The translations under genes and the position numbers were made by a program. Under the pieces are notes generated by a model that worked only from the letters and a program-made list of their open reading frames with translations, did not search any database and was not told the origin of the DNA. DNA of 64,000 nucleotides, from positions 1-64,000 of the forward strand of contig CAMBIX010000012.1 of NCBI GenBank assembly GCA_945867815.1, in the 5' to 3' direction. Positions 1 to 64,000 of this stretch are shown here, piece by piece (the first letter of the stretch is position 1; each line of letters opens with the position of its first letter). Source of the DNA: an uncultured Veillonellaceae bacterium. Lineage in GTDB: Bacteria; Bacillota; Negativicutes; Veillonellales; Veillonellaceae.

Positions 1-1
1 G

Positions 2-541
2 TTCAAGCTGATTTATCAAGGCATACGGGATGTTTTCCGTGTGCGAAGTTTGAGTCAAAAAATAGATGGCGTGCAGTACATAGCCGCTGAAGGCTATGGA
101 TTTGTAGAAAGTGAAGCCTCTGTAGCCGATAAATCTAAGCAGGCCTTAGGACAGGCAGAACAAGCTGCTAAGGATAAGCTGCTGGCTGGTCTAGATAAAT
201 TCAAATTGTCGGAAACAGCTAAACAAGACGTGGCGACTTTACTTGATGGAGAAATAGCTAATGGGTATGGCCAAGTGTGGTCTGTTGGCTTTGGTGTTAT
301 TGGTGTTAGTGTACTTGGTATAGGCATTACTAAAGATAAGCAGATAGTGGTACCACAGACGATAAAGATTAAGAATAAGACCTATGCTTTCCCAGACGAT
401 TGGCTAAAGGCAGTTAACTATCCAAAGGCTGTTACCTATTCGGTAGTGTCCTATAATCAGAGTGGAGCCAGTGATCTAGAAAAGCCGGCTAATATGACGA
501 CTGGTCAAGTACTTATAGAAGGGTTAAGACGAGATAAGTAA
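2..541 (+). CDS. Unidentified protein, C-terminal part (5' end outside window)
   Basis: The reading frame is open from base 2 to the TAA at 539-541, so the gene begins upstream of the window; the GTG at 41 is only an internal codon. The visible 179 residues include a Lys/Ala-rich segment likely to be helical, a short Gly/Val/Ile-rich hydrophobic stretch near the middle (VGFGVIGVSVLGIG), and a polar C-terminus. I do not recognise the family. The hydrophobic stretch and the secreted hydrolase downstream hint at an envelope protein, but this is only inference. No terminator is evident between it and the next gene. Confidence 0.55.
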   Translation, partial: FKLIYQGIRDVFRVRSLSQKIDGVQYIAAEGYGFVESEASVADKSKQALGQAEQAAKDKLLAGLDKFKLSETAKQDVATLLDGEIANGYGQVWSVGFGVIGVSVLGIGITKDKQIVVPQTIKIKNKTYAFPDDWLKAVNYPKAVTYSVVSYNQSGASDLEKPANMTTGQVLIEGLRRDK

Positions 542-676
542 TATTTGGTTTGTAGGTTATAGGATTACTTGGTAGAGTCGTATAAAATCATTGCTAATAA
601 AGACAGGTTTGTTCTGTGGGGAGATAGGTATGAATCGGAAAGTCAATCAAGTTGATGGATAAAAAGAATTAGTGCT

Positions 677-1795
677 ATGGTAGGTGTTAGTTTAGGTTTC
701 GCCTTGTTGCCAGTAGTGACTTTAAATAATACAGTGCAAGCAGCAAGTGGAGTAATGACTGACAGTATGTTGCAGACTAGTTCTGGTATGGTTGATTCTG
801 AACAAGAATTAAATCAAGGTAGGCAAGATATGGTGATAAAAGATAAGAATAAGATAGCTATAGATAAGGCACGTATTGTTCCGGCTAAAACAAAAGAGGG
901 GAGCGGTACTATTACACTTCCCTTAACAGATAAGATGATTACCATGGTATCTAATGTTGTGTATGAACAGGTGCCTATGCGTGGTTATGAAAATGTAGCT
1001 ATGAAGATGAACATCTTACGGCTTAAACAGGCAGAACCTATGCCCTGTGTTGTCTATGTAACGGGTGGTGGCTTTATTAATGCCAATAAAGATTCTTATA
1101 CGGATTTACAAATGGATTTGGCTAAGGCTGGTTATGTTGTGGCTAGTATTGAATATCGGGTAGCGCCAACAGCCGTTTTTCCGCAGCCTTTGGAAGACGT
1201 TAAGGCGGCGGTACGCTTTTTAAGAGCCCATGCTAAGCAGTATAATATTAATCCTAATAAAATTGGCTTGTGGGGTGGTAGTGCTGGTGGTTATTTAGTT
1301 GCTATGGCTGGTGCGACTAATGGAGACAAACAGTTTGATGTAGGTGATTACTTAAATGAATCCAGTGATGTGCAGGCGGTTGTTGATTTTTATGGTCTAT
1401 CTGACTTGACTAAAGTGGGGGCGGATTATTCGCCAGCTATACAAAAATTGCATCGTAGTGCAGGAGCGACTGAAGCTTTATGGGTCAATGGGTCGCCTGT
1501 ATTTGGTGGTATTGATGGTGGTATTATGGCGAATCCCAAGGGAGCTAAAGCGGCTAATCCAATAACTTATATTTCTTCACAGACACCGCCGTTTTTACTT
1601 ATGCATGGGGATAAGGATGTTATTGTATCGCTCAGTCAGACTGAACTGCTTCATAAGGCCTTAATTGCGCATGGCCTAGATTCGACGAGATATATAGTTA
1701 AAGGGGCTGGTCATGGTGGCGTGTATTGGGTGCAGCCAGATATTGTAAATTTAATTATACAGTTCTTTAATCGAACATTAAAGGGGGAAAAGTAA
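677..1795 (+). CDS. Secreted alpha/beta hydrolase (esterase/lipase-like) with disrupted 5' end
   Basis: This is an esterase or lipase of the alpha/beta-hydrolase fold, resembling the hormone-sensitive lipase/BD-FAE type. An oxyanion-hole stretch (YVTGGGF) lies near residue 120. It is followed by the nucleophile elbow GGSAGG (GxSxG), a late acidic region (HGDKD) and the catalytic His in GAGHGG. The N-terminus is a hydrophobic signal-like segment ending in VQAAS, so export is likely. The ATG at 677 has no good ribosome binding site and no basic residues before the hydrophobic core. A well-placed start exists at 630 (GGGGAG upstream), but that frame stops at 660; the codons just before 677 encode the expected Lys-Arg. 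A small indel near 650-661 probably broke the gene. Confidence 0.8.
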   Translation: MVGVSLGFALLPVVTLNNTVQAASGVMTDSMLQTSSGMVDSEQELNQGRQDMVIKDKNKIAIDKARIVPAKTKEGSGTITLPLTDKMITMVSNVVYEQVPMRGYENVAMKMNILRLKQAEPMPCVVYVTGGGFINANKDSYTDLQMDLAKAGYVVASIEYRVAPTAVFPQPLEDVKAAVRFLRAHAKQYNINPNKIGLWGGSAGGYLVAMAGATNGDKQFDVGDYLNESSDVQAVVDFYGLSDLTKVGADYSPAIQKLHRSAGATEALWVNGSPVFGGIDGGIMANPKGAKAANPITYISSQTPPFLLMHGDKDVIVSLSQTELLHKALIAHGLDSTRYIVKGAGHGGVYWVQPDIVNLIIQFFNRTLKGEK

Positions 1796-1822
1796 GTCCT
1801 CGTGGTGATTGATTAAAGGAAA

Positions 1823-1866
1823 AAAAGCGTCTCTACTAAGGGGGGGCTTAGTAGAGGCGCTTTTTG
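1823..1866. terminator. Bidirectional intrinsic terminator
   Basis: An 18-bp perfect stem (1823-1840 with 1847-1864) has a G-rich loop and is flanked by A and T runs. It serves both the hydrolase on the plus strand and the convergent flavoredoxin-like gene on the minus strand. Confidence 0.9.
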
Positions 1867-1884
1867 TGGTCGTGTGGGTAGAAG

Positions 1885-2235
1885 TTATTTCTTTAATGCT
1901 AAGCCATCATGGAAGGCTTTGCCAACAACAGGACCAACGACACGGTAGGATTTTGTGGCAATATCAAAGATAATCGGTTTTAACTTGTCATAGTCGATAT
2001 GGCCATCAGTAATAACGCTGTCGTCAGCAATTTGGTTAACGATAGTTCCTGTCAGTATACCCGTTGCTTCATCGTAGTTTTTAACTTTGCATTCAAGGGT
2101 AACAGGATATTCTTCGATGATAGGGGCATTCACATGTTGACTCTTGTGTACGTGTACGCCGTTTTCGTCGTAAGTGCCGATAATAAAAACGCCTTCTGGT
2201 ACGATAGCAGCCTGGTTGGGTGCAAAGTTAGTCAT
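1885..2235 (-). CDS. Flavoredoxin-like flavin reductase with internal deletion
   Basis: Both ends match the FMN-binding flavoredoxin/flavin-reductase family. The N-terminal strand (VFIIGTYDENG) is the usual start of the split-barrel. The C-terminal half has the typical APxxEEYPVTLEC strand, the acidic linker ending in DKLKPI, and YRVVGPVVGKAF near the end. The family is normally about 190 residues; this protein has 116. The missing 70-80 residues lie between residues 25 and 40 and would carry most of the FMN-binding strands. The frame is retained, so a short protein may be made, but flavin binding is doubtful. The ribosome binding site (GGAGA) before the ATG at 2235 is good. It is probably a pseudogene. 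Confidence 0.75.
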   Translation of the reverse strand: MTNFAPNQAAIVPEGVFIIGTYDENGVHVHKSQHVNAPIIEEYPVTLECKVKNYDEATGILTGTIVNQIADDSVITDGHIDYDKLKPIIFDIATKSYRVVGPVVGKAFHDGLALKK

Positions 2236-2394
2236 GGTAATCTCCTTTCAATGTGAGATGTGATTAATCGATGCGATGAAGGATATCGCTATAGGTTTAT
2301 TATACACCTTGATAAAGTAGAAAATTTATTGACAACAGCAGTTAAAGTGTTAGAGCAAGTTTTAAATAAACAATTTGCATAGAACAACACAAAT

Positions 2395-2436
2395 AAAGTA
2401 TACACTATATACTTTACGAGGCATAACAGTGTATGC
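2395..2436. promoter_or_regulatory. Two adjacent inverted repeats upstream of the transporter (candidate operator)
   Basis: AAAGTATA at 2395-2402 pairs with TATACTTT at 2408-2415. Immediately after, GCATA (2421-2425) pairs with TATGC (2432-2436). They sit 116-157 bp before the transporter start and could be the binding site of the CdaR-type regulator encoded nearby. This is inference; the binding site of this regulator is not known to me. Confidence 0.4.
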
Positions 2437-2551
2437 TATTCTAGGAAAGTAAAGATAAGTATACGAAATAGAGATAGTACTTATGGAAGCTCTTTTATGT
2501 CTGTACTTATCAGCAAGGTAAGATTGTTTGTGAAGGGAGTAAGACGTAGTT

Positions 2552-3898
2552 ATGGATTTTTTGTGGAGAATTTTTAAGACAGGCCCTGATGCCCCACGGA
2601 TTACCGATGAGGCAGAGGTAAAACACAAGTTTAACTACATTCGTTGGCAGGTTTTTATATCGATTACGATTGGCTATGCTTTTTACTATATTATTCGGCA
2701 GAGTTATGCAGTTATTAAGAAACCGCTCTTGGCATCGGGGATTGTTGATCCTGTGCAAGTAGGGATTATTGGTTCGGTTTTCTTTATTACTTATGGGCTT
2801 GGGAAATTTGTTAATAGTTTCTTAGCTGACCGTATGAATAATAAGCGGTTCTTTACCTTTGGACTATTTATTTCCTCCGTAACTATGGCGGGTATGGGCT
2901 TAGTTAATTCCTTTGTTCCGCTAGCTGTTTTATGGGGGCTAAATGGTTGGTTCCAGTCCTTTGGGGCGGGGCCTTCCATTGTCGCTTTAAATCAGTGGTT
3001 TAGCAATAAGCAGCGGGGTACCTTATATGGTATTTGGTTTACCAGTCATAATTTAGGTTCTTCTTTTGCCTATTTTGCGATTGCAGCTATTGTAACAGCT
3101 TATAGCTGGCACATGGGCTTTATCGCAGCTGGTGTGATTAGTTTGTTAGGCTCACTTGTTTTGTATAATACGATGAGTGATCGTCCAGAAACACGAGGCT
3201 TGCCAAATGGCGCTGTCTATTATGGTGAAAAGACAGAAGAAGAAGTGGAAAATGAAAAGAAACAGACTGTAGGTGCCATGCAGTGGAATGCCGTTGTTAA
3301 AAATCCAGCCGTTTGGATTTTAGGTTTTTCATCTTTGTGTGTGTACATTGCTCGTTACGCCATTGAAAGCTGGGGCGTTGTGTATTTAACAAGTGAAAAG
3401 GGCTACGATATGATGGGTGCTGCTGGTGTTATGGCCTATGTGCAGGTAGCAGGTATCTTTGGAGCTTTTCTTTGTGGCTGGATTTCAGACCGCTTTTTCA
3501 ATTCAAAACGAAATATGCCAGCTCTTATTTATGGTCTCTTATATACCGCATCAATTGCCGCTTTTGTATGGGCACCAGAATCTTTCTATACAGATCTTCT
3601 TAGTATGACGGTTTATGGTTTTACCATGGGCGCCTTGGTTTGTTATATGGGTGGCTTAATGGCTGTTGATATTGTACCTAAGCGTGTTACCGGGGCGGCT
3701 ATGGGTATGATTGGGCTTTTGTCTTATGCCGGGGCGGCTATACAGGAGTTTGTAACCGGTAAATTAATGACTATTACCCTGGTGAATGGCGTAAAAGTAT
3801 ATAATTTCGGCTATGCAACAGAGTTTTGGGTTGGTGCGGCTTTTGTGTCGACGCTCTTAGCACTTCTTGTATGGAATGCGAAAGCACAGGATGAATAG
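2552..3898 (+). CDS. Organophosphate:Pi antiporter-family MFS transporter (GlpT/UhpT/PgtP type)
   Basis: This is a 448-residue inner-membrane transporter of the major facilitator superfamily, OPA branch. It shows 12 hydrophobic segments, the family N-terminal pattern (YYIIRQSY in helix 1) and the conserved loop with ADRMNNKR after helix 2-3. OPA members exchange phosphate for sugar phosphates, glycerol-3-phosphate or phosphoglycerates. Because a glycerate kinase follows 210 bp downstream and a CdaR-type sugar-diacid regulator lies after that, glycerate or phosphoglycerate is the most likely substrate; that assignment comes from context. The ATG at 2552 is preceded by GGGAG about 12 bp upstream. 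A hairpin terminator at 3975 means the kinase is probably transcribed separately. Confidence 0.85.
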   Translation: MDFLWRIFKTGPDAPRITDEAEVKHKFNYIRWQVFISITIGYAFYYIIRQSYAVIKKPLLASGIVDPVQVGIIGSVFFITYGLGKFVNSFLADRMNNKRFFTFGLFISSVTMAGMGLVNSFVPLAVLWGLNGWFQSFGAGPSIVALNQWFSNKQRGTLYGIWFTSHNLGSSFAYFAIAAIVTAYSWHMGFIAAGVISLLGSLVLYNTMSDRPETRGLPNGAVYYGEKTEEEVENEKKQTVGAMQWNAVVKNPAVWILGFSSLCVYIARYAIESWGVVYLTSEKGYDMMGAAGVMAYVQVAGIFGAFLCGWISDRFFNSKRNMPALIYGLLYTASIAAFVWAPESFYTDLLSMTVYGFTMGALVCYMGGLMAVDIVPKRVTGAAMGMIGLLSYAGAAIQEFVTGKLMTITLVNGVKVYNFGYATEFWVGAAFVSTLLALLVWNAKAQDE

Positions 3899-3974
3899 AT
3901 GGTAAGTGGAACACTGCATTTAGAAGTGGTGTTTAAGCTAAATTCAGTTTTTTAGTAGAGAGATATATCTAGGC

Positions 3975-4018
3975 AAGGGCTTACATATGTTACGCATAAC
4001 ATATATAAGCCCTTCTTT
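3975..4018 (+). terminator. Intrinsic terminator after the transporter
   Basis: AAGGGCTTACATATGTTA at 3975-3992 pairs with 3997-4014, followed by a T-rich run. One mismatch in the stem is visible. Confidence 0.75.
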
Positions 4019-4107
4019 TCTTATTTATACTGAACATAAGTAAATGATAGATATATAAAGGGGGTAGAATTTAGAGCTTATGAGAATAAGAAAGTGGGGA
4101 ATGTAAG

Positions 4108-5253
4108 ATGCCCAAAAAAGTATTATTAGCTATTGATTCTTTCAAGGGTAGTCTGTCTAGTCTTGAAGTGGAAACGATGGTCGAAAAAGGGATTCGTAAG
4201 ACCTGTCCTGATGCTATGATTACGAAGATTCCCGTAGCTGATGGCGGGGAGGGAACGGTAGATGCTATTGTAGCAGGTTGTCAAGGTAGCTATGAGAAGG
4301 TACGTGTATTAGATCCGTTAGGTCGACCGATTGAGGCTAAGTATGGAATCATTTCAGGCAATATTGCCGTTATGGAAATGGCTATGGCGTCGGGTATTAC
4401 CTTACTAGCGTCAGATGAGTTAAATCCTATGTTAACATCTACTTATGGAACGGGGCAGATGATAGCTGATGCCTTAGATCGAGGAGCAGATGAGATTTAT
4501 ATAGGTGTTGGTGGCAGCGCCACCAATGATGGCGGTATGGGGATGGCGATGGCCTTAGGAGTGCGTTTTTTAGATAAAGAGGGACAAGAGCTGTTACCTA
4601 AGGCAGAGAGTCTAGCTAAGATAGAGACTATTGATATTTCTTATTTACATCCTAAATTGCAAGAAACAAGGATAAGAATTTTATCTGATGTTAAAAATCC
4701 TTTGTGCGGACCAGAAGGCGCTTCCTATATTTATGGTCGGCAAAAGGGAGCTGATGAGGCTATGATTGAAGAATTAGATCAAGCGTTGCGGCATTTTGCA
4801 GAGCTAGTAGAAAAACAATTAGGTAAAGATTATATAGATACGCCAGGGGCTGGCGCAGCTGGTGGTCTTGGCTATGGGCTCTTAGTTTTTACTCAAGCGG
4901 AAATGAAGAGTGGTATTGATGTCGTGCTGGATCTTATTAAGCTAGATGACCATATAAAAGACCAAGACTTAATTGTTACAGGAGAGGGGCGTATGGATAA
5001 TCAGACAGCTTTTGGTAAGACCCCGGTTGGGGTGTCTATGGCGGGTAAGCGACATGGGGTACCAACGGTAGCTGTTGTGGGCAGTATCGCTTTAGATACG
5101 GAAGCTGTTTATGATAAGGGCATATCCTTGGTATTAGATATTGTGCATCAACCGATGACTTTGGAGCAAGCGATTACAAATGCGAAACCGCTAGTAGAAA
5201 ATGCGGGTAAGACTATAGGTCGTCTTTTGAGAGATTGGACCTATATACAATAA
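4108..5253 (+). CDS. Glycerate kinase, GarK/GlxK family
   Basis: It phosphorylates D-glycerate with ATP; the GarK/GlxK family typically yields 2-phosphoglycerate, feeding lower glycolysis. The whole 381-residue protein matches the family. The N-terminus has AIDSFKGSLSS, followed by PVADGGEGT, the glycine-rich GVGGSATNDGG motif near residue 135, and GAGAAGGLGYG near residue 250; TGEGRMD follows. The start at 4108 follows GGGGAATG and gives the canonical N-terminus. It forms a glycerate module with the upstream transporter and the convergent CdaR-type regulator. A shared hairpin terminator begins right at its stop codon. Confidence 0.93.
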   Translation: MPKKVLLAIDSFKGSLSSLEVETMVEKGIRKTCPDAMITKIPVADGGEGTVDAIVAGCQGSYEKVRVLDPLGRPIEAKYGIISGNIAVMEMAMASGITLLASDELNPMLTSTYGTGQMIADALDRGADEIYIGVGGSATNDGGMGMAMALGVRFLDKEGQELLPKAESLAKIETIDISYLHPKLQETRIRILSDVKNPLCGPEGASYIYGRQKGADEAMIEELDQALRHFAELVEKQLGKDYIDTPGAGAAGGLGYGLLVFTQAEMKSGIDVVLDLIKLDDHIKDQDLIVTGEGRMDNQTAFGKTPVGVSMAGKRHGVPTVAVVGSIALDTEAVYDKGISLVLDIVHQPMTLEQAITNAKPLVENAGKTIGRLLRDWTYIQ

Positions 5254-5254
5254 G

Positions 5255-5296
5255 AAAAATCCCTACTTATGTTGATTAACGTAAGTAGGGATTTTT
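5255..5296. terminator. Bidirectional terminator between convergent genes
   Basis: AAAAATCCCTACTTA (5255-5269) pairs perfectly with 5282-5296, with A/T runs on both sides. It ends glycerate kinase (+) and the CdaR-like regulator (-). Confidence 0.9.
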
Positions 5297-5315
5297 GTAT
5301 ATTGAAAATATATGC

Positions 5316-6458
5316 TTAGCGACCTAATTCGTTAGCAATGGTAAAAGCTAGGCGGAGTATCATAAAGTCATGATATTGGCGCATGTCATAGCCGGTAAGG
5401 CGTAGTAGTTTTTGAATTTTATACTGTAAGGTATTCTTATGAATAAAGAGTTTTTCTGATACATGAGCGATAGAGCCGTTGTATTTTTCGAATTGTAAAA
5501 TGATAGTGTAGAATTCGTCTAGTTCTTTATTGGTTAGCTTGCCTAGTACTTTTTTACAAAGGGTTTCTTGGCGATGTTGGTTTTCTTTAGCTAGTAATAG
5601 CTCTATGGTTAGATTATCGTAATGGATGGTGGTATTACCTTTTGTATCTGTTGGCGAGAGGACTTGCTTTGAGGCGAATTTTAAGGCCAGTTGAGCATCC
5701 TTGTAGGAAAGGGTAAAATCGCGATGGACTTGGCTGCCATAGGCTATATATAGCTGATTATCTTGCTTTAAGGCTTGTTGCTTAATCAGGTCTAGGCAGT
5801 AGGCAAGGTTTTTGTCGATACTTTCTTTATAGAGAATAACTAGATTTTGTTCCCGCTCCATAAAGAGGAGCCTATTACGGAAAATACGAGGCTGTACCAG
5901 CGTTTGTCTCGTTAGTGTTGAGCGGGCTTCTTGAAAGAAGTAATCTGTTGGTTGACTAAGCTTTATAATGATAATACGTTTGTAATCTTCATTAGAACGC
6001 CAGTTGCTTAGGGTAGCTTCATCCCAGCGGTCAGCGAAATCGTCTGGATAAAAGATGAGATCCTCTAAGAGCATGCGGTCGCATTCCTGTTCGCGCTGGC
6101 ACATGAATTGGAAATCTTCTTGTAAGATAAGGATTTCTGTCATTTTACGAATGATACTGCCGTAGGTTGTTACTTCTTGTGGCTTTCCCGTGATCCCAAT
6201 AACGGCGACTACTTCATCGTTAATAGTGACGGGTTGGTTGATGCCAGGCCGTGAGCCTTGCCAATGGTCGTTGGCATCGATGATGATAGGCTGCTTGTTA
6301 TCCGCCACATATTTGCCAGCCTCGTGAAAGGTGCCGATACGGCTTTTATCTGTGCTGGCAATGATGGTGCCGTTTGTATTGATGAAGTTAATATCTTGGT
6401 TAATGATTGATTTCATGCTTTCAACAATTTGTTGGGCAATAGATGGTGAAATATTCAT
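5316..6458 (-). CDS. CdaR-type sugar-diacid/glycerate regulator
   Basis: This 380-residue transcription factor has two recognisable parts. Residues 1-130 are the sugar-diacid recognition domain (INTNGTIIASTDKSRIG and IGITGKPQEV are typical). Residues 315-375 form the PucR/CdaR helix-turn-helix, seen as VSEKLFIHKNTLQYKIQKL followed by a conserved Tyr-Asp pair. Known relatives activate glycerate, galactarate and glucarate genes. Here it is convergent with glycerate kinase, so it probably controls that gene and the transporter at 2552. Its own upstream region holds a perfect 10-bp inverted repeat at 6503-6551 that may be an autoregulatory site. Confidence 0.9.
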   Translation of the reverse strand: MNISPSIAQQIVESMKSIINQDINFINTNGTIIASTDKSRIGTFHEAGKYVADNKQPIIIDANDHWQGSRPGINQPVTINDEVVAVIGITGKPQEVTTYGSIIRKMTEILILQEDFQFMCQREQECDRMLLEDLIFYPDDFADRWDEATLSNWRSNEDYKRIIIIKLSQPTDYFFQEARSTLTRQTLVQPRIFRNRLLFMEREQNLVILYKESIDKNLAYCLDLIKQQALKQDNQLYIAYGSQVHRDFTLSYKDAQLALKFASKQVLSPTDTKGNTTIHYDNLTIELLLAKENQHRQETLCKKVLGKLTNKELDEFYTIILQFEKYNGSIAHVSEKLFIHKNTLQYKIQKLLRLTGYDMRQYHDFMILRLAFTIANELGR

Positions 6459-6502
6459 AAATAGGCCTCATATACATTCCTTTGCTTAGTACGCATAACA
6501 AT

Positions 6503-6551
6503 AAGAACTTACTTAGATAATAGCACAAGTAGGGAATGGAGGTAAGTTCTT
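6503..6551. repeat. Inverted repeat upstream of the CdaR-like gene
   Basis: AAGAACTTAC (6503-6512) is the exact reverse complement of 6542-6551, separated by 29 bp. It lies 45-93 bp upstream of the start at 6458. It may be an operator or a leader hairpin; the sequence alone does not decide. Confidence 0.4.
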
Positions 6552-6845
6552 CATAAGGCTGTTTTACGAATTGAAGTCAGTATACATAAAAAGAGATAAA
6601 GCGATTTGTGATAAAAAGCTTGTCGGGGCGAGCTTGAAAGTGTCAGTTGCTAAGCACAGATGTATTAGTTATGTAGAGGTATCAACTTAAGGCTTTAATA
6701 ATTTTATAGAGTTCTTTTTTGGTATTGGTATGTTTAATAATGGGCCTATGCATTTAAATTCAAGATATGTATATCAACGTTTTACTGGTTTGTATGGGCG
6801 TTAAATGGCAGGGCGGAACTAAATGGTAGAACGGAATTATAGGTA
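6552..6845. other. Intergenic stretch with no recognisable gene
   Basis: I find no convincing reading frame, RNA gene or terminator here. It could contain unrecognisable remains of the aldo/keto reductase whose end follows. Confidence 0.5.
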
Positions 6846-7081
6846 GCAGGGCTTTGTAGTGTTAAGGAAGTGGCATCTAATCATGGTTGGACACCAGTAC
6901 AAGTGTTATTAGCTTTTGTGCTGGCACAAAACAGATGATAGCGATACTACGGACATCGAAGGTCATACATATGAAAGAACTTTTGGCTGTACGTAATGAT
7001 TTGTTAACAACTGATGAATATAGGGCAGTAGATAAAGCCTTTCCAACTCCAGATCATGAAGTACCGCTTGATATCCAATAG
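6846..7081 (+). pseudogene. Aldo/keto reductase C-terminal remnant
   Basis: Two frames together encode the C-terminus of an aldo/keto reductase. From 6861 the sequence reads VKEVASNHGWTPVQVLLAFV then LAQNR, the usual helix after the catalytic barrel, and stops at TGA. A second frame, running to 7081, continues with AILRTSKVIHMKEL and ends in DKAFPTPDHEVPLDIQ, matching the family's 'IPGTSK...E' cofactor loop and C-terminal tail. The first ~200 residues, including the catalytic Asp-Tyr-Lys-His set, are missing, and there is a frameshift near 6930. It cannot be functional. Confidence 0.8.
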
Positions 7082-7089
7082 AATGAATA

Positions 7090-7256
7090 AAAAATAGAGT
7101 GCTATTATTTAATAGCACTCTATGGTAGTGGTTTCCATTATCAATACTTGTAAATAGGTATTGAAACGGCTATAGCATCGGTGACACTACAGCTGTTTTC
7201 AAACATTAAATTGTTACAGACGGACTGAGTGGCTCTAAACACTCGCTGGCCTTCCT
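7090..7256 (-). ncRNA. Candidate structured small RNA, minus strand
   Basis: On the minus strand a TATAAT box (plus 7261-7266) with a weak -35 (TAGACG, 16-bp spacing) precedes about 165 bases. These fold into a GAGTG/CACTC hairpin, an imperfect hairpin around 7163-7202, and a TCAATAC/GTATTGA hairpin (7140-7165). They end in a strong 14-bp terminator (7094-7123) followed by a T run on that strand. No open frame is present. I could not match it to 6S, SRP, tmRNA or a known riboswitch. Confidence 0.4.
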
Positions 7257-7441
7257 TTTTATTATAACAAATTTTTTATGAACGTCTAGATGAGCTTGGG
7301 AGAAGTTAAAGTGAATGCTGGATAGATTATTTTCGTAGAAAAGTTACTTTAGGTAAACATTGACGTACGAGTAATTAAAATATTGATAATATGTTTTATT
7401 AAACATATTATCAGGTTGGAGATAATAATTGTAGGGAGACG

Positions 7442-7805
7442 ATTATAAGGAAAAGCTTTCAGGTGGAATTTTATGAAAAGGAAAATGGAGAGGTTCCTGT
7501 AAAAAAACTTTTTGCTTTCTTTAAATGATAAGATGTTAGCTAAAATATTTAGAGTTATAGATATTTTGCAAGACTATGGACCTGAAGTTAGAATGCCTCA
7601 TTCAAAAGCTTTAGGGGATGGATTATTTGAAATTCGAGCTAAGCAGGGATCAGATATTAGTCGAGTCCTTTATTTTTTCTATATTGGCCAAAAGATTATT
7701 TTAACTAATGGATTTGTGAAAAAGAACCAGAAAATACCGAAAGGTGAAATAAAATTGGCAAAGGACTTTCGGGATGATTATTTAAAGAGGTGTAAAAATG
7801 ACTAA
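7442..7805 (+). pseudogene. HigB/RelE-family toxin, disrupted
   Basis: The protein belongs to the phage-derived Gp49/HigB-like branch of RelE toxins, which cleave mRNA on ribosomes. From 7451 one frame encodes KSFQVEFYEKENGEVPVKK. It is then out of frame, and the remainder continues from 7512 (LSLNDKMLAKIFRVIDIL) through RVLYFFYIGQKIILTNGF to the stop at 7803-7805. The shift falls in an A7-C-T5 run (7501-7513). The expected start is also missing: behind the AGGGAG ribosome binding site there is only ATT/ATA (7442-7447). An open frame from the TTG at 7512 would lack the first strand. The antitoxin gene overlaps its 3' end. Confidence 0.75.
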
Positions 7806-7827
7806 TTATGAAGTTTAAAAAAAAGAA

Positions 7828-8082
7828 ATGTTAAAGAAGCCTAGCATAAAAGCAGAATATGATGCTTTAGAACCTGAGTTTGACATTACTAGAAGTTTAA
7901 TTGAGGCAAGAAAGTCATTAAAACTTACGCAAAAAGAGCTTTCAGATCGGACAGGAATTACTCAAGCCGATATTAGTCGTATTGAAAATGGAACAAGAAA
8001 TCCAAGCTTAGCGATGTTAAAGCGTCTTGCTAAAGGTATGGGGATGAAACTTCGTTTAGAATTTGTCCCAGAGGGTAAATAG
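7828..8082 (+). CDS. HigA-like XRE antitoxin with premature stop after codon 6
   Basis: This is an antitoxin of the XRE/HigA type that would bind the neighbouring HigB-like toxin and repress the operon. The helix-turn-helix is clear: LTQKELSDRTGITQADISRI, then NGTRNPSLAMLKRLAKGMGM. The natural start appears to be the ATG at 7798 (MTNYEV), overlapping the toxin. However, codon 7 is TAA at 7816 where relatives normally have Leu (TTA to TAA is one change). Translation could restart in frame at the ATG at 7828, though its ribosome binding site is weak. The DNA-binding part is intact, so a shortened repressor may still be made. Confidence 0.8.
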   Translation: MLKKPSIKAEYDALEPEFDITRSLIEARKSLKLTQKELSDRTGITQADISRIENGTRNPSLAMLKRLAKGMGMKLRLEFVPEGK

Positions 8083-8101
8083 GTAAGAATAGTGAGTAAT
8101 T

Positions 8102-8126
8102 GTTTGAATGGCTAGCTATTCAAACG
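8102..8126 (+). terminator. Palindrome after the antitoxin
   Basis: GTTTGAATGGCTAGC followed by its near-complement ending at 8125 makes a 12-bp hairpin stem with one G-T pair. It lacks a clear T run, so it may be a weak terminator or an operator. Confidence 0.4.
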
Positions 8127-8184
8127 TATCCAATAGGAAGGAGATTCTTTAGCTTGTTTTTAATAGCGTGAGTAGCGATTAGAT

Positions 8185-8392
8185 TTAGTCTTGGTACTTT
8201 TGAATTGTTTCTTTTATGTATTTTTCTATTACATTAAAATCTAAATCTTCTATCTTCTGGTTTAGAACTATAAATCGTATTTTGCATATTTTCTAATATA
8301 GTTATATCCTTACTAGTACCCTTAGTATCAGCATATCCTAAGGCTTGAGCCACGCCTTCAAGCAGAGCATCTTTTTGCATTAATGTAGCCAT
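8185..8392 (-). pseudogene. Small unknown gene with frameshift
   Basis: A strong ribosome binding site (GGAGG, complement of 8402-8406) precedes the ATG at 8392. The frame starts MATLMQKDALLEGVAQALGY and stops after 52 codons at 8234. A +1 frame then continues from about 8260 with QKIEDLDFNVIEKYIKETIQ and ends at 8185. Both parts look like one short helical protein of about 68 residues. I do not recognise it. Its position beside the decayed toxin-antitoxin pair suggests the same degraded accessory patch. Confidence 0.5.
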
Positions 8393-8548
8393 AATAAGGC
8401 CTCCTATAAATTCTCTTTTATAGATTATCTGGTTGTGTCAAGAAGTTCAAAAGAGTTTATATAAACTTCTTGATATAACCGCTGGGATTAAGGAACTTGT
8501 AAATTAATATAAATCACCACATTTTCATTAAATAAGCGGTTTTTATAA

Positions 8549-8587
8549 AAATAAGCGACTTCTCATAAAAGAGAGGCCGCTTATTTA
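8549..8587 (-). terminator. Terminator of tRNA-Arg
   Basis: AAATAAGCG...CGCTTATTT arms enclose a CTTCTC/GAGAGG extension with wobble pairs. On the minus strand it is followed by a T run, just past the 3' end of the tRNA. Confidence 0.7.
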
Positions 8588-8590
8588 TTA

Positions 8591-8665
8591 TGGTGCGCCT
8601 AGCAGGATTCGAACCTGCGCACCCGGTTCCGGAGACCGGTGCTCTATCCCCTGAGCTATAGGCGC
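8591..8665 (-). tRNA. tRNA-Arg, anticodon CCG
   Basis: A full cloverleaf reads on the minus strand: acceptor GCGCCTA with its 3' partner TAGGCGC, D-arm GCTC/GAGC, anticodon loop CTCCGGA (anticodon CCG, decodes CGG), T-loop TTCGAAT, and encoded CCA (8591-8593). Confidence 0.95.
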
Positions 8666-8680
8666 ATGTATAACAAAATA

Positions 8681-8709
8681 ATTATAGCAATGGAAGAAGT
8701 GCCTGTCAA
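8681..8709 (-). promoter_or_regulatory. Consensus sigma-70 promoter of tRNA-Arg
   Basis: On the minus strand TTGACA (8704-8709) and TATAAT (8681-8686) are separated by exactly 17 bp and lie 16 bp before the mature tRNA. Confidence 0.9.
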
Positions 8710-8798
8710 TGAGTAGATAGCTAGTAAAAGACGAAGGAATTATTTATAATTAGAGAGGATTATTACTAGGAACGGTTAGAGAAACTGAGGCGGGTGCT

Positions 8799-9428
8799 AT
8801 GGCCTATATAGAGACAAAAGGGCTGGTGTTTGATAATAAAATACGCTATCCAGATATAGGGCTTAAACGTGGTGAAGTCACTTTTATAAGTGGTCCGAGT
8901 GGTTGTGGTAAAACGACCTTATTTCGTTTATTAAATGGTACAGCTAATGCATCAGCTGGTGATGTACTTGTAGAGGGAAGGTCTATTAGCCGGATAGAGC
9001 CGTTAGCCTTAAGGCGGCGGGTTCTTCTTGTTAATCAGCAAAGTTATTTGTTTATTGGAACGATAGCTGAGAATTTTGCGATTTATTATAGGTATCTAGA
9101 AGAGAATAGCCCTAAAGAGGAGGTTATGCAAGCCTGTTTGCAGTCTTGTGGGTTATCTATGCCATTAACAACACCGGTACAGCCCTTGTCAGGAGGGGAA
9201 CAGCAACGGGTGTTTAATGCTATTTGTCTGTCTTTGAAAAGAGAGTGCTATTTATGGGATGAACCTACAGCGGCCTTAGATGAAGAGACAGCGCAGGCAT
9301 TTGTTGCTGTTTTGGTAGAACAGGCGAAGAAAAATTATTTAGCTATGGCAGTGATTACGCATGATGATCATTTATTGAAAGAGTATAAAGAGCAGACGAT
9401 AATCCTTCCAGCTATTAAGATTCTTTAG
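8799..9428 (+). CDS. fetA: ABC transporter ATP-binding protein, FetA/YbbL type
   Basis: This is a 209-residue ATPase subunit: Walker A GPSGCGKTT near residue 32, signature LSGGEQQR near 130, Walker B LWDEPTAALD near 153, and H-loop THDDH near 190. The order and short length match FetA (YbbL). In E. coli FetA works with the permease FetB in iron export and resistance to oxidative stress. The FetB-type permease follows 187 bp downstream on the same strand. That gap is unusually wide for the pair and holds no gene. The ATG at 8799 lacks a strong ribosome binding site. Confidence 0.85.
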   Translation: MAYIETKGLVFDNKIRYPDIGLKRGEVTFISGPSGCGKTTLFRLLNGTANASAGDVLVEGRSISRIEPLALRRRVLLVNQQSYLFIGTIAENFAIYYRYLEENSPKEEVMQACLQSCGLSMPLTTPVQPLSGGEQQRVFNAICLSLKRECYLWDEPTAALDEETAQAFVAVLVEQAKKNYLAMAVITHDDHLLKEYKEQTIILPAIKIL

Positions 9429-9615
9429 TTTAATGCTTTAGTAAGGGCTTGTGGTTAGTGATAAACCAGATATAGAAGTAGTTAAAAAGCATTTTGATAA
9501 GAGCTTATTATAAATGGAGCGGTTATTTAAATTTGCTTATGGAATTTAGTTGAGATATCTTGAAAGATTTAGATAGACAGCTTACTTCCTTGTAGATATA
9601 AGAGAAAGCAAGAAT

Positions 9616-10389
9616 ATGGGTACAATTACAATGAGTTATACATCCTTTGTATGGGTGTATGTTTTATTATTAGCGGTATTGAGCGTATTTGCCTATTGTC
9701 ATATACCAAAGAGCCTAGCGATTATTGTAGCGAGTCTTAGGATGACGGCTCAGTTGATTGTGGCTGGGTATGTGCTTTTATATGTTTTTCAATATCCTCA
9801 TTGGTATTTTAATGTGCTTTATTTGTGCCTGATGGGCGGGTATTGTATTTATCGAGTTATTCATAAAAATCTATGGATGCCGCGAGTCCTTCGGTGGTTG
9901 ACAGGATTGTCTATTTTAGGTTCTGTTGTATTGATTATTTTGTTTATGTTATATATTGTTATTGAAAAAAGTTTTTTAAATCCACAGTTCATGATACCGA
10001 TTAGTGGTATGTTAGTGGGTAGTACGCTGACTGGGACTATGTTAGGTTTAAAAACATTTAGAGAGCAGACACAGGCAAGGCGGGCGCAGATTCTTGTGCT
10101 TATGAATATGGGAGCCCGTCCAAGAAAAATTATGGCGCCTTTTGTTAGTACAGCTATTGAGTCGGCTTTGCTGCCTATTATTAATAATATGGTTAGTATG
10201 GGCATTATTTCAATGCCGGGTATGATGACGGGGCAAATTTTAGCTGGTGCTATGCCAAACGAGGCTGTACTGTATCAGATTAGTATTATTATTGCCCAGT
10301 GTACAGCTGTTGCTTTGTCGACTTTCTTGCTATTACATATAGGCAGCCAGCTCTTATGGAATAGGCAGTTACAATGGACCTTGGATTAG
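9616..10389 (+). CDS. fetB: FetB/YbbM-type permease (UPF0014)
   Basis: This integral membrane protein has 257 residues, seven or so hydrophobic segments, and the UPF0014 hallmarks: LRMTAQLIVAGY after helix 1-2, the GMLVGSTLTGTMLG loop, and GMMTGQILAGAMP. With FetA it forms an ABC exporter linked to iron homeostasis in E. coli. In this organism the role is inferred from the family. The start at 9616 is followed by another possible ATG at 9631; either gives a complete first helix. Confidence 0.88.
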   Translation: MGTITMSYTSFVWVYVLLLAVLSVFAYCHIPKSLAIIVASLRMTAQLIVAGYVLLYVFQYPHWYFNVLYLCLMGGYCIYRVIHKNLWMPRVLRWLTGLSILGSVVLIILFMLYIVIEKSFLNPQFMIPISGMLVGSTLTGTMLGLKTFREQTQARRAQILVLMNMGARPRKIMAPFVSTAIESALLPIINNMVSMGIISMPGMMTGQILAGAMPNEAVLYQISIIIAQCTAVALSTFLLLHIGSQLLWNRQLQWTLD

Positions 10390-10440
10390 TAAGTTAATCC
10401 TGGTTAAGTGTAGTTAGTAGTGAGTATAAAAGGATATATC

Positions 10441-11259
10441 ATGAATAATAAAGATAAAAAAGCGATGCGTTTGGAAGAAATTAAACGAAACCCTTATACA
10501 ATTCAACATATAGATAGGCCGAGTGAAGAGGAACAAAAAGCAGCTGTTGAAGCTAATGGTATGCTTTTACAATATATAAAAGAGCCGAGTGAAGAGGTAA
10601 AGCAGTTGGCGGTAGCCAATGCGCCTAGGGCGGTGCAGTATTGTAGGGAGCCATCACGAACGGTGCAGGAGTTAGCTATTGATGGGGGCTGGAATATGTT
10701 GGCCTATATAGAGAACCCCGCATCAGATGTAGTGTCTAAGGCTTTACGGCAGTCTGGCTGGGCGATTCAATATGTGAAAGAGCCGACAGAGGCTATGCAG
10801 ATAGAAGCTGTAGAACAGGCCTATGATGCTATAAAATATATAAGTGCCCCTTCGGAGAAGGTGCAGCTAGCAGCGGTAAAGACAAACTATCAGGCCTTGC
10901 GTTATATGAGCCATCCAAGTAAGAAGGCAATACAAATGGCTATTAAAGGAGCTCCGCAGGCGCTTACATTACTAGGCGATTATACGGCGGCGGATGTACT
11001 TAAATGGATACAAATTAATACGTTAGTAGCTTCGTATGTACCACAATCTATTGGTATAGATGGACAGGCCATGAAACAAGCCGTTGAACAAGCGGTTAGC
11101 TCTGAAGATGTATCGGAAGCCTATATACGAAATTTGCTTACAAATCCAGCTTTATCCTTGCAATCAGAGCGCTGGCCTATGGATCCGCTGTTATTGATTG
11201 ATGCGGTTGGTAGTTTTAAGGCCAAGCAAATTGCTATGGATGAGAAGTTAAAGTATTGA
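10441..11259 (+). CDS. Helical-repeat protein, DUF4116-like
   Basis: A cytoplasmic protein of 272 residues built from tandem repeats of about 22 residues with the pattern 'Y(I/V)xxPSEExxxxAVxxxxxAL'. Examples are LLQYIKEPSEEVKQLAV, AIQYVKEPTEAMQIEAV and ALRYMSHPSKKAIQMAI. At least seven copies can be aligned between residues 15 and 180. The C-terminal third is not repeated. Such repeats fold as paired helices and usually bind other proteins; no catalytic motif is visible. I chose the ATG at 10441 because AAAGG lies 7-12 bp upstream; the GTG at 10420 has none. It precedes the MoxR-type ATPase by 93 bp and may be transcribed with it. Confidence 0.75.
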   Translation: MNNKDKKAMRLEEIKRNPYTIQHIDRPSEEEQKAAVEANGMLLQYIKEPSEEVKQLAVANAPRAVQYCREPSRTVQELAIDGGWNMLAYIENPASDVVSKALRQSGWAIQYVKEPTEAMQIEAVEQAYDAIKYISAPSEKVQLAAVKTNYQALRYMSHPSKKAIQMAIKGAPQALTLLGDYTAADVLKWIQINTLVASYVPQSIGIDGQAMKQAVEQAVSSEDVSEAYIRNLLTNPALSLQSERWPMDPLLLIDAVGSFKAKQIAMDEKLKY

Positions 11260-11352
11260 TTGCTGACCTTATTTGTATGTGGATTTATGGTCGATGTGGA
11301 CTTAGAAAACGGATAGTTTTGATTACTTATTAGGAACTAGGATAGACATAGA

Positions 11353-12447
11353 ATGAATTTTATAGATACGATAAATAGTGTAGAGTTAGTGCTAGCAGCT
11401 AAGCAGGTGCCAGTAGTCGTTGGTGAAAGTGGAATTGGCAAGACGTCTCTTGTGCATGAACTGGCGAAAAAACACGCTTGGCAGGTAGTGACTATTGATG
11501 GTAATTTGCTAAAAGAAGGGGAAATTGGCGGGCTGCCAACAGTTCTTACTAAGGGGCAGGATAGGCCGCTTACAGTATATGCCTTGCATAGCAGTTTGCA
11601 GCGAGTAGCGGATATAGCTGATAAGGGGCAGACCGTTTTACTTTTTATTGATGAAATTAATCGTTGTGACCACGCTGTGCAACAAGAGTTAATGAATATT
11701 ATATTGAATCGGGAGATTAATGGATTTGTTTTGCCGGAGGTTGTACATATTATCGCCGCTATGAATCCACCAGATTCAGAGGATTATCGGACGGTAGATA
11801 TGGATGTTGCTCAGCAAAATCGTTTTGTTTGGCTTTATATGGAAACGGATTATTTGCAGTGGTTGGATTGGGCGCAGAGAGTTTCTATCGATAAGGATAT
11901 TATGACTTTTATTGCAACTTATCCGGAGTATTTATTACACCATAATGAAGAAGATTTGACGGCAACACCACGCAGTTATGAACGAGTATCTCAGGTGTGG
12001 TCGCTGTATAAGGCACAGCCGAATGTGTGGAGTCAGGCGGTATTACAAAATGTATTTCGTGGCAATATTGGTAAAAGTTTAGCTGGCGAGCTTATGGCTT
12101 TTTTACAGTCAGACAGAAAGCCTTTACTTACTTATGAAGATATCTTTGAAAAACCAGCTCGTCAGGATTGGCAGGAGGTCTTGTTTAGTGAAAGTCAACC
12201 TCGTTTATATTTGACGGCTAAGCATGTTTGCCGTCGGTTGGAACTGATTATGGGTCAAGCTTTGGATGAAAATAAACGTCAGACTTTAGTTGAGCGGTTA
12301 TTAATGTTTTTGAAGGTCTATCCAAAGGATATGCGGCTAGGGATTATGAAGGATATTCGCAATCGACTGCCTTCTTTGTATAAGGTGCTGTGGCAGGAAA
12401 AAGATTTTGTGGATTTGTATTTTGCTATGTATCGGGAGAGCCGATAG
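11353..12447 (+). CDS. MoxR-like AAA+ ATPase
   Basis: This 364-residue protein has an AAA+ core: Walker A GESGIGKTSL at residues 22-31, Walker B LLFIDEINR near residue 97, and a sensor-1 region around AAMNPP near 138, followed by an arginine-rich second subdomain. MoxR-type ATPases work with a VWA-domain partner in metal insertion or complex remodelling. Here the partner is the gene at 12821, although the two are separated by a 370-bp block of palindromic repeats instead of the usual tight spacing. The ATG at 11353 has a poor ribosome binding site. Confidence 0.85.
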   Translation: MNFIDTINSVELVLAAKQVPVVVGESGIGKTSLVHELAKKHAWQVVTIDGNLLKEGEIGGLPTVLTKGQDRPLTVYALHSSLQRVADIADKGQTVLLFIDEINRCDHAVQQELMNIILNREINGFVLPEVVHIIAAMNPPDSEDYRTVDMDVAQQNRFVWLYMETDYLQWLDWAQRVSIDKDIMTFIATYPEYLLHHNEEDLTATPRSYERVSQVWSLYKAQPNVWSQAVLQNVFRGNIGKSLAGELMAFLQSDRKPLLTYEDIFEKPARQDWQEVLFSESQPRLYLTAKHVCRRLELIMGQALDENKRQTLVERLLMFLKVYPKDMRLGIMKDIRNRLPSLYKVLWQEKDFVDLYFAMYRESR

Positions 12448-12487
12448 AGCTTTAAGTTATATACTTGTGATGCATGTGTGCAGGGTA

Positions 12488-12780
12488 AGGAAGCACCTAA
12501 TGGTCTTACGAGGCCCCATTCTTCGTTCCGCTGCACAAGTCGATTGTAAGAGACATTAGGCGCTTCGTGACATAGAGCAAGGTATGAACAGAGAGTGAAA
12601 GTATTTTGCACGCCTTACGGTTTTATGCCTGCGTCAATTCGGCTAGGAGAAGGGCGAGGCGCTTCGTGACATGGAGCCAAGTATGGTAGGTGCAGAGAAC
12701 GGAAGCACCTTGTACTTCTCTTGGTTTCATATCTGCGCTGATTTGACTATGAGAAGGCAAAATATATTGTGATTCAGAGC
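12488..12780. repeat. Cluster of imperfect palindromic repeats (copies 1-3)
   Basis: At least three related units fill the gap between the ATPase and its VWA partner. Unit 1 has arms GGAAGCACCTAATG (12489-12502) and CATTAGGCGCTTC (12554-12566). Units 1 and 2 end with CTTCGTGACATAGAG and CTTCGTGACATGGAG. Unit 3 starts GGAAGCACCTTG near 12711 and ends with GTGATTCAGAG. The same family recurs at 40767-40975. No open frame or transposase is associated. Confidence 0.75.
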
Positions 12781-12820
12781 AAAATAAAAAAATATAATGG
12801 AAAGGAGGTTTAGATTAATT

Positions 12821-14446
12821 ATGGGTGACCAAAAGAGGTCTTTACAAGGACGGATATTAGATTTACAAAATCGAATCGAATGTTGGTTACAGGATAAAGG
12901 ATTAACTCTTGATACAGTTGATGAGTCTTGTTTTGCTAAGCAGGTTAGTTTAATAGTACCCTTAGAACAGGAATTAACAGCGACGTTTGGTAGGGCTGTT
13001 AATGAAATTTTTCATACGATAAAGATGCGGTTGGTAGAGTCGGAGTTCTTTTATGGCTATTTTTTATTACAAATGCATGTTGTATGGAAATGGGATTTGC
13101 TGACTATAGTAGATATGGCTTTGAAACAGCGTAAGTTTGTTTTGTATGTCAATCCTCTGTTGTTCTTGACACAGACGCCAGAGCAGATGGAGACAGTATT
13201 AGCGCAGCAAGTTTTTCATTGTGTAGCGCAGCATCCTTGGCGATCTAAGTCTCTTTATAAGAAGTATGGCTTAGTCATTACGAATATGGCCTTAGATATG
13301 GTAGTGAATGCTCATTTTACCTATTTGCCAACGAATGCGATTACGGTAGCCCAAGTGAATGAGGTCTATGATTTGGCTTTGCCTATGTTTGAGACGCTAG
13401 AATATTATGCGGAACGGTTACACATAGCTTTTAGAAAAGAGGCGCAAAAGGCTAAGCGTATAAGAAAGGATAAAGAGGTTGTAGTTAGTCAACAGGCTAG
13501 TCAACGACGAATAGAAGCAGATGAGCAGCAGGTGCACGTAGAAGAAGGTTCTACAGGTAAAAAGCATATGGGGAAGTCTAAAGAGCCAAGTGCTAGCAGT
13601 AGTGAGATTAATGAAGAATGTTTAGCTAATCAGCAGATAGGGTTAAAAGATAAGATGGTTAATCTGGATGATTATTTGTCAGAAAAAAGGGCAGATGTGC
13701 TAGATCAGCGACATGCTATGTGGTTTACATCCGATTCCTTAGAGGAAGAAGAGGTAAGGGCGATTACAGAAGTGTATGCGAAAAATGCAGAAAGAGGCCA
13801 ATTAACAGGTGAATTAGCAGACCTAGTTGCTAAGTTACATAAGAAAAAGGCTGCTTGGTCTTGGCAGTCGTATTTAAAGCAGTTTATGGGGCGTTTGCAG
13901 GCTGAGTACAGGAAAACACCGGTACGGCGTGATCGCCGACAACCACATCGCCTAGATATTCCAGGTCGATTAAGAAGTCATAAGGCACGGGTTATGGTAG
14001 CTTTGGATAGTAGTGGCAGTATGACGGATGCCTTGTATCATCAGGTCTTAAGTGAGCTGTTTCATATTGTAGAAAGTTATGGTTACGAGCTAACTGTTAT
14101 TGAGTGTGATAGTCAAGTGCGCCGCTTTTATACGGTTAGTCATGTCAGTCAGATACGAGATAGATTGCCTTTACATGGGGGAACGGCTTATACGCCCGTA
14201 GTTAGCTTAGCCAATCACCAAGGCGTGGATGTACTTATTTATTTTACGGATGGAAAAGGAGAAGAACGGCTAGCTGTGAAACCACGGTCTTATCCTATTG
14301 TATGGATGCTAGTTGGCCAGCAGCCGACTTTGTCTGTGAAAAAGCCTTATGGGCCAGTCCATAATTTGCCAGTAGAAGATAGGGAAGAGATTCTGGATTT
14401 TCTTGATGTAGAGCGGGGGGGCTTTTCTATGGCTAATCAGGAATGA
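12821..14446 (+). CDS. VWA-domain partner protein with degenerate metallopeptidase-like domain (DUF2201 type)
   Basis: The N-terminal part resembles the DUF2201 putative metallopeptidase domain. The C-terminal part is a VWA-like domain with the metal-ion-dependent adhesion site: ALDSSGSMTD near residue 398, a Thr in GGTAYTP near 458, and FTDGKG near 480. In the peptidase-like part the place where relatives carry HExxH reads QQVFHCVAQHPWR, so the first His and the catalytic Glu appear replaced by Gln. A charged, low-complexity linker spans residues 210-290. It is likely the partner of the ATPase at 11353. I chose the ATG at 12821 because AAAGGAGG lies just upstream; the ATG at 12797 precedes that site. 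Confidence 0.8.
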   Translation: MGDQKRSLQGRILDLQNRIECWLQDKGLTLDTVDESCFAKQVSLIVPLEQELTATFGRAVNEIFHTIKMRLVESEFFYGYFLLQMHVVWKWDLLTIVDMALKQRKFVLYVNPLLFLTQTPEQMETVLAQQVFHCVAQHPWRSKSLYKKYGLVITNMALDMVVNAHFTYLPTNAITVAQVNEVYDLALPMFETLEYYAERLHIAFRKEAQKAKRIRKDKEVVVSQQASQRRIEADEQQVHVEEGSTGKKHMGKSKEPSASSSEINEECLANQQIGLKDKMVNLDDYLSEKRADVLDQRHAMWFTSDSLEEEEVRAITEVYAKNAERGQLTGELADLVAKLHKKKAAWSWQSYLKQFMGRLQAEYRKTPVRRDRRQPHRLDIPGRLRSHKARVMVALDSSGSMTDALYHQVLSELFHIVESYGYELTVIECDSQVRRFYTVSHVSQIRDRLPLHGGTAYTPVVSLANHQGVDVLIYFTDGKGEERLAVKPRSYPIVWMLVGQQPTLSVKKPYGPVHNLPVEDREEILDFLDVERGGFSMANQE

Positions 14447-14619
14447 TGGGATTTATAGAAATGTTAAAGAAATCTATATAAAAAGTTTTTTACTAATGGG
14501 TAGTATAGAATATATTGTGTGTATTATGGATGAATTGTTTATAAGGAGTTTCTTAGTATTTAGTATCATAAAAGGCATTATGTATGTTGTGAATGGAATA
14601 GATACAGGGAGTTGTAGAC

Positions 14620-15807
14620 GTGGGACGATATATTTCTATGAAAAAAGCCAGTTTGTGTGCTTTGGCATGGGGTGCTTTATTAAATGTAGGTATTGCTATG
14701 GTAGGGGCGGAATCTTCCAATTCTTTACCAAAGGCAATGGAGGCTGCCATGTTAGTTAATGAACCGACTCTTGGACAGAGTGAAGTACTTCTTATGGGAA
14801 AAAATCTTTTTTTGATGGATGGAAACAAGGCGAAATCTAAGGCGGCACAGCCATCTTCTAATATCAGTAAAACAGTGAATCAACGACAGGTTACTAGTAA
14901 GGCGGTTGATTTAGCAAAAGCGGGCCTTACGGATGAAGAGTTACGGATGTTTATGTCTAATAAGCCGGCTAGTTATTATAAGGGACAGTTTTGGCGTTTA
15001 GATATGGCTAATGTGGATGAACTGCCACGAAATTTTCGGATGTCGCAGTCTTCGTTTAAGGAAGCTTTGGTAAAAGGAGAGTCTATTAGTTCTTTACCGT
15101 CAAGAGAAGGGTTAGATGATTTGCATATATCAGGGAGTGGTGAACCGTCGGCTGATGGTATGAAAGATTTAGTGGCAGCTATACGTAAGAAAGCAGGAAA
15201 TAGGCCTATTTATATAGTTGACTTACGGCAGGAGTCGCATGGGTATGCTAATGGAACAGCCATTAGTTGGTATGGTAAGCGTGACTGGGGCAATATTGAA
15301 AAAACGCAGGAGCAGGCTATCGTTGATGAAGAAGAATTATTGCAGGGTATAGAAGGCAAAGAAATAAGTATTTATAAGATTAATAAGAAGAAAGAACCTA
15401 TTGACCCACAGATTATGCAAGTTAATACAGTGCAAACAGAAAAAGAAATGGCTAAGGTGAATGGTATTCATTATGTACGTATTGCAGTAACAGATCATTT
15501 GCCACCAACAAGAGAAGAGATTCAGCGTTTTGTTACTTTTGTTAATCATTTGCCTAAGGATGCATGGGTTCATTTTCATTGTGAAGCAGGTAAAGGGCGG
15601 ACAACAACCTTTATGGCGATGTATGATATGATGCGGAATCCTAAGGTGCCTTTTGAAATGATTTTACAGCGTCAATACCTATTAGGCGGTGAGCATTTGG
15701 ATGTAAAAGGCCAGGTAAGCTCGACTAATAGCTGGGATACGAATGCTAAGATTGAACGGCGGCAGGTGTTGTGGAATTTCTATCAACGATTGCATGGGAT
15801 GAAGTAA
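14620..15807 (+). CDS. Secreted cysteine phytase-like (PTP-like) phosphatase
   Basis: This is a protein of the PTP-like phytase family found in Selenomonas and other Negativicutes, which remove phosphates from inositol phosphates. The P-loop HCEAGKGRTT (Cys-x5-Arg) lies near residue 325, and an upstream DHLPP segment carries the likely general acid Asp. DLRQESHGYANG followed by SWYGKRDWGN is typical of the family's substrate pocket. The N-terminus is a signal peptide (basic start, hydrophobic core, cut near VGAES). Family P-loops that I recall have Val or another small residue where this one has Lys, which may change specificity. The GTG start at 14620 follows AGGGAG with 10-bp spacing. Confidence 0.85.
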   Translation: MGRYISMKKASLCALAWGALLNVGIAMVGAESSNSLPKAMEAAMLVNEPTLGQSEVLLMGKNLFLMDGNKAKSKAAQPSSNISKTVNQRQVTSKAVDLAKAGLTDEELRMFMSNKPASYYKGQFWRLDMANVDELPRNFRMSQSSFKEALVKGESISSLPSREGLDDLHISGSGEPSADGMKDLVAAIRKKAGNRPIYIVDLRQESHGYANGTAISWYGKRDWGNIEKTQEQAIVDEEELLQGIEGKEISIYKINKKKEPIDPQIMQVNTVQTEKEMAKVNGIHYVRIAVTDHLPPTREEIQRFVTFVNHLPKDAWVHFHCEAGKGRTTTFMAMYDMMRNPKVPFEMILQRQYLLGGEHLDVKGQVSSTNSWDTNAKIERRQVLWNFYQRLHGMK

Positions 15808-15920
15808 ATAAGGAAGAATTTGCAATATTACGATATTGTAAATAATGTGTCTTAAGCAACGGACAAAATGATAAAAAGTAGAATTAATTTTTATGTATTT
15901 ATAGATTGGACATGTAAACT

Positions 15921-15982
15921 ATGGTATAATGGTGGCAATGATTTAGGCAAAAGGCTCCTGTGTTAGTAACAGGAGTTTTTTA
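15921..15982 (+). promoter_or_regulatory. Extended -10 promoter and leader hairpin with T run before the hydrogenase
   Basis: TGGTATAAT at 15922-15930 is an extended -10 box. About 25 bases downstream, CTCCTGT (15955-15961) pairs with ACAGGAG (15969-15975), followed by six T. This is a complete intrinsic terminator inside the likely leader of the hydrogenase mRNA, so expression may be controlled by attenuation, or a very short RNA may be made. Confidence 0.6.
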
Positions 15983-16036
15983 CTGGGAAGTCCCATTATT
16001 TGATAGCCTAACTAGTATCCATAATGAGGTGTAAAC

Positions 16037-17479
16037 ATGAGTTTCCAAAGTCACTTTGAACACATTGACCGTCGTGTGCCGGTTGCAGAGGATAATATTG
16101 CCATTATCCATGATTTAGACAAATGTAAGAATTGTACCCTATGTCGTCGTGCTTGTGCCGATACCATGAGTGTACTTGATTATTACGATTTAGAATCGAC
16201 AGGAGATAAGCCAATTTGTATTCACTGTGGTCAATGTACGTCTGTTTGTCCATTTGGCGCTATGTATGAACGTAGTGAACTGGATGGAGTGAAAGCAGCT
16301 ATTGCCGATCCAGACAAGGTAGTTGTTGTGCAGACCGCACCAGCTGTGCGTGTTGCTATTGGTGAAGAATTTGGTTATGAGCCAGGTACATGGTTAGAAA
16401 ATCAAATGGTAGGTGCCTTACGGGCTTTAGGTGTTGATTATGTGGTTGATACAAACTTTGGTGCCGACTTAACAGTTATGGAAGAAGCTGCTGAAGTGAT
16501 TGCTCGTGTAACAGAAGGTCGTGCACCAACGCCACAGTTTACAACTTGCTGCCCATCTTGGGTTAAGTTCTGTGAAACCTATTTCCCAGAATTTATTCCT
16601 AACTTATCGTCTACACGTAGTTGTATTGCCATGGAATCGGCAGCGACTAAAACGTACTTTGCAAAGAAAATGGATATTGACGTTAAAAAAATCGTCATGG
16701 TATCAGTTAATCCTTGTACGGCTAAGAAGTTTGAAGTACATCGCCCAGAACAAAACAAGGCGGCTCAATACTGGAATGATGACAGTCTTCGTGATACAGA
16801 CTTTAGCTTAACGACACGTGAATTTGCTCAGTGGATTCGTGACGAAGGGGTAGATTTTAAGACGGTTGAAGAATCGCAGTTTGATAAATATGTAGGTCAG
16901 GCATCTGGTGCAGGCGTTATCTTTGGTAACACCGGTGGCGTTATGGAAGCATCTATGCGTACAGCTTATAAGTACATTACAGGTAAAGAACCATCTCCAG
17001 AACCATTGACACATTTAACGGATGTACGTGGTTTGGATGGTGTTAAAAAGGCGGATGTACAGATTGGCGATAAAACTTTGCATGTAGCTGTTGTTCATGG
17101 CGGTAAAAATATTCGTACCTTCTTGAATCATATGAAGGAAACAGGCGAAAAGTTTGACTTTATCGAAATGATGGCTTGTCCAGGTGGCTGCATTGGTGGT
17201 GGCGGACAGCCGCTTGTTAAATTACCGATGGCACAGAAAACACGAGAAGCTCGTATCGCCGGTATTTATAGCCATGATGATGTTATGCGTTTACGCTCCA
17301 GTTATGAAAATCCAGAAATTAAGGAAATTTATGAAGAATTCCTTGGTGAACCATTAGGGGAAATGTCGGAATCCTTGTTACATACATCATTTGTTGATCG
17401 TAGTGCTGATTTAGGCGCTCGTAAGGATGTTACACCAGAAACATGCCCCACGTCACCTAAGTTTAAAAAGCCAGAATAA
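16037..17479 (+). CDS. hydA: [FeFe] hydrogenase, monomeric type
   Basis: It catalyses reversible proton reduction with ferredoxin. Residues 20-80 form a two-cluster ferredoxin domain with CKNCTLCRRAC and CIHCGQCTSVCP, each ending in the usual Cys spacing. The H-cluster ligands follow: TTCCPSWVKFCE near residue 170, NPCTAKKFE near 228, and MACPGGCIGGGGQP near 378. At 480 residues it resembles the short M2-type enzymes. No HydE, HydF or HydG maturase is in the window, so these must be elsewhere. The ATG at 16037 follows GAGGTG. The leader contains a terminator-like hairpin. Confidence 0.95.
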   Translation: MSFQSHFEHIDRRVPVAEDNIAIIHDLDKCKNCTLCRRACADTMSVLDYYDLESTGDKPICIHCGQCTSVCPFGAMYERSELDGVKAAIADPDKVVVVQTAPAVRVAIGEEFGYEPGTWLENQMVGALRALGVDYVVDTNFGADLTVMEEAAEVIARVTEGRAPTPQFTTCCPSWVKFCETYFPEFIPNLSSTRSCIAMESAATKTYFAKKMDIDVKKIVMVSVNPCTAKKFEVHRPEQNKAAQYWNDDSLRDTDFSLTTREFAQWIRDEGVDFKTVEESQFDKYVGQASGAGVIFGNTGGVMEASMRTAYKYITGKEPSPEPLTHLTDVRGLDGVKKADVQIGDKTLHVAVVHGGKNIRTFLNHMKETGEKFDFIEMMACPGGCIGGGGQPLVKLPMAQKTREARIAGIYSHDDVMRLRSSYENPEIKEIYEEFLGEPLGEMSESLLHTSFVDRSADLGARKDVTPETCPTSPKFKKPE

Positions 17480-17499
17480 ATAAAATAATTCTTAAGATA

Positions 17500-17545
17500 A
17501 AAGGGGACTTGTACTCACAATGAGGGTGCAAGTCTCTTTTTGTTT
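17500..17545 (+). terminator. Terminator after the hydrogenase
   Basis: A stem from AGGGGACTTG to CAAGTCTCTTTT with a T run ends the hydrogenase transcript. Confidence 0.8.
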
Positions 17546-17832
17546 TGTGCGGTTAGCTACTTAGTTTGGAAAATAATTTATGTAGAATAAAAAAGAGGCT
17601 TAGAAATTTCTTTGGGGAGGATTTTTCGAAAGTATAATTTAAAGCGTAGGTAAAGTTTTTTTAAAAGGTTAGGCAGGATAGTGATAGTTGCCGTTTTGCT
17701 CGAAGGATTCAATGCGTATAATAGGTTATGTAGAAAAAATTAGACTTATAGGACCAATCTGTTTTGTCCGATAAGCCAAAATGTATGTGTACCCTATAAA
17801 GAGTAAAGAATGAAGAGAAAAGAGTGAGACTT
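17546..17832. other. Intergenic stretch with no recognisable gene
   Basis: About 290 bp before the M20 peptidase. I see no open frame with a ribosome binding site, no RNA gene and no clear promoter. Confidence 0.5.
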
Positions 17833-19017
17833 ATGGAAGTTAAAGACTTAATTGCTGATCATAAGAGCTATGTTCAGGCCCTGCGACGAGAGTTCCATCA
17901 GCATCCAGAACTTAGTTTTGAAGAAGTAGAGACGACTAAGTGGATTGCTAAGGAGTTAGATGAGATAGGTATTCCTTATACGATTAATCCAGATAGGGGC
18001 CTTGGCTTAGTGGCAGAGATTAAGGGCGAGGCGTCACAAGCCGATGAGGGAAAGACTATTACTTTGAGGGCAGATATTGATGGGTTGCCAGTTAAAGAAG
18101 AGACGGGGCTTTCTTATGCTTCTAAAGAGGAAGGTAAGATGCATGCTTGTGGTCATGATGCTCATATGGCTATTCTCCTAGGTGCGGCACGTATGCTATG
18201 GCAGGTAAGAGACCAGATTAAAGGAAGGGTGTTTTTGCTCTTCCAGCCAGGAGAAGAAACAGGTCATGGGTCTAATTATATGATGTCTGTTGGTGATTGG
18301 TATAAGCGGACAGATGCTATTTTTGGTGGACATGTATGGATTGATCTGCCGGTCGGCAAGATATCGGTAGAGGCAGGGGAACGTATGGCAGCTAGCGATA
18401 TTTTTACGATTACGGTAGAAGGTAAAGAAGGGCATGGGTCGCAACCGCAGCAGACAGTCGATCCTATTGTTATTGCTTCCGCCATTGTAATGAATTTACA
18501 GACCATTGTATCAAGAAATACAAATCCCCTTGATTCGGCAGTAGTGACTATTGGACATATAGAAGCGGGATCAAGCTGGAATATTATTCCTGATAAGGCG
18601 GTTTTAGGAGGAACAGCTCGCTATTTTAAACGAGAACAATTGGATAGGATTAGGGGAGCCATGGAACGAATTGTTACGAATACAGCAGCAGCTTTTGGAG
18701 GGCGGGCTAGGCTTGATTATGAAGCTCGCGTACAGCCGGTTATCAATGATGTGGCTATGTCTGCTTTGGCTACCAAGACGGTTACCCATGTGTTAGGTAA
18801 AAAGGCGCTTTCCTTAATGACTAAGGTAACGGCAGGAGAGGATTTTTCTGCCTATATGGCGGATAAGCCAGCTTGCTTTGCCTTTATCGGCATAGGAAAC
18901 CCTAAGCTTGATGCTGTTCATGGTCATCATCAGGCCGATTTCAAGGTAGATGATTCACGATTAGCAGAAGCATCAGCCGTATATGCGCAATTTGCCATTG
19001 ATTGGCTAGCATCATAA
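17833..19017 (+). CDS. M20-family amidohydrolase (aminoacylase/IAA-amino acid hydrolase-like)
   Basis: This 394-residue metallopeptidase belongs to the M20D branch. It cleaves amide bonds of N-acyl amino acids or related compounds in the cytoplasm. Metal ligands are visible in MHACGHDAHMA near residue 100, QPGEETGHGS near 142 and GGHVW near 165. A dimerisation domain follows, and the last ligand region is AVHGHHQADF near 360. The N-terminal RREFHQHPELSFEE is characteristic. Substrate cannot be read from sequence. I chose the ATG at 17833 with GAGTGAG just upstream. The rhodanese gene follows in 52 bp and could be co-transcribed. Confidence 0.88.
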   Translation: MEVKDLIADHKSYVQALRREFHQHPELSFEEVETTKWIAKELDEIGIPYTINPDRGLGLVAEIKGEASQADEGKTITLRADIDGLPVKEETGLSYASKEEGKMHACGHDAHMAILLGAARMLWQVRDQIKGRVFLLFQPGEETGHGSNYMMSVGDWYKRTDAIFGGHVWIDLPVGKISVEAGERMAASDIFTITVEGKEGHGSQPQQTVDPIVIASAIVMNLQTIVSRNTNPLDSAVVTIGHIEAGSSWNIIPDKAVLGGTARYFKREQLDRIRGAMERIVTNTAAAFGGRARLDYEARVQPVINDVAMSALATKTVTHVLGKKALSLMTKVTAGEDFSAYMADKPACFAFIGIGNPKLDAVHGHHQADFKVDDSRLAEASAVYAQFAIDWLAS

Positions 19018-19069
19018 GGTTAATTAGCTCAAGGTTAATTAGTACTAGAAAATAAAAGGAGAAGATAGG

Positions 19070-19378
19070 ATGTCAAGTTCGATAGATACAATAAGAGAAG
19101 GCGTTTTTCAATATCAACAAACAGAAGGGGCTGTTTTACTAGATGTACGAACCTCACAAGAGTACTTAGCAGGGCATATTCCTGCGGCTAAAAATGTGGA
19201 TGTAGCACGCATTGATCAGGTTGGGGCTTTGATTCCTGATAAGGATACCCCTGTTTTTGTGTATTGTAAGGGCGGTATGCGGGCTCGAAAGGCTAGGGAA
19301 GCTATGGAATCTATGAGCTATACTAATGTAAAGAATATTGGTGGTTTTGATTCGTATATAGGCCTAGTTGAAAAGTAA
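19070..19378 (+). CDS. Single-domain rhodanese-like protein
   Basis: A cytoplasmic protein of 102 residues. It has one rhodanese domain with LLDVRTSQEYLAGHIPAA near residue 25 and the active-site loop YCKGGMRA (Cys near residue 65). It probably carries sulfur as a persulfide. The loop has the six-residue length typical of sulfurtransferases rather than phosphatases. The ribosome binding site GGAGAAG precedes the ATG. A hairpin terminator follows directly. Confidence 0.9.
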   Translation: MSSSIDTIREGVFQYQQTEGAVLLDVRTSQEYLAGHIPAAKNVDVARIDQVGALIPDKDTPVFVYCKGGMRARKAREAMESMSYTNVKNIGGFDSYIGLVEK

Positions 19379-19392
19379 ATTCATAAAAAGAG

Positions 19393-19457
19393 AAAGGCTC
19401 CTGTTTCTTTGCTATAGGCATATAACCTATGTGGTGAAGATGATGGGAGCCTTTTAT
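19393..19457 (+). terminator. Terminator with long loop after the rhodanese gene
   Basis: AAAGGCTCC (19393-19401) pairs with GGAGCCTTTT (19446-19455). The loop holds a smaller ATAGG/CCTAT hairpin. A T run follows. Confidence 0.75.
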
Positions 19458-19614
19458 TGTTTTTATAAGCTTTTACCTAGGAAGACAAATTTGTTAGGTG
19501 ATGAGCTGGTTTATGTATACATAGAAAAAGACACTTCTCTATAGTAAAAGCAAGGAAAATGTTTTATAATAATAATTAATAGAGTAACGATTACTTATAA
19601 GGAGGAACTAAGAG

Positions 19615-20481
19615 ATGAAAACATACAGTCCATTTAAATCTGGTAAAGTTCGTGAGTTATACGATATAGGCGATAGCCTAATTATGGTTTGTACAGACCG
19701 TATATCAGCCTTTGATGAAATTTTAAAAGAACCGATTCCAGAAAAAGGGGCTGTACTTAATAAGATGTCTAAGTTCTGGTTTGATTTTACTAAAGATATC
19801 GTGCCTAATCATATGATTTCGATTGATACGAAAGATATGCCTGAATTCTTTCAGCAACCACAGTTTGAAGGACGTAGTATGAAGGCACAAAAGTTAACAA
19901 TGCTGCCTGTTGAATGTATTGTTCGTGGTTATATTACAGGTAGTGGCTGGGAAAGTTATCAGAAAACAGGTAAAGTATGTGGTATTGAATTACCAAGTGG
20001 CTTGCAGGAATGCGCTCAACTGCCAGAACCGATTTTTACACCATCTACAAAGGCACCTGTAGGGGAACATGACCAGAATATTTCTATGGCGGAAGGAGCC
20101 GTGTGGTTAGATAAATTTTTCCCAGGCAAGGGTGCTGAATACATGGAAAAGCTAAGTCAATTAACGTTAGCCTTGTATAAGAAATGTGCGGCTTATGCTA
20201 AGGAACGGGGTATTTTAATTGCGGATACCAAATTCGAATTTGGTTTAGATGATAAGGGACAGTTCGTATTAGGCGATGAAATCTTAACACCTGATAATAG
20301 TCGTTTTTGGCCAGCTAAAGGCTACCAGCCAGGTCAGGGTCAGCCTTCCTATGATAAACAGTTTGTCCGTGATTATTTGAAGGCTCACCCAACAGACATT
20401 TTGCCAAAAGATATTGTGGGTAAGACGATTGGTAAATATAAGGAAGCTTATGAATTGTTAACAGGGAAAGCCTTTGCCTAA
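19615..20481 (+). CDS. purC: Phosphoribosylaminoimidazole-succinocarboxamide synthase (SAICAR synthase)
   Basis: It joins CAIR and aspartate with ATP in purine synthesis. The N-terminus SGKVRELYDIGD and TDRISAFD match the nucleotide-binding region. RGYITGSGWESYQKTGKVCG near residue 105 and LADTKFEFG-like IADTKFEFGLDD near 203 are the conserved substrate and metal motifs, followed by DEILTPDNSRFWP. At 288 residues it is the longer form. It stands alone here, with no other pur genes in the window. The ribosome binding site AAGGAGG is excellent. Confidence 0.96.
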   Translation: MKTYSPFKSGKVRELYDIGDSLIMVCTDRISAFDEILKEPIPEKGAVLNKMSKFWFDFTKDIVPNHMISIDTKDMPEFFQQPQFEGRSMKAQKLTMLPVECIVRGYITGSGWESYQKTGKVCGIELPSGLQECAQLPEPIFTPSTKAPVGEHDQNISMAEGAVWLDKFFPGKGAEYMEKLSQLTLALYKKCAAYAKERGILIADTKFEFGLDDKGQFVLGDEILTPDNSRFWPAKGYQPGQGQPSYDKQFVRDYLKAHPTDILPKDIVGKTIGKYKEAYELLTGKAFA

Positions 20482-20587
20482 GTTTTACTTTCTTTTTATG
20501 GCTTATGCTAGATAACACAGACGAAATAAAAAAATATGATATACTGAAAAACATATGACATAAATTGATAGAAATTAAGGTGATAAT

Positions 20588-21415
20588 ATGTTAACAGGTG
20601 ATGTGTTTGGCATAACCATAGGAGCGGCTGTGCTTACCGTCGTAGGCGGCATTGTAGGCGGTGTTTTATCCTCTGTGGCTGGCGGCGCCTCTATTATATC
20701 CTATCCTATTTTGCTAGGTTGTGGAGTGCCTCCAGTAGCAGCTAATGTAACCAATCATATGGCTAAGGTCTTTGATTATATTGGTGCTATTTCAGCTTCT
20801 CTTAAAGAGCTTAAGGGAAATTGGCTTTTTGCCTGCCTTTTGTCTATATTTACGGTTATTGGGTCTGTTATAGGGACTCGATTATTGTTGATATTCCCAG
20901 AGTCTGTTTTTGAAGATGTGGTGCCTGTTCTTTTAATTTTTTCAGGGGCTATGTTTTTATGGCGTAATTATAAGGCTGGTCAGGATGCGAAAAAGGTCCA
21001 AATAGCTGGTGGTACAGCAATGGCTTCAAAGCTTACGGCTAAGAGTAAAAATAAAAAACAGTCACACTTTTTTGCCGTTATTGTTATGCTCTTGATTGGC
21101 TGTTATATTGGCTATTTTGGTGGAGCCAGTGGTGTCCTTTTATTAGTTGTTATGGATTATTTATTGGACCGAGCCTTCTTGGTTAATAATGCCATTAAGA
21201 ATCTGATTGCTGGTTTTTCTAATTTAATTGCCTTTATTGTGTATGCTTTATCTACCCATGTGTATTGGACGTTGGGGATTATCCTAGCTGTAGGCATGTT
21301 TATAGGTGGTTACATTGGACCAACCTTGATGCGGCATATTTCGGTTAAGTTATTACGTTATATTGTAGCTGTTTTATCCTTTGCCTTAGCAGCCTATTTC
21401 ATTATTTACTATTAA
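20588..21415 (+). CDS. TauE/SafE-family anion exporter
   Basis: An inner-membrane protein of 275 residues with eight or so hydrophobic segments. The TauE/SafE (DUF81) signature GGVLSSVAGGASIISYP appears in helix 1-2, and its repeat-like counterpart GYFGGASGVLLL is in the second half. The family exports sulfite, sulfoacetate or related anions; the substrate here is unknown. The ATG at 20588 follows AAGGTGAT. A clean terminator follows. Confidence 0.87.
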   Translation: MLTGDVFGITIGAAVLTVVGGIVGGVLSSVAGGASIISYPILLGCGVPPVAANVTNHMAKVFDYIGAISASLKELKGNWLFACLLSIFTVIGSVIGTRLLLIFPESVFEDVVPVLLIFSGAMFLWRNYKAGQDAKKVQIAGGTAMASKLTAKSKNKKQSHFFAVIVMLLIGCYIGYFGGASGVLLLVVMDYLLDRAFLVNNAIKNLIAGFSNLIAFIVYALSTHVYWTLGIILAVGMFIGGYIGPTLMRHISVKLLRYIVAVLSFALAAYFIIYY

Positions 21416-21430
21416 TAAAATCAAAAAGTC

Positions 21431-21460
21431 AAATCCGTATCGTAGGATACGGATTTTTTT
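21431..21460 (+). terminator. Intrinsic terminator after the TauE-family gene
   Basis: AAATCCGTATC pairs with GATACGGATTT around a GTAG loop, followed by a T run. Confidence 0.9.
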
Positions 21461-21561
21461 TATATCTGCTCTTAGAATATAAGCATAAAGAGAAATCCTA
21501 TAGGAAATAAGATAAAGAACAATGAGTTTGTATATATCTTGATTTGTAAGGAGTGATTGTG

Positions 21562-22221
21562 ATGGCTAAAGACGTAATTACAAAAGATATGACGGTAGCA
21601 GAAGCGGTAAAGGTCAATCCGGATATTATGGATATCCTAGCAAAAGAAAATATTGATTTCTGTTGTGGAGGTAAGCATCCATTAAAAGAAGCGGTAGAAG
21701 CTAAAGGTAAAGATATTGATAGCTTTGTAGCTATGTTGAATCAAGTAGAACCAGTTAAAGAATCGACACGAGCTGACGCCTTTAAGATGAGTAAGGCTGA
21801 ACTGGTTGATTACATCATTCGTCATTTCCATCGGCCACAATTAGAACAGCTGGATCAAATTGAAATGGGTTTAGCTAAGTTGTTAAATGTACATTATGAG
21901 CACCATCATAAAGAACTCTTTGATGTATATAAACGGTTTATGTCTATTAAGGCTGATTTAGTGCCTCATTTTGCACAAGAAGAACAAGATGACTTTCCTC
22001 GCTTTCTTAATGGTGAAGCCGTTGATTTTTCAGAATTGGTAGCGGAACATGAAGCGGTTGGTGAAAAGTTAGAAGCTTTACATGAAGTAACGAATAATTA
22101 TCAGGTGCCAGCTGATGGTTGTAATACCTATCATTATATTTTTAAATTAATGGGTGAATTTGAACGAAGCCTTCATGAACATATCTTTTATGAAAATAGT
22201 ATCTTGTTTTTAATGAAATAA
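21562..22221 (+). CDS. RIC/ScdA/YtfE-type iron-sulfur cluster repair protein
   Basis: A di-iron protein that repairs iron-sulfur clusters after nitrosative or oxidative damage. The N-terminal DUF542 domain ends in the conserved NIDFCCGGK motif near residue 34. The hemerythrin-like domain follows, with metal-ligand histidines at HFHRPQ near 95, HHKELF near 115, PHFAQEEQDDFP near 138, and HEHIFYEN at the C-terminus. I chose the ATG at 21562, which is 8 bp after AAGGAG; the GTG at 21553 overlaps that site. The hydrogenase and cytochrome bd genes nearby fit a need for cluster repair under oxygen exposure. Confidence 0.92.
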   Translation: MAKDVITKDMTVAEAVKVNPDIMDILAKENIDFCCGGKHPLKEAVEAKGKDIDSFVAMLNQVEPVKESTRADAFKMSKAELVDYIIRHFHRPQLEQLDQIEMGLAKLLNVHYEHHHKELFDVYKRFMSIKADLVPHFAQEEQDDFPRFLNGEAVDFSELVAEHEAVGEKLEALHEVTNNYQVPADGCNTYHYIFKLMGEFERSLHEHIFYENSILFLMK

Positions 22222-22259
22222 ATAGAAAATCGTATGTTAAATTAGGGAGGAGTCTTAGT

Positions 22260-22496
22260 ATGGAAGCGTGTGTAAAAGCTGTTATTGACAAGGTTATGGA
22301 TATTACAGGTGTATCGCAGGAACAGGCGGCAGAAGCTTTACGGAATAGTCAGTGTAATGCGGATACAGCCATTCAGTATTTATCAGAAAAGGGCTATTTA
22401 AGTTCATCGCAGTTGCAGGTGTCTAAAGAGTCTATGGATGCTTTGCAGGAGATGCTAGATGATTCGAGAGAAATGATTGGTGATGGCCGTTGGTAA
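22260..22496 (+). CDS. Small UBA/TS-N-like protein
   Basis: A protein of 78 residues. The first 45 residues resemble a UBA-like three-helix domain (DITGVSQEQAAEALRNSQCN then ADTAIQYLSE), the kind found at the start of elongation factor Ts. The acidic C-terminal part is probably helical. Its function is unknown; it follows the RIC gene by 38 bp behind GGGAGG and is likely co-transcribed. Confidence 0.75.
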   Translation: MEACVKAVIDKVMDITGVSQEQAAEALRNSQCNADTAIQYLSEKGYLSSSQLQVSKESMDALQEMLDDSREMIGDGRW

Positions 22497-22621
22497 TATA
22501 TACTTGTTAAATTGAGTCCTATGAGTTTCTTCCGCAAGGGGTAGTCAAACATAAGCTAGTCCGTGCGTTTATATAGATAGTATGCATACAAGGCAGGTTA
22601 TAATGTTTAACCTATAAAGGA

Positions 22622-22657
22622 GAGCCGGTTAATCGATTGATTAGCTGGCTTCTTTTT
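22622..22657 (+). terminator. Intrinsic terminator
   Basis: GAGCCGGTTAATC pairs with GATTAGCTGGCTTC (one G-U), followed by TTTTTT. The 125 bp before it contain an AGGTTA/TTAACCT hairpin and a TATAAT-like box but no gene. Confidence 0.85.
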
Positions 22658-22905
22658 TGTAGAAGAGAAGGAAAAAGCCTGTATTCAATTGCTATATGCT
22701 AGGTGTTTAAGGAGATGACCATCTTGGGCACATTGTATATAATAAAGAAAAGGTTTTTATCTACTAAATGCTAGTGCGGGCTGGTATTGAATTACCTTGC
22801 ATGGGGAGAATGTAGGACTTACGTGTTGAAGGGGAGTTATAGATATTAGTGTTTAGTGATAGATTGAATGCATTAATTTTATATTGGATAGAAAGGATAT
22901 AAGAT
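22658..22905. other. Intergenic stretch with no recognisable gene
   Basis: I see no open frame and no molybdenum-cofactor riboswitch pattern, although the next gene is in that pathway. Confidence 0.5.
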
Positions 22906-23403
22906 ATGTCATTAGAAACCATAGGGGATAGAGCCTTAAGAATAGCTGTATTAACGGTGTCAGACACACGGACGCCAGCTACAGATAAGGGCGGTAATTG
23001 CGTTGCGGCGCTCTTGGGAGAGGCTAAGCATATAGTGGCCGCTAGGACTATCGTGAAGGATGATGCCTTTGCTATTCGGCGGCAGGTTGGTTTGTGGTGT
23101 GAAGATGCGTCGATTGATGCGGTTATTACTACAGGGGGAACAGGAATTGCCAAGCGGGATGTCACTATAGAAGCAATTGAGTCTATGCTGGATAAGACAC
23201 TGCCTGGTTTTGGTGAACTTTTTCGATATATTAGTTATGTGGATGATATAGGGCCTAGGGCTATGGCGTCACGGGCAGTAGCTGGTGTGGTAGAGGATAC
23301 GCTAGTTTTTGCCTTACCAGGTTCGGTAGGAGCAGTTAGTCTAGGGATGGAACGATTAATTATCCCTCAGTTGCCTCATTTAGTTCATGAAGTTATTAAA
23401 TAA
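22906..23403 (+). CDS. Molybdopterin adenylyltransferase-like protein (MoaB/Mog)
   Basis: A 165-residue protein of the MogA/MoaB fold. AVLTVSDTRTPATDKGGN near residue 15 and the substrate loop TTGGTGIAKRDVT near 75 are diagnostic, with the late LPGSVGAV loop at 135. Mog activates molybdopterin with ATP before metal insertion; MoaB in some species has the same fold without that proven role. No other molybdenum-cofactor gene is in the window, so the choice between the two is open. The ribosome binding site AAAGGA is good. Confidence 0.88.
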   Translation: MSLETIGDRALRIAVLTVSDTRTPATDKGGNCVAALLGEAKHIVAARTIVKDDAFAIRRQVGLWCEDASIDAVITTGGTGIAKRDVTIEAIESMLDKTLPGFGELFRYISYVDDIGPRAMASRAVAGVVEDTLVFALPGSVGAVSLGMERLIIPQLPHLVHEVIK

Positions 23404-23579
23404 GCTTTAAGTAAATAGTCTTTAAGCGAAATGTATTATGGAACAAAATATTTTTGTGATAATTATCGAAAATACTTGCTATTTTTCATAGCTTATTCAT
23501 AATTACGTATGTTATAATTGAAGCATAGATTTTCTTCGTAGGAACAGTACATAGAGACCATGGTCTATGGGAGGAATAA

Positions 23580-24209
23580 ATGGCATTCGGTTTAAAGAGC
23601 AAAGAAGAAAAGTTTTTTAGCATGTTGAATGATCATGCGAAATTATGCCATGATGCATCAGAGTTGATGTTAGCTGCTTTTAATGGCGAAAAAGATAAGC
23701 AGGAAGTCCTAAAAAAAGTAGATGAAATGGAAAAAAAAGCAGACGATATTGTATCCGCAACGATGCAGCGTTTGCAGAAGACTTTCATTACACCAATGGA
23801 CCGGGAAGATATCCAATTGTTGATTGATCAGTTGGATACGACCATTGATACAATGAAAGAAATTATGGATAAGATGTGTATGTACAATGTGGGCGAACCG
23901 ATTGATGGGGCTATTAAGATGGCAACGATTATCGAAAAATGCTTGAAACATATTGTAAAAGCCATGTCTTATATCAATAGTTTGAAGAAAAATTATGTGA
24001 AAGTAGAAGGTCGTATTTTGGAAGTGCTTCGTTTAGAAGAAGAGGCTGATGATGTGTACCATAAGGAAATGGCAGCCCTATTTACAGAATGTCCAGATGC
24101 AATTACGATTATTAAATGGAAGGATATTTTAGACGCTTCGGAAGATTTAGTCGATGACTGTGAAGATATTGTAGGTACGTTCCGACGGGTGGTATTAAAA
24201 TATGCTTGA
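23580..24209 (+). CDS. PhoU-like DUF47 protein, PiT accessory
   Basis: A 209-residue all-helical cytoplasmic protein of the DUF47/YkaA family. EKKADDIVSATMQRLQKTF followed by ITPMDREDI is the diagnostic metal-binding motif pair, repeated later as EEEADDVYH and near the end as DDCEDIVGTFR. These proteins are related to PhoU and occur beside PiT phosphate transporters. Here the stop overlaps the start of the transporter by 8 bp, so translation is coupled. The GGGAGG site before the ATG is strong. Confidence 0.92.
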   Translation: MAFGLKSKEEKFFSMLNDHAKLCHDASELMLAAFNGEKDKQEVLKKVDEMEKKADDIVSATMQRLQKTFITPMDREDIQLLIDQLDTTIDTMKEIMDKMCMYNVGEPIDGAIKMATIIEKCLKHIVKAMSYINSLKKNYVKVEGRILEVLRLEEEADDVYHKEMAALFTECPDAITIIKWKDILDASEDLVDDCEDIVGTFRRVVLKYA

Positions 24210-25206
24210 TTTTCATTGGCTTCTACTGGTAGTTGTTGTTTTAGCTGTCCTTTTTGATTATATTAATGGTTTTCATGATACGGCCAATGCTATAGCCACG
24301 TCTGTATCTACACGGGCGATTTCACCTAAGAAAGCGGTACTTATGACAGCCGTTATGAATTTCTTAGGTGCCATTGTAAGTACGGGGGTTGCTAAGACGA
24401 TTGGTGAAGATATTGTGTTATCACCGAGTTTAATCGATTCAGAAGTAATTGCTGCTGCTTTGCTAGGGGCTATCTTTTGGAATTTATTTACTTGGCGTTT
24501 GGCAATTCCTAGTTCATCGTCTCATGCCTTAATTGGTGGTGTAGTAGGTGCGGTTGTTGTAGGGGCTGGCCTAGGTGCTTTGAATTTTGGTGGTATAGGC
24601 GTCATTGTCTTGTCTTTGATTTTGTCTCCTCTGGTAGCTTTAATCTTAGGTTATATTATTATGAAGCTCTTGTTAATCGTCTTTGGTCGCTATTCGCCTA
24701 TTGCCTTAAATGACCGTTTTCGTAATATGCAGGTAGGTTCAGCTGTTCTGATGGCTTTTTCTCATGGATCTAATGATGCGCAGAAGGCTATGGGGATTAT
24801 TACCTTGACATTGCTTAGTGGCGGTTATATAGATACTTTTGCTGTACCTGTTTGGGTAAAAATGATATGCGCTGGGGCTATGGCTCTAGGCACGATGGCT
24901 GGTGGCTGGCGTATCATTTCTACTATGGGTAACAAGATTTATAAAATGGAAACAATTAACGGCTTTGCTGCTGATTTGAACTCATCCATTACTATTTTCT
25001 TGGCTACTTTTTTACATTTGCCAGTATCAACGACACATGTTGTTAGTGGTTCCATTATGGGGGTAGGTTCGGCTATGCGTGTGCGGGCCGTTAATTGGGG
25101 CGTAGCACGGTCCATGCTTATTACGTGGTGCGTAACGATTCCTTTAAGTGCAGCCGTAGCCGGTGTTATTTATTTTGCTATTCATCATTTTAGATTGCTT
25201 TTCTAA
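24202..25206 (+). CDS. PiT-family inorganic phosphate transporter
   Basis: This is an inner-membrane phosphate:cation symporter of 334 residues. Both halves carry the PiT signature: FDYINGFHDTANAIATSVS near residue 20 and AFSHGSNDAQKAMGI near 190. A conserved SSSSHALIGG loop and the matching PVSTTHVVSG loop lie in the two halves. The short length without a large central loop is typical of bacterial PiT paired with DUF47. A hairpin terminator follows at 25244. Confidence 0.95.
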   Translation: MLDFHWLLLVVVVLAVLFDYINGFHDTANAIATSVSTRAISPKKAVLMTAVMNFLGAIVSTGVAKTIGEDIVLSPSLIDSEVIAAALLGAIFWNLFTWRLAIPSSSSHALIGGVVGAVVVGAGLGALNFGGIGVIVLSLILSPLVALILGYIIMKLLLIVFGRYSPIALNDRFRNMQVGSAVLMAFSHGSNDAQKAMGIITLTLLSGGYIDTFAVPVWVKMICAGAMALGTMAGGWRIISTMGNKIYKMETINGFAADLNSSITIFLATFLHLPVSTTHVVSGSIMGVGSAMRVRAVNWGVARSMLITWCVTIPLSAAVAGVIYFAIHHFRLLF

Positions 25207-25243
25207 GATTGATAAGATAGTTGAATAGTAAGGTGATTTTATG

Positions 25244-25277
25244 AATGCTAGTCTAGTTCTTAGGCTGGCATTTTATT
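25244..25277 (+). terminator. Terminator after the phosphate transporter
   Basis: AATGCTAGTCTA pairs with TAGGCTGGCATT (wobbles), followed by TTATTTTT. Confidence 0.75.
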
Positions 25278-25367
25278 TTTGCCTTTAAGAGAATGTGTGC
25301 TAACTTTTTCAAGTAGCGGTCTAGGTAGGATGAGGAGAAAATTTGCATTATCTACCTATTTGCTAGA

Positions 25368-25419
25368 TAAAAAAAGAGTGATAAAAGCCACAAAATTATA
25401 AAATAGTGCACTCTTTTTG
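25368..25419. terminator. Second hairpin, AAAAAGAGTG/CACTCTTTTT
   Basis: A 10-bp stem with a long A-rich loop and T run. With no gene between it and the previous terminator, it may end a read-through transcript or shield the promoter just downstream. Confidence 0.6.
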
Positions 25420-25430
25420 TACCTATCTTA

Positions 25431-25459
25431 TTGCAATGTGGATAAAACAGGTCTATAAT
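25431..25459 (+). promoter_or_regulatory. Sigma-70-type promoter of the Rrf2-cyd cluster
   Basis: TTGCAA (25431-25436) and TATAAT (25454-25459) are separated by exactly 17 bp. The start codon of the Rrf2 gene is about 115 bp downstream, so there is a leader of roughly 110 bases. Confidence 0.8.
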
Positions 25460-25577
25460 TAAACGAGAATGAAGAAAGAATTAATAATCTATGAATTTAT
25501 CTGACTAAGTATGAAGCTATTATAAATAAAAAATAAAGCAGTACTAAAGGTAAAGGGGAAAAAGCAGGAGGTTATTT

Positions 25578-26057
25578 ATGAAATTAAATCAAGCGACAGA
25601 TTATGCATTCCGTATGGTATTACATATGTCTTTACTTCCGCAAGGGACAAAGATTACTGGTGGGGAATTAGCTAAGGCACAAAACATTCCAGACCGGTTT
25701 TTATTAAAGATTATGCGGAACTTAATTGCCGGTGATATTATCAAATCCTATCGTGGGGTTGATGGTGGTTTTGCCTTAAATCGTGAACCAAAAGATATTA
25801 CCTTACTTGATGTAGTAGAAGCCGTTGAAGGTGTTACATATCTACAACGTTGTTTATATGATAGTGCTAGTTGTTCAAGAGGATGTCATGGCCATTGTTC
25901 GGTGCAAGAAGCTTTTGCTGGTATCCAGGCTAAGTTGGTACGGGATATGAAGGCTATTGATTTTGCTACACTGGCACAGCGGGAGCGGGATATTCATACA
26001 AACCCGTCAACTTGCCCGCATCACAATCCACAAACTTCGCAAGTGCAAGATGCGTAG
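25578..26057 (+). CDS. Rrf2-family regulator, likely iron-sulfur sensor
   Basis: A DNA-binding regulator of 159 residues. The winged helix spans residues 1-80 (NQATDYAFRMVLHMS, then NIPDRFLLKIMRNL and the wing YRGVDGGFAL). A cysteine-rich loop follows: RCLYDSASCSRGCHGHC, with enough Cys and His to bind an iron-sulfur cluster as in IscR, NsrR and RsrR. It lies 57 bp upstream of cydA in the same direction, so it probably senses oxygen, NO or redox state and controls cytochrome bd. The last 30 residues are a His/Pro/Cys-containing tail of unclear role. Confidence 0.88.
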   Translation: MKLNQATDYAFRMVLHMSLLPQGTKITGGELAKAQNIPDRFLLKIMRNLIAGDIIKSYRGVDGGFALNREPKDITLLDVVEAVEGVTYLQRCLYDSASCSRGCHGHCSVQEAFAGIQAKLVRDMKAIDFATLAQRERDIHTNPSTCPHHNPQTSQVQDA

Positions 26058-26113
26058 TTATATAAGGTAGGCTTCATCTCGCCAAGAGGCGGTAGTGAGA
26101 GTAAGGAGGAATA

Positions 26114-27502
26114 ATGATGGATGCCCTGATTTTGGCACGTTGGCAATTTGGCTTGACGACAATTTATCACTGGCTTTTCGTACCTGTTACGTTAGGCTTG
26201 ACGATAGCAATTGCGTGCATGGAGATTGCTTACGTATCTACGAAAAATGAGTCGTACAAAAAGATGGCACAGTTCTGGGGGAAACTTTTCCTAATTAACT
26301 TTGCCATGGGTGTTGTTACTGGGTTGGTACAAGAATTCCAATTCGGTATGAACTGGTCGGAATATTCTCGTTTTATGGGTGATATTTTCGGCGCACCGCT
26401 TGCTTTGGAAGCATTAACTGCTTTCTTCTTAGAATCTACATTCATGGGTGCTTGGATTTTTGGTTGGGATAAGTTATCCGCCAAGGCACACATGGTGGTA
26501 GCAATTCTAGTAGCGATTGGTTCTAACTTGTCTGCTTTCTGGATTTTGGTAGCCAATTCGTTTATGCAGCATCCTGTTGGGTTTGCTTTGCAGAATGGTC
26601 GTGCAGAAATGGTAAGTTTCGGCGATTTAGTAAGTAATGGGTATGTAGTTGGTCAGTATGCCCACATCTTTACAGATGGTTTAATGATCGCCGGTATTAT
26701 TATTGCTTCCGTTAGTGCTTACTATTTAATTCGCGAAAAAGCCGTTGATTTTTATCGTCGGTCTGCTAAATGGGGCTTAACCTTTGCTATTATTGGTGGC
26801 ATCTTAGTTATGGGCGCTGGCCATATTCATGGTCAGTATGTAACAGAAGTACAGCCAATGAAGACGGCTGCTTTTGAAGCCTTGTGGGAAACACAACAGC
26901 CAGCACCATTCACGGTAGTAGCTAATATCAATGAAGAAACACAGAGTAATTCGGCTGCTTTGAATATTCCAGATGTATTATCTTTGGTAGCGGCTGGTAA
27001 TAGCGATGCTAAAGTATTGGGTATTAAAGATATTCAGAAAATGGATGTTCAGAAATATGGTCCTGGTAATTATATTCCTAATGTAACCGCTTTATTCTGG
27101 AGCTTCCGTGTTATGGTTGGTTCTGGTATCTTAATGTTTATTGTAGCTTTAATTAGCTATTGGAAATTAAGAAGAAATACTTTGGTGCAATCAAAAGGTT
27201 GGTTAAAAGTATTATTCTGGATGTTACCATTCGCATATCTTGCAAATGCAACAGGTTGGTTTGTAGCAGAAGGTGGTCGTCAGCCATGGATTGTATATGG
27301 CTTGCAAAAGACGGCTGTTGCTAACTCTCCGTATGTAACGGCAGGTGATATTTGGACAACCATTATTGGTTTCTCTTTAATTTATATTTTAGCAGCTATT
27401 GCCGCATTCTATTTGGCTATTCGCTGCATCAAGAATGGTCCGCAAGGCAATGATTCCCATGATGTAGCAGCTGTAGAAGAGGAGGCTAAACTATGGAAGT
27501 AA
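26114..27502 (+). CDS. cydA: Cytochrome bd oxidase subunit I
   Basis: This is the haem-bearing subunit of a high-affinity quinol oxidase in the inner membrane. The N-terminal RWQFGLTTIYHWLFVPVTLG contains the haem b595 His ligand, and EFQFGMNWSEYSRFMGD is the conserved helix carrying a second set of ligands. GRQPWIVYG near residue 395 is a CydA hallmark. The quinol-binding Q-loop (around residues 250-300) is short, the form typical of Firmicutes. Two ATG codons follow AGGAGG (26114 and 26117). It overlaps cydB by 10 bp. Confidence 0.96.
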   Translation: MMDALILARWQFGLTTIYHWLFVPVTLGLTIAIACMEIAYVSTKNESYKKMAQFWGKLFLINFAMGVVTGLVQEFQFGMNWSEYSRFMGDIFGAPLALEALTAFFLESTFMGAWIFGWDKLSAKAHMVVAILVAIGSNLSAFWILVANSFMQHPVGFALQNGRAEMVSFGDLVSNGYVVGQYAHIFTDGLMIAGIIIASVSAYYLIREKAVDFYRRSAKWGLTFAIIGGILVMGAGHIHGQYVTEVQPMKTAAFEALWETQQPAPFTVVANINEETQSNSAALNIPDVLSLVAAGNSDAKVLGIKDIQKMDVQKYGPGNYIPNVTALFWSFRVMVGSGILMFIVALISYWKLRRNTLVQSKGWLKVLFWMLPFAYLANATGWFVAEGGRQPWIVYGLQKTAVANSPYVTAGDIWTTIIGFSLIYILAAIAAFYLAIRCIKNGPQGNDSHDVAAVEEEAKLWK

Positions 27503-28512
27503 TCTTCAATCACCTCGACGTGGTATGGTTTGTTATAGTTTGTGTCTTGTTCGCCGGCTTCTTTATGCTAGAAGGTTTTGATTATGGCGTAGGCATGTTG
27601 CTTCCATTCATTGGTAAAAATGACATCGAACGTCGACAAATGATTAACTCAGTAGGGCCAGTATGGGATGGTAATCAAGTTTGGATGATTACAGCTGGCG
27701 GTGCAACCTTTGCATCCTTCCCAAATGTATACGCTACTTTGTTTAGTGGTTTCTATTTAGCTTTATTCTTAATTTTAGCTGCTTTGATTATGCGTGGTAT
27801 TTCTTTTGAATTCCGTAGCAAATCGGCTAATAGAACATGGCGGTCTTTATTTGATTGGCTGCTTTTTGTAGGTTCTTTGGTTCCAGCTTTAGTTTGGGGC
27901 GTTGCCGTAGGTAATATGATTCAAGGGACTCCAATTGATGCACAGCAGAACTTTGTAGGTAACTTATTTACCTTGTTCAGCCCATATACACTTCTTTGTG
28001 GTTTAGCTTTTGTATTAGTCTTCATTTACCATGGGGCTATGTACACATCCATCAAGACAGTAGGTGCTATTGCTGAACGGGCACGAGCAACGGCTTTAGT
28101 TGAAGGTGTTATTACAGCTATTGGGGCTTTGATTCTATTAGCAGCAAGCTTTGTATGCACAGATATGTTTAATAATGGCTTGTCTTTAGCAGCTTTTATT
28201 ATTGCTATTGTTTGCTTTATTATTTCCTGGATTTGTGCACGTGTACGCCATACAGGTTGGGGCTTTATCTTCAGTTGTGCAACAGTTATCTTTGTAACGA
28301 TTGCTTACTTCGCTGGTTTGTTCCCACGTATTATGGTATCTTCTTTAAATCCAGCTTGGAGCTTAACGATTACAAATGCTTCTTCTTCGCCATATACCTT
28401 GCATTTAATGACGATTGTAGCATTGATTTTCGTACCAATCGTTCTTTTATACCAGATTTGGAATTACTGGCGCTTTAGAGAACGTATTTCTCTAGAACAC
28501 TTACATTATTAA
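27493..28512 (+). CDS. cydB: Cytochrome bd oxidase subunit II
   Basis: A 339-residue membrane partner of CydA with eight or nine hydrophobic helices. LEGFDYGVGMLLPF in the first helix and the GPVWDGNQVWMITAGGA segment near residue 55 are diagnostic. Its start lies inside the end of cydA, so expression is coupled. No small CydX-like gene is visible before the terminator at 28521. Confidence 0.96.
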   Translation: MEVIFNHLDVVWFVIVCVLFAGFFMLEGFDYGVGMLLPFIGKNDIERRQMINSVGPVWDGNQVWMITAGGATFASFPNVYATLFSGFYLALFLILAALIMRGISFEFRSKSANRTWRSLFDWLLFVGSLVPALVWGVAVGNMIQGTPIDAQQNFVGNLFTLFSPYTLLCGLAFVLVFIYHGAMYTSIKTVGAIAERARATALVEGVITAIGALILLAASFVCTDMFNNGLSLAAFIIAIVCFIISWICARVRHTGWGFIFSCATVIFVTIAYFAGLFPRIMVSSLNPAWSLTITNASSSPYTLHLMTIVALIFVPIVLLYQIWNYWRFRERISLEHLHY

Positions 28513-28520
28513 AAATAAGT

Positions 28521-28552
28521 AAAGGGCGTGTCCTTAGGGACACGCTTTTTTA
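28521..28552 (+). terminator. Terminator after cydAB
   Basis: AAAGGGCGTGTCC pairs with GGACACGCTTTTTT across a four-base loop. It separates cydAB from cydDC. Confidence 0.92.
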
Positions 28553-28644
28553 CTAAGAAATGTAGTATAGTGGATATTAGCTGTTTATTAAATGGTAGTT
28601 AATTTTTATATAATTTTATGGGCGTTGCAGGATAGGAGGGTCCC

Positions 28645-31600
28645 ATGATTAGTTCCTTTGCTAAGCTTTTATTAGCCCCTCAGCGAAGGCGGTTTATCTT
28701 ATTGCTTGTACTGAGTATTATTAGTACTATAGCGTTAGCCGCACAGGCTTGGTTCTTTGCCAATTTTATTAATGATTTATTTATTGGTAGACGACCTATT
28801 GAACAAGAGATTCAGCCACTTGTATATCTCTTACTAGCTATAGGCGTGCGGGCCCTTTTTCATTATTGGCAGGAAGAGATGGCTGTGCATATGGCAGGCG
28901 CTATTAAGCAAGATTTGCGTGATAAAGTCTTAGCTCATTGCTTGGCTTTGGGACCCTATAGCCCTGTGCCTAAGGGGGATGTAGTCCATTTATTAACCGA
29001 TGGGCTAGAGCAAATTGAAGGCTATATGGCTCGTTATGTACCACAAATGCTGATGGCTGTATTAATCCCTGGCATTATGGCTTTAGTTATGATTGATACC
29101 GTTACTTGGGTAGCTATTATTTTAGGAATCACCTTTCCCATTATTCCCTTTTTTATGATTCTAATTGGTAAGAAAGCAGAGTCTATGAATAAGGCGCAGT
29201 GGGAACGTATGAGTCTTTTAGGTGGGCATTTTTTGGATGTCTTACAAGGGATTACAACCTTAAAAGTATTTGGTCGTTCTCGAGAACAAGGATCTGTTAT
29301 TGCCCGTATGTCCGGTGAGTTTAGGGATGCTACCTTGCGTGTTCTTAGGGTGGCTTTTTTGTCAGCGTTTGTCTTGGAATTGATCAGTACGATTAGTACG
29401 GCTTTAATTGCCGTAGCCATGGGCTTAGATTTATTGGTAGGGCATGTGTCTTTCTTGGCGGCCTTTTTTGTTTTGCTCTTGGCGCCAGAGTTTTATGCAC
29501 CTTTACGGCAATTGGGGTCAGCTTTTCACACGGGTATGGCTGGTAAAGTGGCCTTGCAAGAGGCGGAATCCTACCTAGCTATTCCCGTAAGGGAGCCGGC
29601 TAGTGGTAATCAAACAATAGAGGATCCGATAGAATCGATAGAGTTTAAGCAGGTATCTTATACTTATGGAGAGAAAGAGGAAAAAGCGGCGCTTAAGGAC
29701 GTTTCTTTTACCTTAAAGCGAGGTAAAGTGGTCGTTCTAGTAGGTCAAAGTGGAGCGGGAAAGACAACGACAGCCCAGCTCTTATTGCGCTTTTTACAGG
29801 CATCTAGAGGACGTATTACTGTTAATGGTCAAAACCTCTTAGATTTAGAGTCTAGTTGGTGGCGTGAACAGATTACCTTTGTACCTCAAGAAGCTCATGT
29901 AGTGCATGGTACGGTGCGGGACAATATTAGTTTTGGACGGCAGGTTTCAGATGAAGTTGTACGAGCTGCAGCTGTGGCTGCCAATGCGGATGCTTTTATT
30001 CAGACCTTGCCACAAGGCTATGATACCGTTATTGGTGATGGCTCACAGGGCTTGTCTGGAGGACAAGTACAGCGGATTGCGCTAGCGCGAGCTTTTATCT
30101 CTAATCGTCCTATTTTGGTTTTAGATGAAATGACGGCTCATTTGGATCGACAAACGGAACAGGCTATACATAAGGCTTTACGGCGGTTGATGGAAAATAA
30201 AATCGTTTTATGTATTGGACATCGCCGGGAGACTATGGAACTAGCGGATACCTTGTTGGTTATGAAAGAAGGACGGCTAATTGAAGAGGGGACTTTTAGT
30301 CAGCTAGAGGAGCAAAAAGGCTATTTTTATTCTTTGTTGCATCCGACGGTGGAAAGACCTGAAAAAACTATCAATGAAGTCCAGGCCTTACCAGTTATAC
30401 CAGCTATTGGAGAGAAAGAGGATGTTCATAATCTAGGAAATACGTCTGTTTCGCCTTTGCAAGGACTAGCAGGAAGACAGAGTCAGGTAAGGCAGTCGGC
30501 TTGGGGGCGTTTATGTTTGCTCTTTTCTGTCCTTCGGTCAGCCCGCTTATCCTTGTTTGGTAGTACCTTATTTTCTTTTTTAACAGTCTTTACCAATGTA
30601 GGCCTATTGGCTACATCGGCTTGGCTCTTAGCTAGAGCAGCCTTACATCCAGAACTTTTTGTGCTGAGCTTGGCTATTGTTGGCGTTCGTTTTTATGGGA
30701 TTAGCCGTGCGGTTTGCCGTTATATTGAACGCTATGTATCGCATCATATGGCCTTCCAAGGTTTGTATGGTCTTAGGTGCTGGCTGTATGAACGAATAGA
30801 ACCTTTGGCTCCAGCTGTACTTCATAAATGGGGGGCTGGTGATATGCTAGGGCGTATCATGGCTGATATTGAGACATTACAGTTCTTTTATTTGCGGGTT
30901 ATTTTACCACCAGCAGGGGCTATTCTTTTAACAGTTATTGGTTGGTTCTTTTTAGATATTTATAATGGGTTGGCTCCGTGGGTCTTAATTGTAGCGGCTT
31001 TCTTAGGGGGCGTTATTATTCCAGCCTTTGTTTATCGCTATACGAAAAGATCTGTTATAGGTGAATTAGAGGTGCGAAGCCAAGGTAAAAATCAAGTGGT
31101 GTCCTTATTGGATACGATGATTGAGGTAGTTTTTTATGGTCGGCAAGACGAATATAGGCAGCGAGTTGGTCAAGGGTTCGCAGAGCTAGGTAGCTTGCAG
31201 GCACATGTGCAAAAAGGGATTAATTTAGGAAACACCTTTTTTATGATGCTTATTCAATTGGCTAGTATAAGTGTAGCGGCGGTAACGGCCTGGTATACGG
31301 ATTCAATCCTGTCTGGTGTAGCGATTGCTACGGTAGCCGTGGCTATGCAGGCCTATTTTGAATGTTTGGCACCACTGGTTATTACAGTCCATCATGGTAA
31401 AGAAAGTGACGAAGCTATGAAACGCTTGGTTACCTTAGCTACAACGAAACCGACTGTTTTGGAGAAAGAAGCCTATTCCTATACGGTAGCTGCACCTGAT
31501 TCCCTCGAAGAAAGGCGGATAGAACCAGTGACTATCTGCATAGAAAATTTATCTTTTTCGTATGAAAAAGAAGGACGTCAGATTTTAGCCATTCCTCAAC

Positions 31601-32256
31601 TAACTATTCCTAAAGGACAGAAAGTAGCTATCGTTGGTGCTAGTGGATCTGGTAAAACGACCTTATTTTCTGTATTGGAACGGTTTTACGATTATCAAGG
31701 ACAGATTAAAATGAATGGCGTTGACTTAAAGTCTATAGAAGCAGAAGAGGCGCGTCATTTATACACTATGCAGACGCAGCATAGCTATTTATTCCATGCT
31801 TCCATTGAAGATAATATTCGTTTAGCTAAACCGAGAGCTAGTAAGGAAGAAATTAAAAATGCTTTAGATTTTGCCCAATTGACCGCTTGGATTCAGACTT
31901 TACCTAAGGGATTAGCGACAATCGTTGGTACTGGCGGTATGGGCGTTAGTGGGGGACAACGGCAGCGTATAGCCTTGGCTCGTTTGTATTTACGACAGGC
32001 TCCTATATTATTACTGGATGAACCCTTAGAAGGCTTGGATGGACTAACGCAGGCTGCTGTTTATGAAGCTTTGTTAGAACGTATGACAGGTAAAACGGTT
32101 TTATATGTAACTCATCAATTAGAAGGCCTTGAAAAGATGGATCGTATTTTGTTCATGGAAGATGGGCAGATTGTAGAGGATGGCTCTTATGAGGAATTGA
32201 TGAACAAGAAAGGCCTATTTTATTCGTATCGTCGTATTTCTGGACTTGTAAGTTGA
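28645..32256 (+). CDS. cydDC: Fused CydD-CydC ABC exporter
   Basis: One polypeptide of 1203 residues holds two complete half-transporters. Residues 1-575 match CydD: six membrane helices, Walker A GQSGAGKTTT near 366, LSGGQ near 470, and LVLDEMTAHLD. Residues 620-1203 match CydC: membrane helices from about 630, Walker A GASGSGKTTL near 998, VSGGQRQR near 1102, and LLLDEPLEGLD. CydDC exports thiols (cysteine, glutathione) and is needed for cytochrome bd assembly. In most bacteria it is two proteins; the fusion occurs in some lineages. It has its own spacing of 130 bp from cydB with a terminator between, so it may have its own promoter. Confidence 0.94.
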   Translation: MISSFAKLLLAPQRRRFILLLVLSIISTIALAAQAWFFANFINDLFIGRRPIEQEIQPLVYLLLAIGVRALFHYWQEEMAVHMAGAIKQDLRDKVLAHCLALGPYSPVPKGDVVHLLTDGLEQIEGYMARYVPQMLMAVLIPGIMALVMIDTVTWVAIILGITFPIIPFFMILIGKKAESMNKAQWERMSLLGGHFLDVLQGITTLKVFGRSREQGSVIARMSGEFRDATLRVLRVAFLSAFVLELISTISTALIAVAMGLDLLVGHVSFLAAFFVLLLAPEFYAPLRQLGSAFHTGMAGKVALQEAESYLAIPVREPASGNQTIEDPIESIEFKQVSYTYGEKEEKAALKDVSFTLKRGKVVVLVGQSGAGKTTTAQLLLRFLQASRGRITVNGQNLLDLESSWWREQITFVPQEAHVVHGTVRDNISFGRQVSDEVVRAAAVAANADAFIQTLPQGYDTVIGDGSQGLSGGQVQRIALARAFISNRPILVLDEMTAHLDRQTEQAIHKALRRLMENKIVLCIGHRRETMELADTLLVMKEGRLIEEGTFSQLEEQKGYFYSLLHPTVERPEKTINEVQALPVIPAIGEKEDVHNLGNTSVSPLQGLAGRQSQVRQSAWGRLCLLFSVLRSARLSLFGSTLFSFLTVFTNVGLLATSAWLLARAALHPELFVLSLAIVGVRFYGISRAVCRYIERYVSHHMAFQGLYGLRCWLYERIEPLAPAVLHKWGAGDMLGRIMADIETLQFFYLRVILPPAGAILLTVIGWFFLDIYNGLAPWVLIVAAFLGGVIIPAFVYRYTKRSVIGELEVRSQGKNQVVSLLDTMIEVVFYGRQDEYRQRVGQGFAELGSLQAHVQKGINLGNTFFMMLIQLASISVAAVTAWYTDSILSGVAIATVAVAMQAYFECLAPLVITVHHGKESDEAMKRLVTLATTKPTVLEKEAYSYTVAAPDSLEERRIEPVTICIENLSFSYEKEGRQILAIPQLTIPKGQKVAIVGASGSGKTTLFSVLERFYDYQGQIKMNGVDLKSIEAEEARHLYTMQTQHSYLFHASIEDNIRLAKPRASKEEIKNALDFAQLTAWIQTLPKGLATIVGTGGMGVSGGQRQRIALARLYLRQAPILLLDEPLEGLDGLTQAAVYEALLERMTGKTVLYVTHQLEGLEKMDRILFMEDGQIVEDGSYEELMNKKGLFYSYRRISGLVS

Positions 32257-32319
32257 AATATTTTTTATAACCGCTTATAATTTGAATGTTATAGAATACA
32301 TTCCACACGAGGAGAAGAT

Positions 32320-33513
32320 ATGAGTGTAATTGTAAATCGGCTCCGAGAGTTGGCAGAAGCGGCGACGAATAAAGTAATAGAAGAAGATACGGCAAAGCGC
32401 TCCCATAAGTCAACGGCGGAACGAGATGCAGTAAAGGAAGATATATATCATTTCGACGTGCTAACGTTGGAAGAAGACGTTGTTAACCGAATGATGCGGG
32501 ATCGCTTGCGGAATCATTGGTTAATTTATTCCATTACCTTTGAGTTTGAACCTAATAATCATGTGTTTATGTGTGTGATTACGAAAACGGGCATGGTTAT
32601 TAATTTAGAATTTACTATAGAAGATTGCTGGTATGATGATTATTCAGCGTCTTTCGTTATAAAGGTACCGGTAGGCAGTATTGATATGGATAGCTTTATT
32701 ATCAATATTGTTATGCGCCTTTTAGGTAGTTTTATTTTTAGTTTATGTGGGTTGATTTTTAATCCCTTTTCTATTGGACAAAAGGGATCAACCTTTCGGC
32801 TTGGCAAGGACGGCCAGGTTCGTTTTGACTTGGTGCCGGATGGGGAGATTCATGATTGGATGCCTTGGCCTAAGGAATCAGATGAGATGAAAGGACCGCG
32901 TTTGCTTACTAATGCACGAACGGAGCAATCTATTTTACAGATGGATTATTATGCCTTTCGAGATCAAGTAGACAATCAAATTGTGCAAGATGTACCTATT
33001 AAGACTAAATGGATTCGGTCTGTTGATATGGCGGCCGTTCTTTTGTTGCCTATTGGTGTTTGGGTTAGCTTTGTTATCTTGCATCATTATTTGCCAACGG
33101 AGACGATAGAGTTTTCTTTTTCAACCTATTTTTTAATTTCTTTGGGCATTTTGTGTATCAGTGTTATTGTTATGAATATACCGCGTTATATTTATATGTA
33201 TTTTGATACGCGAAAAAAATGGAAAAGCATTTTTGTGCATAATCATTTAAAAATACAAATGCGGCGCTTGCATCGCAAGATTTTTATGCAACAAGAAGCC
33301 ATTAATAAGGTGAAATCACAAGAAGTTTGTGGTAAGCAAGAATACAAGGCACAAGAGGACATACGAGATGCTTTGTTACAGATTCGAGATAAACGGTATT
33401 TGGAATCGCGGATTTTAATTGCTGAAGAAGACCAAGACCGTAAGCATAAGGTAAAATTTATTTTAGCCTATATAGGTTGTACTTTGATGGAATGGATTTT
33501 GCTCTTACATTAA
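32320..33513 (+). CDS. Unknown membrane protein
   Basis: I do not recognise this 397-residue protein. It has a polar, charged N-terminal domain rich in acidic residues. Hydrophobic stretches lie near residue 130-155 (SFIINIVMRLLGSFIFSLCG) and near 240-295 (two further likely helices). A basic helix follows, and a final hydrophobic segment sits at the very C-terminus (FILAYIGCTLMEWILLL). It starts behind GAGGAGA, 60 bp after cydDC, and may be read from the same transcript. No enzymatic motif is visible. Confidence 0.6.
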   Translation: MSVIVNRLRELAEAATNKVIEEDTAKRSHKSTAERDAVKEDIYHFDVLTLEEDVVNRMMRDRLRNHWLIYSITFEFEPNNHVFMCVITKTGMVINLEFTIEDCWYDDYSASFVIKVPVGSIDMDSFIINIVMRLLGSFIFSLCGLIFNPFSIGQKGSTFRLGKDGQVRFDLVPDGEIHDWMPWPKESDEMKGPRLLTNARTEQSILQMDYYAFRDQVDNQIVQDVPIKTKWIRSVDMAAVLLLPIGVWVSFVILHHYLPTETIEFSFSTYFLISLGILCISVIVMNIPRYIYMYFDTRKKWKSIFVHNHLKIQMRRLHRKIFMQQEAINKVKSQEVCGKQEYKAQEDIRDALLQIRDKRYLESRILIAEEDQDRKHKVKFILAYIGCTLMEWILLLH

Positions 33514-33763
33514 TAGTTTAGTAGGACTTAGTTAAGGGCGCGATTCTTGCTTAGTGATTAATAGGCTAGTTAATTGTTATAGGCTTTGGAGAAGAAGGTG
33601 AGCGGATGGTACTGCTTGCCTTTCTTTTATTGGCAGAATTCACCAAAGACTCATAGGGAGCCTTTACACTGAACGTGGTTATACGTTATTATAGATAGAA
33701 CATAAGTGAAATATAGAATTGGTTGTATTGGTGTTTGTATAGGCGATAGTAAAGGAGAAACAA

Positions 33764-34483
33764 ATGATAAAAGGAAAACAATGGTTAGCAACTGGTGCTT
33801 TTATGCTTTCTGTGGCTTGTTTAGGCAGTCCAGCTGTGCAGGCAGCTGATTATGGAACGATTACCGTTGATGGCTATGCACAAGATACCTATATAGCTAA
33901 TCAAGCTGTCGTTATTGCGACCAACCGAGTAGAAAAAGATAATTTAGCAACGGCTAAAGCCGATAATGACCGTAGTTCTACTCGTTTTTTACAGGCCTTA
34001 CAAGCATTAGGTATACCGTCTAATCAGATAAAGACAAATGATTATACAGTCGCTGAAAATCAGCAGTATATGCCAGCTACTAAGACATATAAAACAGTGT
34101 ATACAGTAACCAATAGCATTCAAGTGACTATTAATGATAAGGTAAATACATCTAAGGTTATCGATGCAGCGACAAATGCAGGAATTAGTAACGTACGGTT
34201 AGATCAGATAGGTCTAAATGATGCAGATAAACGAGCTATGAAGGATAAGCTTTTGATTGAAGCAGCTAAGGATGCTCGGCAAAAGGCAGATGCTTTGGCA
34301 GCTGCTTTAGGTACTAAGGTGGTCGGTGTCGATTCTCTTAATGAAGATCAATATTATGCACAGCCACGGGTCGCTATGTATAAAATGGATAGTTTGGCAG
34401 CGGCAGCACCAACAACATCGCAGATTGAATATGGAAATCAAAAATCTGATGAACATGTAACTGTTGTCTTCCGTGTAAAATAA
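33764..34483 (+). CDS. Exported SIMPL-domain protein (DUF541)
   Basis: A 239-residue exported protein. The N-terminal signal peptide is clear (basic start, hydrophobic core, cut after VQAAD). The rest is one SIMPL/DUF541 domain, with GTITVDGYA at its first strand and the typical pattern KAxADALAAALG at residue 180. SIMPL proteins, such as E. coli YggE and the Brucella BP26 antigen, form large periplasmic or envelope rings linked to stress tolerance; the exact activity is unknown. It has a good AAAGGAG site. The 250 bp upstream contain GGTGA/TCACC and CTGC/GCAG hairpin arms (33597-33648) but no gene. Confidence 0.88.
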   Translation: MIKGKQWLATGAFMLSVACLGSPAVQAADYGTITVDGYAQDTYIANQAVVIATNRVEKDNLATAKADNDRSSTRFLQALQALGIPSNQIKTNDYTVAENQQYMPATKTYKTVYTVTNSIQVTINDKVNTSKVIDAATNAGISNVRLDQIGLNDADKRAMKDKLLIEAAKDARQKADALAAALGTKVVGVDSLNEDQYYAQPRVAMYKMDSLAAAAPTTSQIEYGNQKSDEHVTVVFRVK

Positions 34484-34507
34484 GGCGTAGAAATTTATAA
34501 AAAGTAA

Positions 34508-34536
34508 TTGACATTACAGACTGCCTACGGTAAAAT
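34508..34536 (+). promoter_or_regulatory. Promoter of tRNA-Leu
   Basis: TTGACA (34508-34513) and TAAAAT (34531-34536) with a 17-bp spacer, 12 bp before the tRNA. Confidence 0.9.
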
Positions 34537-34548
34537 ATACCTCGTAGC

Positions 34549-34633
34549 GCGGGAGTGGCGGAATTGGCAGACGCACCAGACTTAGGATCTGGCGCCTTAC
34601 GGCGTGGGGGTTCAAGTCCCTTCTCCCGCACCA
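34549..34633 (+). tRNA. tRNA-Leu, anticodon TAG
   Basis: The cloverleaf has acceptor GCGGGAG/CTCCCGC, the long class II variable arm (GCGCCTTACGGCGT), anticodon loop CTTAGGA (anticodon TAG, decodes CUA/CUN), T-loop TTCAAGT and an encoded CCA. Confidence 0.95.
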
Positions 34634-34648
34634 ATTTAATATATACTA

Positions 34649-34678
34649 AGATGTCTAGGTAATAGACATCTTTTTTTA
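34649..34678 (+). terminator. Terminator of tRNA-Leu
   Basis: AAGATGTCTA pairs with TAGACATCTT followed by TTTTT. Confidence 0.9.
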
Positions 34679-34691
34679 TTGATAAAATTTA

Positions 34692-34720
34692 TTGACAAGA
34701 TTTTTAATCAGTGGTACATT
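34692..34720 (+). promoter_or_regulatory. Promoter of the cobalamin riboswitch RNA
   Basis: TTGACA (34692-34697), 17-bp spacer, TACATT (34715-34720). It is 70 bp before the first riboswitch stem. Confidence 0.7.
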
Positions 34721-34790
34721 AAAGTCAGTTCATGAAAGGGCATTAAAGAGTCTATCTTGTGGATTGATAATTATAATTACATATTTGGGA

Positions 34791-34931
34791 ATAGGTGCTA
34801 TATGCATAACAGAGAATCTGGTGTAAGTCCAGAGCGGTCCCGCCACTGTAAGATGGAGCAATACGATTATGTCACTGGGCAACTGGGAAGGCTGATATTG
34901 CGGTGAAGTCAAGTCAGGAGAACTACCTATT
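34791..34931 (+). promoter_or_regulatory. Cobalamin riboswitch (orphan)
   Basis: The class hallmarks are in order: P1 arm AATAGGT (34791-34797) with ACCTATT (34925-34931); AACAGAGAATCTGGTGTAAG followed by TCCAGAGCGGTCCCGCCACT, the conserved core; then GTCACTGGGCAACTGGGAAG; and the B12-box-like AAGTCAGGAGAACTACC. This aptamer senses adenosyl- or methylcobalamin and normally controls B12 uptake or synthesis genes. Here no coding region with a ribosome binding site follows before the next terminator at 35165 and the tRNA genes, so its target is not obvious. Confidence 0.92.
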
Positions 34932-35164
34932 CATCATTCACCACTTGACCTACGAGCGATGGGGAGGAGAATCGATAGATCCTTTTTGTACGTTAGCAAG
35001 TGCAGAAAGGCTTTTTTTATAGCTAGGCACTTGACTATTGTTAGAATAAAGGCACTTGTAAAAATCCACCTAGTGACGAGGGCGTGGTGATAACAGATTG
35101 GTATTATCACTTCGGTGTTAATATAAGTTGTCATTAGGTGTATGGGCATACATCAACAATTACA
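34932..35164 (+). ncRNA. Structured RNA downstream of the riboswitch, no ORF
   Basis: Two nested structures are visible. CAAGTGC near 34997 pairs with GCACTTG near 35027 around a T-rich loop. CACCTAGTGAC (35067-35077) pairs with GTCATTAGGTG (35130-35140) as an 11-bp stem with one wobble, enclosing a GTGATAA/TTATCAC hairpin. Open frames here are short and lack ribosome binding sites. It could be an expression platform, a riboswitch-controlled small RNA, or the leader of a deleted gene. Confidence 0.5.
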
Positions 35165-35197
35165 AAAGAGCCGGCTTTGATGGCCGGCTTTTTTGTT
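35165..35197 (+). terminator. Terminator ending the riboswitch transcript
   Basis: AAAGAGCCGGC pairs with GGCCGGCTTTTTT around TTTGAT; the T run is clear. Confidence 0.93.
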
Positions 35198-35209
35198 TAT
35201 AAAAAGTAG

Positions 35210-35238
35210 TTGACAAGGAATAGAGAATAGGGTATTAT
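35210..35238 (+). promoter_or_regulatory. First promoter before tRNA-Trp
   Basis: TTGACA (35210-35215) and TATTAT (35233-35238), 17-bp spacer. Confidence 0.7.
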
Positions 35239-35289
35239 AATCAAGTCGATACGGCAAAGGAACATCGCCAGTCAAGATAAATAAAGTTC

Positions 35290-35331
35290 TTGACAGATAT
35301 CCTTCAAACGACTATAATAAATAAGTCGTTA
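35290..35331 (+). promoter_or_regulatory. Consensus promoter of the tRNA-Trp/tRNA-Arg pair, overlapped by an inverted repeat
   Basis: TTGACA (35290-35295), 17-bp spacer and TATAAT (35313-35318) match the sigma-70 consensus exactly. AACGACT (35307-35313) and AGTCGTT (35324-35330) form an inverted repeat around the -10 box, a possible binding site. Confidence 0.88.
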
Positions 35332-35339
35332 GATTATTT

Positions 35340-35415
35340 AGGGGTATAGCTCAATTGGTAGAGTAGCGGTCTCCAAAACCGTTGGTTGTGGGTTCAAGTC
35401 CTACTGCCCCTGCCA
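35340..35415 (+). tRNA. tRNA-Trp, anticodon CCA
   Basis: Acceptor AGGGGTA pairs with TGCCCCT. The anticodon loop is CTCCAAA (anticodon CCA), the T-loop is TTCAAGT, and CCA is encoded. Confidence 0.95.
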
Positions 35416-35430
35416 ACTTTAACTACATAT

Positions 35431-35507
35431 GACTCAGTAGCTCAGCTGGATAGAGCGTTTGACTACGAATCAAAAGGCCGGGGGTTCGAATCCCTCCTGG
35501 GTCACCA
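35431..35507 (+). tRNA. tRNA-Arg, anticodon ACG
   Basis: Acceptor GACTCAG pairs with CTGGGTC (one wobble). The anticodon loop is CTACGAA (anticodon ACG, read as ICG after deamination by TadA), the T-loop is TTCGAAT, and CCA is encoded. Only 15 bp separate it from tRNA-Trp, so the two are one transcript. Confidence 0.95.
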
Positions 35508-35514
35508 AAGTATT

Positions 35515-35546
35515 AAGGATATCATTAAGGTGATATCCTTTTTTTT
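35515..35546 (+). terminator. Terminator of the tRNA pair
   Basis: AAGGATATCA pairs perfectly with TGATATCCTT, followed by TTTTTT. Confidence 0.92.
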
Positions 35547-35566
35547 ATTTACAGGGAGATGTTAGT

Positions 35567-36739
35567 TTGTCACGTGTAAAATTGTGGACAAGGGATTTTT
35601 TGGCCTTGTCTTTTGCTAATTGCTTTTTGTTTGCTGGTTTTCATTTGTTATTGCCAACCTTGCCAATTTATGTGAGTCAGTTAGGGGCGTCTGGTGCAGA
35701 AGTCGGTTTAATCACAGGGATTTTTGGGTATTCTGCTATTTTCATTCGTCTTTTTACAGATGTAGGGGTAAAAATAGGTAAGAAACGGTGTTTGTATTTA
35801 GGTCTTTTATTTTCTATTGTAGCGACCATAGGCTATTTGGTTTGCCAACAGTTGAATTTAATTATTGCCTCTCGTGTTATTCATGGTTTTGGCTTTGGTC
35901 TAAGTACGACCTTTGCGGCGGCTTTGGTTGCGGATGTCATTCCTGCCCAGCGACGTGGGGAAGGAATTGGTTATTTTGGGCTAGGTAGTACAGTAGCCAT
36001 GGCAATTGCTCCAGCACTAGGGATTTGGCTTATTGAAGATGTGAGTGCCGATGCCTTGTTCTTAGTGTCGATTGCCTTTTCTGCTTTAGCCATGGTGGCT
36101 ACGTATTTTTGCTCTGGTAAACCGATTCCCGATGTAGCTAATGAACCACATACGAAGGTACACACTTCTATAAAAGACCGTATTTATGAAGCTGGTACAG
36201 GTGTGCCCGCTATTTTAACTATTTTATTCGGCGCTTGTTATGGCGGTGTTAATACCTATATTGCCTTAATGGCTAAAGAGGCAGGTATTGGTGCGTCTGG
36301 TCTGTTTTTTATTGTTGGTACCGTTTTTATCTTTATTTCTCGTCCCTTCGGTGGTCGTTTATTGGACCGGCAGGGTGCTTTCCCAGTCGTCTTATCCGGT
36401 GGTATTTTATATGTCATTGGCCTTGTTTTAATGATGTATTCGCGGTCTCTAGGCATGCTATTAGGTTCGTCTGTTTTCTATGGATTAGGAGCTGGTTTAT
36501 TATTACCCGCTTTGCTCACGTGGATGTTGAATTTGGTAGAAGCACAGCGGCGTAGTGCAGCGAGTGCAACCTTTTATAACATGCTGGATATTGGGACGAG
36601 TACTGGGATTGTTGGGCTAGGTGCTATTGCTGGTGCGGTTGGCTATATAGCTATGTATAAGTATATTACCTTCTTAATGATTGCTTTTGTTGTTTTTGCC
36701 TGCGCGCAACGATTGTTTTTTAAGTCTAAAGAGGTATAA
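35567..36739 (+). CDS. MFS exporter
   Basis: A 390-residue inner-membrane transporter of the major facilitator superfamily with about 12 helices. It shows the drug-exporter-like loop GVKIGKKRCLYLGLL between helices 2 and 3, GFGFGLSTTFAAALVADVIP in helix 4 (motif C region), and the second-half counterpart RPFGGRLLDRQG. It resembles the arabinose-efflux/YfkF group; the substrate is unknown. The start is the TTG at 35567 behind AGGGAG (9-bp spacing). It stands alone. Confidence 0.85.
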   Translation: MSRVKLWTRDFLALSFANCFLFAGFHLLLPTLPIYVSQLGASGAEVGLITGIFGYSAIFIRLFTDVGVKIGKKRCLYLGLLFSIVATIGYLVCQQLNLIIASRVIHGFGFGLSTTFAAALVADVIPAQRRGEGIGYFGLGSTVAMAIAPALGIWLIEDVSADALFLVSIAFSALAMVATYFCSGKPIPDVANEPHTKVHTSIKDRIYEAGTGVPAILTILFGACYGGVNTYIALMAKEAGIGASGLFFIVGTVFIFISRPFGGRLLDRQGAFPVVLSGGILYVIGLVLMMYSRSLGMLLGSSVFYGLGAGLLLPALLTWMLNLVEAQRRSAASATFYNMLDIGTSTGIVGLGAIAGAVGYIAMYKYITFLMIAFVVFACAQRLFFKSKEV

Positions 36740-36830
36740 GATTCTGTGGAGTTATTTGGTATAAATTTGTTTATCAAGATTTTCTATCTACTTTAAACTT
36801 TGTTTATAACTTGTAGCTATACTAATTACA

Positions 36831-36919
36831 GTCATCAAAGATGACTACCCCCTTTACAATTATAACTATACAACAAGTAAGAACCCTCGGTCCTAGGATC
36901 GGGGGTCTTTACTTGTTGT
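36831..36919. ncRNA. Candidate structured RNA with a long hairpin
   Basis: GTCATC/GATGAC (36831-36845) forms a small hairpin. A second, long one has ACAACAAGTAA (36870-36880) pairing exactly with 36909-36919 and an inner ACCCTCGGTCC/GGATCGGGGGT stem with wobbles, more than 20 bp in all. A TATACT box precedes at 36818, but no clear -35 and no T run follow. It lies alone between the MFS gene and the glycosylase. Confidence 0.35.
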
Positions 36920-37253
36920 ATGGAGTGATTAAAAGGCGTTTATAGAATAAAAGGGTTATAGGTATAAGGTTTTGTTTTGTTGTTTTATAACTCCATTTTA
37001 AATGGGGTAGGCATTAGTATTTTATTGTTAGTGTTGCTCTATCAAGGTTTTGGCTAGTATCTATTCTGGCTTGGCTTAGGCAACATAGGCAGTTAAATGG
37101 TCGTAGTATAGTTAATTAGTAAAAGCTAAGAAGCCTATCATTGAGATAGCATCAATGGTTATTGATATAGAAATAATCTAATTTCTGGGTAGTATGCAGA
37201 ACGGTTTCTAGATAGTGCGTAGAAATGGTAAGATAAAAGAAAGGAGTTTGCAC

Positions 37254-37892
37254 ATGGATAAAAAGCAAATAGCTGGTACTAATAAGCAGGCAGCTATAAA
37301 TAGTGAGACTACAGAGGTTGAATTACGTCCTTTTCCTCCTTTTTTGACAGCTAGAGCGACGGTATTAATGATGGGGAGTTTTCCGCCAGCAGCAGATAAA
37401 CGAGCCATGTCCTTTCATTATCCTAATTTTACTAATGATATGTGGCGTGTATATGGTCTGGTCTTTTTTGATGATGCGGATTATTTTCGTTTAGGTCAAG
37501 AAAAAGCTTTTGATGCGGATAAGATAAAGGCCTTTTTAAGGGAAAGAGGCATTGCTTCTTGTCCATCGGTGAAACGAGCCGTTCGTGAACATAATAATGC
37601 ATCTGATAAATTCCTGAAAGTTATTGAAACAGTTGATCTAAAAGAGCTATTAGATAAGCTGCCCTTGTGCCGGTATATTTGTACAACAGGTGGTAAAGCA
37701 TCAGATATTGTGCTTAGTTTAACAGATAATCCGCCTAAAACGCCTAAGACGAATGAGACTATACAAATCGCTGTAGGAGGACGGCCTATATCCTTTACGC
37801 GTTTGCCATCAACATCACGGGCGTATCCTCTAAAGCTAGTTAAAAAGGCAGAGGCGTATAAAGACTTTTTCCGCTTGGCCCATCTTATATAA
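37254..37892 (+). CDS. Uracil-DNA glycosylase superfamily protein
   Basis: A 212-residue base-excision repair enzyme candidate. MMGSFPPAADKRAMSFHYPN carries the motif that in this superfamily (GxxPPxxxxR/K) activates water and contacts the abasic site. NDMWRVYGLVFF follows as in related mismatch glycosylases. The LPSTSRAYP segment near residue 184 is the DNA-inserting motif 2. Which lesion it removes cannot be told. I chose the ATG at 37254, 8 bp after AAAGGAG; the ATG at 37215 lacks a site. Confidence 0.8.
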   Translation: MDKKQIAGTNKQAAINSETTEVELRPFPPFLTARATVLMMGSFPPAADKRAMSFHYPNFTNDMWRVYGLVFFDDADYFRLGQEKAFDADKIKAFLRERGIASCPSVKRAVREHNNASDKFLKVIETVDLKELLDKLPLCRYICTTGGKASDIVLSLTDNPPKTPKTNETIQIAVGGRPISFTRLPSTSRAYPLKLVKKAEAYKDFFRLAHLI

Positions 37893-37977
37893 GGAATAAA
37901 AAAAGGATAATTAAGAATTTATATTGATTTATGCCTTCGTTTATAGTTTATTTAACCTTGCTGGTTATACTATAAGC

Positions 37978-38087
37978 ATCCACTAAGGAAGTGGGTAGAG
38001 AACTTCTTCTCTCTCTAAAACCAACACAAATTTACACTCTCACAAACAACAAAAGGCTCTAGCGTTTCGGCGTTAGAGCCTTTTGAC
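37978..38087 (+). ncRNA. Candidate small RNA ending in a strong terminator
   Basis: A TATACT box at 37966-37971 precedes about 110 bases with a CCACT/AGTGG hairpin and a GAGA/TCTC hairpin. A long unpaired AC-rich stretch follows, then the terminator AAAAGGCTCTAGCG/CGTTAGAGCCTTTT (38051-38084). No open frame is present. It lies 85 bp after the glycosylase gene, so it might instead be that gene's long 3' end. Confidence 0.4.
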
Positions 38088-38266
38088 ATGGTAGGATAAA
38101 GTGATTTAGGTAGTGAACTAAGCCTTGGTTGTGATTTTTTAAAGAAAGACTTAGATGAGGTTGACGCGTGAGTAAGGATCGTTATTGGCAGATGTTTTTA
38201 TATCGATTATTCTAAATATAGAATGATTTTAATTATATGTTAGAAGAGAATGAAAGAGGGATACTT

Positions 38267-39280
38267 ATGAAAACGCCTTTAATGCATAGTCCAATACAGA
38301 TTAATCAAGTGAAATTATCTTCGCGTTTGGTTATGCCGCCGATGGCAACGGAAAAATCAGCTGGTGATGGGCAGGTAACAGAGGCCTTGGTGGCTTATTA
38401 TGATGAAAAAACAAAGGGTGGTCATGTAGGCTTATTGATTACAGAACACAGTTATATTGATGTGAGGGGAAAGGCCAGTCCCCACCAAGTATCCTTGGCT
38501 GATGATAATGCTATTGCTGGTTATAAGAAAATTGTTGATGCCGTTCACGCTAATGGCAGCAAGATTATGGCTCAGATTAATCATGCAGGAAGTGCTGCTA
38601 AAATAGTCGATACGGGGATGGTACCTTTAAGTGCTAGTGCCGTTATGAATGTCAATACTTTATTTCATAAACGAGGTACCTTAAATCAGCCAGAAGCTAT
38701 GACGCAAAAAGATATTGATGCGGTGATTCAGCAATTTGTTAAGGCTGCTGTTCGGGTTAAAAAGGCGGGTGCTGATGGTGTAGAGATTCATGCGGCACAT
38801 GGTTATTTGTTGGGGCAGTTTTATTCGCCATTAACGAATAAGCGTACGGATGCTTATACAGGTGCAACCCTAGAAGGCCGAACTCTATTGCAGAGACAGG
38901 TTGTAGCAGCTGTACGACAAGCCGTTGGTGATGATTTCCTTGTAGCTATGCGTTTTGGGGCGGCTGATTATATGGAAGGGGGCGCCTTGCCTAGTGAAGT
39001 GGAAGAGGCAGCTCGCTTGTTAGCGCCAGGCTTAGATTTATTAGATATATCAGGTAACATGTGTGGTTATATGCGGACAGGGCATACGGAACCAGGCTGG
39101 TTTGCTGAATTATCTAGAGCAGCTAAAAAAGGCAGTGAGTTACCAGTTATTTTAACGGGTGGTATAAAAACGGCTGCTGAAGGGGAAGCTCTACTAGCCG
39201 ATAAGGCAGCAGATTTAATTGGTATTGGTCGCATTATGCTGCAGCCTGGTACGGTAGCGGCTCGGTTGATGGCTGAATAA
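38267..39280 (+). CDS. Old yellow enzyme-family NADH:flavin oxidoreductase
   Basis: A 337-residue FMN-dependent TIM-barrel protein that reduces activated alkenes or related substrates. NRLVMPPMATE-like SSRLVMPPMATEKS near residue 20, the active-site HAAHGYLLGQFYSPLTN near 175, and the FMN-phosphate loop GGIKTAAEGEALL near 300 are diagnostic. There is no C-terminal NAD/FAD module, so it is the short form, not the dienoyl-CoA reductase form. I chose the ATG at 38267 behind AGAGGG; the upstream ATG at 38237 has no site. Confidence 0.9.
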   Translation: MKTPLMHSPIQINQVKLSSRLVMPPMATEKSAGDGQVTEALVAYYDEKTKGGHVGLLITEHSYIDVRGKASPHQVSLADDNAIAGYKKIVDAVHANGSKIMAQINHAGSAAKIVDTGMVPLSASAVMNVNTLFHKRGTLNQPEAMTQKDIDAVIQQFVKAAVRVKKAGADGVEIHAAHGYLLGQFYSPLTNKRTDAYTGATLEGRTLLQRQVVAAVRQAVGDDFLVAMRFGAADYMEGGALPSEVEEAARLLAPGLDLLDISGNMCGYMRTGHTEPGWFAELSRAAKKGSELPVILTGGIKTAAEGEALLADKAADLIGIGRIMLQPGTVAARLMAE

Positions 39281-39360
39281 GTGGTAGCTATGCATAGGAA
39301 GCAAGAGCTTCCTTTGATTGACTATTTTGTAGTCATTTAAGTGAATAAAATATAAATATA

Positions 39361-39407
39361 TCCCACACTCCTTGTTTCTGTATTGGCATAGGGCTGTGGG
39401 ATTTTTT
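39361..39407 (+). terminator. Terminator after the OYE gene
   Basis: CCCACA pairs with TGTGGG with a long loop containing a weaker hairpin, followed by ATTTTTT. Confidence 0.75.
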
Positions 39408-39454
39408 GGTATATAATGGGGGTAAGAAAACTGTTAGGAAAGTGGGGTATAGTT

Positions 39455-40717
39455 ATGAAGAAATATAGTTGGCATTATGGTAAGGGGAATATGGAGTTTA
39501 CCTTGGATGAAAAACGGGTAGCCGCTGAGTTACATGTAGCAGAAACCAAGCCTCTAGCTGATCCAATAGGAGCGATTCATGAGGCCCTAGACCATCCAAT
39601 TGGGACAAAAGCTCTTCGCGAATTGGTAAAACCAGGTCAAAGAGTAATGATTATTGCTAATGATACGACACGGGTAGCAAATACGGATATTTTTATGCCT
39701 ATATTGGTGGATTACTTAAATGAAGCAGGCATTCCAGATAACAATATTACTATTTTATTTGCTTTAGGAACGCATCGTGAAATGACACAAGATGAAATGA
39801 TTAGTCAGGTAACGGAAGGTATTGCTAACCGAGTGACCATGTTGAATTCTAATGCGCGGAAAGAAGAAGATTTTGTTGAGCTAGGTACGACAAGTTTTGG
39901 CACACCAGTGCGTTTTCATAAGGCGGCCGTAGAGGCGGATCATATTATATGCACTGGTTCTGTTGTTCATCATTATTTTGCTGGTTTTGGTGGTGGACGT
40001 AAGGCTCTTTTCCCAGGCTGTGCACAGATGGAGACAATTCGTAAAAATCATAGTCTTATGTTGCGACCTGGTTCTGAAATTGGTCGTTTAGAAGGTAATC
40101 CTCTTTATGAAGACCAATTAGAAGGGGTGGCTATGTGCAGGCCGACTTTTTTGCTTAATACGGTGTTGAATGAAAAGAAAGAGTTTACTGGTGTTTTTGG
40201 TGGCGATTATATTCAGGCGCATAAGGCGGCATGCCAGTTGGTAGAAGAACAGAATGGGGTGCGAATTAAGGAACGGACGCCTATTGTTATAGCTACATGT
40301 GGCGGCTATCCTAAGGATATTAATTTGTATCAATCGCAGAAGAGTATGGATAATGCAGCTATGGCGGTTGCTCCAGGTGGTGTAGTTATTTTACTATCGG
40401 AATGCCCAGAAGGGTCTGGGTCGGATGTATTTGATAGGACTATAGATACCTACGATAGTATTGATGCCATTGAAGAGGCGGTGCGCAAGAATTTCCAGAT
40501 TGGGGAGCATAAGGCCTATGCGATTACGCGTTTAATGAAGAAGGCTGATTTTTATTTAGTCTCGGCGTTGCCAGATGCGTATGCTAAAAAGGCTTTCTTT
40601 ACGCCTGTGCATTCCGTAGAAGAGGCATTGGCTTTGGCTGATAAGAAGTTAGGGGCTGATGCCAAGATTACTTTAATGCCGTATGCATCGTATACGGTGC
40701 CAGTGTGCAAAGATTAA
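39455..40717 (+). CDS. larA: LarA-family lactate racemase (DUF2088)
   Basis: A 420-residue protein of the nickel-pincer racemase family. In Lactobacillus LarA, His108, His174, Lys184 and His200 hold the cofactor. Equivalent residues are visible here as ALGTHREMT, VVHHYFAGFGGGRKALFPG (His and Lys) and IRKNHSLM. The IIANDTTRV segment near residue 65 is also conserved. It would interconvert hydroxy-acid enantiomers, plausible for a lactate-fermenting organism, but family members act on several 2-hydroxyacids. The cofactor-making LarB, LarC and LarE genes are not in the window. I chose the ATG at 39455, preceded by AGTGGGG. Confidence 0.85.
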   Translation: MKKYSWHYGKGNMEFTLDEKRVAAELHVAETKPLADPIGAIHEALDHPIGTKALRELVKPGQRVMIIANDTTRVANTDIFMPILVDYLNEAGIPDNNITILFALGTHREMTQDEMISQVTEGIANRVTMLNSNARKEEDFVELGTTSFGTPVRFHKAAVEADHIICTGSVVHHYFAGFGGGRKALFPGCAQMETIRKNHSLMLRPGSEIGRLEGNPLYEDQLEGVAMCRPTFLLNTVLNEKKEFTGVFGGDYIQAHKAACQLVEEQNGVRIKERTPIVIATCGGYPKDINLYQSQKSMDNAAMAVAPGGVVILLSECPEGSGSDVFDRTIDTYDSIDAIEEAVRKNFQIGEHKAYAITRLMKKADFYLVSALPDAYAKKAFFTPVHSVEEALALADKKLGADAKITLMPYASYTVPVCKD

Positions 40718-40766
40718 TTGTTGTTAGCGTACGGAAGATGAGTACTTTAGGACTCTTAGCGTATAG

Positions 40767-40975
40767 AAGGACCCTGCATTTCTCTTGGGTTCTTGACTAG
40801 CGTAGTCACCTACGAGAAAAGTAGGGTGTTTCTTGATATAGTGTTAAATTCTTTAGATACAGTGAACGGAAGCACCTAGCGGTATTCAAAACTCCGTTCT
40901 TCGCTTTGCTTTGCAAGTTACCTTAAGGGCACGTTGCGTTTTGAAGAGACGTCAGGCACTTCTTGATATGGTGTT
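40767..40975. repeat. Palindromic repeat cluster (copies 4-5)
   Basis: Two more members of the family at 12488. Copy 4 has arms ACCCTGCATTTCTC (40771-40784) and GAGAAAAGTAGGGT (40814-40827), ending TTTCTTGATATAGTG. Copy 5 starts GGAAGCACCTAGCGG (40868), has TTCAAAAC/GTTTTGAA inner arms, and ends AGGCACTTCTTGATATGGTG. The 375-bp gap between LarA and the efflux operon holds nothing else I recognise. Confidence 0.75.
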
Positions 40976-41092
40976 AAGGTATTGTAAATAAAGTTGCTCG
41001 AAATACAAGAAAATACTTGAAAGTTGTGATATATTTATAAGTAGGATTTTATGCATTAAATAACTTGTATGTGAAAGATAGGTGGGCTATAG

Positions 41093-42868
41093 ATGAAGCG
41101 AATGGCGCAGGCAGCACTTATGGCAGCAGTTGGACTGTGGTTGGGTGCTGGAACGATAGGAATGGTCTCAGCTAATAGTCTGCCAGATGGGGCGACGGAT
41201 TCTAGTTATCAGACGATTACGGCGCTTATTGATAAGGATAAGGGGCAGGTCGGTTTAGTAAAATCGGCGGTTAATGAAGAGATGGATCAATCCCAGCTAG
41301 TAATAAAAGTTGTTGATAAGTCCAATAAAAGTGACTTAACACAAACAAGCCACGAAGAGGCTTCTTGGGTTAGTCAGGCGCAAACGTATCCCTTGCCATT
41401 CACTAGCACGGTAGATAGTAAAAAAATGTTGCCGAGTCAGGTTGGCCAATCGGAGACGCATCGCAAAGATTTATATAAACCTCTATATGAAAAGGGGCAA
41501 GAAACGAATAGCCAAGATGATGGGTCCATTTTGTTAGCTCATTGGTGGACGGCCTTTGATGATCCTACTTTGTCAAAATTAATTGAGTTAGCCTTACAGA
41601 ATAATAAGCAGTTAGCGGCTGCTAGGTCTCGGGTACAGCAAGGTCGGTATCAATTGGGGATTGCGGAGTCGACGAGGCTGCCGTGGCTGGATGCGAGCGG
41701 CAGTTGGACTAGGCAAAAGATAGATGCGACAACGGGTGGCGATATAGCGGATAAATTAAAAGAAGTTACTCATAGGGATTTATCTGTTGATAGGGCTAGT
41801 TCGATTGGAAAGTTAGGTATTGACGCAAGTTGGGAAATTGACGTGTTTGGTCGCCAAAAGGCCAATGTGCGCGCGGCGTCAGATGCTTTGCAGGCGACGC
41901 AGGCTGATTTATATGCGACCTGGGTATCGCTAAGTGCAGAAACAGCTATGGATTATATGTCATTACGGACTTTGCAGGAGCAGTTAGCTGTGGTTAAAGC
42001 TAGTGTCAATCAGCAGGCAGAATCTTTACAGTTGTTGCAAGTGAATGCAGCGTCTGGTTTGTCTTCTTATGTGCCGGTAGAGCAGGCTACGTATGAATTG
42101 GCACAGACAAAGGCACAGATTCCGGCTATACAGGAAGAAATCGGTAAGTTAATGACAGCTTTATCTGTGTTAACAGGAACGATACCAGGTCAACTAGATG
42201 CCTTGCTTAGTCAAGACCAGACCTTGCCACAGGTTAATCCGCAATTGTTTATACATATTCCAGCTAACACCTTGCGACAGCGACCGGATATACAGGCGGC
42301 GGAACGGCGCTTGGCCACACAGATACAGAAAACGAAATCAGCTAAGGCGGACTTGAGACCTCGCTTTAGTTTGGATGGTAGTATTGGATTAGAAAGCTTT
42401 GCTACAGGTAATTTATTTTCTTTTATAGGTCGTTTATTTGGCATAGGCCCTTCTTTGACCATGCCTATTTTCCATGCAGGCGCGATTCGCAAGAATATTA
42501 AGGTGCAGACGGAAAAAGAAAATGAATACGCCGCTGATTACGAACAGACAGTATTAACAGCTGCTGGCGAGGTAAGAGATGCGTTACTCTCAGCAGGGCA
42601 AGATTATATGCAGGAAGACCAGTTGCGTCAGGCTTATAGGTCGGCTAAAGAGGCACAGCGATTGGCGCAGATTCAGTTTACTAGCGGTCTAAGTAATTAT
42701 TTAGGTGTCTTAGATGCCCAGCGAAATGCCTTAGCTATGCAAAAAGCCTATATCAATAGTCGAGGACAGGAATTTATTGATGTTATTCGTCTGTATAAGG
42801 CATTAGGTGGCGGTTGGGCACCTCTTGATCAAGAAGAAGCCCAGCGGGCAGCAACACATAAAAACTAG
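41093..42868 (+). CDS. TolC/NodT-type outer-membrane efflux channel
   Basis: A 591-residue exported protein. Residues 1-28 form a signal peptide, followed by an unusual 120-residue acidic and polar N-terminal extension before the first channel repeat (ALQNNKQLAAARSRVQQGRY). Two OEP repeats follow, with the typical RPDIQAAERRLA near residue 400 and GLSNYLGVLDAQR near 540. It would form the outer-membrane tunnel of the tripartite pump encoded by the next four genes. It is the first gene of the operon; HlyD starts 12 bp later. No Cys at the cleavage site is seen, so it is probably not a lipoprotein, unlike many NodT proteins. Confidence 0.92.
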   Translation: MKRMAQAALMAAVGLWLGAGTIGMVSANSLPDGATDSSYQTITALIDKDKGQVGLVKSAVNEEMDQSQLVIKVVDKSNKSDLTQTSHEEASWVSQAQTYPLPFTSTVDSKKMLPSQVGQSETHRKDLYKPLYEKGQETNSQDDGSILLAHWWTAFDDPTLSKLIELALQNNKQLAAARSRVQQGRYQLGIAESTRLPWLDASGSWTRQKIDATTGGDIADKLKEVTHRDLSVDRASSIGKLGIDASWEIDVFGRQKANVRAASDALQATQADLYATWVSLSAETAMDYMSLRTLQEQLAVVKASVNQQAESLQLLQVNAASGLSSYVPVEQATYELAQTKAQIPAIQEEIGKLMTALSVLTGTIPGQLDALLSQDQTLPQVNPQLFIHIPANTLRQRPDIQAAERRLATQIQKTKSAKADLRPRFSLDGSIGLESFATGNLFSFIGRLFGIGPSLTMPIFHAGAIRKNIKVQTEKENEYAADYEQTVLTAAGEVRDALLSAGQDYMQEDQLRQAYRSAKEAQRLAQIQFTSGLSNYLGVLDAQRNALAMQKAYINSRGQEFIDVIRLYKALGGGWAPLDQEEAQRAATHKN

Positions 42869-42880
42869 GAGGGTGTATAG

Positions 42881-43933
42881 ATGAAGAGGCATCTAAAAGA
42901 ATGGGGGCAGTCTTGTAAGGATTGGCTGCAAGCACATAAAAAAAAGGTAGCTATTGGTGTCGTTATTCTCCTTGCCATTATTGGGGGTGGTGCTTACTAT
43001 TCTCACTATCGTTGGGAGGCCTATATAGCGGATCATCGGTTAGTTTTGCAGGGGAATGTTAATTATCGTGAAGTGAATGTGGCTTTTCATGGGAGTGAAC
43101 GAATTACGGAACTTGCCGTTGATGCGGGAGCAACTGTAAAAAAGGGACAGCTACTAGGAAAATTGAATACGCAAGAGTTAACATTAGCCGTGCAACAGGC
43201 AAAAGATAATGTAGCGGCGCAAGAAAGTGTGGTAGCTAAATTAAAAGCAGGTAATCGGACAGAAGATATTAATCAAAGTGCGGCGCAGGTAAATTCAGCA
43301 CAAGCTGATGCTAATTACGCAGCACAAGATTTTGCTCGTATACAAAATGCTTATACAGCGTCTGGTGGAAAATCGGTTAGTAAGCAGGATTTAGACCAGG
43401 CACAATCTAAGGTGCAAGTAGCTAACGCCAAGTTAGAAGCAGCCCAGCAGGCTTATCAGCTTATGGTAGCCGGTCCACGGCAGGAAGATATTACGCAAGC
43501 AGAAGCCCAATTAGCAGCGGCTAAATCGGAACTTGCTAAGGAAGAGTTCTTGCTAACTCAGTCAACCTTAGTAGCACCAGAGGATGGGGTTATTACACAG
43601 CGCTTATTGCAGGTGGGGGATATGGCAACGCCAAGTACACCTGTCTTTAAGCTAGCTTTAACACACCAAAAATGGGTTCGTGTCTATGTTGATGAAAAAG
43701 ATTTAGGTAAGATTCATAGTGGTATGAAAGCGCAAGTAACAACGGATACGTACCCGAATTCACCATTAGAAGGAACGATTGGGTATATTGCTTCAGTAGC
43801 TGAGTTTACGCCGAAATCAGTAGAAACTAAGGAAGTTCGTACATCTATGGTTTATGAAGTGCGTGTATATGTAAATGATCCACATAACGAATTGCGGCTA
43901 GGTATGCCGGCAACCGTTACCATTGATATATAG
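42881..43933 (+). CDS. HlyD-family periplasmic adaptor (YbhG-like)
   Basis: A 350-residue membrane-fusion protein. A single N-terminal transmembrane helix (VAIGVVILLAIIGGGAYY) anchors it. A barrel-sandwich half follows (GATVKKGQLLGKLNTQE), then a long coiled coil rich in Gln/Ala from about 95 to 220. The second half-motif is VAPEDGVITQRLLQVGDM, followed by the beta-barrel. It links the ABC components to the TolC-like channel. The order and neighbours match the E. coli YbhG-F-S-R system. The AGGAGGG site is strong. Confidence 0.92.
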   Translation: MKRHLKEWGQSCKDWLQAHKKKVAIGVVILLAIIGGGAYYSHYRWEAYIADHRLVLQGNVNYREVNVAFHGSERITELAVDAGATVKKGQLLGKLNTQELTLAVQQAKDNVAAQESVVAKLKAGNRTEDINQSAAQVNSAQADANYAAQDFARIQNAYTASGGKSVSKQDLDQAQSKVQVANAKLEAAQQAYQLMVAGPRQEDITQAEAQLAAAKSELAKEEFLLTQSTLVAPEDGVITQRLLQVGDMATPSTPVFKLALTHQKWVRVYVDEKDLGKIHSGMKAQVTTDTYPNSPLEGTIGYIASVAEFTPKSVETKEVRTSMVYEVRVYVNDPHNELRLGMPATVTIDI

Positions 43934-43941
43934 AGGTGCCT

Positions 43942-45840
43942 ATGGATACGAAATGGGCGGTGCAGGCCAATCATGTATCGAAAAATTTTATTATACCAGG
44001 GAAAGAGACTGTCCATGCGTTGCAGGACGTCTCTTTTACTGTAGAACGAGGAGCTATAACGGGACTGATTGGTCCTGATGGGGCGGGCAAAACGACGCTA
44101 ATGCGTCTTTTGGCTGGTCTTATGGATGTAACAAGTGGTGAACTGGATGTATTAGGCCTATCTGTAAACAAAGAATCAGAGAAGGTGCAAGCCTTATTAA
44201 GTTATATGCCACAAAAATTTGGCCTGTATGAAGATTTATCTGTCCAAGAAAATATGAACCTATACGCTGACTTGCATGGTATTCCGCAGACTATTCGCAA
44301 GGAACGTTTTACCCGCCTTTTGGAAATGACAGGATTAACAGCTTTTACAGGGCGTCAAGCAGGACGCCTGTCTGGGGGAATGAAGCAGAAATTAGGCTTG
44401 GCTTGTACTTTAGTACGGTCACCTAAGCTTTTACTCTTGGATGAACCAACTGTAGGGGTTGACCCATTCTCTCGTCAGGAATTGTGGGCTATATTACATC
44501 AATTGATTAAGTCAGATGACCTTGCCGTCTTTGTTAGTACGGCCTATATGGATGAAGCGGCTCAGTGTAAAGAAGTGTATGTTCTTAATAAGGGGCGATT
44601 TTTGGCGCATGGTACACCGGATGAATTGACACAACTGTCTCAGGGACGTTGTTATCAGGTGCGGGTACCTAAAGGGCTTCTAATGCGGGATGTACAGGCT
44701 GCTATTATTGATGATAGTGACTATGTGGTTGATGCTGTGCCAGAAGGGGGCGCTGTACGTTATATTAAAAACAAGCGTAATCAGCCTATTCCTTGGTTAG
44801 CTCAGTATCAAATGGAAGAAAAGCCGATTGCTAGCCGTTTAGAAGATACGTTTATGATGCTCTTAAAAGAAGATGAACTGGCCCGTAAGCAAGATAGTAG
44901 CTTATTAGAAGATAGACGAGTTACACAAGCAGCTCTTCTGAGTGAAAAACAGTCTTCACTAGTAGAAAATAAAGAAGAATTAGGGATAGATAAAGATACA
45001 ATTGTTGCAAGACAACAGGCGATACTAACAAAAGAAGATATACGAAATCGCTTACTGACTCCTCATTTTGAAGAACGAGAGGAGCGCCCCATAGAAGTAT
45101 CTGTTTCTCATTTGATTCGTCGTTTTGGTGATTTTACAGCCGTATCTAATACGTCTTTTACGGTGCAAAAAGGAGAGGTCTTTGGTCTCTTAGGCCCTAA
45201 TGGGGCAGGTAAGACAACGACCTTCCGTATGTTGTGCGGTCTTTTGCCAGTTACCAGTGGAGACCTTATGGTAGGTGGTGTTGACGTCGTTAAGTCACGG
45301 ACAAAAGCGCGAACTAATTTTGGCTATGTGGCGCAGAAGTTCTCTCTTTATGGTACCTTAAGTGTTAGAGAAAACTTGAATTTCTTTGGTGGTGTTTATG
45401 GCCTTTCAGATAAACGTAAAGAAGAACGTATTGAAGCCATGCTTGATGAGTTTAAATTGCATGATGTTATTGATATGGCGGCGGGAGAGTTACCTGGTGG
45501 TTATAAACAGCGCCTATCCATGGCAGCGGCGCTTTTGCATCAACCTCGAATTTTATTTTTAGATGAACCGACTAGTGGGATTGATCCTTTAACGCGGCGT
45601 AATTTTTGGCGGCAGATTACTAAATTGTCTAAGATGGGGACAACTATTATTATTACAACGCATTTTATGGAAGAGGCGGAATATTGTGACCGCATTATGA
45701 TACAAGATGCAGGAAAATTAATTGCTATTGGTAAGCCTGATGACTTGCGTAAGCAGTCTAAGTCAGGAGCTATTAATATGAATGATGTCTTTATAGAAAT
45801 TGTACTCGATGGGCGTAAGGCTAAGGAGGCAGCGATATGA
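43942..45840 (+). CDS. Double ABC ATPase (YbhF-like)
   Basis: A 632-residue cytoplasmic subunit with two nucleotide-binding domains in one chain. Domain 1 has GPDGAGKTT near residue 48, LSGGMKQKL near 147, and LLLDEPTVGVDP. Domain 2 has GPNGAGKTT near 425 and LFLDEPTSGIDP near 540. Its signature reads LPGGYKQRL, with Pro in place of the usual Ser. The linker (residues 300-380) is charged and variable. I chose the ATG at 43942, with GAGGTG upstream; a GTG at 43936 is the alternative. It overlaps the permease gene by 4 bp (ATGA). Confidence 0.92.
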   Translation: MDTKWAVQANHVSKNFIIPGKETVHALQDVSFTVERGAITGLIGPDGAGKTTLMRLLAGLMDVTSGELDVLGLSVNKESEKVQALLSYMPQKFGLYEDLSVQENMNLYADLHGIPQTIRKERFTRLLEMTGLTAFTGRQAGRLSGGMKQKLGLACTLVRSPKLLLLDEPTVGVDPFSRQELWAILHQLIKSDDLAVFVSTAYMDEAAQCKEVYVLNKGRFLAHGTPDELTQLSQGRCYQVRVPKGLLMRDVQAAIIDDSDYVVDAVPEGGAVRYIKNKRNQPIPWLAQYQMEEKPIASRLEDTFMMLLKEDELARKQDSSLLEDRRVTQAALLSEKQSSLVENKEELGIDKDTIVARQQAILTKEDIRNRLLTPHFEEREERPIEVSVSHLIRRFGDFTAVSNTSFTVQKGEVFGLLGPNGAGKTTTFRMLCGLLPVTSGDLMVGGVDVVKSRTKARTNFGYVAQKFSLYGTLSVRENLNFFGGVYGLSDKRKEERIEAMLDEFKLHDVIDMAAGELPGGYKQRLSMAAALLHQPRILFLDEPTSGIDPLTRRNFWRQITKLSKMGTTIIITTHFMEEAEYCDRIMIQDAGKLIAIGKPDDLRKQSKSGAINMNDVFIEIVLDGRKAKEAAI

Positions 45841-46955
45841 CAGATACACTTCGGCGAATATCGGCACTGACCTATAAGGAAACCTTACAGATTTTACGTG
45901 ATCGTAGTACGATTTTATTAGGTGTGGTACTGCCTTTGGTCTTAATTATATTGATAGGTTCAGGCGTTTCTTTAGATGTTAAAAATATTCCTTTAGCTAT
46001 TGTAGTCGAACAACAGGATCAAACGTCGGATAATTTGATTGGTGCTATAAAAGGGTCTACTTATTTTGAACCCATTATTGTGCGCAATATGGCGACAGCT
46101 AAGGAATTGATGCATGACCGTAAAATTGATGGCATCTTGGTTATACCTGGTGATTTTGGAGCTAGGCTGCAGCAAGGGCAGGGGCAGCTTCAGGGGATTA
46201 CGTATGGGGTAGATACATCCTTAGCTATGAGCGTGCAAAATGATATAGTTGCTGCTGTATCCGAATGGGCCGCTAATGATTTACAATTACCTGTCGTTCG
46301 CTCCTTTGGTTATATTCAGTTAGTGCCCCGCATGTGGTTTAATGATGCCTATTCGAGTACCTGGTTCTTTGTGCCTGGCCTGATTATGCTTATTATGACT
46401 ATTGTGGGTGTATTTTTGACGTCTGTTGTTATGGCTAGAGAATGGGAACGAGGAACTTTTGAGTCCTTGTTTGTTACACCAGTCAAGCCAGTAGAGATTA
46501 TCTTAGCTAAAATTATCCCTTACTATGTCTTAGCCATGGTGGGTATGATTATGTGCCTGTTGATGTCTTATTATGTATACCAAGTACCTATGCGTGGGTC
46601 ATTAGCTGTGATCTTTGGCGTGTCTACCTTGTATTTGATTGTCTCTTTGAATATAGGCCTTTTAATATCGGCGGTGACAAAGAGTCAGTTTTTATCTTGT
46701 CAAATGGCTCTTTTGGTAAGTTTTTTGCCGGCTCTTATGCTGACGGGCTTTCTCTTTGATGTACATTCGCAGCCTTTGCTTATTCAATATATTTCACAGA
46801 TATTGCCGGCTACCTATTATTTACAAGTCTTAGAATCGCTCTTTTTAAGTGGCAATAATTGGGCTTTAATTAGTAAGAACTGTCTTATCTTAGCCGGATT
46901 TGCTTTGGTGTTTACTGTTTTGACTTTGCATGTAACGAGAAAGAAGGTGGGGTAA
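45837..46955 (+). CDS. ABC-2 permease (YbhS/YhhJ-like)
   Basis: A 372-residue membrane subunit of the ABC-2 type. It has one N-terminal helix, a large extracytoplasmic domain, and five helices near the C-terminus. The conserved VMAREWERGTFESLFVTPVK precedes helix 3. It pairs with the next permease. Coupled by a 4-bp overlap to the ATPase gene. Confidence 0.92.
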   Translation: MTDTLRRISALTYKETLQILRDRSTILLGVVLPLVLIILIGSGVSLDVKNIPLAIVVEQQDQTSDNLIGAIKGSTYFEPIIVRNMATAKELMHDRKIDGILVIPGDFGARLQQGQGQLQGITYGVDTSLAMSVQNDIVAAVSEWAANDLQLPVVRSFGYIQLVPRMWFNDAYSSTWFFVPGLIMLIMTIVGVFLTSVVMAREWERGTFESLFVTPVKPVEIILAKIIPYYVLAMVGMIMCLLMSYYVYQVPMRGSLAVIFGVSTLYLIVSLNIGLLISAVTKSQFLSCQMALLVSFLPALMLTGFLFDVHSQPLLIQYISQILPATYYLQVLESLFLSGNNWALISKNCLILAGFALVFTVLTLHVTRKKVG

Positions 46956-48073
46956 TGTCAGCTTGGCGTTTATGGTGGCAGCAAGTATGGGCTATTACAA
47001 TAAAAGAATTACTGACTACCTTTAAGGATCCGCGGTCTCGTATTGTGCTTATTATACCAGTCTTTGTGCAAGGCTTTTTGTTTGGTTATGCAGCTACCTA
47101 TAATTTGAATCGGGTGCCCTATGTTTATGTAGATGAAAGTCACTCCCAACGAGCGCGAGATTTTATTGATGCCATTAACTATACAGGAATTTTTACTTTA
47201 AAAGAAGTCTTAGAGTCGCCTAGTCAGATTGCTTCACGTATTGAAAGTGGAGAGGCCATTATGGCTGTTGTTATTCCGCAAAATTTTGATAGCCAGCTAT
47301 CTAATCGGTCTAAGGCGGAGGTACAGTTGATTACGGATGGTAAAAACTCTATGACGGCTGGGTTAACAACAGCTTATATGACGGAAATTGCCCAGCAGTT
47401 TAACCATCAACAGTTAGGCTTACCTGACGGGCCTGTTAATCTTAGTATGCGGACTTGGTTTAATCCGAATTTGCAGTCCAGTTGGACTTTTTTGCCAGGC
47501 CTAATTGGTCTTGTTAGTATGACGCAGGTGCTTATGCTAGCAGGCCTATCGGTAGCACGGGAACGAGAAAATGGTACCTTTGACCAGTTACTAGTTACAC
47601 CGGTATCGTCTTGGCAGATTATGATAGCTAAGTCTATTCCCTCTATGATTATAGGACTCTTTCAGAGTACTGTTCTTTTAGGCCTGTCTGTTTTTTGGTT
47701 CCAAGTGCCTTTTTCAGGGAGCCTGCTTGTTTTATATGCGGTACTCATTGTTTTTGTGCTTAGTAGTATAGGCATAGGATTATCTATTTCGGCCATAGCC
47801 AATAACATGCAGCAGGTCTTAGTTTATGTGTTTGTTCTTTTGCTGCCTTTGGCTCTTTTGTCAGGTCTCGCAACACCGGTTCATAATATGCCAGAAAGTT
47901 TACAAGTATTGACATATGCTAATCCTATGCGCTTTGCTTTGGATGCGATACGGCGTGTTTACTTAGAGGGTGTTGGTATGGGGGCTATTATTTTTGATTT
48001 TATTCCTATGCTAGTGATGACCTTTGTTACTATGGTCTTGGCGGCTTGGCTATTTAGAAACAAGGTCGTATAA
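46955..48073 (+). CDS. ABC-2 permease (YbhR-like)
   Basis: A second ABC-2 permease of 372 residues with the same topology as its neighbour. SVARERENGTFDQLLVTPVS is the matching signature. It overlaps the previous gene by one base (TAATG). It completes a five-gene efflux operon. In E. coli the related YbhFSR system exports drugs and cations; the substrate here is unknown. Confidence 0.92.
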   Translation: MSAWRLWWQQVWAITIKELLTTFKDPRSRIVLIIPVFVQGFLFGYAATYNLNRVPYVYVDESHSQRARDFIDAINYTGIFTLKEVLESPSQIASRIESGEAIMAVVIPQNFDSQLSNRSKAEVQLITDGKNSMTAGLTTAYMTEIAQQFNHQQLGLPDGPVNLSMRTWFNPNLQSSWTFLPGLIGLVSMTQVLMLAGLSVARERENGTFDQLLVTPVSSWQIMIAKSIPSMIIGLFQSTVLLGLSVFWFQVPFSGSLLVLYAVLIVFVLSSIGIGLSISAIANNMQQVLVYVFVLLLPLALLSGLATPVHNMPESLQVLTYANPMRFALDAIRRVYLEGVGMGAIIFDFIPMLVMTFVTMVLAAWLFRNKVV

Positions 48074-48129
48074 GGTATAATGAAGCTTTTTGTAAGATAC
48101 AGGAAAAAGGATGAATAGAGGATACGTAT

Positions 48130-48762
48130 ATGTTGGGGGTACATTTTTTGTGGACTATATTTGATGTAGTCGGCACCATTGCCTTTGCTCTGTCAGGTGC
48201 TTTTGTGGGGGTTACTCGGCGCATGGATTTATTTGGTATCTTTGTCTTAGCTGGTGCGACAGCCATTGGCGGAGGGATTATACGAGATATGATGGTGGGC
48301 AATTTTCCACCGAATTCTTTGCGTACATTTTTGTATTTAGGGATTACAACTGCTGTTGTTTGTATTGTTTTTATTACTTATCGCTTCCATCGTTTCCATC
48401 GAAAGTCGACGATAATTTTTCGTAAGCTTTATTTATTAGCTGATGCCTTAGGCTTAGCTTCCTTTACGGTAACGGGAACGGCTATTGGGTATTATGCAGC
48501 TCCACAGTATCCTGTTTTTGGGGTTGTTTTAGGTTTGCTTACAGCTATTGGTGGCGGTATTATACGGGATCTTTTGGCTCAACGTATACCATCGGTCTTA
48601 AAGGAAGATGTGTATGCTTTACCGGCTCTAATTGGCGGTATCGTTTATGTAGGTCTAGCTATGTTAGGATTGGCCTATTTGGCGGCCTATTTAACCTTTA
48701 TTGTTGTGTTTGGTATACGAATGTTGGCTATTTACTATGGATGGCGGTTGCCTAAATTATAA
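48130..48762 (+). CDS. TRIC-family / UPF0126 membrane protein (YadS-like)
   Basis: A 210-residue membrane protein with seven helices in two repeats. AFALSGAFVGVTRRMDLFGI then ATAIGGGIIRDMMVGNFPP, mirrored by LTAIGGGIIRDLLAQRIP, are family hallmarks. Prokaryotic relatives form trimeric cation channels; some members are linked to glycine or other small-molecule transport. Start at 48130 follows GAGGATACGTAT. Confidence 0.85.
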   Translation: MLGVHFLWTIFDVVGTIAFALSGAFVGVTRRMDLFGIFVLAGATAIGGGIIRDMMVGNFPPNSLRTFLYLGITTAVVCIVFITYRFHRFHRKSTIIFRKLYLLADALGLASFTVTGTAIGYYAAPQYPVFGVVLGLLTAIGGGIIRDLLAQRIPSVLKEDVYALPALIGGIVYVGLAMLGLAYLAAYLTFIVVFGIRMLAIYYGWRLPKL

Positions 48763-48791
48763 TTTTATATAGCGCTTGTATATTATGGATG

Positions 48792-48862
48792 AAAGGCGTA
48801 TATTCTTCCCTCGCGAGCTGGTACTAACGTAAGGCTCTTTACGGGAAGAATATACGCCTTTT
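48792..48862 (+). terminator. Long hairpin with conserved core, copy 1
   Basis: A 19-bp perfect stem (48792-48810 with 48843-48861) encloses a 32-base core: TCGCGAGCTGGTACTAACGT, then AAGGCTCTTTAC. The core resembles the one at 57903-57936, though the stems of the two copies are unrelated in sequence. Within the core CGTAA can pair with TTACG. Only a short T run follows. It lies just past the TRIC-family gene and would act as a terminator in either direction. Confidence 0.8.
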
Positions 48863-48947
48863 ACCTGTTGAAAACAAACGTTTATGTTGCTATAAAATTA
48901 TAATTTAGAGTGTGAAAAGTGAAATTATAAACAGTGATGTCTAAATA

Positions 48948-48976
48948 TTGAAATAAATTTTGGACGGTGTTATAGT
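48948..48976 (+). promoter_or_regulatory. Promoter of the P-loop ATPase cluster
   Basis: TTGAAA (48948-48953), 17-bp spacer, TATAGT (48971-48976), about 60 bp before the ATG at 49038. Confidence 0.7.
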
Positions 48977-49037
48977 GTAGGTAACAAGCTTGTTAATCAT
49001 GCATATTTTAAGAAGATAAGAGGAGAAAGTGTGCATA

Positions 49038-50254
49038 ATGACAAGAAGTATAGAGGGAGAAGAAGTTAATTTATTTGCTATTGAGGGTAAGCAAAGGAAA
49101 GAGAAAAGGTGTTTTTTGCAGGGACGTCGCTTGATTTGCAACCAGGTACGGAGTCAGTAAAAAGTGATATAGCTTGTCTTCTACAGTATATGCAGGGAAC
49201 GAAGTCTTTTACTCAAAATACAGAGAAGTTAAGAGAAATTTATTGGAAAATTTTAATTTATTTATTCGCGTCACCTTTTATAGCGCCACTTCGGTATTAC
49301 TATCGGACAATTGCACCGATTAATTCTGTCGGACGGATTTTCCCTATGTATATGTTAATTAGGGGACCTAAGAATGGAGGTAAATCGGCTATTATTTCTT
49401 TAGTTCAAACATTGATGTTTGGTAGACCGTTAACGCCTTTAACACCGGAAGTTATTTCACCTAAGCTGTTTAAGAGCTATGAGTTAAAAGTAAAAGGATG
49501 TCCTATTCTCATTGATGATATAGATAATAACCGTTTGAAGTATATTAAAACGATTGTAAAAGATGAAGGTGTATTATTGGGGGCTCATGTATTGGATCAT
49601 GGGTGCTTTATTATGACAACGAATGAAGCGGAGAAAGTGCTGCCAGAAGTGGCTAAGCGGGTCATTGTTTTTCAGATTTCAAATCAGGTAACCGATGATG
49701 AAGCAACGGAACGGGACATTTCTTTGCATAAATTAAAAAAGCAAATAGGTACGGCTTTATATCATGAGTATTTACGTCGGATGATTCCACAAGTGAAAGA
49801 TTTGATTTCTTTGTTAAAGACGGAAGAATTTGAGGATGATGAATGGATGCCGGATGTTTTTTCTGTAGCCTCTCAAACTTTAATTGTTCTTTTTTCTGAT
49901 ATGGGTATAGAAAGACCAAAAGAACTTTTACCTTTTTCGTGGAAGGATTTTATGGGAGAAGGGATTAAGTCAGAAAAAGCCATTGATATACTTAAAAAGG
50001 CGTATATGATTACTCCAGAGATATTTCGAGTTAATCAGAAAGAAGACGTATTGTTAATTGATTTAAAAGAGGCAAATTTTACAGTTAAAATAGTTGATGC
50101 TATTAAAAATGAATTGCCAGTATCTGCTGAATGTCAGATGATAGGTTTTACTTTACAAGTAAAGTGGTCTGTTATAAAAGAATATGCGGGTATTGATTTT
50201 AGGCACAGGGATAAATTATTGACGCGGTTTAGCCATTGGTTTAGAGGTGATTGA
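49038..50254 (+). CDS. P-loop ATPase, unknown family, with frameshifted N-terminus
   Basis: The long open frame runs from the GTG at 49109 to 50254 (381 residues). It contains Walker A GPKNGGKSAI near residue 93, Walker B PILIDDID near 135, and a later CFIMTTNEAE that may be sensor 1. This order fits an AAA+/helicase-type ATPase, perhaps a primase or replication-type protein of a mobile element, but I do not recognise the family. The expected start is probably the ATG at 49038 behind AGAGGAG: it encodes MTRSIEGEEVNLFAIEG and then leaves the frame near 49085-49091, ending at 49160. The GTG at 49109 lacks a ribosome binding site. It overlaps the next gene by 8 bp. Confidence 0.6.
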
Positions 50255-50846
50255 GACGGATATTTACATATATATGAATACAGATGATTCGCTAGAGAAC
50301 TTTCAGAAGCAATTAGATAGTTCGTCGATTAATTTTGTTAATCGGCGTATTTATGTTGAGACCAGTCGTGATTTATTGGTTTACCATAAGTTGAAGAGCT
50401 TGGTAGAAAAAGAGGGAGGTCTCCTTATTGTGCAATCCCTAGATGCTATTTGCCATGGTAAAGAAGAATACGTATCGGCTTTGAATGAGCTGATTACTAG
50501 TTCAGTACGATTAATTATTTTAGATTATCCTGTCATGCTTACCAAGATAGATTTAGAAAGTAATCATTTGTTTTTAAAATTATTGATGGAAGTTTATGCC
50601 AAACCGAAAAAGAAGTTAATTGATTTAAGAGCGGCTAAATCACAGCATTTAGGACGGCGTAAGATACAATATCCAGATAATTGGGATACGTTATATAGGC
50701 AATGGGAGAAGAAAGAAATAAGTGGTAAAGACTTTATGGAGCAGACAGGGTTAAAACGAGGCACTTTTTATCATATGGTGGCTGAATATAAGGAGTACTT
50801 GAAGGCAGAAAAGGAGCAGTTTAATTTATTAGGAAAATCAAGTTAA
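50247..50846 (+). CDS. Resolvase-like protein lacking the catalytic serine motif
   Basis: The layout resembles a small serine recombinase. The N-terminal strand IYIYMNTDDSLENFQKQLD aligns with the usual 'YxRVSTxDQ...FxxQLD', but the catalytic Ser of 'RVS' is not there (it reads MNT). GGLLIVQSLDAICHGKEEYV corresponds to the D-loop helix, and the C-terminal WDTLYRQWEKKEISGKDFME then GLKRGTFYHMVAEY is the DNA-binding part seen in resolvases of mobile elements. It may bind DNA without cutting. The GTG start at 50247 overlaps the ATPase gene, so they are co-translated. Confidence 0.65.
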   Translation: MIETDIYIYMNTDDSLENFQKQLDSSSINFVNRRIYVETSRDLLVYHKLKSLVEKEGGLLIVQSLDAICHGKEEYVSALNELITSSVRLIILDYPVMLTKIDLESNHLFLKLLMEVYAKPKKKLIDLRAAKSQHLGRRKIQYPDNWDTLYRQWEKKEISGKDFMEQTGLKRGTFYHMVAEYKEYLKAEKEQFNLLGKSS

Positions 50847-50855
50847 GGGGATGAC

Positions 50856-51164
50856 ATGGCTAAAAAGTATTATGTTGTACATTTGGGTGATGATAAGGTA
50901 AGGATTTATTGTTCACTAGCAGCCTGTAAAAAAGCGATACAGGCAAAGGGACAAAAATCCATGCGAGGCTTTGATTCCTATATAGATGCACTGGTGTGGT
51001 CTAAGCATCCTAAATGGGTTCCGGCTAAGGCAAATGTGTATGCGGTAAAAAAGGGACGTAAGCCTGGTATTTATCGTACAGAAGAAGTTTATATAGAGCA
51101 GATGCAAGGTTTTTCTGGTGCTAGTGGTCGCGTATTTTATACAGAGTTGGCTGCGAGGGCTTAG
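50856..51164 (+). CDS. Viroplasmin-like N-terminal half of an RNase HI protein
   Basis: A 102-residue frame ending in TAG at 51162. The second half, YAVKKGRKPGIYRTEEVYIE followed by QMQGFSGASGR, is a viroplasmin/RNase H1 N-terminal domain that binds RNA-DNA hybrids. The first half (YYVVHLGDDKVRIYCS, then KAIQAKGQKSMRGFDSY) has the same outline, perhaps a diverged second copy. Translation past the TAG would stay in frame for another 222 codons into the RNase H domain at 51282. AAGGGG upstream of the ATG is a fair ribosome binding site. Confidence 0.7.
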   Translation: MAKKYYVVHLGDDKVRIYCSLAACKKAIQAKGQKSMRGFDSYIDALVWSKHPKWVPAKANVYAVKKGRKPGIYRTEEVYIEQMQGFSGASGRVFYTELAARA

Positions 51165-51281
51165 CTTAAAGGTCAAGATAATTTAATAGATAGGGAGGGG
51201 CAAATTGTTAGTGATGAGCAAGAATTTGTTACTAGGATAAATAGTATTTTTACTAATATATTTGTCTTTGTATATTCTGTT

Positions 51282-51830
51282 ATGTCTAGACTGACAGCTA
51301 TTTATCTTAAGAAATTAAGGCGTAGAAGAATAGTTAAACATTCTATAAAGGACACCCAGTCGGCATGGGTTTATTGTCAAATTAATACAAGTCATCCTTT
51401 GTTTGTTTATACAGATGCGTCAGTTAGAAAGCATAAAGGGGTGGGGTATGCAGCAGTTATCGTTGATGAGGCAGCAGGCAGTAAGCTCTTTGTTGGCTCT
51501 ACAACAGAATTAAAAAATATAGGAAACTCTATGCGGGCTGAGTTATATGCTATTGTTAAAGCACTAGGTATTATTGATCCTACTTGTAAGGCCAAAGTCA
51601 TTGTTTATACAGATGCCTATTCATTAGTGCAAATGGTCACCAGTGGAGAGTTAGAGACATGGAAAAAATTTGGGTGGCCGATTAAACGTTATGCAAATGC
51701 TGATTTATGGAAGGTCTATTACGAATTAACGAAGCAACGTTCAATTAGTTTGCAGTGGGTGCGGGGCCATAATAAGAACTTGAATAATATTATTTGTGAC
51801 AAGATAGCTGGCTGGATGTCGAAGATGTAG
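51282..51830 (+). CDS. RNase HI catalytic domain
   Basis: RNase H cuts the RNA strand of RNA-DNA hybrids. All four acidic residues are in place: VYTDASV (Asp), MRAELYAIV (Glu), VYTDAYSLV (Asp) and NIICDKIAGW (Asp). The frame is the same as the viroplasmin gene upstream and is open across the 39 codons between them except for the single TAG at 51162. The ATG at 51282 has no ribosome binding site. GGGAGGGG at 51193-51200 is followed only by non-standard in-frame codons (ATT at 51204). This looks like the second half of one original 325-codon gene. Confidence 0.75.
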   Translation: MSRLTAIYLKKLRRRRIVKHSIKDTQSAWVYCQINTSHPLFVYTDASVRKHKGVGYAAVIVDEAAGSKLFVGSTTELKNIGNSMRAELYAIVKALGIIDPTCKAKVIVYTDAYSLVQMVTSGELETWKKFGWPIKRYANADLWKVYYELTKQRSISLQWVRGHNKNLNNIICDKIAGWMSKM

Positions 51831-51864
51831 TTCATCTTATTTTCATAAAAGGCGATATATTACT

Positions 51865-52235
51865 TTTTTTTATACGTAAATTGCAAATCGAAGTCGAACA
51901 CTTTCTTAAAAGTCATCAATTACCCTAATAACCTAACTTCTTCTAGGAATGCCTCTAGTGGTGTTTTATAGCCTAAGATCTTACGTGGTAAATTATTGCA
52001 CTGACGCATAGCTCTTCTAATCAGACTTTCTGATACAGTAGAGATAGGCATTCCTTTAGGGATGAATCGTCTAAGTAATCCATTATGCCGTTCGTTAGAA
52101 CCTCGCTCCCATGAAGAGTAAGGATGGGCAAAGTAAATATCAAGTGAATCTGAGGCTAATTCAGCTATAGTACTGAACTCGCTGCCATTATCACTAGTAA
52201 TACTCTTGCATATGTCCTTAAGGTTCTCAGAATCT
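51865..52235 (-). mobile_element. IS30-family transposase remnant (C-terminal part)
   Basis: On the minus strand the frame from about 52235 to the stop at 51920 encodes LKDICKSITSDNGSEF, HPYSSWERGSNERHNGLLRR and FIPKGMPISTVSES. This is the second Asp and the catalytic Glu of an IS30 DDE transposase. The first half of the gene, the first catalytic Asp and one end of the element are missing. The A/T-rich sequence around 51870-51905 (TTGCAAATCGAAGTCGAACA) is probably one terminal repeat region. At about 52235 it joins the autotransporter sequence directly. Confidence 0.85.
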
Positions 52236-53285
52236 GTAAAAGTGGATAACCAAGTTTCTTCTAAGAAACATCATTGGAGATTAGTTAATTTGATATCTAA
52301 GATTATGCAGGAATCTATTAATCCTACACCAGAAACACAGGACGCTGCTTTTAATAGCCTAGCCGACATGGCTGCGATGAGTGGTGCTAACCATGCGACT
52401 TACACGATGAATAATACCTTTATGGATAGTGTAGAAGACCACTTAAGCCTAGCTGAACATGGGCAGCAGGATAAGGATATTTGGGCGCGGTATATTCACA
52501 ATAAGGAAGATGTGGATGGCTTACAGATGCCAGGCTTAGATTCTTCTTATAAGGCACAATATAATGGCGTTGTTGTTGGTGGTGATTTCTATAAGAAAAA
52601 CGCAGCGACAATTGGGGCGGCAATGATTTATGGCACCGGTGATGTGACGGTATCTAATATAGCAGCTTATAGTAAGAATAATACGAAATACTATGGCTTA
52701 TCCTTATATGGGCGTTTGACTCGTAATGATAATGTTTTACTTGGTGATGTAACGTACTTACGTAGTAAAAATGATATTAAACAGCTAAATAGTACGCAAG
52801 AAATCACAGGTAATGCTTATATTAACACGTATAGCCTGGGCTTACGTGGGGAACATCGCTTTCATGTAGGTTCAAATGGAGACTTAGTACCATTTGTAGG
52901 CCTTCGTTATACCCACTTAGGTTCTTATGATTTCACGAATAATTATGGGTTACAGTATAAGATGGATGATCAAAATATTTGGACTATGCCTGTTGGCTTA
53001 GCTTATTGTATGAATATCCAACGTGGCAATTGGACTATCCATCCAAAAGTAGAAGTTGGTTATGCTTGGACAGCTGGTGACTGTGATGTTAATCAGACGG
53101 TTACCTTAGATGGTATCGCAACCAATGGGTTAGGTTATCAGGTAACTGATAGCGGTAGCTGGTTCACTAAGTTAGGTCTTGGCGCTGAAAATAACACTTG
53201 GGGCTATGGTGTAAATTATGCTCATCAAAAAGATAGTTATACACAGGCTAATACGTGGAGTGCTAACTTAGTTTATAAGTTCTAA
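52206..53285 (+). pseudogene. Autotransporter beta-barrel, beheaded by the IS30 remnant
   Basis: The C-terminal 250 residues are a complete autotransporter translocator: a linker, then alternating strands (YYGLSLYGRLTRNDNVLLGD, LGLRGEHRFHVG, VPFVGLRYTHLG) and a C-terminal WSANLVYKF ending in Phe, the outer-membrane targeting signal. There is no signal peptide or passenger. The first ~15 codons lie inside the IS30 remnant, so the apparent ATG at 52206 comes from the transposon. The protein cannot be exported as it stands. Its presence supports a diderm host. Confidence 0.85.
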
Positions 53286-53314
53286 TAATTGTTTTCAGTC
53301 TTATATGGCACTAT

Positions 53315-53355
53315 ATAAAAGAGAAGGACAGTTTGTCTGGCCCTCTCTTTTTATA
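53315..53355 (+). terminator. Terminator after the autotransporter
   Basis: AAAAGAGAAGG pairs with CCCTCTCTTTT with an inner CAG/CTG pair; T run follows. Confidence 0.85.
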
Positions 53356-53368
53356 GTGAAAACAGAAA

Positions 53369-53432
53369 ATAATAAAAGCACACATCTCTATATGATACGT
53401 AAATCATAATAGAAATGTGTGCTTTTGTTATA
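53369..53432. terminator. Hairpin upstream of the small toxin gene
   Basis: AAAAGCACACAT (53369-53380) pairs perfectly with ATGTGTGCTTTT (53421-53432). It is symmetrical, so it could end an antisense antitoxin RNA running on the minus strand. Confidence 0.6.
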
Positions 53433-53466
53433 CTATAATTGCTCTGAAAGGTAGCAGGCGAGTTAG

Positions 53467-53491
53467 GCATCTCCGCCATAGGTGGTGATGC
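53467..53491 (+). promoter_or_regulatory. Hairpin sequestering the toxin's Shine-Dalgarno
   Basis: GCATCTCCGCC (53467-53477) pairs with GGTGGTGATGC (53481-53491) through a three-base loop, with one mismatch and one wobble. It buries the ribosome binding site GGTGGTG of the gene at 53493. Confidence 0.75.
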
Positions 53492-53492
53492 T

Positions 53493-53561
53493 ATGAGTAC
53501 ATATGAGACACTATCCTTGTTGATAGGTATTATTAATTTTATAGTCGTAATACTTAAATAA
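53493..53561 (+). CDS. Small holin-like toxin, candidate type I toxin
   Basis: A peptide of 22 residues: MSTYETLSLLIGIINFIVVI then LK. The start MSTYETLSL is the hallmark of the putative holin-like/TxpA-related toxin family, whose members insert in membranes and are held off by antisense RNA. The ribosome binding site is folded into a hairpin, as in known type I toxins. A hairpin at 53570-53592 follows and may be the mRNA end or part of the antitoxin overlap. The antisense RNA itself cannot be proven from sequence. Confidence 0.75.
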   Translation: MSTYETLSLLIGIINFIVVILK

Positions 53562-53749
53562 GAAAAACGACCTAATGTAGTGAACACTAGGCCATTTCTC
53601 ATTTTCTTAATTTCCAAGAGATGAGCCTAGCGATTCCGTCGCTTGCTCATCTTTTAGTACTGTAGCATATTTAATTGACTATGGGTACTCATTTTTGAAA
53701 AAGATAGATAAAGATAGGCATAGAAAGGGCTATATCCAAGTATAAGGGA

Positions 53750-54253
53750 TTAGAACTTTTGAATATTACCAAGATAGGGATTGCTATGTTTTTTATTCGT
53801 ATCCTTGTCAGCGGAGGCAATGGAGTCGCCGTTAGCTAATTGATTTTGTAGATACAAGATATCTTCGTCCGGCAAGGTTTCTATAGGCTGGTCATAGGCT
53901 TGAGCTATGGCTTGTGGTGAGGATAAGTTCTGCACAGCCGTAGGCAGTGTGGAAATCTGTTTTACCTTCTCTGGTGCTGTAGTAGAAGCTATGGAAGTAT
54001 TGTCGTTAATAACAGTTGTTACATTTTTATTGTTGGGTGTATTGGTAGTCGTGCTTGTTGTGGAAGAAAGAGGGTTTAGAGTAGAAGCAAAGTCGTTTTC
54101 TTGTGGTAAGATATGTGTCCAATGGCTCGTAGCAGGTGTTTGTGCTAGGCTTAGGTTAGCCGTAGGTAGGGGAAAGATTATAAGACCTAGCAAGCTTGCC
54201 ATAACTAGTGTTTTTTGGAAATTTATTTTTAGGCTTAGCCCTGATGAAAACAT
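53750..54253 (-). CDS. Secreted Ser/Thr/Asn-rich protein, unknown function
   Basis: A 167-residue protein with a clear signal peptide (basic start, long hydrophobic core, cut near SLAQT at residue 38). The mature part is low-complexity, rich in Ser, Thr and Asn (TTSTTTNTPNNKNVTTV), followed by an acidic segment and a basic tail. I recognise no domain. It is preceded by an excellent ribosome binding site (GGAGG) and reads convergently to the toxin gene. Confidence 0.65.
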   Translation of the reverse strand: MFSSGLSLKINFQKTLVMASLLGLIIFPLPTANLSLAQTPATSHWTHILPQENDFASTLNPLSSTTSTTTNTPNNKNVTTVINDNTSIASTTAPEKVKQISTLPTAVQNLSSPQAIAQAYDQPIETLPDEDILYLQNQLANGDSIASADKDTNKKHSNPYLGNIQKF

Positions 54254-54383
54254 AAGTAGCCTCCTTTGCTTTATTGTAATGATAAGATGTAATGATTTAT
54301 GATAGGCGATGTGTATTCATTTTCTTTATTCCATTTTAATACAAGCGCTAGTAGAAGCCTAGGTTATACTTGCATTTGCTAAT

Positions 54384-55049
54384 TTAATAGCCTTCGTAGG
54401 ATAGGAAGTAGCCATTAGGTACAGCTTCTCCAGGCTTAGTTATAATAAAATCATCATCAAAGTGGTCTTGGGCGATTTTACGAAGGATGCCATAGTGTCC
54501 AGGGATGACTTGACAAGTGCCGTTAAGAACGGCGATGAAGGAGGCTAAGGCGTCTTTTATTTCATCGACCTGACCAAGTCCCGTATCAATAATATAAAAT
54601 TTATTAAATCCATTGTAGAGCTTGCGCAGATAGGCGTGAGCTTTTTCTTTACCCATAGACTCTTCTAGTTTAGGTAAATAGTGGTCAGATTGTTTCCAAA
54701 AATCAATCCAGCCCTTAGTATAGAAAACGCCATTGGCAGGGCGGTTTAAGGTGCTTAAGGTTTTATCGGATAGGAGAATGTCTAGGCAGTCGCGGGTGCG
54801 AGGGATAATTAATTCTGTTTTATCCGAATGTAGGCCTATAGTGGAGCCGCCACAGGAGGAGACGCAGATAATGATACGGCCATAGTCCTGATTTTTATCG
54901 ATGGCTTCTTGCAGATAGGTATGTAGCTTATCGGGCGTATTATGTAAGTGTTGAGGAATCCATTCTATTTTGTAGGTTTTGTTGCTAGTCTTTTCAGCAG
55001 TCCGCCATTCATAACGAAGAGTTGGGCAGAGTAATAGTAGGTCTTTCAT
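54384..55049 (-). CDS. DUF1638 protein
   Basis: A cytoplasmic protein of 221 residues. IICVSSCGGSTIGL near residue 62, IPRTRDCLDILLSD near 82, and YTKGWIDFW near 110 are characteristic of DUF1638, a family often found near corrinoid methyltransferase genes. Its biochemical activity is not known to me. No methyltransferase is nearby here. A GGAGG site precedes the ATG. Confidence 0.82.
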   Translation of the reverse strand: MKDLLLLCPTLRYEWRTAEKTSNKTYKIEWIPQHLHNTPDKLHTYLQEAIDKNQDYGRIIICVSSCGGSTIGLHSDKTELIIPRTRDCLDILLSDKTLSTLNRPANGVFYTKGWIDFWKQSDHYLPKLEESMGKEKAHAYLRKLYNGFNKFYIIDTGLGQVDEIKDALASFIAVLNGTCQVIPGHYGILRKIAQDHFDDDFIITKPGEAVPNGYFLSYEGY

Positions 55050-55201
55050 AGGAGCCTCCTAAGTAGATAAATTATTAATACTTATTAATAATAATAAATT
55101 TATTATATTTATATTGTACACCTTTTCTCCCTGTGATACTATTAGAGAGGTAATAGATGTGTAAGATAATGAAAGATATATAGTTAGTGTGAGGTGAATA
55201 T

Positions 55202-56326
55202 ATGCAATTTAGTGAAGAAGCCAAACAGCGGGAGCGAGGCATAACGGTAGCCAGTTTAAAGGGCATTGGCGGCAATACTGTTTTAGTGATTGTGAAGTTA
55301 ATTATAGGTTTAGCCTCTAATTCAATTGCTATTATTTTGGATGCCGTTAATAACTTAACGGATGCCTTGTCTTCGGTATTGACCATTGCAGGGACTAAGT
55401 TAGCTGGTCGAGAGGCCGATAAAGAGCATCCTTTTGGGCATGGGCGTATCGAATATTTAACGACTATGGCGATTGCTTTTATTATTTTATCAGCAGGGGT
55501 CTTGTCCTTACAGGAATCCATAGAGAAAATTTTACACCCCGTAGAATCTGTCTTTACCATTCCAACGCTGATTATTATCGCAGTGGCTATTATTATAAAA
55601 ATTGGTATGGGTCTTTATTTTCAAAAACAAGGTCGCCGGTGGAATTCAGGGGCTTTAAGTGCCTCTGGTGTGGATGCTCTTTATGATGCGGTTATTACAG
55701 GGGCCACGCTTATATCGTCTTTATTGATTTATTTTATTCACATTAATATTCAAGGCTATGTAGGTGCTTTGATTGGGCTTTTTATTATCAAAGCGGCTGT
55801 TGATATCCTGCGTGATATGTATAACCGTCTCTTAGGAGTGCGGGCCAAAGATACGCTGGTTCGGGATATTAAGGAAACCATAGGGGCTCATGACGAGGTA
55901 CAGGGTGTTTATGATTTGATTTTGAATTCTTATGGACCGGGACAAACGATTGGGTCGGCTCATATTACATTGCCAGAAACAATGGTTATGGCGGATGTAC
56001 ACCCTCTAACACGGCATTTGTCGATGGAGATTTATAAAAAATTTGGCATTATTATGACTATTGGTGCTTATGCACAAAATGAAAGTAATCTAATGGTGTA
56101 TGAAATGCAGCAACAGCTGGAACGGATATTGAGTTTTCATCCCCATGTGGTACAGATGCATGCCTTTTATGTTGATTGTCAGAAGAAAATTGTTTATTAT
56201 GATTTAATTCTTGATTTTGATGCAGAAAATCCACAAGATATTTTACAGCGTGTCAAGGCGGCTTTTCAGAAAAAATATCCTGATTTTAAGCAAGAAGCTT
56301 TATTGGATATAGATTTTAGTAATTAG
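55202..56326 (+). CDS. Cation diffusion facilitator (CDF) family transporter
   Basis: A 374-residue inner-membrane metal exporter. Six helices cover residues 20-200. Metal sites are seen in AIILDAVNNLTDALSS (the second and later helices carry Asp/Asn rather than His-Asp) and in ASGVDALYDAVITGATL. HPFGHGRIEYL after helix 2 is family-typical. The cytoplasmic domain spans 210-374. The N/D-type sites suggest manganese or iron rather than zinc, but this is inference. The start follows GTGAGGTG. Confidence 0.9.
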   Translation: MQFSEEAKQRERGITVASLKGIGGNTVLVIVKLIIGLASNSIAIILDAVNNLTDALSSVLTIAGTKLAGREADKEHPFGHGRIEYLTTMAIAFIILSAGVLSLQESIEKILHPVESVFTIPTLIIIAVAIIIKIGMGLYFQKQGRRWNSGALSASGVDALYDAVITGATLISSLLIYFIHINIQGYVGALIGLFIIKAAVDILRDMYNRLLGVRAKDTLVRDIKETIGAHDEVQGVYDLILNSYGPGQTIGSAHITLPETMVMADVHPLTRHLSMEIYKKFGIIMTIGAYAQNESNLMVYEMQQQLERILSFHPHVVQMHAFYVDCQKKIVYYDLILDFDAENPQDILQRVKAAFQKKYPDFKQEALLDIDFSN

Positions 56327-56386
56327 CCTATTCCCTATTATATAGATGGTTAATAGAATTTGTGTTGTTTGTAGAGGAGAGAACAA

Positions 56387-57778
56387 ATGAAAGAAACCAT
56401 TCATCCTGTCGATCAAATGCTGCCTATGTCAAGGCTTTTTGCCTATGGCTTGCAGCATGTATTAGCTATGTATGCTGGGGCTGTTGCCGTACCTATTATT
56501 TTGGCGCAAGCTATGGGCCTATCTACGGATGCCTTGATTCGCCTAATTAATGCAGATTTATTTACTTGTGGCATTGCCACCTTGATTCAGACGTTAGGCT
56601 TTTGGAAGATTGGGGCCCGTATACCGATGATACAAGGGGTTACCTTTGCCGCCGTATCGCCTATGATTATGATTGGCCTAGAGCACGGTAAAGGCGATAT
56701 AGGGATGACTTATATTTATGGTGCTATTCTGATTGCTGGTCTATTTACCTTCCTAGTGGCTCCTTATGTGAGTCGATTAATTCGCTTTTTCCCACCGGTT
56801 GTGACAGGTTCGATTATTACTATTATTGGGATTACCTTGTTGCCAGTGGCTGTAAAGTGGGTAGGGGGAACGCCTGATGCGTCGTCACCAGAGTTTGCTA
56901 GTCCGATTAACTTGTTTTTGGCTTTTGTTACCCTCTGTATTGTTGTTATTGTGTATCGATTCTGTAAGGGCTTTATGAGTAATATCTCCGTCTTAGTTGG
57001 TTTAATTGGTGGTACAATTGTGGCTATGCTGCTAGGGAAGACGAATTTTGCAGCTGTAGGGTCTTCTCATTGGTTTGGCTTTGTTACCCCATTAGATTTT
57101 GGGATGCCTCAATTTGATATTCCATCCATTATTTCTATGATTATTGTTATGTTTGTTGTTATGGTAGAAACTACAGGGGACAGTATTGCTATTGGTGAGA
57201 TTGTAGGTCGACCGATTGGTAAGAAGGAATTAGCTAAGTGCCTTCGGGCTGATGGGCTTTCAACTATGCTTGGTGGTTTCTTTAATAGTTTTCCTTATAC
57301 AGCTTTTGCTCAAAATATTGGGCTTATCTCCATTACAAGGGTAAAATCTCGTTTTGTAGTGGCTGCGTCAGGGGTTATTTTGGTTGTGTTAGGTTTGTTT
57401 CCTAAGATGGCGGCTATTATTGCTTGTATTCCTAATTCTGTGCTTGGCGGAGCTGGGTTGGCTATGTTTGGTATGATTATTGCTAGTGGAATTCGTACCT
57501 TAGGTAAGGTTGAGTTTGAAGGTAATTATAATCTTATGTTGGTCGGTATTAGTATTGGAGTGGCTATGATTCCATTAGCTGTACCAGGTTTTTATCATAA
57601 CTTTCCTAAGGAAGCTCAAATTGTACTTCATAGTGGAATTACCTTTGGCAGTATCGTAGCGGTTCTATTAAATTTAATTTTGAATGGACCGGCTCAGGAA
57701 ACGACAGAAGAGGCTATGGAGAAGGTAAAGGCTTTTGATAGAGATGCCTTTGATGCGAGTCATACAGATAAGGAATAA
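56387..57778 (+). CDS. NCS2 xanthine/uracil-type permease
   Basis: A 463-residue membrane transporter of the nucleobase:cation symporter-2 family. LQHVLAMYAGAVAVPIIL in helix 1, the GFWKIGARIPMIQGVTFA loop, and VMVETTGDSIAIGEIVGRPI near residue 262 (the Glu binds purine) are diagnostic. SFPYTAFAQNIGLISITRVK is the second-half signature. These features fit xanthine or urate rather than uracil transport. No guanine riboswitch is visible in the 60 bp upstream. AGGAGAG precedes the ATG at 56387. Confidence 0.92.
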   Translation: MKETIHPVDQMLPMSRLFAYGLQHVLAMYAGAVAVPIILAQAMGLSTDALIRLINADLFTCGIATLIQTLGFWKIGARIPMIQGVTFAAVSPMIMIGLEHGKGDIGMTYIYGAILIAGLFTFLVAPYVSRLIRFFPPVVTGSIITIIGITLLPVAVKWVGGTPDASSPEFASPINLFLAFVTLCIVVIVYRFCKGFMSNISVLVGLIGGTIVAMLLGKTNFAAVGSSHWFGFVTPLDFGMPQFDIPSIISMIIVMFVVMVETTGDSIAIGEIVGRPIGKKELAKCLRADGLSTMLGGFFNSFPYTAFAQNIGLISITRVKSRFVVAASGVILVVLGLFPKMAAIIACIPNSVLGGAGLAMFGMIIASGIRTLGKVEFEGNYNLMLVGISIGVAMIPLAVPGFYHNFPKEAQIVLHSGITFGSIVAVLLNLILNGPAQETTEEAMEKVKAFDRDAFDASHTDKE

Positions 57779-57886
57779 TACGTAGTCTTAGTTTAATACG
57801 TATGATTGATTTTGGTTAATACATTTAGTATTGCAGTAGTTTAAGTGTTAGGGCTTATACTACTCTATAAATGCAAGCAAAAAAGT

Positions 57887-57952
57887 AAAAGCACATACAT
57901 CCTTCGGGAGCTGGCACTATCGTAAGGCTCCTTGCGGGATGTATGTGCTTTT
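57887..57952 (+). terminator. Long hairpin with conserved core, copy 2
   Basis: A 16-bp perfect stem (57887-57902 with 57937-57952) encloses TTCGGGAGCTGGCACTATCG then TAAGGCTCCTTGC. Within the core CGTAA can pair with TTGCG (T-G wobble), matching copy 1. It follows the NCS2 permease; a T run is present. Confidence 0.8.
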
Positions 57953-58030
57953 TGTCTATATGATAATTTTGAAAGTTTGATTTCTTATTTTGTAATAAAA
58001 AAGAGAGCTATTAGTTAGCTCTCTTAGTTT

Positions 58031-58075
58031 TGGTGGACCAGCAGGGGTTCGAACCCTGGACACCCTGATTAAGAG
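58031..58075 (-). tRNA. 3' half of tRNA-Lys(CTT), probable prophage attachment site
   Basis: The minus strand reads from the anticodon loop CTCTTAA (anticodon CTT) through the variable loop, a perfect T-arm CAGGG/CCCTG with loop TTCGAAC, the acceptor strand CTGGTCC, a discriminator A and CCA. The 5' half is not adjacent. Phages often integrate into tRNA 3' halves, and phage tail genes begin 65 bp away, so this is most simply an att core. Confidence 0.85.
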
Positions 58076-58139
58076 ACTTATTGTAAGAAAAATAGGCATG
58101 TCTTATAAACGCCTTGCATACTGTATTTGTAAGACCTGA

Positions 58140-58259
58140 CAACATTTTATCAGAGTGCCTACTGCTAATCTTGCAGAGGTAATGAAGACTATTGAGGTAA
58201 AGGGCTCTTTTTATAATACGTTGTCGAAACAAGTGCTGCGCTTGAGAAAGGATTTATAA
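58140..58259 (+). pseudogene. C-terminal scrap of an upstream phage gene
   Basis: An open frame without its own start ends at 58259, three bases before the sheath gene. It ends VPTANLAEVMKTIEVKGSFY then NTLSKQVLRLRKDL. Position just before the sheath suggests a tail terminator/completion protein, but this cannot be confirmed. The head and lysogeny genes that should precede it are gone. Confidence 0.5.
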
Positions 58260-58262
58260 AAC

Positions 58263-59690
58263 ATGGCTTATAAACATGGGATGTATGTCTCTGAACAAAA
58301 AACGGCTATTACACCGCCGGCGGTAACAGAAGGATATTTGCCGGTTATTGTTGGTGTGGCTCCTATTCATTTAGCTAGCGACCCGGCGCCGGTAAATACG
58401 CCTGTTTTGTGCCAAAATTACGGCGAAGCTGTAGAACAGTTAGGATATACACCTAATTTCAAGAATTATGGTATTGCAGAAGCTATTTATACGTTCTTGG
58501 CTTTGTTTGCAGTAGCTCCGGTTGTATTTATTAATGTACTGGATCCTACTAAGCATAAGAAGAGCGTAGGTGCTAAATCTTATCCTGTTGTTGGTAAGAC
58601 CGTTACTATTGCCGATGATGTTATTAAAGATTCGGTAAAAATTTCGGGTTTGGTTGCCGGCACAGACTATACACTTGCCTATGATGACAATGGGTATTTA
58701 GCTGTATCTATTAATCCGTCGTCTGCGCATGCTAGTGACAGCGAACTTAGCATTAGTTATGATGCTGTAGACCCTAGTAAGGTTACTAAGCAGGACATTA
58801 TAGGCGATATTGATGTAGAAACAGGTAAGGCTAAAGGCTTAGAAGTGATTAACGACATCTATTCTAAGCTAGGCGTTGTGTCTGGACAGATTGGGACGCC
58901 TGGATTTTCAAAAGACTCGGAAGTAGCTGCCATTATGGCCTCTAAGGCGGCTAATGTATCCGGTGTATTTCGGGCTTATAGCGCTGTAGACGTAGATACT
59001 ACGGAAGCTAAGAAGTATAGTCAGGTTAATGACTGGAAGAATAAAAATAATATTGTTTCTGAAAACCAGGCAGTAGTATGGCCAATGGGTAAACTTGGGG
59101 ATAAGAAACTGCATTTGTCTACGGTTCTTATGGCACGCCAAGCGCTGACCACTTACAACAATGATGATATTCCGTACAAATCCCCATCAAATGAAGACGC
59201 TAAAATTGACGGTTTGTGCTTAGAAGATGGCACGGAAGTTGATATGATGCTGGATACTGCCAATTATTTGAACGGGTTAGGCGTTATTACCTGCCTTAAT
59301 TTCATAGGCGGATGGAGGACATGGGGGAACCGGATGGCCTGCTACCCAGCTAATACAGACCCGAAAGACGCTTTTTTGTGTGTACGTGCTATGTTTAACT
59401 GGGACCATCAGTTAACTATCCGTATCTATTGGCAGGATGTTGACGAGCCATTAAGCAAGCGGGCTATTCAGTCTATTGTAGATAGTGAAAATATTCGGCT
59501 AAATGGACTTGTTGCTTCCGGCGTATTGATTGCGGATAAATGCGAATATAGAGATTCCGACAACCCGACAACTTCGATTATTGATGGCTTGTCTAAGCTA
59601 TATAAGACGTATGTACCGCCTGTGCCTAATCGGGCTATTGATTTTGTGCAAGAGTTTGACGCCGACGCTTATAAAGCGGCAATGGCATAG
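58263..59690 (+). CDS. Phage contractile tail sheath protein
   Basis: A 475-residue protein of the Mu/P2-type sheath family that contracts to drive the tail tube. The N-terminus (YKHGMYVSEQKT then VTEGYLPVIVGVAP) is the extended strand that links sheath subunits. The C-terminal domain contains WGNRMACYPANTDPKDAFLC and NIRLNGLVASGVLIADKCEY, both typical. The frame is intact. The ribosome binding site is AAAGGA. It is followed by the tube gene in 13 bp. Confidence 0.9.
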   Translation: MAYKHGMYVSEQKTAITPPAVTEGYLPVIVGVAPIHLASDPAPVNTPVLCQNYGEAVEQLGYTPNFKNYGIAEAIYTFLALFAVAPVVFINVLDPTKHKKSVGAKSYPVVGKTVTIADDVIKDSVKISGLVAGTDYTLAYDDNGYLAVSINPSSAHASDSELSISYDAVDPSKVTKQDIIGDIDVETGKAKGLEVINDIYSKLGVVSGQIGTPGFSKDSEVAAIMASKAANVSGVFRAYSAVDVDTTEAKKYSQVNDWKNKNNIVSENQAVVWPMGKLGDKKLHLSTVLMARQALTTYNNDDIPYKSPSNEDAKIDGLCLEDGTEVDMMLDTANYLNGLGVITCLNFIGGWRTWGNRMACYPANTDPKDAFLCVRAMFNWDHQLTIRIYWQDVDEPLSKRAIQSIVDSENIRLNGLVASGVLIADKCEYRDSDNPTTSIIDGLSKLYKTYVPPVPNRAIDFVQEFDADAYKAAMA

Positions 59691-59703
59691 GGGGTGAAAT
59701 AGA

Positions 59704-60222
59704 ATGATAATTCCGCAGTTATTAACTAATTTTAGAGTATATGGTAACGGAAACAACGATATGATAGGCGTTGCCGATGTAGAACTTCCTAAGCTCGAAA
59801 ACATGACCGAAACTGTAAAAGGTGCAGGCATTGGCGGTGAAATCGAAGTACCTGTTGCCGGCCATTATTCTAAAATGACCGTTAAATTGAAGTATCGTAC
59901 AATTACAGATAATGCCGTGGCACTCAGTTCGTCGAAAAGTCAGCAGTTGGAAATCCGAGGGGCGCAACAGATGTACGATAATAAGGCAGGGGAAGTTAAA
60001 ATTGTTCCTGTAAAGGTCGTGCTAAGGGGCCTTCCTATGTCTTTGGAACCAGGTAAGTTTGAACCGGGCAAGGTAACGGATACGACGGTAGAGATTAGCG
60101 CTGAGTACTTAAAGATGACGCTTAACGGTAAAGACGTTATAGAAATTGATAAGTATAACTATGTCGCTAAAATTGGTGATACTGATTATCTTGCCGACGT
60201 TCGCAGTGTATTAGGTTTATAA
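59704..60222 (+). CDS. Phage major tail tube protein
   Basis: A 172-residue protein of the FII-type tail tube family. MIIPQLLTNFRVYGNGND-like start, DVELPKLENMTETVKGAGIG near residue 22 and the ending YLADVRSVLGL are typical of Mu/P2-like tubes. The start at 59704 follows GGGGGTG. A second copy of its last 18 codons is found at 60590. Confidence 0.9.
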   Translation: MIIPQLLTNFRVYGNGNNDMIGVADVELPKLENMTETVKGAGIGGEIEVPVAGHYSKMTVKLKYRTITDNAVALSSSKSQQLEIRGAQQMYDNKAGEVKIVPVKVVLRGLPMSLEPGKFEPGKVTDTTVEISAEYLKMTLNGKDVIEIDKYNYVAKIGDTDYLADVRSVLGL

Positions 60223-60225
60223 ATA

Positions 60226-60252
60226 AAACCCCCCCCCTCTATTGAGGGGGTA
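60226..60252. terminator. Terminator of the tube gene and antisense moron 1
   Basis: A C-rich arm pairs with GAGGGGG; it lies between the convergent tube gene and moron 1. The same structure occurs in the second repeat at 60651-60671. Confidence 0.7.
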
Positions 60253-60264
60253 CATTTATAGCCT

Positions 60265-60471
60265 TCATTCTTGTATTGAAAGCCTTTTGTATATTGCCTT
60301 TACTATAAAATAGGCGACGCCTTCCAAGGCTGTTATTCCCAAACTTACATAAATAGCCGTATCGTAATCGAAATAATCGAGCAAGGAAAAAGCGAACATG
60401 TTGGCCGGGATAACTAAAGCAAAAGAGATAACGCTGGTAATAATATACAAGATGACAATTAAGAAAGTCAT
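60265..60471 (-). CDS. Antisense moron 1: small membrane protein
   Basis: A 68-residue protein with two hydrophobic helices (TFLIVILYIITSVISFALVI, and IYVSLGITALEGVAYFIV) and a basic tail. It is transcribed against the late tail genes, with its own promoter (60494-60522) and terminator, typical of a moron expressed in the lysogen. The ribosome binding site AAGGATG precedes the ATG at 60471. Function is unknown; superinfection exclusion is a reasonable guess. Confidence 0.7.
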   Translation of the reverse strand: MTFLIVILYIITSVISFALVIPANMFAFSLLDYFDYDTAIYVSLGITALEGVAYFIVKAIYKRLSIQE

Positions 60472-60493
60472 AGAAATCACATCCTTTATTTTT

Positions 60494-60522
60494 ATTATAT
60501 CAGAGGAGATTATGTATGTCAC
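60494..60522 (-). promoter_or_regulatory. Promoter of moron 1, overlapping a late-gene start
   Basis: On the minus strand GTGACA (60517-60522), 17-bp spacer, TATAAT (60494-60499). The -35 box overlaps the ATG (60516-60518) of the truncated tail chaperone copy. Confidence 0.75.
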
Positions 60523-60635
60523 AAAAAAATACACTATCTAAAGTAATTAATGTAAACGGAAAAGAAACAAAAGAAGTTATCATGGATTTAAAATTGGAGA
60601 TACTGACTACCTTGCCGACGTTCGCAGTGCATTAG
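60516..60635 (+). pseudogene. Truncated tail-chaperone copy fused to a tail-tube 3' end
   Basis: The first 22 codons (MSQKNTLSKVINVNGKETKE) match the intact chaperone gene at 60996. At about 60588 the sequence joins the last 18 codons of the tail tube gene, read in another frame. The ORF stops at 60635. The true tube frame ends at 60643. Confidence 0.85.
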
Positions 60636-60672
60636 GTTTATAAATAAAAAGCCCCCTCAATAGAGGGGGTGC
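60590..60672 (+). repeat. Second copy of tail-tube 3' end plus terminator
   Basis: The tube's last codons (GDTDYLADVRSALGL) and the following C/G-rich terminator repeat 60167-60252 with a few changes, including Ala for Val. This marks the edge of a tandem duplication of about 420-480 bp. Confidence 0.9.
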
Positions 60673-60683
60673 ATTTATAAGCT

Positions 60684-60956
60684 CTAGATATTTGTATTAG
60701 TATTATTAGAATCGGCGCTGTTAGTCCACGCCGCTAAGAAAGCTATAATCATTTCTATTATAAATAGAATAATTGTTATGTAATAGCACGTAGAAGAGGA
60801 ATAGTCAAAGAATATAGATACAAAAATTTTAGTGCCAAAATATAATATGAAAGACACTAGTGCTAAGGCAAATGCTATAAGCAGTATGCCCGGGACTAAT
60901 TCTAACCCTATTATTAAACAGGCAAGCAATTTTTTATCAGGTTCATTGAGTATCAC
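60684..60956 (-). CDS. Antisense moron 2: small membrane protein
   Basis: A 90-residue protein with hydrophobic segments at 10-45 and 60-80, in the same position and orientation as moron 1 but with little sequence likeness beyond an Phe-Asp-Tyr motif between helices. Its upstream AAAGGATGTGAT is shared with moron 1. A TATAAT box lies at 60973-60978 with a poor -35. The GTG at 60956 sits too close to the AAAGGA, so the exact start is uncertain. Confidence 0.65.
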   Translation of the reverse strand: MILNEPDKKLLACLIIGLELVPGILLIAFALALVSFILYFGTKIFVSIFFDYSSSTCYYITIILFIIEMIIAFLAAWTNSADSNNTNTNI

Positions 60957-60995
60957 ATCCTTTTATATGTGTATTATAACAAAAGGAGTAAGAAA

Positions 60996-61283
60996 ATGGT
61001 ACAAAAAATTACGCTATCTAAAGCAATCAATGTAAATGGAAAAGAGACAAAAGATAGCACAATGGACTTTTCTAAATTAACCGGCCGGGATTTGAGCCAG
61101 GCAGAAGCACAAGTACGCGCTGCGGGAGTAGCTACCCCGATGCTAAATTTTAGTAATGAATATCAAGCGACAATTGCAGCAAAAGTATTAGGCGTAAAAG
61201 AAGATGATGTGCTAGATATGCCGGCAACAGATTATATGAAAGTCGTTAATTCGGTGCTTTCTTTTTTGACAATTCCGGAATAA
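60996..61283 (+). CDS. Phage tail assembly chaperone (P2 gpE-like)
   Basis: A 95-residue protein. KAINVNGKETKDSTMDFSKL, then TGRDLSQAEAQVRAAG, is typical of Mu gp41/P2 gpE tail assembly chaperones. At codons 89-91 the gene has T TTT TTG (61262-61268) in the right phase. A -1 shift there would extend it to 61447, giving a second, longer product as in P2 E+E'. AAAGGAG lies 9 bp before the ATG at 60996. Confidence 0.85.
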   Translation: MVQKITLSKAINVNGKETKDSTMDFSKLTGRDLSQAEAQVRAAGVATPMLNFSNEYQATIAAKVLGVKEDDVLDMPATDYMKVVNSVLSFLTIPE

Positions 61284-61447
61284 AAACAAGCGAATTACGC
61301 AGACTCGTAGTATTTATGTCAAGGTATACTAAGACGTCAATATCTGTTTACATGGATATGACAATTAGTGAGCTACAACTTTGGGTCGATGACATAAATA
61401 AAGTGATCGAAGAGGAGGACGAAAGGATGAAACAATCTAATGGCTGA
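61262..61447 (+). CDS. Extension of the tail chaperone by -1 frameshift (E' -like)
   Basis: The -1 frame after the slippery site encodes DNSGIKTSELRRLVVFMSRY and continues to NKVIEEEDERMKQSNG, stopping at TGA 61445-61447. That overlaps the tape-measure start at 61440 (ATGGCTGA). No independent start with a ribosome binding site is needed. Confidence 0.75.
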   Translation, partial: FFDNSGIKTSELRRLVVFMSRYTKTSISVYMDMTISELQLWVDDINKVIEEEDERMKQSNG

Positions 61448-61691
61448 CGGTAATATGATGATAAAAATTGCCATCGGCACCGCGCTTGGCGGTGGCTTTC
61501 TGTCAACTTTTAGCAAGGCGTCTAGCGCAGTAAGAAATCTTGACTCAACAGCAGGAAAAGCCACAACAAACATAGCTAAAATGTCGCTGACGATGAGAGC
61601 TTTATCACAAAGTTATAAGGCTGGCATTATTTCGGCATCTACGTACTCCAACGCCACGTCTAAAATAAGAACTCCGCTTGCTATTGCCTAA
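61440..61691 (+). pseudogene. Tail tape-measure protein, N-terminal fragment
   Basis: Encodes MADGNMMIKIAIGTALGGGF and a helical region with typical tape-measure composition, ending at TAA 61689. The same frame resumes after it (TTQGLNMMKRGFSSVGNAIT), meets a second TAA at 61770, and then continues in the large frame from 61806. GAGGAGG precedes the start. Confidence 0.8.
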
Positions 61692-61805
61692 ACAACCCAA
61701 GGCTTAAATATGATGAAACGGGGCTTTAGCAGTGTAGGCAATGCGATTACTGGACTTATCGGGAAAGCCTAAAGCCTAGCTATTTATGCGACGGGCGGTT
61801 TTGGC

Positions 61806-62900
61806 TTGTTTTCGTTTGCAGAGTCAGCTGTTAATGCCGGGGAAAATGTATATCAGCTGAGTGTACGGCTGGGAGTTAGTGCCGGAGAAGCGGCTAAATT
61901 TAACCGTATCATGCAGTTTACCGGTGTTGATACGCAAACTGCGGCGACAGCCTTTACAAGACTGGATAGAACTCTAGTAAAAGGCGGGAAATCGGCGGAT
62001 GCTATGCAAGCCTATTTATCCCAATATGGCGTATCTTTGAAAGCGGCTAACGGCAATCTACTTCCGCTTAATCAACAGATTGATGCCATGGCTAAAGGCT
62101 ATGAAAGGGCAAAAGCCGAAGGAAAAGGCGAAGAGTTTGTTATGCAAACCATGGGTAACCGTGGTATGGAACTGATTAAAACCTTCGAAAACTTAAAAAC
62201 AGCAAAAGAAGCGGCAGCAAAAGTTAAAACTACGGGGCTAAATATTAATCAAATGCACGATGCCTATGTTGATATGCAGGCCCTTAAAATGCAGGCGAGC
62301 CAATTACAATTAAGCCTAGCTAGTGCTTTTGCTCCGCTAGTACAAGAACTTATGCCGATGATTATGCCGGCCTTGCAAAAGTTGGCTCAATATATAAAGG
62401 AGAATAAAGAAACGTTAGCCTCGTTAGCTGTTAACGGCGCTAAGGAGTATATAGCGAATATATCTAAGCCTCATAAAGAGCGTCTTTTTGGTGTGTTTGG
62501 GGCTAAATTGGTAGAGGCAGGGGCGCCTATTACCGCTTATCTTCGTAATTATAGTAATAAAAAGATGACATCTAGGCTAAATCTACCGTATAATAAAGAA
62601 ATAGGGTTGCCGGAGGCACTACCTTTTAGTGCAAAGTCTGGAGAAGTGTTGATTGGTCTCGGATACATTCCTAAGGGCACAAAAGTTTTATCTAAAAGAC
62701 TTATTGCAGGCACTGGAACTAACGTGCCAATTCATACCGCACTGCCTAAACTTATGAATAGTTACGGCATAGACTATAAATGGCAAAAATGGGTAGGGAC
62801 AATAGAGTCTGATGTTTACTCTTTTGACATTCATTGGTATTTTCATAGAAAAGCAGGATATGTTTCCTTTAAACTAAAACATAGAAAGAATAAGATATGA
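61806..62900 (+). CDS. Tape-measure segment fused to a toxin-like C-terminal domain
   Basis: Residues 1-205 are tape-measure sequence (NVYQLSVRLGVSAGEAAKFN then RIMQFTGVDTQTAATAFTRL, QELMPMIMPALQKLAQYIKE). From about residue 210 (62440) the composition changes: short basic and aromatic strands, GLGYIPKGTKVLSKRLIAGT, then YGIDYKWQKWVGTIESDVYS and a Lys/Arg-rich end. The last part resembles C-terminal nuclease domains of phage-borne or polymorphic toxins, possibly a BECR-type fold. I cannot identify catalytic residues with certainty. The next gene overlaps by 4 bp, as toxin-immunity pairs do. Two stops upstream prevent a full-length product from 61440. Confidence 0.55.
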   Translation: MFSFAESAVNAGENVYQLSVRLGVSAGEAAKFNRIMQFTGVDTQTAATAFTRLDRTLVKGGKSADAMQAYLSQYGVSLKAANGNLLPLNQQIDAMAKGYERAKAEGKGEEFVMQTMGNRGMELIKTFENLKTAKEAAAKVKTTGLNINQMHDAYVDMQALKMQASQLQLSLASAFAPLVQELMPMIMPALQKLAQYIKENKETLASLAVNGAKEYIANISKPHKERLFGVFGAKLVEAGAPITAYLRNYSNKKMTSRLNLPYNKEIGLPEALPFSAKSGEVLIGLGYIPKGTKVLSKRLIAGTGTNVPIHTALPKLMNSYGIDYKWQKWVGTIESDVYSFDIHWYFHRKAGYVSFKLKHRKNKI

Positions 62901-63169
62901 AAGTTAAGTATATAGGCGAAAGCTTTGGCGTAGATTCGCTGACAAATGGCAAAATATATGAATGCATCGGAATAGAAGAACCATTTCTCCGCATTATTGA
63001 TGACTCAGAAGAAGATTATTTATATGATATTCTTTCACCGCGTGATCTTAATAGCAATGCATCTGGGAAGTGGGAGATTATAGAAGACGATGAAAAAGGC
63101 TCGTTGAAGGATGCAATCGATAATTATAAGCCTGTTGATTTTGGGAAGTTTGTAATGTATGATGAATAA
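62897..63169 (+). CDS. Small acidic protein, candidate immunity protein
   Basis: A 90-residue acidic protein (MKVKYIGESFGVDSLTNGKI then YECIGIEEPFLRIIDDSEED) with a compact, mostly beta N-terminal part resembling small SH3-like proteins seen beside phage toxins. It overlaps the upstream gene by ATGA, so it is translationally coupled. The acidic charge suits binding to the basic C-terminal domain before it. The function is inferred from position and charge. Confidence 0.6.
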   Translation: MKVKYIGESFGVDSLTNGKIYECIGIEEPFLRIIDDSEEDYLYDILSPRDLNSNASGKWEIIEDDEKGSLKDAIDNYKPVDFGKFVMYDE

Positions 63170-63177
63170 TCATCATT

Positions 63178-63205
63178 GACCGCTTACATAATGTAGGCGG
63201 TTTTT
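63178..63205 (+). terminator. Terminator after the toxin/immunity pair
   Basis: ACCGCTTACAT pairs with ATGTAGGCGGT (one wobble) followed by TTTTT. Confidence 0.88.
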
Positions 63206-63261
63206 TAGTGCAACAAAATAAATATGCATGCCCATTGGTGCTTGACCTTGGGGCAGTTTTC

Positions 63262-63295
63262 ATGCCAATACGCAGGAGAGCGGTTGGCATTTTTT
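63262..63295 (+). terminator. Second hairpin, ATGCCAA/TTGGCAT with T run
   Basis: A 7-bp stem with a 15-base loop and TTTTTT. Nothing convincing is coded between it and the previous terminator. Confidence 0.6.
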
Positions 63296-63486
63296 AGTAC
63301 GGGAGGTACACACACTTTTTGTTTTATAACTCCTAAAATCCGTGATGCTGTAGTTTTGCCTATGGCCATTAACGGTTTTCTTAAAATCGTTACCTATGCA
63401 TTAACTAAATGCAGTAAATAATTTTATGCTTTAATTGTTAAGAGACGCATAAGAAGCGTATAAAAACAAGTTTTTTCTATTCTTTC

Positions 63487-63532
63487 AAGCCCTAACCTAC
63501 TGAATAAATCTGTAGATTAGGGCTTATTTTTT
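63487..63532 (+). terminator. Strong terminator before the small-peptide genes
   Basis: AAGCCCTAA pairs with TTAGGGCTT, extended by CTAC/GTAG, followed by ATTTTTTT. What it terminates is unclear; the region 63300-63486 holds no gene I can support. Confidence 0.85.
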
Positions 63533-63563
63533 TATAAAAATTCGTGTGACTCCCTTGTATTTA

Positions 63564-63581
63564 CACCTCTGTAAGGAGGTG
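63564..63581 (+). promoter_or_regulatory. Hairpin sequestering a Shine-Dalgarno
   Basis: CACCTC (63564-63569) pairs perfectly with GAGGTG (63576-63581), burying the ideal ribosome binding site AAGGAGGTG of the peptide gene at 63587. Confidence 0.75.
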
Positions 63582-63586
63582 AAAGA

Positions 63587-63682
63587 CTGAAGACAGATAG
63601 CAAAATAACCATTGCGACACTCATTATTAATGCACTCTCATTAATAGTAGGACTGTTGCAATGGTTATATCCCAATAAATAG
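63587..63682 (+). CDS. Small hydrophobic peptide, candidate type I toxin-like
   Basis: A 31-residue peptide starting at CTG (63587), six bases after GGAGGTG: MKTDSKITIATLIINALSLI then VGLLQWLYPNK, one membrane helix with a polar start. A 15-bp inverted repeat lies within the coding sequence (63605-63619 with 63654-63668, one G-U), so the mRNA would fold on itself. CTG as a start is unusual. These features resemble regulated small membrane toxins of type I systems, but a phage holin-like peptide is also possible. Confidence 0.6.
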   Translation: MKTDSKITIATLIINALSLIVGLLQWLYPNK

Positions 63683-63694
63683 GGAAAAGCATTG

Positions 63695-63737
63695 TAAATA
63701 TAGGGCGGTCGAAAGATTGCCCCTATATTCTGTCTTT
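63695..63737 (+). terminator. Terminator after the small peptide gene
   Basis: An AATATAGGG-like arm pairs with CCCTATATT, with GGC/GCC inside; a weak T run follows. Confidence 0.65.
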
Positions 63738-63745
63738 ATTATATC

Positions 63746-63820
63746 ATGAAAATAGAAATATTAAACTTAATACTATCAATACTTATTTTGGCTGTTTTAA
63801 TCCTTAAATGGATTTGGTAG
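63746..63820 (+). CDS. Very small hydrophobic peptide ORF
   Basis: Twenty-four codons: MKIEILNLILSILILAVLIL then KWIW, a single membrane helix. There is no clear ribosome binding site before the ATG, so translation is doubtful. Its stop is followed at once by the GGAGGTG of the next gene. Confidence 0.35.
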   Translation: MKIEILNLILSILILAVLILKWIW

Positions 63821-63833
63821 GGAGGTGATTTTT

Positions 63834-64000
63834 ATAAACCCTTTAGAAGAGGTATTAACCGCATCAGAGGCGGCGAGCTTGTGGGGGCTTAGTCCTATAA
63901 CGACAAAACAGGCGTGCGCAGGACAGCATGGCAAACCGCCACGATTTCATAGTGAAGAATGCCGTAAATCAAAAGGCACATGGCTAGTTACCAAAAAAGG
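63834..64000 (+). CDS. Helix-turn-helix protein, start of gene (runs off the window)
   Basis: Behind GGAGGTG the frame reads NPLEEVLTASEAASLWGLSP, then GKPPRFHSEECRKSKGTWLV, the pattern of small MerR/excisionase-type HTH proteins of phages and mobile elements. No ATG, GTG or TTG lies at the expected distance: the codons there are ATT (63828) and ATA (63834). Either a rare start is used or the start has been mutated. Confidence 0.65.
   Translation, partial: MNPLEEVLTASEAASLWGLSPITTKQACAGQHGKPPRFHSEECRKSKGTWLVTKK

Follow-up and report, generated by a model that had tools for sequence, protein, structure and literature searches.

A Cobalamin Riboswitch Predicted to Control a Trans-Acting Antisense RNA in the Veillonellaceae

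Introduction

To our knowledge, almost every riboswitch lies in cis to a gene. An exception is present in the window analysed here, a stretch of 64,000 nucleotides from an uncultured Veillonellaceae bacterium, in which a cobalamin aptamer and two terminators stand without a gene; the missing gene had been observed before in a sequence-only reading. The Veillonella family inhabits the human mouth and gut, and its propionate metabolism depends on B12. We analysed the locus in the window genome and its relatives and consider it quite probable that it encodes, as a gene in its own right, an antisense small RNA (sRNA) that acts in trans and is under cobalamin riboswitch control.

Results and Discussion

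The aptamer covers the full-length RF00174 model at a score well above the gathering score of 31.5 bits (Table 1), and a profile search found no second match in the 1.97 Mb window genome. Upstream, a promoter-like site, recognised by consensus scan only, comes after the terminator (34648–34672) with which the preceding tRNA-Leu gene ends. The sequence behind the aptamer (34945–35197) folds better than all 200 dinucleotide shuffles (z = −5.2), and new promoter-like sites lie after the final terminator and upstream of the tRNA-Trp/tRNA-Arg pair. No open reading frame (ORF) with a Shine-Dalgarno sequence is conserved across the relatives, most of which have no ORF in the module at all. The sequence-only reading had described a full cobalamin aptamer with its own promoter, followed by two hairpins, a strong terminator and tRNA genes with no ORF bearing a ribosome binding site between, and this description held up, the promoter as a consensus match and the terminator in the terminator scan as well. 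The first hairpin, a terminator-like site (34981–35010) with a T-run, is real too, but it belongs to the expression platform of the riboswitch and not to the downstream RNA.

Table 1. Features of the locus, in positions of the window.
Feature	Position	Strand	Evidence or remark
Promoter-like site, TTGACA (34692), 17 nt, TACATT (ends 34720), TG before −10	34692–34720	+	consensus scan
Cobalamin riboswitch aptamer, RF00174	34776–34944	+	cmscan 98.3 bits, full-length model
P13 hairpin, CGAU-GGGGAGGAGA-AUCG	34957–34974	+	sequence
Putative riboswitch-controlled intrinsic terminator, hairpin 34981–35010 and T-run	34980–35018	+	terminator scan
Putative noncoding RNA module released by read-through, with own terminator	35019–35197	+	fold z-score, conservation, no conserved ORF
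Conserved core, covariance model R1	35098–35167	+	1 copy in each of 28 family genomes
Hairpin H1, 35102–35110 with 35115–35123	35102–35123	+	98% of cells paired
Segment predicted to pair with the LysR 5′ leader (G000:C1:452763)	35124–35165	+	duplex energy
Apical hairpin with GGGC in loop (UGUAUGGGCAUACA), belonging to target-pairing segment	35137–35154	+	alignment
Final intrinsic terminator of sRNA, AGCCGGC-UUUGAUG-GCCGGCU and U-run	about 35164–35194	+	fold and terminator scan
tRNA-Trp	35340–35415		downstream of module
tRNA-Arg	35431–35507		downstream of module

The expression platform

The motif TTGACCTACGAGNGATRGGGAGGAGA around the P13 hairpin is near-invariant across the family. Its loop L13 (34961–34970), which reads GGGGAGGAG in the window and AGGGAGGAG elsewhere, is able to kiss the aptamer loop L5 (GGGA/UCCC), whose UCCC belongs to a UCCCG that is kept in the relatives as well. 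L13 is also complementary to the 5′ arm of the terminator (UCCUUUUU, 34980–34987), so that an antiterminator is possible; this complementarity amounts to 6–9 bp in all distinct family sequences tested, and the terminator itself can be read in all family genomes. The conserved aptamer is hence accompanied by a predicted L5–L13 kissing hairpin and by what appear to be all parts of a ligand-responsive terminator/antiterminator platform. With abundant B12, the aptamer would bind its ligand, L5 would kiss L13 and the terminator would form, leaving the riboswitch alone to be made, while with scarce B12 the free L13 (GGGGAGGA) would pair with the terminator 5′ arm and let RNA polymerase read through into an RNA that contains the module 35019–35197 and stops at the module's own terminator. 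As ligand-stabilised kissing would remove the antiterminator, we infer an OFF logic, in which the downstream RNA is expected when B12 is low. In B. subtilis, where riboswitch reporters counted as functional when corrinoids repressed them, the mutA riboswitch of V. parvula was one of the functional ones, and a predicted terminator was found in 37 of these 38 (PMC9600662). We also observed cobalamin riboswitches before mutA, encoding the B12-dependent methylmalonyl-CoA mutase, in V. parvula (L089) and in a related family (L029, L030), an unusual position should B12 turn the switch off.

The RNA module and its distribution

The core at 35098–35167 is the most conserved portion of the module. Its hairpin H1 is kept in all family genomes with C-G, G-C or A-U as the closing pair. 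It scores higher for covariation than any of 500 shuffles, but covariation within the RNA is modest, with no more than two pairs changing on both sides. The long outer stem of the sequence-only reading (35067–35077/35130–35140) looks, by eye on the alignment, reduced to a short UCAUG/CAUGA core in two other genera (g2 and g3 below) and is not evident in Veillonella proper (g4); much of the 35067–35140 stem is specific to the window genus. No Rfam match to the module reached the gathering score, and the sub-threshold matches were fragmentary and terminator-driven and were rejected.

We compared 28 Veillonellaceae genomes from four genera, namely the window genome (g1), six genomes of g2, seven of g3 and 14 of Veillonella proper (g4). 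Aptamer, P13, terminator, module and second terminator are present once each in all 28. A DNA search in the relatives returned the segment directly 3′ of the aptamer and a second conserved block (query 154–209), and carriers named by a pattern scan include Veillonella parvula, atypica, tobetsuensis, ratti, seminalis (a g3 species), magna, montpellierensis and others. In V. parvula SKV38 the module occupies G015:C1:615757–615839. Searched with the covariance model of the core, every family genome (28/28), the window genome among them, gave exactly one match, whereas 33 further genomes of the order gave no match; as the training sequences of the model are among the 28, only the single copy and the absence elsewhere are informative. 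The downstream neighbours differ in identity and strand between relatives, and tRNA-Leu occurs in the same orientation, in the opposite one or elsewhere.

A LysR leader as predicted target

Targets were sought among 2,017 leaders from nearly the whole window genome (1.95 Mb), which was the one genome scanned in this way and also supplied the background leaders for the other genera. With the sRNA's own antisense set aside, the leader of a LysR-family gene (G000:C1:452763) ranks first of 2,016 for duplex formation at −38.8 kcal/mol, the next leader reaching −30.7 kcal/mol (mean −17.8, sd 3.6), and none of 2,000 shuffles of either partner attains this value. The match extends over some 40 nt and consists of several blocks. 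In all 14 genomes of g1–g3 the orthologous LysR leaders form a predicted duplex of −35 to −45 kcal/mol with their own sRNA, and in a matrix of sRNAs and leaders across genera the own-genus combination is the best (−43.4 in g1, −43.6 in g2 and −38.5 in g3), with a compensatory A-U/G-C change that gives GGGCA/UGCCC in g1 and GGGCG/CGCCC in g2 and g3. The g4 combination stays at background (−18.9), in agreement with a g4 sRNA that has lost the UUGUCAUGA block. In structure-aware cofolding with a shorter module the LysR leader outperforms all 250 sampled leaders, and when the full structure of 35018–35197 is counted its rank among the 2,017 leaders of the window genome falls to 143.

Of the LysR gene itself, only the DNA-binding part is left in the window genome (G000:C1:452763–453053, L333, 96 aa) and in V. 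magna (L337:1501–1788, 95 aa), cut at the same point and with no trace of the effector domain, the protein of other relatives having about 300 aa. Its function in these two genomes is uncertain because it is reduced to the helix-turn-helix part.

Further candidate targets

In Veillonella proper the sRNA tail before the final terminator reads GCATGCATTTATTCATCATCATCC, the reverse complement of which is the 14-mer AGGATGATGATGAA. Nine g4 genomes carry this 14-mer at the sRNA and in the 5′ leader of a gene for a 200-aa NIR_SIR protein (PF01077), just upstream of the Shine-Dalgarno sequence, where the match extends as AGGATGATGATGAATAAGCATGC or a close form. Elsewhere in g4 the 14-mer is nearly confined to this leader, with one further match (L121) outside it, and a reversed control gave no matches. 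The predicted duplex with the NIR_SIR leader reaches −37 to −45 kcal/mol in 13 of the 14 g4 genomes and −37 kcal/mol in all six of g2, and stays at background elsewhere; for the four g4 genomes tested, neither any of 2,016 background leaders nor any of 250 structure-aware cofold controls does as well. The orthologous g2 leader has a different complementary stretch, TAGGA-ATGTACGCCCATACA, which matches the hairpin of the g2 sRNA, and this genus thus has both a LysR and a NIR_SIR leader complementary to its own sRNA. For the window genome NIR_SIR was not supported as a target (−12.5 to −25 kcal/mol).

The 14-mer TGTACGCCCATACA is found exactly twice per genome, at the sRNA and in one target leader, in every g2 genome and in six of seven g3 genomes. 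In these six g3 genomes the leader with the perfect 14-mer is that of an AraC regulator with a PocR domain. The pairing energy is ordinary, 99 of 2,016 background leaders being as good, and pocR as a target of g3 is the less certain proposal, which draws on the unique perfect 14-mer and might involve a kissing interaction outside the reach of the energy models used. Complementarity to pocR was found neither in Veillonella proper nor in V. magna, and a search for a PocR orthologue in the window genome gave no match.

Three other motif matches were set aside, namely those of TACATGCCCTACAT in five Veillonella genomes, which lie within coding sequence, that of TCTATGCCCATACA in the window genome, which gave no target-gene reading, and an AT-rich 14-mer before rplT in the window genome. 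The sRNA of V. montpellierensis (G026:C1:48979–49049) differs from those of the other g4 members; it pairs with neither the LysR nor the NIR_SIR leader, and no clear target was seen among them.

A trans-acting antisense RNA and its alternatives

The architecture of the locus, its conservation and the complementarities are directly seen in the genomes. With a promoter (by consensus only) and a terminator of its own, no conserved ORF and a location apart from its presumed targets, the locus has the properties expected of a trans-encoded sRNA, and the predicted complementarity to target leaders is conserved and accompanied by covariation. In the cell, the GGGC hairpin, the upstream UUGUCAU block and the tail would pair with a few distant mRNA 5′ leaders just upstream of the Shine-Dalgarno sequence. 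A LysR-family regulator would be a target in the window genus and two others, a small iron-sulphur/sirohaem-type NIR_SIR protein would be one in Veillonella proper and in a further genus, and pocR, the less certain candidate, would be one in a single genus. Since the pairing lies mostly upstream of the Shine-Dalgarno sequence and no obvious anti-Shine-Dalgarno sequence is there to be released, we lean towards repression of the targets at low B12, the direction being a guess. We think it likely that the sRNA is family-wide and connects B12 status with LysR-type and PocR regulators and a sirohaem-type enzyme, with a set of targets that changes by gain and loss from genus to genus as the sRNA and the leaders evolve together.

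The shared motifs might instead be DNA operator sites of one transcription factor that act without RNA pairing, as the sRNA gene and the target leaders share TGTAnGGGCrTACA, a partly palindromic motif. We regard this as unlikely, because the target copies are antisense and just upstream of the Shine-Dalgarno sequence in all target classes, the g4 match is not palindromic and the LysR match extends over several blocks that covary by genus.

Somewhat less plausible still is an RNA that sequesters an ANTAR or other RNA-binding regulator at low B12. In Enterococcus and Listeria, the stand-alone cobalamin riboswitch of EutX/Rli55 likewise decides on the synthesis of a downstream noncoding RNA, which sequesters the ANTAR protein EutV via a dual hairpin (PMC5821096). 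The layout of aptamer, terminator and short noncoding RNA is shared, and an ANTAR protein match (PF03861), putative as EutV, is present in all 28 family genomes. The paired A1/G4 hexaloop hairpins, however, are absent from all 51 locus records covering the family in a scan that recovers a synthetic control, the hairpin loops of the module being variable tetraloops or GGGC loops; a sponge would also leave the genus-specific antisense complementarity unexplained, and what are likely the real eut-type ANTAR loci, with a weak cobalamin match of their own, lie separately in some g3 genomes. Of the sequence-only proposal of an independent cobalamin riboswitch that controls a regulatory RNA of the EutX/Rli55 kind, the riboswitch and the RNA without a gene stand in all 28 genomes, while the titration of a regulator protein gives way to pairing with mRNA leaders. 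In two g3 genomes we observed a second, stronger ANTAR match and a sub-threshold cobalamin match of about 30 bits that lie some 2.5 kb apart (G008:C5:141271–143965 and G005:C24:18386–21119), and some g3 species possibly have a true eut/EutX locus at such sites.

A deletion relic, the leader that would remain after the loss of a gene regulated by B12, had been the earlier alternative and now appears very improbable. Other families do have a similar aptamer and P13 before mutA (L029, L030) or a TonB-receptor gene, and the ancestral riboswitch was therefore probably cis-acting, but the proposed synteny check found the same RNA and no gene at this place in any of the 28 family genomes, and module and second terminator are kept across four genera while the neighbours change. 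The noncoding arrangement probably arose once, in an ancestor of the Veillonellaceae, from a cis-acting riboswitch. In Selenomonas and Centipeda (L064, L075, L083) a near-identical P13 is followed by different hairpins and a gene that we take, from its sequence, to encode a TonB receptor.

Control of a small peptide or of the downstream tRNA genes is just as improbable, for although some genomes have readable short ORFs and tRNA genes follow in the window, no ORF is conserved, a terminator and new promoters separate the module from the tRNA genes, and tRNA-Leu varies in orientation and position among the relatives.

Relation to known systems

A trans-acting antisense sRNA would resemble, in its control, aspocR of Listeria monocytogenes, an antisense RNA to pocR that a B12 riboswitch controls (Mellin et al. 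2013, as described in PMC8079631). There too a cobalamin OFF riboswitch controls a noncoding RNA that is long at low B12 and thought to pair with a regulator mRNA, and pocR is also a candidate target of the Veillonellaceae sRNA in one genus. The RNA aspocR is cis-encoded opposite pocR, with 1,400 nt and full complementarity, whereas the Veillonellaceae sRNA is encoded far from its presumed targets, would pair in short blocks with leaders and has predicted targets that differ by genus; its locus does not lie opposite pocR, the neighbours in the window being tRNA and unrelated genes. From EutX/Rli55 it differs in the absent dual hairpin and the mRNA complementarity in its place. SreA, derived from a Listeria SAM riboswitch, likewise pairs in trans with a regulator leader, that of prfA, but is the terminated riboswitch fragment itself, is made with ligand and controls genes in cis as well (PMC8079631), whereas the active part of the Veillonellaceae RNA would be a module of its own, synthesised without ligand. 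The Veillonella potE motif lies upstream of potE, with an AdoCbl riboswitch downstream of that gene (PMC8632094), and by this description only we take it to be a different locus. A literature search that left most subscription journals outside found no report of the Veillonellaceae sRNA.

Conclusion

A riboswitch-controlled regulatory RNA that would represent a new variant of the mechanism is well supported by the comparison of sequences. Of the cobalamin riboswitches reviewed as controlling an RNA, that of EutX/Rli55 produces a sponge for a protein and that of aspocR an antisense RNA encoded in cis. Four genera with apparently co-evolving pairs of sRNA and target provide natural test material, with specific targets to address in V. 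parvula. If our reading is true, a trans-encoded base-pairing sRNA is switched by B12 throughout the Veillonella family, showing how one riboswitch may reach several distant genes.
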